The position numbers were made by a program, and so were the translations under genes. A DNA stretch of 22,044 nt from a virus, in the IMG/VR virus record IMGVR_UViG_3300030451_000219, positions 2,455 through 24,498 of that record; one strand, written 5' to 3'. This document shows positions 1-22,044 of the stretch, piece by piece (within the stretch, counting starts at the first letter, position 1; each line of letters begins with the position of its first letter). A model generated the notes under the pieces. The model saw only the letters and a list, made by a program, of their open reading frames with translations. It had not been told where the DNA came from and searched no databases.

Positions 1-1
1 A

Positions 2-604
2 ACTCTTACTGAAGGAGGAACTTCTGTAGGATATCCCGGAGCAGCATGGCGAGGAGCAAAAGGAAGTATTGGTGTAATAAATGGTAAATGGTATTGGGAA
101 ATAGGAACTTCAGGTGGTTGGAATGCTAATTTATTTGGGATTCAATCTACTAATGTTAGTTCAGATTTAAGTAGTGGTAATGCTATGAATCATAATAACT
201 CTATTTATATAGGCTATGGTTCGGGTAATTACTATTATTACACAGGAGGCTCTCAGACAAGTAATGAAAGCACAGGATGGAATAGTGGAGGAGATTGGGG
301 TTCAAGTGATATATTTGGATTTGCTTTAGATTTAGATAGTGCTACTAAAAAATTTATTCTTTATAGAAACGGTAGTGCAGTTAATGGTTCAGGAACAAAC
401 TTACCCTCTGCTTTTCAAGATGAATATTTGAGTCCTTTTGCAGCAGGATATGATGCATATGAACAATACTGGAACTTTGGTGGTTATACAGAAATAAGTA
501 TATCAAGTGCAGCAAGTGATGCAAACGGATATGGAACTTTTGAATACGCACCACCATCAGGCTACTATGCCTTATGCACACAAAATTTAGCAGAGTACGG
601 ATAA
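2..604 (+). CDS. SPRY-domain tail / receptor-binding protein, 5' end outside window
   Basis: The reading frame is open from the first bases, so the gene begins to the left of the window; 200 residues are visible. The visible part looks like a SPRY (concanavalin A-like, beta-sandwich) domain: a GKWYWEI strand at about residues 29-35, an FGI turn, then FGFALDLDS and a KFILYRNG strand, ending with WNFGG. SPRY domains of this type occur at the ends of phage tail proteins and are thought to bind host surface ligands. The C-terminal piece (NGYGTFEYAPPSGYYAL) is a stretch I recognise from marine phage SPRY proteins. It is rich in Gly, Ser, Tyr and Asn, as beta-structured tail proteins usually are. 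The stop overlaps the next start by one base (TAATG), so the two are translationally coupled. Role as a tail fibre or tip is inferred from the fold and neighbours. Confidence 0.75.
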   Translation, partial: TLTEGGTSVGYPGAAWRGAKGSIGVINGKWYWEIGTSGGWNANLFGIQSTNVSSDLSSGNAMNHNNSIYIGYGSGNYYYYTGGSQTSNESTGWNSGGDWGSSDIFGFALDLDSATKKFILYRNGSAVNGSGTNLPSAFQDEYLSPFAAGYDAYEQYWNFGGYTEISISSAASDANGYGTFEYAPPSGYYALCTQNLAEYG

Positions 605-1686
605 TGGCTTATACAACAATAGACAAACCTGAAAATTATTTTAATGTGGTTACTTATACTGGTAATGGTTCTACGCAATCAATTACAGGAGTAGGATTTC
701 AACCTGATTTAGTTTGGATTAAAAGTAGAAATGCATCAGGTGACCATGTAATAACTGATTCTAGTAGAGGAACAGGTAAACAAATAATGACAAATGGTTC
801 TAATACAGATAGCTGGGAAGAAACAGAGCAATCAGCAACTAATCGTATTACCTCTTTTGATAGTGATGGATTTACTTTAGGTTCTAATGCAGAAGGGAAT
901 ACAAACCAAGATACTTATGTTGCTTGGTGTTGGAAAATAAATGGTGGTACAACTGAAACAATTGCAGCAGGTTCACCAACATATGACCCATCTGAATCAA
1001 CTGTACAGAAGAATTTAACTGCTAATATATCAATATCAGAGTATCAAGGTTCTACAAGCTTTGGTTCATATTCGCATGGGTTAGGTGAAGTACCTGCATT
1101 TGCTTTTATTAAATCTAAAACCATTGGTAGTAATGCACCTACGGTTTACTATCACCATGAACGAGGATATGCAGGTTCAGGATATCTTAGTACTAGCAAC
1201 TATACATCAAGTTTATTTTTTGATGCAGCACCAACAGCTTCGGTTATGAATTGTAAAGATGTAAATCCTGTATTTAGACCTCAAGGAGCTAAATCTTATG
1301 TTGCATGGCATTTTGGTGACGAACAAGGTTATCAAAAAGCAGGTTTAACACATGGTAATAATCAGGCTGATGATGGCACATTTATTTATTTAGGATTTAA
1401 ACCAAGATTTTTTATATATAAAAGAACTGATGCAAGTGCTGGTTGGTTTTGTATAGATAGTAAAAGAAAAACACAAAATGGTGGTGCACAACCTTTTATG
1501 CGTATGCACACAAGAACAGCAGAAGGTTCTGCAACTGGTGGTGCTAACGATATATATGTAGATTTTTTAAGTAATGGAGTAAAAATGAGGTCTAATGACA
1601 GTGAATTAAATGGTGATTTAATTTATTGGGCTATAGCTGAAAGACCTTTTGTAAGTTCAACAGGAATACCCAACACAGCACAATAG
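604..1686 (+). CDS. Tail fibre-like protein with WIKSRN-type repeat domain (DUF7483-like)
   Basis: A 360-residue protein. An in-frame ATG exists 30 bases upstream, but the ATG at 604 overlaps the previous stop (TAATG) and begins MAYTTIDKPENYFNVVTYTG, which is where the conserved domain starts, so 604 is preferred. Residues about 10-120 carry the pattern VTYTGNGS...GVGFQPDLVWIKSRN...WCWK, and a second related copy starts near residue 140 (ISEYQGS...HGLGEVPAFAFIKSK). The C-terminus has the LIYWAIAERPFVSSTGIPN ending typical of this phage tail family, which I believe is now called DUF7483; the name should be checked. These beta-rich repeats are found in tail proteins of marine phages and probably form part of the fibre or tip. 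A specific ligand cannot be read from the sequence. Confidence 0.7.
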   Translation: MAYTTIDKPENYFNVVTYTGNGSTQSITGVGFQPDLVWIKSRNASGDHVITDSSRGTGKQIMTNGSNTDSWEETEQSATNRITSFDSDGFTLGSNAEGNTNQDTYVAWCWKINGGTTETIAAGSPTYDPSESTVQKNLTANISISEYQGSTSFGSYSHGLGEVPAFAFIKSKTIGSNAPTVYYHHERGYAGSGYLSTSNYTSSLFFDAAPTASVMNCKDVNPVFRPQGAKSYVAWHFGDEQGYQKAGLTHGNNQADDGTFIYLGFKPRFFIYKRTDASAGWFCIDSKRKTQNGGAQPFMRMHTRTAEGSATGGANDIYVDFLSNGVKMRSNDSELNGDLIYWAIAERPFVSSTGIPNTAQ

Positions 1687-1695
1687 GAGTAAATT

Positions 1696-2244
1696 ATGTG
1701 GGCATTAGTAGAAGATAATAACGTAACACAAGTCTTTGCAAGACCAAAGGCAATTACTATTGGAGATAATCAATATCCAAGTAATATAATGTCTGTATGG
1801 TCTGTTGAAGATTTAGAAGCTATTGGTATTTATGAAGTAGTTCAAGATGATACAAATAAAAAAAATAAAGAGTATTACATAAATACAGAGCAATCATTTG
1901 ACTTTGAAAACGGTACAGTCACTGCAAGTTATGGTACAGCTACAGCAAAAGATTTAGATGAATTAAAAGTTAGTAAAAAAGAAACTATAAACAAAGAAGC
2001 TGGTGCGATTTTATCAGCAACAGACTGGTATAGCATAAGAGCATATGATGGTGGTACAGCAGTACCAAGTAATGTGTCTACACACAGAACAGCAGTCAGA
2101 ACAAAAGCTAACGCTATGTGTACACAGATTGATGGTGCAGCAGACGTTGATGCTCTTGCAGCATTGTATGAATATACTAACACCGGCACTGAAGAGGAAC
2201 CTGTATTTACAAGACCTCTTGGTGAGTTTCCGGAGTTAGATTAA
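1696..2244 (+). CDS. Probable tail fibre assembly-type / tail-associated protein
   Basis: A 182-residue protein with an AGGAG ribosome site six bases before the ATG. The N-terminal half is mixed (MWALVEDNNVTQVFARPKAI). The C-terminal half, about residues 95-160, has the block ATDWYSIRAYDGG...VPSNVSTHRTAVRTKAN, which resembles the C-terminal region of phage proteins encoded just after tail fibres (tail fibre assembly or DUF4376-like proteins). Such proteins act as chaperones or as minor fibre parts. It sits nine bases after the preceding tail gene and shares a stop/start base with the next gene, so it belongs to the same tail cassette. The family assignment is from pattern memory and position only; a structural protein of unknown role is the alternative. 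Confidence 0.5.
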   Translation: MWALVEDNNVTQVFARPKAITIGDNQYPSNIMSVWSVEDLEAIGIYEVVQDDTNKKNKEYYINTEQSFDFENGTVTASYGTATAKDLDELKVSKKETINKEAGAILSATDWYSIRAYDGGTAVPSNVSTHRTAVRTKANAMCTQIDGAADVDALAALYEYTNTGTEEEPVFTRPLGEFPELD

Positions 2245-2486
2245 TGGAAATATCACCATATATTGTTTGGAACATCTTTGTAACGCTTGTTCTTGCTCCA
2301 ATACTTTTTAGTATTCGGCAGAACTCTACAGAGATAAAACGACAAGACATACTGATAAATAAGACTCGTGAAGAGATTGCAAAGGAATATGTTACTAAAT
2401 CTGAGCTAAAAGATGATATGAGTAACATCATAGACCGAATAAAATTAATTGACGAAAAGCTTGACAAACTCTTTGAAAGACAGTAA
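2244..2486 (+). CDS. Small membrane-anchored coiled-coil protein
   Basis: An 80-residue protein starting inside the previous stop codon (TAATG). Residues about 5-23 (YIVWNIFVTLVLAPILFSI) form one hydrophobic segment long enough to cross a membrane. The rest is a charged helix with heptad-like spacing of I and L (IIDRIKLIDEKLDKLFERQ at the end), typical of a coiled coil. Proteins of this layout often sit directly after tail fibre genes in marine podoviruses, and I recognise the TREEIAKEYVTKSE type of sequence. It could be a holin-like or spanin-like lysis accessory, or a minor virion protein; a proper holin candidate exists elsewhere in the window (15855-16322), so a lysis role is not required. 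The gene's last bases overlap a strong promoter candidate. Confidence 0.6.
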   Translation: MEISPYIVWNIFVTLVLAPILFSIRQNSTEIKRQDILINKTREEIAKEYVTKSELKDDMSNIIDRIKLIDEKLDKLFERQ

Positions 2487-2489
2487 AAT
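2461..2489 (+). promoter_or_regulatory. Sigma70-type promoter for the virion gene run
   Basis: TTGACA at 2461-2466 is a perfect -35 box. After exactly 17 bases comes TAAAAT at 2484-2489, five of six matches to the -10 consensus. Transcription would start near 2495, about 110 bases before the ATG at 2606. The promoter lies over the last codons of the preceding gene and immediately before the only gap over 100 bases in the rightward block, which is where an internal promoter for the large virion genes would be expected. In AT-rich DNA chance -10 boxes are common, but a perfect -35 at ideal spacing is not. It implies use of host RNA polymerase for at least part of late transcription (inference). 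Confidence 0.6.
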
Positions 2490-2605
2490 ATAAGTGAAGA
2501 ATAAAAAAAGTAAAAAAACTAAGAAGCTTCCTGCTTCGACTTTAGTTATCTCCATCACTACTGTACCTTCAAAGGTTTTGAAGACGTTACTACGTAGGAA
2601 AAATA
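2490..2605 (+). other. Non-coding leader between tail cassette and virion genes
   Basis: About 115 bases without a convincing gene. It holds a short hairpin, GAAGC-TTCCT-GCTTC at 2523-2537, with no following T run, so it is not a convincing terminator. A TAGGA ribosome site at 2596-2600 serves the ATG at 2606. A short partly self-complementary stretch (ACGT...ACGT, about 2583-2594) lies just before that ribosome site and might affect its access. If the promoter at 2461-2489 is real, this stretch is the 5' leader of the virion mRNA. Confidence 0.4.
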
Positions 2606-4696
2606 ATGGCAAAAAAGAAAAATAAAAAGAGAGATAAATATACTACTGCTGGTCGTGTAGACATGAGTAAAGGTGGTCGTGTGTCTAAACAAACAGGTGG
2701 TCTTCAAGATCAACAGGTAGGACAACCTCAACGTACTAATGATCGAGCAGAAATAATAAGAAGGAATCGTGAACGTAATCAACGTGAAGATTTAAATCGT
2801 GAAGATAGTTTTAATATGGACCCACCACGTTATGGACTTCCGGGTGGTAGTGGATATACACCTCCACCATCTTCACCACCTGAACCTACAGCTAGAGAAA
2901 AAAGAATAGAACAAACTGCTGAACAAGTTCAAGCTGCTGCACAAGGACAAGTTCCTCAAGCTGCTGTTATTCCGGAAGCTGTAAAAGTTCAAGAAGGTAT
3001 TCCTCAACAAGTTACAACTATGGCTGCACCTACACAGGTTACAGCTACACAAGCTGCACCGGTTGCACCTGAACAAGTTACAACTGTAACAGATGTTGCA
3101 CAGGTACAAACACCTGAACAGATTCAAGCTGCACAAATGGAAGCAGCGATGGTACAGCCTGATGCACAAGTAGAAGCTGCTACAGGAATGGTATCAGATG
3201 AATCATTAGCACAAGCTGCTGGTGTTGAAAGAGTAGCACCAATTGAAGCTGCTGATGTTGATATTCCTGAAGGAGCATTAACAGAAAGAGTTGTAGGCAC
3301 TCTTAGTGAAGGAGCTAAATCTACTGCTGCTGTAAACGCTGGTAGTTCATTAGCACGTATAACAAGAGCTAAAAAACAACTTGCAAATGCTGGATTAAGT
3401 GAAACAGATATATCAGAACTCGGAAACGATCCTGAAGCTTTAGAAGCTAGACTAGCTGATTTTAGTGAGTCTGAAAGAGGACTGATAGCTGGGTTACCAC
3501 AAGAAGCTTTAGTATCTAATCAGATTGATAGTTTGTTAAATGGTATTGAGAATGGTGAGATACCTGTATGGGCTAGACCTGCTGTTTCACAAGTTGAACA
3601 GATGTTAGCACAAAGAGGTATGTCAGCTTCAACTGTAGCTAGAGATTCATTAGTCAATACGATTATCCAAGCTGCAATGCCAATAGCTCAAAGCAATGCT
3701 CAAGCAATTCAGCAAAGTGTTTCACAGCAAAAAACTATTGAAGCTCAAGAAGCTGAAGCAAATGCTGCAAGAAGACAGCAAACAGCTTTAACAAATGCAC
3801 AGACTGTTTTTCAAATGGATATGGCTCAGTTTAATGCTGATCAACAAACAGCTTTATCTAACAGTAAGTTTTTACAGACGGTTGGTTTAACAGAAGCAAG
3901 TAACGAACAACAAGCTGTCGTTCAAGATGCACTATTAATGTCACAAGCTAATTTACAAGAAGCTGATTTTAATCAAAGAGCACAAATACAAAATGCTCAA
4001 GCATTCTTACAAATGGATATGCAAAATCTTAATAATCAACAACAAGCTAATGTATTAAAAGCTCAACAAAATCAACAACGTTTACTAAGTAATCAAGCTT
4101 CACAAAATGCTGCTGCTCAGTTTAACGCTGCAAGTCAGAACCAAACTAATCAGTTTATGGCTAATTTAAAAGTTCAAACAGATCAGTTTAATACATCTCA
4201 AATGAATGCAATGAGTCAGTTTAATGCTACACAAGCGAATGCTGCTGCTGCAAGAGATGCACAGAGAACAGCAGATTTAAATAAGTTTAATGCTCAGTTA
4301 GTTACACAGGTTGATCAGTTTAACAGTCAACAAGACTTTGCAAGGAATCAATGGAATGCACAAAACGCTGCTGCTGTTGAAGCTTCTAACGTACAGTGGA
4401 GAAGACAAGCAAACACAATTAATACTGCTGCACAGAACCAAATTAATATGCAGAATGCTATGAATGCATTTAATTTAAGTTCACAGTCTATGTCATTCTT
4501 ATGGCAAGAACTACGTGATCAAGCAGACTTTGATTTTAGAGCTGCTGAAAATGAAGAAAATAGAAAAGCTCAGATTATATCTACAGCGATTGCTAATGAA
4601 GGTAAAGCTGGTGAAAAATATGATGATTATCTTATGGGTCTATTAAGTTCTGTAGAATCATCTTATAGAGCAGGACTATTTGGAGGAAGAGGATAA
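2606..4696 (+). CDS. Gln/Ala-rich virion protein with 11-residue repeats
   Basis: A 696-residue protein. The N-terminus is strongly basic (MAKKKNKKRDKYTTAGRVDM) followed by SKGGRV. Residues about 95-225 are low-complexity, rich in Ala, Gln, Val and Pro, and probably extended or disordered. Residues about 300-370 hold a more ordered block (VWARPAVSQVEQMLAQRGMS and then IIQAAMPIAQ) that I recognise from a widespread marine phage protein family, usually annotated only as structural or hypothetical. Residues about 375-640 are Gln/Asn/Ala-rich helix with a clear 11-residue period (separate entry). The C-terminal 60 residues are acidic. It is the first gene after the promoter candidate and its stop overlaps the next ATG. 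Position among virion genes suggests an internal or tail-associated component; no enzymatic motif is seen. Confidence 0.65.
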   Translation: MAKKKNKKRDKYTTAGRVDMSKGGRVSKQTGGLQDQQVGQPQRTNDRAEIIRRNRERNQREDLNREDSFNMDPPRYGLPGGSGYTPPPSSPPEPTAREKRIEQTAEQVQAAAQGQVPQAAVIPEAVKVQEGIPQQVTTMAAPTQVTATQAAPVAPEQVTTVTDVAQVQTPEQIQAAQMEAAMVQPDAQVEAATGMVSDESLAQAAGVERVAPIEAADVDIPEGALTERVVGTLSEGAKSTAAVNAGSSLARITRAKKQLANAGLSETDISELGNDPEALEARLADFSESERGLIAGLPQEALVSNQIDSLLNGIENGEIPVWARPAVSQVEQMLAQRGMSASTVARDSLVNTIIQAAMPIAQSNAQAIQQSVSQQKTIEAQEAEANAARRQQTALTNAQTVFQMDMAQFNADQQTALSNSKFLQTVGLTEASNEQQAVVQDALLMSQANLQEADFNQRAQIQNAQAFLQMDMQNLNNQQQANVLKAQQNQQRLLSNQASQNAAAQFNAASQNQTNQFMANLKVQTDQFNTSQMNAMSQFNATQANAAAARDAQRTADLNKFNAQLVTQVDQFNSQQDFARNQWNAQNAAAVEASNVQWRRQANTINTAAQNQINMQNAMNAFNLSSQSMSFLWQELRDQADFDFRAAENEENRKAQIISTAIANEGKAGEKYDDYLMGLLSSVESSYRAGLFGGRG
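4112..4507 (+). repeat. Hendecad (11-residue) protein repeat, 12 units
   Basis: Residues 503-634 of the surrounding gene divide without gaps into twelve 11-residue units. The clearest units start at residues 503 (AAQFNAASQNQ), 514 (TNQFMANLKVQ), 525 (TDQFNTSQMNA), 536 (MSQFNATQANA), 558 (LNKFNAQLVTQ), 569 (VDQFNSQQDFA) and 580 (RNQWNAQNAAA). Position 3 is usually Gln, 4 aromatic, 5 Asn and 6 small. The pattern weakens in units 5 and 9-12. An isolated unit with the same core (MAQFNADQQTA) lies upstream near 3821. Eleven-residue periodicity fits a right-handed coiled coil or an amphipathic membrane-lying helix. Confidence 0.75.
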
Positions 4697-5703
4697 TGGG
4701 TAAACTTAGAAAGATTGGTAAAAGTATAAAGAAGAAAGTTAAAAAACTTTTTAGTTCAAAAATAGGTTCTATTGTTGGAAGTATTGCACTTAGTATGATA
4801 CTTGGTCCTGTTATAAGTAGAGCTTTTAATGGTGTAAAAACAGCACTAGGCTTTGGGCAACAAGCAACCACACAGGCAGTAAAAGAGGCAGCGACACAAC
4901 AAGTAACTGAAAAAGCAGTAACAAAAGGAATAGAGGGAAGTGTTTCAGATGTAGCTGGAGAAGAGCTAATAACAAAGAATATAGCTGAACAAGCTGCTGA
5001 AAAAGAATTAGGTAAAAGTATTACTTCTGAATCTTTAAAATCAGCCATAGATGCTGGAGCTACTAATCTAGACAAAGCTGCTAATTTTACCGAACAGTTT
5101 ACTCAAGGAACGTTACAAGGTGATATACCATTAATGGCTAATACATCTGTTACTGATACTTTAAATGATGTTAATAATTATATAGAAACAGGTCAAATGT
5201 TTAATCAAGAAATAACTCAAAGACAGCTACAAGGTGAAAATCTTAGATTTGCTGAAGATGTGTTTGCTTCAGATGAATTTGCTGGAGGTGGCTATGGATT
5301 AGATATGAGGGGTGCTAAAAGAGCACAGCCTTTATCTCAAAGAATTGAAGCAGGAGTTCCACTGAGCACAAAGATAACAAGTGGTAGAGTTGGTCAGTTG
5401 GCAATGGATGTTGGTAGAGATATAAAATCAGGATTTACTGATGGACAATTTGTTCCTGATGTTGCTAAAGGTGTTACAGGGTCTGTTATTACACAATCTA
5501 TAATGGGTGAACCTGAAGAACAGTTTTATAGTGCAGGTGCAATGCCACAACCACAAATGGAAGCTGCACAGGGAGCATATGTTGCAGAGGTACAAAATCA
5601 AATACCTAACATTCCAGCAACTAATTTCCAACAAATGAATCAAAGTTTATTTTATGGAACACTATCTCCACAATATTTAATGGGTCAAGCCCAATACACA
5701 TAG
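4696..5703 (+). CDS. Virion protein with cationic N-terminus and hydrophobic segment
   Basis: A 335-residue protein whose ATG overlaps the preceding stop, with a GGAGG ribosome site 13 bases upstream and GAGG closer in. Residues 3-17 are almost all Lys/Arg alternating with aliphatics (KLRKIGKSIKKKVKK), followed by a Gly/Ile/Leu-rich hydrophobic segment at about 23-41. The remainder (about 55-335) is Ala/Thr/Glu/Gln-rich, mostly helical, with no known motif. The cationic-amphipathic plus hydrophobic N-terminus looks like a membrane-interacting peptide, and similar starts are common in internal or tail-associated proteins of uncultured marine phages. A part in DNA ejection is plausible from position between other virion genes but is not shown. 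The N-terminus could alternatively bind packaged DNA. Confidence 0.6.
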   Translation: MGKLRKIGKSIKKKVKKLFSSKIGSIVGSIALSMILGPVISRAFNGVKTALGFGQQATTQAVKEAATQQVTEKAVTKGIEGSVSDVAGEELITKNIAEQAAEKELGKSITSESLKSAIDAGATNLDKAANFTEQFTQGTLQGDIPLMANTSVTDTLNDVNNYIETGQMFNQEITQRQLQGENLRFAEDVFASDEFAGGGYGLDMRGAKRAQPLSQRIEAGVPLSTKITSGRVGQLAMDVGRDIKSGFTDGQFVPDVAKGVTGSVITQSIMGEPEEQFYSAGAMPQPQMEAAQGAYVAEVQNQIPNIPATNFQQMNQSLFYGTLSPQYLMGQAQYT

Positions 5704-5712
5704 GAATTTATT

Positions 5713-6306
5713 ATGGCAGTATCAGAAAAAGCAATTCAGTTTTTAGGAGATAGTCTAGATAGAGGTAGACCAATACCCGGACAATCTCTGACAAATCCAC
5801 CTGAACAACCTTACAATTGGGAAAGTCCTACAGAGTTTACAAATCCACGTGAAGCAATGTTATATGTATTTGAAACTTTGACAATTCCTGAAACAGTTGA
5901 AAACACTTTACTATCTCTAAGTAACGGTGTAGGTGTTGTTGATATTGCATCTATTGTTTTATACTCAGGATTTTTAGAAGGTAAATGGAATCCTGATTTA
6001 ATGACTTTACTTATGGAGCCGACTATGTATATGATCATAGCACTAGCTGAAAAAGCTGAAGTAAAGTATGTATTAGAATCAGGAGATACTGAACAGGGTG
6101 ATGTTGTTGATAATGAAACACAATTACAAAATTTACAAAGTGGTATAAACGAATTAGATAGGATGAAACAAGCAGCTTCTAAACGTGTCAGCCCTCAGTC
6201 TGTACCGGAAGATGTAAGAGAAGTTATTGAGAAACAAGAAATAGAACCAAGTCTTTTAGAGAAAGTACAGCAGGGCGGTTCAAGTTTATTAAGTAAAGGG
6301 GAATAA
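5713..6306 (+). CDS. Conserved marine phage virion-cluster protein, function unknown
   Basis: A 197-residue protein with an AGGA ribosome site eight bases before the ATG. The region PIPGQSLTNPPEQPYNWESP at about residues 16-35, then FTNPREAMLYVFETL, GVVDIASIVLYSGFLEGKW and a hydrophobic block to about residue 120, is a pattern I recognise from many marine phage genomes, where it has no assigned function. The C-terminal third (about 130-197) is charged and helical. The central block is hydrophobic but broken by charged residues, so I do not call a transmembrane segment. It is nine bases after the previous virion gene and two bases before the next, within one transcription unit. Confidence 0.55.
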   Translation: MAVSEKAIQFLGDSLDRGRPIPGQSLTNPPEQPYNWESPTEFTNPREAMLYVFETLTIPETVENTLLSLSNGVGVVDIASIVLYSGFLEGKWNPDLMTLLMEPTMYMIIALAEKAEVKYVLESGDTEQGDVVDNETQLQNLQSGINELDRMKQAASKRVSPQSVPEDVREVIEKQEIEPSLLEKVQQGGSSLLSKGE

Positions 6307-6308
6307 GA

Positions 6309-7892
6309 ATGGCAGACGATACATTAAAAAGTTTATTATCAAAAGCAAATACTCCGGGTTCAACATTTGGTGAACTTGCTGGTATGTATATATCCGGTAA
6401 TAGAAAAAAAGATAATCGTGCAAGAAATATTTTATTAGCTTCATTATTCTTTAATGCTAAAGAAGCTTCAATGCAGTCTAAGGTAATGAGACAACTAGAA
6501 GATTTAGAACGTAATAAAGATTTACAAGTTGCAAAACTTAATAGTGAGTTTGACGAAAAGTTAAAACTACAAGCTACTCAAGATGAGATAGATTCAAAAG
6601 GAGTTTATGGTTATTATAAAGATAGTGCATTACAAGCTTTTGAAGATGCACATAAAGATAAGTTAGATTATTTTAATGTAGACTCAAAAGAAGCACGTAA
6701 AGCAAAAGCTTCTTGGATGGATAAATGGTCTAACGAGCAATATGCACTTCATCAGAAGCGTTATGCTCAAACTGATTCTAGTATTAAAACACTTGAACAA
6801 TTTAGTAAGCCTTACATGGATTATTATACTAATAAGAAAAGACAAATTTCTTCACCACAAAATGTCAGCCTTGTACATAATTTATTTAGTAAGATTGGTA
6901 TTGGTAAAGGTTATGAAAAAGAGTTAGAAAATAAATACACTCAATCCAAAATAGCTTTAGAAGATGATACATCAAGAAGACAACGTTTTGCATATGCTCC
7001 AACTGATAGGGCTATGATTGATGCTATACCTGAATCAAAAGCTAAAGCATTTGCTATAAGTCCTGAAGCATTTAATGAGAAGGCAGCAGCTTTTGGATTA
7101 CCTACAGATTTATATGGTTATGCATTTGACAAGTGGAGTGGAGGAAATAAATCAGAAGCTTCAGCAGAATCAATATTATTAGCGACAACTGCTCAGAGTG
7201 CAATCCTTTCAAGTAAAGAAGAGATTAAAAATATAAAAGCTAAATTTGAAATAATTAAACCTAAAGATACAAGCTCAATGTCTTATAAGGGATGGGAAAG
7301 ACAAAGAGAAAAAGCAGTACGAGATGCTGTTGGTATGACAGATGCTAAACAAGATTTAATTGATTTAGGAAATACTTATATTGATATAATGATTAGTACA
7401 GGTAATTTAACAGAAAAAGAAAGAGAAGAAAAACTTTCTAAATTTATTAAAACTAAAGTTGGAAAAGAATTAGGTGATATGGATATTGCAGCTTTACAAG
7501 AACAGATTGTAGAGGGAACATTAACACGTGCAATATTGAATGTTATGGATAATGATGTAGATGCTCTTAACGCAATTAAAACTATGCCACTAGATCAAAC
7601 TGCATTGAACAGATTAGAGCAGTCAAATTCTAATGCTTATAAATTATTAAAACAATATGATTTTGATGTTGTTAAAGCTACTCAGAATATAAAAGAAAGC
7701 GATCCACGTGTTCAAGCAATTAGAATTATGCAAGAAGGAGCTTACTATGAGTCAATCTCTGAAGCTGCTGTATTGAGTTCTAGTTATCTAGAAGATTTAT
7801 TACCAACAGGAGGGGGAGACCCTCTTGGATTAGGTAGAGACGAAAACCAAGAAGAAGAAGAAGCAACCGCCATTTCCGGTGGTGGCGTTTAA
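6309..7892 (+). CDS. Helical virion-cluster protein, function unknown
   Basis: A 527-residue protein with a GGGGA ribosome site a few bases before the ATG. It is Lys/Glu/Ala-rich and predicted by eye to be almost wholly alpha-helical; residues about 55-110 (RQLEDLERNKDLQVAKLNSE and following) look like a coiled coil. A short run of Gly followed by acidic residues (DENQEEEEATAISGGG) forms the C-terminal tail. No catalytic motif is visible. Its size and place between the smaller virion genes and two giant proteins match the spot that internal virion proteins occupy in T7-like genomes, so an ejected or internal core protein is a reasonable guess, but no homology supports it here. Confidence 0.5.
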   Translation: MADDTLKSLLSKANTPGSTFGELAGMYISGNRKKDNRARNILLASLFFNAKEASMQSKVMRQLEDLERNKDLQVAKLNSEFDEKLKLQATQDEIDSKGVYGYYKDSALQAFEDAHKDKLDYFNVDSKEARKAKASWMDKWSNEQYALHQKRYAQTDSSIKTLEQFSKPYMDYYTNKKRQISSPQNVSLVHNLFSKIGIGKGYEKELENKYTQSKIALEDDTSRRQRFAYAPTDRAMIDAIPESKAKAFAISPEAFNEKAAAFGLPTDLYGYAFDKWSGGNKSEASAESILLATTAQSAILSSKEEIKNIKAKFEIIKPKDTSSMSYKGWERQREKAVRDAVGMTDAKQDLIDLGNTYIDIMISTGNLTEKEREEKLSKFIKTKVGKELGDMDIAALQEQIVEGTLTRAILNVMDNDVDALNAIKTMPLDQTALNRLEQSNSNAYKLLKQYDFDVVKATQNIKESDPRVQAIRIMQEGAYYESISEAAVLSSSYLEDLLPTGGGDPLGLGRDENQEEEEATAISGGGV

Positions 7893-7904
7893 TAGAGGTA
7901 TCCT

Positions 7905-10900
7905 ATGCCTTCAAAATTTGAGTTGTATAAACAAACTCTTAATAGAGATTTAGATACCGATTATAATGAATTAAAAAGACTTTATAATCAGTATCCTGAA
8001 TATTATAAAAATTATGGGTTTGCTGAATTCGCAGCTATATCAACTGAAAATTCTGAAGAGCCTCTAGATGCAGAGATACAGTCTGTAATCAATGCTCCAA
8101 TCATTCCTGATAAAGCTAAAGACAATCCTGACTATTATAAAGAATTGTTTGATAAAGCTAGAGAAGAAGAAATACGTACAAGTGATAAACCTTTTCCTGA
8201 ATGGAGAAGAGTTTACACAAACATATTTGATGAACTTGCAACGGGTTCAGTACAATTCTTACGTGATGCTACAAAACTAACTACAGCAGGAAAGATAACT
8301 GGTCCATTTTTACCTAGTGATCAAGAAATACAAAATGGTGTTAACAAAGTTTTAAACAACGAGTTAACAGGAGATATTTACGATAAGATTATAGATGAAA
8401 AAGGTAACGTAACTTATCAACTTCAAGACCCTAAAACAACAGCAGGTTCAATCACTTCGACAATTGGATCAATTGCAGCAGCTATGTATGGAGGCAAAAA
8501 AGGAATTGTTCAACCTGCAAAGAATTTATATACCAAAATAAAAGGTGTACCTACTCCTAAAAGAGGTAGACCATCAAAAGCTGATATCAAAAAAAGAAAA
8601 CTTTTAAAGGGTGCTGAAACTTTAGGAACAGCAGAATTAGGGGCACAAATTATTTGGGCAGATGATCCTGAAGTTTTATTAGTGGGCAACTATTTAAGTA
8701 ACGCATTCGGTAACGATGATAATCTTGTTGCTGATTTATTTAAATACTTGGATGCTGATGAAGACAGTACAGCCTTGCAAAGACGATTAAGTTTATTATT
8801 AGATGGTATAGCATTTACAGGTGTTTTTGCAGCAGCAAAAGTTACCAAAGATGTTGTAATGAAAGCATTGAACAAGGTTAAGAAGGGAGGCGACCAGTCT
8901 GTTGTAAAATTTAAACAGTTAGTCAATTACAATAGAAAGCAACCAAAAGCTACTAAGACTTCTACTAAGAATACCAAAGAAATAAAAGAAAAAAGCATCA
9001 ATGATGTTGTATTGTTAAATGATAAGAAAGGTTTTGGTAATGGTATTATTAGAATTATGCAACAAGCAAGAGCTAACTTTTTTAGTACTACTGGATATTT
9101 TACACCTGAAATGCATAAGATTATTAAGGGTAATGAGTATGATAAACTTGCTTGGTCACGAAGAGCAGCTAATCTAACAAAAAATTTAAACTATCAAATT
9201 AAAAAGATATCACGAGAAAAGAATGTTTCTACTCAAGACTTAGATGAAGTTTTAAGATATTATTTAACAGGAACAAAAAGAAAGGGAAAGAAAGTTGATT
9301 TAAGAAGTATACATCCTGACCTAAGAGAGTTTGCGGTAGAGGCAAAAGAAACGGTAAAAGATTTAAGTGAGATGTTGTTAGAAACAAAAAATATCCCTGC
9401 TGATTTAAGAAGAAAGATAAATTCTAACTTGGGACAATATCTTAGAAAAACTTATGAGATATATGAAAACCCTAAATTTACACCTAGTCAAGAAGTTATT
9501 GAGACTGCAACAAGAGAGATTGCAAAAGTTCTAAGTAAGACTAAAGGATTTTTAAGATACAGTCCGCAGGAGTTACAGACAGAAGCTACCTCTATTGTAA
9601 ATAAAATATTAAGTAGAAAAGATAAGTCTGCATTTACAAGTTTTACTGATCACATGAATCAGATACTAGGAACTAAAACAGCAGGTAAGTTATTTGCTCC
9701 ACGTAAAAATATATCACCTGCAATCAATGCATTATTAGGCGGTGACAAAGTTGATACTACATCTTCAGTATTTAGAAGTATTGAAAATCTTGCTCACTAC
9801 ATTACTGATGCTCAAATGTTCGATGAATTGTATCACACAGGTAAAGGTAAGTGGTGGTTTACTCAGTCAGGTAAGTACGGTAAAGCACCGGATGCAAGAA
9901 TGAAAGCTGCTAAAGTTTCAGGTGAAAGATTTTTAAGTCTAAACAATAATGGAAAAGGATTCTATACAACTGAAGAAATAGCTAGGTTTTTTGAGGAGCT
10001 GGGTCAAATAAAAGAAAAAGGCTGGGTGGGTAAAGGTTATGCACACTTTTTAGCATATAAAGGATTTGGTCAAGCATCTGCTACTGTTTATAATTTAATA
10101 ACACATGTTAGAAATACGGTAGGTGGTGCTATTATTTTAGCTCAGAATGGAATGAATCCGTTTAGTAAGGAAACTGCTGAATCTTTTAACATGTTAAGAA
10201 ATGAATTATTTACTAAGACTAAAAATAAAGACAAAGCTTTACAAGATTTATACATTGACTATCAAAGATTAGGACTTGTTAATCAAAACGTAAGAGTTGG
10301 TGAATTTAAAAAGATGATTAATGAGTTAGCTGAAACAGGGATGTATGATGGTTACGTAGATAGTGCGTGGAGTAAGCTTGGTAGGGTTGGCAGAAGTATG
10401 AAACAGTTAAATAGAAAAGTTACTGATACTTATATTGCAGAAGATGATTTATGGAGAATTACTGGATATAATAAAGAGTTAAAAGTTTTAAAAGAGGCTA
10501 ATGACTTATTACCTATTAGTGAACGATTGACAGAAGACCAATTAAAAGAACAGGCTGCTACAATAATTAGAAACACTATGCCTACTTATGATTTAATACC
10601 AAAAGGATTTAGAGATGTAAGATATACACCAATAGGAAACTTCTTCTCATTTTCTGCTGAAAGATGGAGAAATAATTATCATACAATTAAACAATCAATA
10701 AGTGAGATTCGTTCCGGTAATGAAGTATTAGTTAAAAGAGGATATCAAAGATTGGCAAGTACTGTTGCTGTAGGTTATACAGGAGGTAAAGGTGTTTCAG
10801 AGTTTACCAAGTATGCCTTTGGTGTTACTGAGGAAGAAGAAAAAGCAGTAAAAGATTTAGCACTTCCTACATGGTCTAAAAATAGTCAGATTGCATATTC

Positions 10901-11933
10901 AAGAGACGAGAATGGTAATTTAATGTATATTGATTTGTCATATACCGATCCTAATGCACCTGTATTGGATACCATAAGAGCAGGATTAAATGTTTTACTA
11001 GACCCTAATACACCTGAAAAAGATATAGACAGAAGAATATTAGGTGCTACATATGCTTCATTAAACAAGGCTGCTGAACCTTTTATATCTCTTAACTTAT
11101 TATCTAAAGCAGTTTTAGATGTAACAAGAGGAGGTATAGATTCAGAAACAAATAGACCGATTCCCGGATACAATGAGTTAGAAGGTGCTTTTGATATTAA
11201 CAACATAGTTGCTATAACTAGACATTTGGGTCAGGTTATTATTCCTGCTGAAGCTAGATATTTATATAGTGTTGCTGCTGGAGAAAGAGGTAGAAAACTT
11301 CGTAAAGGCGAACTAGATGCTAATCTTGAAATTATGGCAAAACTAACTGGTCAAAGATTTTACAAGCTTGATAAAGAATCATTGGAAAAAAACTTTTATT
11401 TTAAAATGAAAGACTTTAATAATGCAAACGAAAAAGCTAATCGTTTATTATGGAGAAATATTGGTAAGGATAAATCTATAGATAAAGTTTTAAATGATTA
11501 CATTTATGCAAACCAATCCTACTTTGATGAATATGTTAATGCTAAACTAGCTGTAGAGGGTGCAAGAACTCTTGGTATAGATTCAGCCACTATCTTTAAC
11601 ACAATTAAAAGTCAGGCTAGATATCTAGATTCTGATGCTAAAAGTTCACTAGCTCAACAGTCTAATTATTTTGAACCTTTGAAATATACAGATTCAATGT
11701 TAAGAAGAATTTATAATGAGAATAAATTTACTGAAACTACTTATGATGATTTTAAAAAAGCATACGGTTTACTTTATACAAAAATGTCACAACTACCGTT
11801 GGTTCAATTTGATGAGCTAACAGAAGAACAAGAAGAAAATTATGAAATTATAGAAGGAGGAGCTGTGGATTGGATGTTAAGGTATCTAAAAGTAAAAAGT
11901 CCTCTAGGGAGTATTGTAGAAGAAAATGATTGA
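7905..11933 (+). CDS. Giant virion protein (1342 residues), possible internal/ejection protein
   Basis: A 1342-residue protein with a GAGG ribosome site upstream. The N-terminal 120 residues are acidic and Tyr-rich. Hydrophobic stretches lie near 179-195 (ITSTIGSIAAAMYGG) and 295-313 (LSLLLDGIAFTGVFAAAKV), separated by very basic linkers (PKRGRPSKADIKKRK at about 216-230). From about residue 590 to 1150 it matches, from memory, a family of very large marine phage proteins: HVRNTVGGAIILAQNGMNP near 735, a DDLWRITGYNKE-type block near 845, FFSFSAERWRNNYHTIKQ near 912 and WSKNSQIAYSRDENGNLMYI near 990. The function of that family is not established; a virion component injected with the DNA is the usual guess. 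It overlaps the next giant gene by eight bases, so the two are probably made in fixed ratio. No lytic transglycosylase motif was seen. Confidence 0.6.
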   Translation: MPSKFELYKQTLNRDLDTDYNELKRLYNQYPEYYKNYGFAEFAAISTENSEEPLDAEIQSVINAPIIPDKAKDNPDYYKELFDKAREEEIRTSDKPFPEWRRVYTNIFDELATGSVQFLRDATKLTTAGKITGPFLPSDQEIQNGVNKVLNNELTGDIYDKIIDEKGNVTYQLQDPKTTAGSITSTIGSIAAAMYGGKKGIVQPAKNLYTKIKGVPTPKRGRPSKADIKKRKLLKGAETLGTAELGAQIIWADDPEVLLVGNYLSNAFGNDDNLVADLFKYLDADEDSTALQRRLSLLLDGIAFTGVFAAAKVTKDVVMKALNKVKKGGDQSVVKFKQLVNYNRKQPKATKTSTKNTKEIKEKSINDVVLLNDKKGFGNGIIRIMQQARANFFSTTGYFTPEMHKIIKGNEYDKLAWSRRAANLTKNLNYQIKKISREKNVSTQDLDEVLRYYLTGTKRKGKKVDLRSIHPDLREFAVEAKETVKDLSEMLLETKNIPADLRRKINSNLGQYLRKTYEIYENPKFTPSQEVIETATREIAKVLSKTKGFLRYSPQELQTEATSIVNKILSRKDKSAFTSFTDHMNQILGTKTAGKLFAPRKNISPAINALLGGDKVDTTSSVFRSIENLAHYITDAQMFDELYHTGKGKWWFTQSGKYGKAPDARMKAAKVSGERFLSLNNNGKGFYTTEEIARFFEELGQIKEKGWVGKGYAHFLAYKGFGQASATVYNLITHVRNTVGGAIILAQNGMNPFSKETAESFNMLRNELFTKTKNKDKALQDLYIDYQRLGLVNQNVRVGEFKKMINELAETGMYDGYVDSAWSKLGRVGRSMKQLNRKVTDTYIAEDDLWRITGYNKELKVLKEANDLLPISERLTEDQLKEQAATIIRNTMPTYDLIPKGFRDVRYTPIGNFFSFSAERWRNNYHTIKQSISEIRSGNEVLVKRGYQRLASTVAVGYTGGKGVSEFTKYAFGVTEEEEKAVKDLALPTWSKNSQIAYSRDENGNLMYIDLSYTDPNAPVLDTIRAGLNVLLDPNTPEKDIDRRILGATYASLNKAAEPFISLNLLSKAVLDVTRGGIDSETNRPIPGYNELEGAFDINNIVAITRHLGQVIIPAEARYLYSVAAGERGRKLRKGELDANLEIMAKLTGQRFYKLDKESLEKNFYFKMKDFNNANEKANRLLWRNIGKDKSIDKVLNDYIYANQSYFDEYVNAKLAVEGARTLGIDSATIFNTIKSQARYLDSDAKSSLAQQSNYFEPLKYTDSMLRRIYNENKFTETTYDDFKKAYGLLYTKMSQLPLVQFDELTEEQEENYEIIEGGAVDWMLRYLKVKSPLGSIVEEND

Positions 11934-14900
11934 TTTTTCTAAAATATTTAAACAGGCTCCAAGTATAGACTTGAGAACAGGTGAATTGAAAGAAGCTAGA
12001 GATGATAGGAATGATCCTGCGTATCAAAAATTTATAAAAGATAATGAGCTTAATACTTATTTAACTAAGCCTACTCCTGCACAATTTGACTCACTTCAAA
12101 AAATGCAAGAGAGTAAACAGCGAATTGACCCTATAGTTTCTTTGGTAAAGCAAGGCGAACTTGAAAAAGCTTATGAAGCTTTTGAACAATTACCGTTTGG
12201 TGATCAAGCCAAAATAGCTATATCACCCGGAGTCGGTGATGCTTTAGCAGCTTACGAAGTTCCTTTGTTTGAAAAAAGAGCTATAGAAGATTTACGTACC
12301 GGTAATATAGCTTCAGCAAAACTTAATCACTTTATGGCAAGTCTATCTGCTGCTTCACTTATTCCTGCTGCTGATGCTATCACTCAGCCAATAAAAACAA
12401 CCATTAGAGGTGTACAAAAGTTAGGTAGAAATGTTCAAGCTAAAGTACCTATGGATAATACCGGAGGAGGTTCATCAGGAGGACCAACAAAAAAACTTAA
12501 TAAGCCTAAATACACAATTGATGATTATGGTTTTTATTCAGAAGCTCAAAACATTGCTTTTCAATTACCAAAAAATGCAACAGCAAGACAATTAGTAGAC
12601 GGTCTAAAGGCTAGGGTAGGTCCTAATAAACCGGTACAAAAAGCCGAACTAGACTTTTTAAATTTAGAAGAAGAGTTTGTAAAGCTTTATGATGAAGATA
12701 GAGTAATATCACGGGATGAGCTAGTAAGTTTTATAGAAGTACGTAAACCTAGTTTATCAATAAGTGTAAGGGGTGGTGAGGTTAGTGATGAGGTTCCTAC
12801 TATAAACATTGCTAGGGCAGATACTCCTGACAAAATAAATGTAGATGAAAATTTTCTTAGAGAAATTTTAAATAGCCAAGAATTTAAAGCGGATAGAGAT
12901 GCAAAAGAAAAAGTTGGTGAATATGTAGAACGTTTTAGAAGTAGTAGAACAACAGAAGAAAGAAATAAAGCTTATAATGAAATGAAAAAAGCACAAGACG
13001 AATATTCGGAAAATGAGTTTATAATGTTTAAAGATTTTATTGCAGACAAGGTTGATGAGTTAACAGACGGTAAACTAAAAATGAATTATCCACACAGGCT
13101 TATAGATGAAGTAGTTGATGAGGTTGATGAGAGGGTCAGCTATCTTGAAATGCCTGAAGGGTTTCCATCAGGATTTGAATATAATATTAATCTTCCTTTA
13201 AAAATTCATCGAAGAGATGCAGATATAACTTATGTAGACGGTCAAGGATTTCAAACAGAAGGTTATATTTTAGACAGAGGCTCAAGAGGGTTTTTAAGTT
13301 TTGTTGATGATAGAAATAATCTAGGTGATTTTAGGACATATGCTCGTGGAAGAGCTAATAACTTAGAGGAAGCGGATGTTCAACTATCAATTGCATTACG
13401 ACAAAGATTTACAGAAACAACCGATGCTGAAGACAGAACAACATTGTACGGTCCTAGTGATTTTAAGGCTTTTACTTCTCCAGGCTCTGAAAACTATAGA
13501 GAAAGTATTATTGAGATCGCAAATACAGGTATTAAAGATGCTAACATTCAAAACATGTTTACTAAATATCACCCATCTGAAAAAGGTCATTTTCCTGAAC
13601 CTTATCAGGTAGCACATAAGAGAACAACAGATAGAGTAGATATAGATGGTAACTTAAATAATCATTTAGAAGAAGTTCAATCTGATCCTACTAAAGCAAA
13701 ACGATCTTATGGTGCAATAACTGATGCATTTACTTTGGAGGATTATGTTAATTTACCTTTAAAAAATTTAGAGAAAGTAGATAGGTTAGAAAGTAGAACA
13801 GAATTAGTAGATGTAATGAGAGATTATTCTGATAAAAAGATAAAAGATTTTAACAAGGTTTACGAAGATATTCTAGAGCAAACATATGGAAGAGAACCTT
13901 TAGAAGCTTATAAGCGAGTTAATCAAAGATATGCTGAGAAAAATAAAATTGGTAAACTAAGCTTTCAAACAATGGCAAAGTATGTTAATGCGGATTGGAA
14001 AGAACATCGTGAATTATTTCAGGTAGCGAACCAAGATGATTTAGAGATTATACGGAATGCTTATCAAGTACCTGAAGCTATGTTCCAAGATAGTTATATA
14101 TCTGAGATAGATATGGTAGGTGAAATTTTTGAAGAATTTATTTCTCCTATTTTAGATTCTAATGAAATGACACCTATGTTACAAAGAAAGTTTGGTGGTA
14201 ATAAACAAAAAATAGAAGAGGAGCAGATAGGAGATATTTTTAAAAGACTTAAATTAGAAAATAAAGTAGAGCTTCCATCTAATATGTTAGATTTACTTAG
14301 GTCATATGAATCAAATTATGGTGGGGGAATGGGTGATGGTAGGGTTTTAAAAGCAGCTCCTGACTTTCCATTTTTAGATGACAGACAATGGACTAGATTA
14401 GTTTTAAGACAACACATTTTGGAAAGTGTAAAAGAAGGGCACGATGGTATCACTATACCAACGGGTTATTTTCAGAACATTAGAAATCTTAAAGTTCCAC
14501 ATGTAGAAATAAAAAAGGGTACTCCAAGAGAAGTATCTATTGCTTTTGGTGATGAACAAATTAATTCTAAAAGAAATACATATAAAGTTGAACTGCCTCA
14601 AGGTTTTATTGATGAAATAGATTATTATGATCATGTTTTTGGTAATGATTTTAATGATCCTTATAATTTTAATGATCGAATTGATCATTTTCATAGTCTA
14701 AATTCTCAGATGGGCGAAGATGAAAATATAAAAAATATTGTTTCTTTTATAAGTTTAAGACTTGGACCTGATAAAATGAGAAGTCCAAAACAAATGGAAA
14801 AATTACAGAAGCAAATTGAAAATCATAACTTTGATAAAGACCCCGTTATGATTGTTCCGTTACATGTTGTTTATAAATCAATCTACGATCAATTACTTAT

Positions 14901-15258
14901 AAAAGAAGCTCAACGTCTTGCAAGATTAACAGGTGCTAAGTTAGATGAAACTATGATTTATGTTGATCCAAGAATTAAAAATGCAGAAGCAAGAGGGCTA
15001 AATGTAAAAGAAATAGAGGATAAAAATTTTACAAAATATAATAAGCAGCCGGTTGTGAGACTGAAATTTAATGACAAATTAATTGAAACAATAACAGATC
15101 AAGGTATACAATATTTTTCTAAAGGCGGTTTGGTTACAGGACCGGATGTAGTTCCTTTCACTAAAGAAGACCCTGCTGAAAGAATTAATCCAATTACTGG
15201 TGAACCTTATATGGATAGATTTCAATTGAACTTAGGAGAATTAGATAATGGAATATAA
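11926..15258 (+). CDS. Giant polyvalent-type virion protein (1110 residues)
   Basis: A 1110-residue multidomain protein starting eight bases before the previous stop. After a helical N-terminus and a GGGSSGG linker (about 179-186), a block at about 200-280 (DYGFYSEAQNIAFQLPKNAT then a VQKAELDFL...ISRDELVSFI pattern) matches a small repeat seen in large polyvalent proteins of marine phages. Residues about 505-585 contain YGPSDFKAF, ENYRES and HLEEVQSD, and about 815-845 contains QWTRLVLRQHILESVKEGHD; in the same polyvalent proteins these blocks occur in this order. The C-terminal tail has FSKGGLVTGPDVVPFTKEDP and NPITGEPY, also seen on such proteins. Polyvalent proteins are thought to be delivered into the host with DNA, but no activity can be assigned here. 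It overlaps the endolysin gene by 11 bases. Confidence 0.6.
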   Translation: MIDFSKIFKQAPSIDLRTGELKEARDDRNDPAYQKFIKDNELNTYLTKPTPAQFDSLQKMQESKQRIDPIVSLVKQGELEKAYEAFEQLPFGDQAKIAISPGVGDALAAYEVPLFEKRAIEDLRTGNIASAKLNHFMASLSAASLIPAADAITQPIKTTIRGVQKLGRNVQAKVPMDNTGGGSSGGPTKKLNKPKYTIDDYGFYSEAQNIAFQLPKNATARQLVDGLKARVGPNKPVQKAELDFLNLEEEFVKLYDEDRVISRDELVSFIEVRKPSLSISVRGGEVSDEVPTINIARADTPDKINVDENFLREILNSQEFKADRDAKEKVGEYVERFRSSRTTEERNKAYNEMKKAQDEYSENEFIMFKDFIADKVDELTDGKLKMNYPHRLIDEVVDEVDERVSYLEMPEGFPSGFEYNINLPLKIHRRDADITYVDGQGFQTEGYILDRGSRGFLSFVDDRNNLGDFRTYARGRANNLEEADVQLSIALRQRFTETTDAEDRTTLYGPSDFKAFTSPGSENYRESIIEIANTGIKDANIQNMFTKYHPSEKGHFPEPYQVAHKRTTDRVDIDGNLNNHLEEVQSDPTKAKRSYGAITDAFTLEDYVNLPLKNLEKVDRLESRTELVDVMRDYSDKKIKDFNKVYEDILEQTYGREPLEAYKRVNQRYAEKNKIGKLSFQTMAKYVNADWKEHRELFQVANQDDLEIIRNAYQVPEAMFQDSYISEIDMVGEIFEEFISPILDSNEMTPMLQRKFGGNKQKIEEEQIGDIFKRLKLENKVELPSNMLDLLRSYESNYGGGMGDGRVLKAAPDFPFLDDRQWTRLVLRQHILESVKEGHDGITIPTGYFQNIRNLKVPHVEIKKGTPREVSIAFGDEQINSKRNTYKVELPQGFIDEIDYYDHVFGNDFNDPYNFNDRIDHFHSLNSQMGEDENIKNIVSFISLRLGPDKMRSPKQMEKLQKQIENHNFDKDPVMIVPLHVVYKSIYDQLLIKEAQRLARLTGAKLDETMIYVDPRIKNAEARGLNVKEIEDKNFTKYNKQPVVRLKFNDKLIETITDQGIQYFSKGGLVTGPDVVPFTKEDPAERINPITGEPYMDRFQLNLGELDNGI

Positions 15259-15616
15259 ATACTTTAAAGACTCAGAACTAGCTTGTAAACATACAGGTGA
15301 AAATGGCATGGATGTTGCATTTATGAAAGTGATAGAAGCGATACGTGAAGAGTGTGGTTTCCCTTTCAGAGTGAGTAGTGCATATCGACATCCTACTCAT
15401 CCGATTGAAGCTGGTAAACAAAAGCCGGGTGCACATGCTTCAGGTAAAGCTATCGACATACTTGTAAGTATGGAACAAGCCTTTATATTAGTAGAAGTAG
15501 CATTAAAACATGGCATCATCGGTATTGGAATCTCACAAAAGGGTCCTATTGGTACTCGTTTTATTCATTTGGACATGGATAAATCTCGTTCAAGACCCCG
15601 TATTTGGTCGTACTAA
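15248..15616 (+). CDS. Endolysin, M15 family peptidase (M15_3-like)
   Basis: A 122-residue protein that should cut peptide bonds in peptidoglycan cross-links and release phage progeny. It has the core of zinc-dependent M15 D-Ala-D-Ala carboxypeptidase/endopeptidases: SSAYRHPTH at residues 43-51, GAHASGKAIDI at 61-71 giving ligands His63 and Asp70, and FIHLD at 105-109 giving the third ligand His107 with Asp109 beside it. The length is about that of a single catalytic domain, with no binding domain and no signal peptide, so it relies on a holin for export. The AGGAG ribosome site at 15234-15238 is nine bases before the chosen ATG and lies inside the preceding gene. It opens a lysis cassette with the holin candidate at 15855. 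Exact bond specificity cannot be read from sequence. Confidence 0.85.
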   Translation: MEYKYFKDSELACKHTGENGMDVAFMKVIEAIREECGFPFRVSSAYRHPTHPIEAGKQKPGAHASGKAIDILVSMEQAFILVEVALKHGIIGIGISQKGPIGTRFIHLDMDKSRSRPRIWSY

Positions 15617-15618
15617 TT

Positions 15619-15858
15619 ATGCTCTTATATACAGAGAAACAATTAGACAAAGCATATAGAATAGATTGCAAAGCTCGTACCAAATCAAATGAAGCATGGG
15701 TAACTCGTGAAGAGTTTAGACCGTTGTATGAAATGCTGATAGAACATTTTATGAAAGCATACAATGCTGATGATTTGTTAGCAGCAGATACTCCGGAATA
15801 TTTGTTAGACTCTGTAAACGATTTACTTGAAACAACTATAATATTGGAAGACAAATGA
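15619..15858 (+). CDS. Small lysis-cassette protein, function unknown
   Basis: A 79-residue protein starting MLLYTEKQLDKAYRIDCKAR. A TTG codon at 15604 lies in the same frame, but the ATG at 15619, two bases after the endolysin stop, gives the expected hydrophobic-charged start, so 15619 is preferred; neither has a strong ribosome site, suggesting translational coupling. It is acidic overall and helical, with a single Cys and no membrane segment, which argues against a holin or spanin. I recognise related short proteins (YTEKQL...RTK.. pattern) from marine phages without function. Its stop overlaps the start of the holin candidate by four bases (ATGA), so it belongs to the lysis operon. Confidence 0.55.
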   Translation: MLLYTEKQLDKAYRIDCKARTKSNEAWVTREEFRPLYEMLIEHFMKAYNADDLLAADTPEYLLDSVNDLLETTIILEDK

Positions 15859-16322
15859 AAAAACTAAAAGGTATATTAGGTGCACTTGCTCCGACTCTTG
15901 GTGCTGCTGTCGGTGGTCCATTAGGTGGACAAGCTGGACAAATACTAAGTCAGGTGTTAGGTGTTCCAAACAATCCAAAATCCATTGAGAGTGCTATGAA
16001 TAATATCACAGCCGAACAAATGGTTGAACTTAAAAAAGCTGAAAAAGATTTTGAAGTTCAGATGAAACAATTAGATGTGGATGTATATTCATTAGAAGTG
16101 GATGATAGAAAAGATGCGAGAACTAAATTCTCAGGTGACTGGACTCCAACTATTTTAGGAACTTTGTCAATGACAGGTTTCATTGGATATATATTTTACA
16201 TCACAGCATTCCCTATGCCGGACTCAAGCGATGATATCGTCATGCTTATTATTGGTTCACTTACAGGTATAGCAACTGCTGTAATCAGTTTTTACTTCGG
16301 GTCTAGTAACAAGGACAAGTAG
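15855..16322 (+). CDS. Holin, 3-TM GTA/phage type
   Basis: A 155-residue membrane protein. Residues about 5-35 are a Gly/Ala/Leu-rich amphipathic or membrane segment; 45-93 form a charged helix (LKKAEKDFEVQMKQLDVDVY, then DDRKDARTK); 97-118 and 127-149 are two clear transmembrane helices, ending FYFGSSNKDK. This arrangement, with the DRKDAR block before the second helix and a short FGSS tail, is that of the 3-TM holin family first described in gene transfer agents and found in many alphaproteobacterial and marine phages. It would form inner membrane pores that let the M15 endolysin reach the cell wall at the end of infection. It is the third gene of the lysis cassette, overlapping the previous gene by four bases. 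Confidence 0.75.
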   Translation: MKKLKGILGALAPTLGAAVGGPLGGQAGQILSQVLGVPNNPKSIESAMNNITAEQMVELKKAEKDFEVQMKQLDVDVYSLEVDDRKDARTKFSGDWTPTILGTLSMTGFIGYIFYITAFPMPDSSDDIVMLIIGSLTGIATAVISFYFGSSNKDK

Positions 16323-16334
16323 TAAAAGGGAAGC

Positions 16335-16364
16335 TCTTAGAAAGGCTTACATAGCTTTCTAGGG
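16335..16364 (+). other. Hairpin between holin and hsp20 genes
   Basis: An imperfect inverted repeat can pair TCTTAGAAA and GCT with AGC and TTTCTAGGG: about 12 pairs, three of them G-T, with one bulged G (16344) and a five-base loop TACAT at 16348-16352. It is not followed by a T run (TATAATTAAC follows), so it is a poor intrinsic terminator. It could slow polymerase, protect mRNA ends or be a processing site. It separates the lysis genes from hsp20 in the only gap (76 bases) of this part. Confidence 0.45.
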
Positions 16365-16365
16365 C

Positions 16366-16371
16366 TATAAT
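16366..16371 (+). promoter_or_regulatory. Possible -10 box for hsp20
   Basis: A perfect TATAAT sits 27 bases before the ATG at 16399, just after the hairpin. No acceptable -35 box is found at 16-18 bases; the best near match (CTTACA at 16346-16351) is only 14 bases upstream. There is no extended TG motif. It may be chance in AT-rich DNA, or a weak or activator-dependent promoter. An AGGAG ribosome site at 16389-16393 serves the gene. Confidence 0.25.
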
Positions 16372-16398
16372 TAACTTGCTTAGAAAAAGGAGTATATT

Positions 16399-16833
16399 AT
16401 GACAAGCAAAAATATATTAGACTTAAATAATCGTCTATATCAAACCTCGTATGTAGGCTTCGATAGACTCTTCGATGAGTTTTTCAGACTACAATCAAGT
16501 ACGAAAAATGTACCAAACTACCCACCTTATAATCTGATTAAGGATGGAGATAGTTATACAATAGAAATGGCTATGGCAGGACTGACTGACAAAGACGTTG
16601 ATGTTGTTCTTGAGGATAGGACTTTATCTATCACTTATGAGAAATCAGAAGAAGATATTGATGAAGGTGTTATCCATAAAGGATTAGCACAAAGGTCTTT
16701 TAAAAGAAGTTTTAATCTAGCTGATGATATTGAAGTCCAAAAGGCTCAACTCAAAAATGGATTACTATCTATCCGTATGGAAAGAATAGTTCCTGATGAG
16801 AAGAAACCTCAGAAGATTAAACTATCTAAGTAA
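16399..16833 (+). CDS. hsp20: Small heat shock protein, Hsp20/IbpA type
   Basis: A 144-residue ATP-independent chaperone expected to hold unfolded proteins in a refoldable state in the cytoplasm. Residues 41-131 form the alpha-crystallin domain: it begins YPPYNLIKDGDSYTIEMAMA as in IbpA-type proteins, continues DVDVVLEDRTLSITYEK, and ends with the diagnostic KNGLLSIRMER strand at 119-128. The C-terminal IKL at 140-142 matches the short I-x-I/L motif that docks neighbouring subunits. The N-terminal arm (FDRLFDEFFRLQSS, about 21-34) is the usual aromatic amphipathic helix. Hsp20 genes are common in marine cyanophages and pelagiphages, possibly to help virion folding or protect host proteins late in infection. 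Here it is the last gene of the late block, with its own AGGAG site. Confidence 0.9.
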   Translation: MTSKNILDLNNRLYQTSYVGFDRLFDEFFRLQSSTKNVPNYPPYNLIKDGDSYTIEMAMAGLTDKDVDVVLEDRTLSITYEKSEEDIDEGVIHKGLAQRSFKRSFNLADDIEVQKAQLKNGLLSIRMERIVPDEKKPQKIKLSK

Positions 16834-16837
16834 AGGT

Positions 16838-16865
16838 GTGTGGGTAGATTAAGTTCTACCCATAC
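16838..16865. terminator. Hairpin between converging operons, candidate two-way terminator
   Basis: TGGGTAGA (16841-16848) and TCTACCCA (16855-16862) are perfect inverted repeats with a six-base loop TTAAGT. Three further pairs (GTG with TAC, one G-T) extend the stem to 11. It lies five bases after the hsp20 stop, and its right arm covers the TAG stop (16858-16856) of the last leftward gene. The placement is ideal for ending both transcripts. Neither side carries a strong T run (leftward CACCTTTACTT is the closest), so termination may be partial or the stem may mainly stabilise 3' ends. Confidence 0.6.
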
Positions 16866-17080
16866 TTGAGTGCATTTAGTTCTCGTTGTAGGTATCCGTG
16901 TAAGTCACCCATCTTAGACTTACCATGTCGTAACACGGTCTTGATCAAATCTCTTTCCTCAATTGGAAAGATGTTATCAACTTCATTCTCAGGTAACATA
17001 CTAAATTCTGTGACAATTTTGTTATCCCTTGTCAATAGGATTTTGAAGCTTACCAAGTTTGCTTCTTTACTTTTGCTCAT
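16856..17080 (-). CDS. Small protein after nrdB, function unknown
   Basis: A 74-residue protein, last gene of the leftward operon. The ATG at 17080 follows an excellent GGAGGAG ribosome site and overlaps the end of nrdB by 14 bases. It has a basic start (MSKSKEANLVSFKILLTRDN), a central acidic stretch (PENEVDNIFPIEERDLIK) and a charged helical end (HGYLQRELNALKYG). No Cys pair is present, so it is not a glutaredoxin or thioredoxin, which often accompany ribonucleotide reductase. I do not recognise the family. Strong translation signal and tight overlap support a real gene. Confidence 0.6.
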   Translation of the reverse strand: MSKSKEANLVSFKILLTRDNKIVTEFSMLPENEVDNIFPIEERDLIKTVLRHGKSKMGDLHGYLQRELNALKYG

Positions 17081-18056
17081 CGTTCTCCTCCAGCGATGTA
17101 AAGGTTATGCTGTCCTGTCTACCACGTAGTCCAGCTTTCATGTAAGATGTAGCACGACCTTCAAAGAAGTTCTGATGCTCAACACCCATGACTTCATCTA
17201 ACCATTCAAGAGGATTCTCTCTTTGATCATAGTTAGTTTTTAAACCTAGCTGTAGTAATCTTCTATCAGCTATGTATCTATTGTAAGCGTACATATCTTT
17301 CTTGGTAAGTCCTTGTATATCGCCCATCTCAAATACCAAGTCTAAAAACTTATCTTCAAGTTTGACCATCTCTCTACATATCTCGTAGATTTCTTTCTTA
17401 AAATCATCTGTCCATATCTCAATGTTCTCTTGAATAAACTGTCTAAATAGTTTAGTCATTGCTTCAACGTGCATAGATTCATCACGGATAGAGTAAGTAA
17501 CAATCTGTCCCATACCTTTCATGCGACCAAAGCGTGGGAAGTTTAACAAGATTGCAAAACTACTAAAGAGTTGTAGTCCTTCGGTAAAAGCTGAATAGAC
17601 TGCTAAAGTTTTTGCAATACTTTTCTTATCCTTCATTGTGGTTTTGATATCACTAATGTATTCATGTTTATCTGCCATCTCTTCGTACTCAGCAAAAGCT
17701 TTGTACTCTATCTCAGGCATACCAACAGTATCAAGCAATAAACTGTAAGCGTGTTGATGGATAGATTCCATGTTAGCAAATGAAGCCATCATCATTCTAG
17801 CTTCAGGCTTTTTAAATATTCTCATGTATCTATCTATGTAACCTGAACCCACGTCAACATCTGATTGAGTAAACAATCTAAAGATTTGTGTTAGTAGATT
17901 TTTTTCAGTATCAGATAGCTCTTGCCAATCTTTAACATCTGTATGTAGAGGTACAGACTCCGGCATCCAATGCATTTGATTTTGTAATACATAGTAGTCA
18001 AACATCCATGCATCATCAAACGGTTTGTAATATTCTCTTGTTCCTAATAAACTCAT
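17067..18056 (-). CDS. nrdB: Class I ribonucleotide reductase, small (radical) subunit
   Basis: A 329-residue NrdB that makes and stores the radical needed for NrdA to turn ribonucleotides into deoxyribonucleotides. All metal ligands are visible, with E. coli NrdB equivalents in brackets: Asp66 (D84), Glu97 and His100 in the ESIHQHAY motif (E115, H118), Glu159 (E204), and Glu193 and His196 in RDESMH (E238, H241). Tyr104 takes the place of the radical Tyr122. Ligand spacings agree with E. coli (31 and 34 residues). The tail after FFEGRATSYMKAG lacks a further Tyr, so Tyr305 is the only candidate for the Y356 relay residue; the last 20 residues are polar and acidic. It starts nine bases after the nrdA stop with an AGGAA ribosome site, so both subunits are co-expressed. 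Confidence 0.95.
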   Translation of the reverse strand: MSLLGTREYYKPFDDAWMFDYYVLQNQMHWMPESVPLHTDVKDWQELSDTEKNLLTQIFRLFTQSDVDVGSGYIDRYMRIFKKPEARMMMASFANMESIHQHAYSLLLDTVGMPEIEYKAFAEYEEMADKHEYISDIKTTMKDKKSIAKTLAVYSAFTEGLQLFSSFAILLNFPRFGRMKGMGQIVTYSIRDESMHVEAMTKLFRQFIQENIEIWTDDFKKEIYEICREMVKLEDKFLDLVFEMGDIQGLTKKDMYAYNRYIADRRLLQLGLKTNYDQRENPLEWLDEVMGVEHQNFFEGRATSYMKAGLRGRQDSITFTSLEENDEQK

Positions 18057-18065
18057 AATTATTTC

Positions 18066-19829
18066 CTAGCCCTCACAGGCGATACATTCCACATCATCAA
18101 GTTTGATACGTGGTATTTTTACATTGACATTCTCTGCGTTCCTTGCAGCATTAGACCTCAAGTAATACAATGATTTAAGTCTGTTAGCACCATACCAATG
18201 TACATCATTGACATACTGCATATACTCATCATGCACTTCTTGTGGCTCTGTAGCTTTAGGAAGTACAAAGAACAAGTTGACAGATTGTGATTGACATATA
18301 AACTCTTGACGTTTGTATGCATGTTCAACAACCCATATTTGATTTATCTCATTAGCTGTTTTAAATACATCCTTTTCTAATGTAGTTAAAATATCTAAGT
18401 GTTGTACAGAACCATCGTGTCCTGCAATATCTTTCCAAAGACTTTCAAGTTCTTTACCCTTGATACCTTTAGACTTGAGAAGCTTTTCTAAGTATTTGTT
18501 TTTTACTTGGTAGCTTCCGGAGAGAGTCTTGTGCGTATAAACGTTAGCACGATACGGTTCAATAGAAGGAGATGTGCCACCACAAATGATACTAGAAGAA
18601 GCGTTAGGAGCAACAGCCAAAAGATGAGCATTACGCATGTTGTTTTGCTGAAGGTACGCATGGAAGCCCATTGCTCCGAGACCCAACGACCTTTCTCTGT
18701 AAGCAGAGTAGGCAGCTCTAGTAAAGCCTTCTTTACCTTCTTTAATATACTTTTTAAAACGTTTAAAGTTTGCATTATATTCTCCAAGTTGTGTAGTGTC
18801 GATAGCGTTATCAATAAAATGTTGAATAACATTATCGAGCATCGTTATTAAATCATCTATAAACTGTTCGTTCTTTGACCACTTGTCAAAGTATTGTAAA
18901 TTAACAGAAGATAAACAACACACTGCTGTCCTCTCTTCATTCGTTGGTAAAGTTATCTCAGAACATAAATTACTTTGTTTGATTTCTAGTCCTAAGTCTT
19001 TTTGTTTTTGTGGTAAAGCAGCATTACAATTATCTATGTTGACAATGTAAGGCTCACCGGTTTCTGCTCTAGCATTAATTAGTTGCCACCATAAATCTCT
19101 AGCGTTGACAACCTTTACAGCTTCGTTAGATTTGGGATCAACCAATCTAAACTCTGCATCTTCTTCTACAGCTTTTAAAAATTCTTTGGTAACATTGACA
19201 GCGTTGTGAAGATTTAAACATTTACGATTGATATCTCCACCGGATTCTTTTCTCATGTTGATAAACTCTTCGATCTCAGGATGAGAAATATCCATGTAAG
19301 CTGCATAGCTACCTCGTCTTGTTACACCTTGATTGAAGGCTAACATCTGAGAATCTACGACATGCATAAAGGGGATTGAACCAGTAGACTTACTACCGTG
19401 AGTAGTAGATACACCGTTAGACCTAACGTCTCCCCAATATCCACCAATACCTCCACCTGAACTTGCCAACCATATGTTCTCATCATAATGAGCTGATAAA
19501 CCGATACGACTGTCAGGAACATAATTAAGGAAGCAGCTAATAGGAAGCCCACGACTTGTTCCCCCGTTACTAAGTATAGGAGTGCTAAACATGAACCAAC
19601 ACTTGGAACTGTATTCATAAAGTCGTTGAGCAAGTTCAAAATCTGTATGACCTTTGTAGGTTGCTCCGAAGACTGAGGCTCTTGCGAATGCTTCTTGGGC
19701 ATGGGTTTCTTCTCCTGTAAAATATCTATCCTTCAATGTATCAAGACTAAACTTATCTAGTCTTTTTTCGTTATCATAATTAATCTTTATTCCTAAGTAT
19801 TCCTTTGGTCCTACTTTGTCTTCAACCAT
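18066..19829 (-). CDS. nrdA: Class I ribonucleotide reductase, large (catalytic) subunit, shortened
   Basis: A 587-residue NrdA that reduces ribonucleoside diphosphates to supply dNTPs for phage replication. Active-site parts are present, E. coli numbering in brackets: Cys99 in ISCFL (C225), Asn287, Cys289 and Glu291 in SNLCSEI (N437, C439, E441), Cys304/305 in CCLSSVNL (C462), the PNASSS phosphate loop at 408-413, the Tyr555-Tyr556 relay in SLYYLRS (Y730/Y731) and the C-terminal CIAC pair (582, 585). The usual N-terminal ATP-cone is absent, so dATP feedback is probably lost. Between GFHAYLQQ (about 395) and RNAHLLAVAPN (399) the roughly 40-50 residues normally found there are missing, without a frameshift. 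The ATG shares one base with the upstream stop. Other class I features make the assignment firm; activity of this short form is uncertain. Confidence 0.93.
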   Translation of the reverse strand: MVEDKVGPKEYLGIKINYDNEKRLDKFSLDTLKDRYFTGEETHAQEAFARASVFGATYKGHTDFELAQRLYEYSSKCWFMFSTPILSNGGTSRGLPISCFLNYVPDSRIGLSAHYDENIWLASSGGGIGGYWGDVRSNGVSTTHGSKSTGSIPFMHVVDSQMLAFNQGVTRRGSYAAYMDISHPEIEEFINMRKESGGDINRKCLNLHNAVNVTKEFLKAVEEDAEFRLVDPKSNEAVKVVNARDLWWQLINARAETGEPYIVNIDNCNAALPQKQKDLGLEIKQSNLCSEITLPTNEERTAVCCLSSVNLQYFDKWSKNEQFIDDLITMLDNVIQHFIDNAIDTTQLGEYNANFKRFKKYIKEGKEGFTRAAYSAYRERSLGLGAMGFHAYLQQNNMRNAHLLAVAPNASSSIICGGTSPSIEPYRANVYTHKTLSGSYQVKNKYLEKLLKSKGIKGKELESLWKDIAGHDGSVQHLDILTTLEKDVFKTANEINQIWVVEHAYKRQEFICQSQSVNLFFVLPKATEPQEVHDEYMQYVNDVHWYGANRLKSLYYLRSNAARNAENVNVKIPRIKLDDVECIACEG

Positions 19830-20098
19830 TACGTGTTCTCCGTGTCGTGTACGTTAAGCATTATTATACCATAGTGTAGTATCTTTAGCAAGTCTTTTCT
19901 GTTCTTACCTTCTTTATTACCATACCTCTTTGCATACTTCATTATATTGCCCAAGCAAAAGCCCTCACCATGACCTGAATCAATGATAACATCGGTTGCT
20001 TGGTACTTATCACTTGCATAATGTTGACCATAAGTATTATTAATATACTTTGCAAGTTCTTGTAATAATTTTTTTTCATTAAATTTATAGTTTATCAT
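19829..20098 (-). CDS. DUF3310-like small phage protein
   Basis: An 89-residue protein. From residue about 26 it has HYASDKYQATDVI, GHGEGFCLGNIMKYAKRYG and a KDLLKILHYGI helix, the order and spacing of the DUF3310 family of phage proteins (YQ..EVID...FCLGN..KY..R). T7 gp1.7, a nucleotide kinase, is sometimes grouped with this family, but I would not assign that activity here since no P-loop is present. It overlaps its upstream neighbour by four bases (ATGA) and shares one base with nrdA, placing it in the nucleotide-metabolism part of the operon. A role linked to nucleotide pools is suggested by position only. Confidence 0.65.
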   Translation of the reverse strand: MINYKFNEKKLLQELAKYINNTYGQHYASDKYQATDVIIDSGHGEGFCLGNIMKYAKRYGNKEGKNRKDLLKILHYGIIMLNVHDTENT

Positions 20099-20337
20099 AG
20101 TTCCTCTAGTGTTATGTTAGGATTTTTTTTTACCTGTTTATAAAACCAACGTAAGCTGTATGCACTTAACAAAAATTTATTGTTTGCAAAGATGTGAGTT
20201 TGTTCAGGAAGAAAATCTTTTAGATTATTTTTATTAATCTTAGATGTATCCTCTCCATCCGGAACCATTGTGCGTAACCACTCTACCAATAGTTCCTCTG
20301 CTCTACGTCTTAATTTTTTACTTCTGCTTCCACTCAT
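20095..20337 (-). CDS. Small basic protein, function unknown
   Basis: An 80-residue protein with a basic start (MSGSRSKKLRRRAEELLVEW) followed by LRTMVPDGED, a NLKDFLPEQTHIFAN block and an aromatic helix (LLSAYSLRWFYKQVKKNP). I recognise similar sequences from marine podophage genomes without function. Its start lies inside the preceding nuclease gene (20-base overlap) and its stop overlaps the next start by four bases. The basic N-terminus might contact nucleic acid, but that is speculative. Confidence 0.55.
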   Translation of the reverse strand: MSGSRSKKLRRRAEELLVEWLRTMVPDGEDTSKINKNNLKDFLPEQTHIFANNKFLLSAYSLRWFYKQVKKNPNITLEEL

Positions 20338-21205
20338 TTGTAACCTCTATAACTTTTGGTGGGTTAGGTGTTTTAGTAAGATACCTTAACCCATTAGAAT
20401 ATTTAAATACTCGTAATCCTTTTCCTTCGTTAGAATCTTTATGACATTCAAACTTGTGTCTACAATACATACACTCACGAGGAAGTTTCATGTTACCTGA
20501 TTTACCATCAGCTTCAGGACTATAACATAACTCCGGAGGTTTAGCTAACTTAATAGCTTTCTTAATTGCTGTAATCTTTTTCTTAATGTTTGGTTTATCA
20601 AAATCATCAGGTCTAAACAAAGCTAACTCACCTGACTCTTTGTTCATAGCAAGAAAGCCACCTTTGTTTGTGCCCTCTGCTGCTTCGTAACCGGCAAGTT
20701 GTGCCATGTAACCAAACGTATCTTGTTCTGCAAGTGTTCCATCTTTGAACTTTTTGAATGCAAAACCTGAAGCAGTTTTAATATCGACAACTTCACCATC
20801 AATCACACAATCCATGTGACCTTTGATTCCACTGACTGTTATTTCTTTTTGTTCGTTTGTAACTTTATGTCCTGATAGTTTTATCAGAAACAAAAGAATC
20901 TCCTCAAGCAAATGCCCGTAGAGAAACTTAATAAAGACATGAGGTGGGATAGACTCTGATTGTGTATCCTCTGTTCTCATATCAAACCACAATTGACGTG
21001 GCTTCCTACCTATGTTAGACATACGTAGCGTAGCATTACCACGTGGTTTAGGATGTGACCAATCGTAGAGAATCTGTTTCATAGACTCTCCAAACTGTTC
21101 AATAGTGTCTTCGTCTAGATCAATGTGCTTACCTTCTGATAGGACACTAATCTTATTATATATGTCAGACACTAATGTGTCAAGAGTTTTCTTTTTATTT
21201 GTCAT
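20318..21205 (-). CDS. PD-(D/E)XK exonuclease, RecB/Cas4-like, with C-terminal Cys cluster
   Basis: A 295-residue nuclease expected to act on DNA ends, in host DNA breakdown, recombination or concatemer processing. The PD-(D/E)XK core is visible: Glu101/Glu102 in GHLLEEI, Asp132 in GHMD, Asp141 and Lys143 in VVDIKTASG, and Gln169 in YMAQLAGYEAA (the RecB-type QxxxY motif). Cys227, Cys245, Cys248 and Cys254 lie after the core in a C-x17-C-x2-C-x5-C arrangement that could bind an Fe-S cluster or zinc. Cas4 and AddB proteins use one Cys before the core; here the equivalent region reads SNIGRKPRQLWF with Lys at the usual Cys place. It overlaps the small nuclease gene upstream by four bases, in the DNA replication part of the operon. 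In T7-like phages the gp6 exonuclease would fill this role. No CRISPR genes are nearby. Confidence 0.8.
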   Translation of the reverse strand: MTNKKKTLDTLVSDIYNKISVLSEGKHIDLDEDTIEQFGESMKQILYDWSHPKPRGNATLRMSNIGRKPRQLWFDMRTEDTQSESIPPHVFIKFLYGHLLEEILLFLIKLSGHKVTNEQKEITVSGIKGHMDCVIDGEVVDIKTASGFAFKKFKDGTLAEQDTFGYMAQLAGYEAAEGTNKGGFLAMNKESGELALFRPDDFDKPNIKKKITAIKKAIKLAKPPELCYSPEADGKSGNMKLPRECMYCRHKFECHKDSNEGKGLRVFKYSNGLRYLTKTPNPPKVIEVTNEWKQK

Positions 21206-21510
21206 GTTTTATGCTTTACAAATCTTAATTTTCTAGTATCAGGATTAAAACTTAGAATCTGTACACCTAAAGCTACTTGTTTTTTTGTTCTAGCTTTCTT
21301 AGGTTTCTTTCTTTGAATTGCTTCATCCCATGTATCACACTTAACATCAATTAAAAGTGTGTTACCTTTTTTGTCCATAGCTATCATATCTACCGGACCA
21401 TTACCACCTGAGTTTTGGAATACTTCATAACCGTTATCCCATAACCAAGTGACAGCATAGTATTCTGCTAAATCACCTTTTCTTGTTGAACTAAAATCAG
21501 TGCGTTTCAC
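21202..21510 (-). CDS. Small PD-(D/E)XK endonuclease, possible Holliday junction resolvase
   Basis: A 102-residue protein that is little more than a PD-(D/E)XK core: Glu16 in KGDLAEYYAVTWL, Asp41 in GNGPVDMIAM, and Asp55 and Lys57 in LLIDVKCDT, followed by a very basic stretch (RKKPKKARTKK, about 67-77) suited to DNA binding. The layout is like archaeal-type Holliday junction resolvases and the group I intron-associated PD-(D/E)XK family; many marine phages carry such a gene beside the polymerase, probably replacing T7 endonuclease I (gp3) in resolving branched replication DNA. It overlaps the polymerase end by 14 bases and the next nuclease by four. The exact substrate (branched DNA versus a site) cannot be told from sequence. 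Confidence 0.7.
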   Translation of the reverse strand: MKRTDFSSTRKGDLAEYYAVTWLWDNGYEVFQNSGGNGPVDMIAMDKKGNTLLIDVKCDTWDEAIQRKKPKKARTKKQVALGVQILSFNPDTRKLRFVKHKT

Positions 21511-22044
21511 TCCAATCTCTCCCTATCTTAAACTCTCCATCTAGTGGACATCTAAGATTAAAATGATTACCGGCATCAATAATACTTTGTACTGCAAGAG
21601 TACCAACCTTATTGGCTCTGCATTCTGATACCTCTATCTGCCATTCATCATGGATGTTGGCAACGAATTTAAAAGGTGTCATACTTAACTCTAAACGATT
21701 GGCAAGTATAGACAATCCTTTCTTCATAACAATTGAACCAGCACCTTGAAGTAGTGTGTTCAATGCTGCATGATTGTTTCTTATGTATAGCTTTCTACCA
21801 TCTAAGCCTTTGAGATATTTTTTGTTTGCTGCTCTTTGAACTCTGTCTCTAAGAGATTTAAATGAAGGCTTATTATCGAAGAAATGTTCTCTAGCTCTTT
21901 TTCCATCTGACGTATTTCCTCCAACCACTTTGCCAAGCTTTTCATCTCCTGCTCCGTACATGAGTGCATAGATGAATGTCTTTGCCTGATTTCTTGATTC
22001 AAGTTTTGCAGCTCTTTGATTAGCTGTGTGTATATCTCCATCGA
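21497..22044 (-). CDS. DNA polymerase, family A, T7 gp5-like (C-terminal part; 5' end outside window)
   Basis: The frame stays open to the right edge, and only the last 181 residues are visible: the fingers and part of the palm. Motif B reads RNQAKTFIYALMYGAGDEKL, matching T7 gp5, with Arg, Lys, Tyr and Tyr at the places of E. coli Arg754, Lys758, Phe762 and Tyr766. Then come KGLDGRKLYIRNNHAALNTL (KGLDGRK and HAALNTLLQ as in T7), motif C as IHDEW with the catalytic Asp, and a C-terminal His as in T7 gp5. The span between motif B and KGLDGRK is about 20 residues shorter than in T7. Motif A and any exonuclease or thioredoxin-binding region lie outside. It would copy the phage genome; it leads the visible leftward operon. 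The ATG at 21961 inside motif B is not the start. Confidence 0.93.
   Translation of the reverse strand, partial: DGDIHTANQRAAKLESRNQAKTFIYALMYGAGDEKLGKVVGGNTSDGKRAREHFFDNKPSFKSLRDRVQRAANKKYLKGLDGRKLYIRNNHAALNTLLQGAGSIVMKKGLSILANRLELSMTPFKFVANIHDEWQIEVSECRANKVGTLAVQSIIDAGNHFNLRCPLDGEFKIGRDWSETH

Follow-up and report, generated by a model that had tools for sequence, protein, structure and literature searches.

The window, a 22,044-nucleotide stretch of viral DNA, carries a gene for the alpha subunit of a class I ribonucleotide reductase (RNR), nrdA, from which 44 internal codons are missing in frame, a deletion that recurs in none of the other sequences searched. The most likely conclusion is that an ordinary nrdA was recently broken, or was shortened by a laboratory artefact, rather than that the enzyme is a natural miniature. 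The original prediction had left three readings of the short protein side by side, namely a natural minimised RNR, a recent deletion and an assembly artefact; the first is contradicted by the gene's relatives, while the other two both survive.

A 132-bp gap in nrdA

The nrdA reading frame is open throughout, with neither stop codon nor frameshift, and its product contains the all-alpha and barrel domains of RNR (Pfam PF00317 and PF02867). The finger-loop cysteine C289, the active-site pair C99/C304, the tyrosine dyad Y555-Y556, the C-terminal CxxC motif (C582/C585) and the APNASS loop are all conserved with relatives, and both flanks of the junction match those of the relatives, in agreement with the earlier claims that the frame is unbroken, the flanks are intact and the catalytic cysteines are all retained. 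The gene is present once in the 24.5-kb virus record.

The two closest relatives are the IMG/VR contigs 3300025151_003542 (L001) and 3300019722_000018 (L002), which carry the same nrdA and neighbours and reach 92% and 91% identity to the window in their best segment. Outside the gap their NrdA proteins are 99% and 98% identical to that of the window at the amino acid level, but they count 631 residues rather than 587, with the 44-residue segment present. Where the window NrdA joins GFHAYLQQNN in frame straight to MRNAHLLAVAPNA, the L001 protein reads GFHAYLQQNN-IPFEGIFASGFNHKVFQHIKVRATEASSRLAEERGEAPDIGGSG-MRNAHLLAVAPNA, and exactly 132 bp, corresponding to L001 residues 398-441, are thus absent from the window. 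The shortfall, predicted from the window sequence to be 40-50 residues in frame, is therefore fixed at exactly 44 codons, at the place expected (Table 1). Upstream of the junction, the DNA of L001 and L002 is 98-99% identical to the window across 1.46 kb (98.9% over 1459 bp for L001), and downstream of it the DNA of both relatives is identical to the window for at least 160 bp. In the window protein the strand/helix LGLGAMGFHAYLQQNN ends at residue 397, and the APNASS loop, the presumed phosphate-binding loop of class I RNRs, starts about 10 residues past the junction.

Table 1. Features of the nrdA-nrdB locus, in window coordinates
Feature	Positions	Strand	Size or content	Basis
nrdA, class I RNR alpha subunit lacking 44 internal codons	18066..19829	(-)	587 aa	
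Upstream flank of the junction	18639..18968	(-)	Finger loop Cys289 (18963-18965) to strand/helix LGLGAMGFHAYLQQNN	Sequence, conserved columns
Deletion junction	18637..18638	(-)	132 bp missing; 2-bp 'AT' common to both ends; against L001, upstream identity stops at 18637 and downstream identity starts at 18638	BLAST blocks, exact mapping, alignment
Downstream flank, presumed phosphate-binding loop APNASS	18594..18611	(-)	Residues 407-412	Sequence, conserved in relatives
nrdB, class I RNR beta subunit, intact	17067..18056	(-)	329 aa	Pfam PF00268

BLAST alignments of eight contigs split into two blocks at this site: L001, L002 and six more (L157, L158, L159, L160, L161 and L162), the latter carrying the intact haplotype or near variants of it, and all eight break at the same point. 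By their names, the closest intact contigs (L001, L002, L157 and L160) come from four different IMG data sets. The spacing at the site is 49 residues in 87 distinct related sequences and 52 in one, as against 5 in the window, a disparity that is not due to chance. Apart from the 132-bp gap and the nrdA-nrdB cassette described below, the alignment with L001 is free of indels over about 4.8 kb, which indicates that the contig is otherwise clean.

Several routes to such a gap were considered and rejected. There is no long direct repeat at the gap ends and the 2-bp overlap is an ordinary one, which disposes of a repeat-driven deletion; the folding of either strand is likewise ordinary (z of -0.05 and -0.46), which disposes of a hairpin-driven one. 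Removal of an intron or intein remnant was rejected as well, because what is missing is conserved NrdA sequence of the ordinary kind.

Distribution and constraint of the missing segment

Of the 80 best IMG/VR relatives whose sequence was read through the site, all 80 keep the segment, and a scan of genome contigs yielded six relatives, with the segment present in all five that reach the site. Close relatives that retain the extra stretch are one half of what the original prediction named as counting against it. Exact and degenerate searches for the shortened junction retrieved no second contig from IMG/VR, the degenerate pattern being validated by its recovery of the window itself. The shortening is therefore not lineage-wide, and a deletion common to a phage lineage was rejected on the combined evidence of the two scans and the 80 relatives. 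When the 60-residue shortened junction was used as a tblastn query against phages, the pelagiphage isolates were found to span 312 nucleotides, that is, exactly 44 extra residues. Tblastn matches in Vibrio phage RYC and Acinetobacter seemed to lack the segment; reading of the proteins showed it to be present, the N-terminal alignment being spurious.

Solved class I and class II RNRs likewise align through the segment, and among the class I, class II and clade O RNRs examined none is without it. The solved chains closest to the window NrdA, the alpha subunits of PDB entries 6dqw and 6dqx, are similar to it in length and, unlike it, hold the segment at full length; we take both to be class Id RNRs. 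PMC9531940 cites Rose et al. 2019 for class Id as the "minimal architecture" class. A genuinely minimised marine-phage enzyme is provided by the clade O RNR of Synechococcus phage S-CBP4 (PDB 7URG, PMC9531940), which has a tyrosine dyad and a ferritin-like partner. It is the smallest RNR known, with 433 codons as annotated, and it is shortened elsewhere while keeping 47 residues at this site. Clade O enzymes have an alpha subunit of about 412 residues and a ferritin-like partner of about 240, and are more similar to class II (PMC9531940), whereas the alpha and beta subunits encoded in the window (587 and 329 residues) are both nearest to class I families and fall outside clade O.

The RNR core is a ten-stranded barrel in which eight helices join the parallel strands (PMC9531940). 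The order of the motifs puts the lost stretch after the strand around LGLGAMG and before the strand LLAVAP, the latter running into the phosphate loop, and the barrel of the window protein is by sequence incomplete, with 44 residues absent between two consecutive strands. In a low-confidence AlphaFold model of the intact protein, positions 407-430 form a helix of about 24 residues; it falls within the missing segment, which may thus include the crossover helix between these two strands. Mean pLDDT was 55.5 for the short protein and 58.3 for the intact one, both of low confidence; the input alignment was too uniform, and neither model carries weight on the question of folding. In a set of 36 sequences 13 of the 44 segment positions are invariant, and across the 80 relatives pN/pS is 0.29 in the segment as compared to 0.15 and 0.21 in the flanks. 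By these measures the segment is somewhat less constrained than its flanks yet clearly under purifying selection, and we infer that its loss should break the barrel.

Origin of the shortened gene

Outside the gap, the window NrdA differs from that of L001 at 6 residues with a dN/dS of 0.089, similar to the 0.076 found between L001 and L002 and a sign of normal purifying selection. Together with an NrdB that is 100% identical in amino acid sequence to its L001 counterpart, these values indicate that no decay has followed the loss; purifying selection outside the gap, the intact catalytic residues and the intact nrdB in turn imply that the gene was shortened very recently or only in the library. 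A short patch of nrdA downstream of the junction, at 18354-18414 (around residues 483-488, TTLEKDV), is set apart from the two close relatives, with 47/60 and 51/60 positions identical, and its position inside otherwise near-identical DNA suggests a small recombination tract.

The best explanation, to which we assign an even chance, is a real allele, null or nearly null, that stems from a recent deletion of 132 bp in the phage. The starting gene would have been an ordinary class I nrdA of an HTVC115P-like marine phage, from which a single recent event of illegitimate joining at a 2-bp repeat would have removed 132 bp and, with them, the crossover helix that joins two adjacent strands of the ten-stranded catalytic barrel. 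On this reading the event would have taken place in the phage rather than in the library, and the barrel would presumably be unable to close properly, leaving a subunit with no or almost no activity; the contig would in that case stand for either a defective genome or a phage variant relying on the RNR of its host. In laboratory hosts phages can often do without RNR genes of their own, T4 being an example. A 2-bp overlap is far too short to mislead a k-mer assembler, so a molecule with the junction probably existed, and since the junction ends share only these 2 bp, a mis-join by an overlap-based assembler is unlikely too. Counted against a real deletion are the single sighting of the junction, in one contig; the in-frame outcome, a 1 in 3 chance; and the unremarkable overlap, as 21% of 132-bp deletions placed at random in this gene share 2 bp or more. 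Moreover, conserved residues are lost here from a gene under purifying selection, and a common natural allele would therefore be unexpected.

It is also quite conceivable, at somewhat less than an even chance, that a chimeric molecule from library amplification, or a low-coverage local misassembly, dropped the 132 bp and that the phage gene itself is intact; the two readings, a true null allele and a library chimera, are nearly equal in likelihood. An artefact would account for a short junction private to one contig, flanks 98-99% identical to intact relatives, nrdA and nrdB genes free of decay or relaxed selection, and a gap in a conserved part of the protein whose product is unlikely to work. 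However, the 2-bp repeat is too short for assembly collapse, the rest of the overlap with L001 is free of suspicious indels, and an artefact too would be expected to preserve the frame only one time in three. Short direct joins are, in addition, rare even among chimeras produced by multiple displacement amplification (MDA), where segments lying within 10 kb of each other were joined directly in only 11 of 475 cases (PMC1855051).

Were the deletion real, the subunit might instead be weak, partly active or dominant-negative, with the short helix FHAYLQQNN alone making the crossover to the next strand. The in-frame nature of the loss and the retention of both flanks and all catalytic residues fit such a subunit, but we hold it to be improbable given that the segment is never absent in the class I, class II and clade O RNRs examined. 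Less probable still is the reading entertained in the original prediction, a minimised RNR of natural origin that works fully despite its shortened barrel: the open frame and conserved catalytic residues speak for it, and nothing else does, whereas relatives with 99% amino acid identity outside the gap keep the segment, as does the smallest known RNR, and the segment is under purifying selection in the relatives, 13 of its positions being invariant. That a class I RNR should function without the crossover helix kept by all other RNRs examined, FHAYLQQNN alone linking the strands, therefore strikes us as very unlikely.

The finding is of little weight unless the shortened protein works, in which case the minimal RNR barrel would be redefined. 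Profile-based annotation would nonetheless pass such a gene: the window NrdA scores 681 bits against NCBIfam model NF006577, above the curated cut-off of 620 (758 for the intact L001 protein). In-frame losses in metagenome-assembled phage genes should therefore be checked against reads before a gene is called minimised.

Gene neighbourhood and the nrdA-nrdB slot

The gene for the class I beta subunit adjoins nrdA, and the solved chain nearest to its product is 9dws. Upstream of nrdA are two small genes, genes for a Cas4-type exonuclease and for a PD-(D/E)XK endonuclease, and the end of a DNA polymerase I gene. Pelagibacter phage HTVC115P has a similar neighbourhood, with a DNA polymerase, a gene in the exonuclease position, an endonuclease, two small genes, nrdA and nrdB, and with Hsp20 nearby, making an HTVC115P-like (pelagiphage-like) marine phage the most likely source of the window. 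The HTVC115P NrdA (QGZ18267.1) is 64% identical in amino acid sequence to that of the window and, unlike it, has the segment intact (PFEGPIATGQNLKMFRQIKELANKTSMELAEERGEAPDMEGTGM). The window has its own gene for an Hsp20 small heat-shock protein near the RNR genes, at 16399-16833. Further away, at 2606-15258 on the (+) strand, are six large open reading frames of 696, 335, 197, 527, 1342 and 1110 residues without a PHROG match; the 1110-residue frame has no relative among the IMG/VR pattern matches, whereas the neighbouring replication genes have many close ones.

A further difference of L001 and L002 from the window is a small additional gene that separates nrdA from nrdB. Across this phage group the nrdA-nrdB gap serves as a slot for variable cassettes, which in a rough motif-based survey ranges from a short overlap to about 1.1 kb. 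The slot is empty in the window (18057-18065). In L001 it holds a 54-residue zinc-ribbon-like frame (2243-2407), and in L002 (2180-2758) and a further contig, L100 (9393-9992), a frame of about 192 residues that by eye resembles a 2OG-Fe(II) oxygenase.
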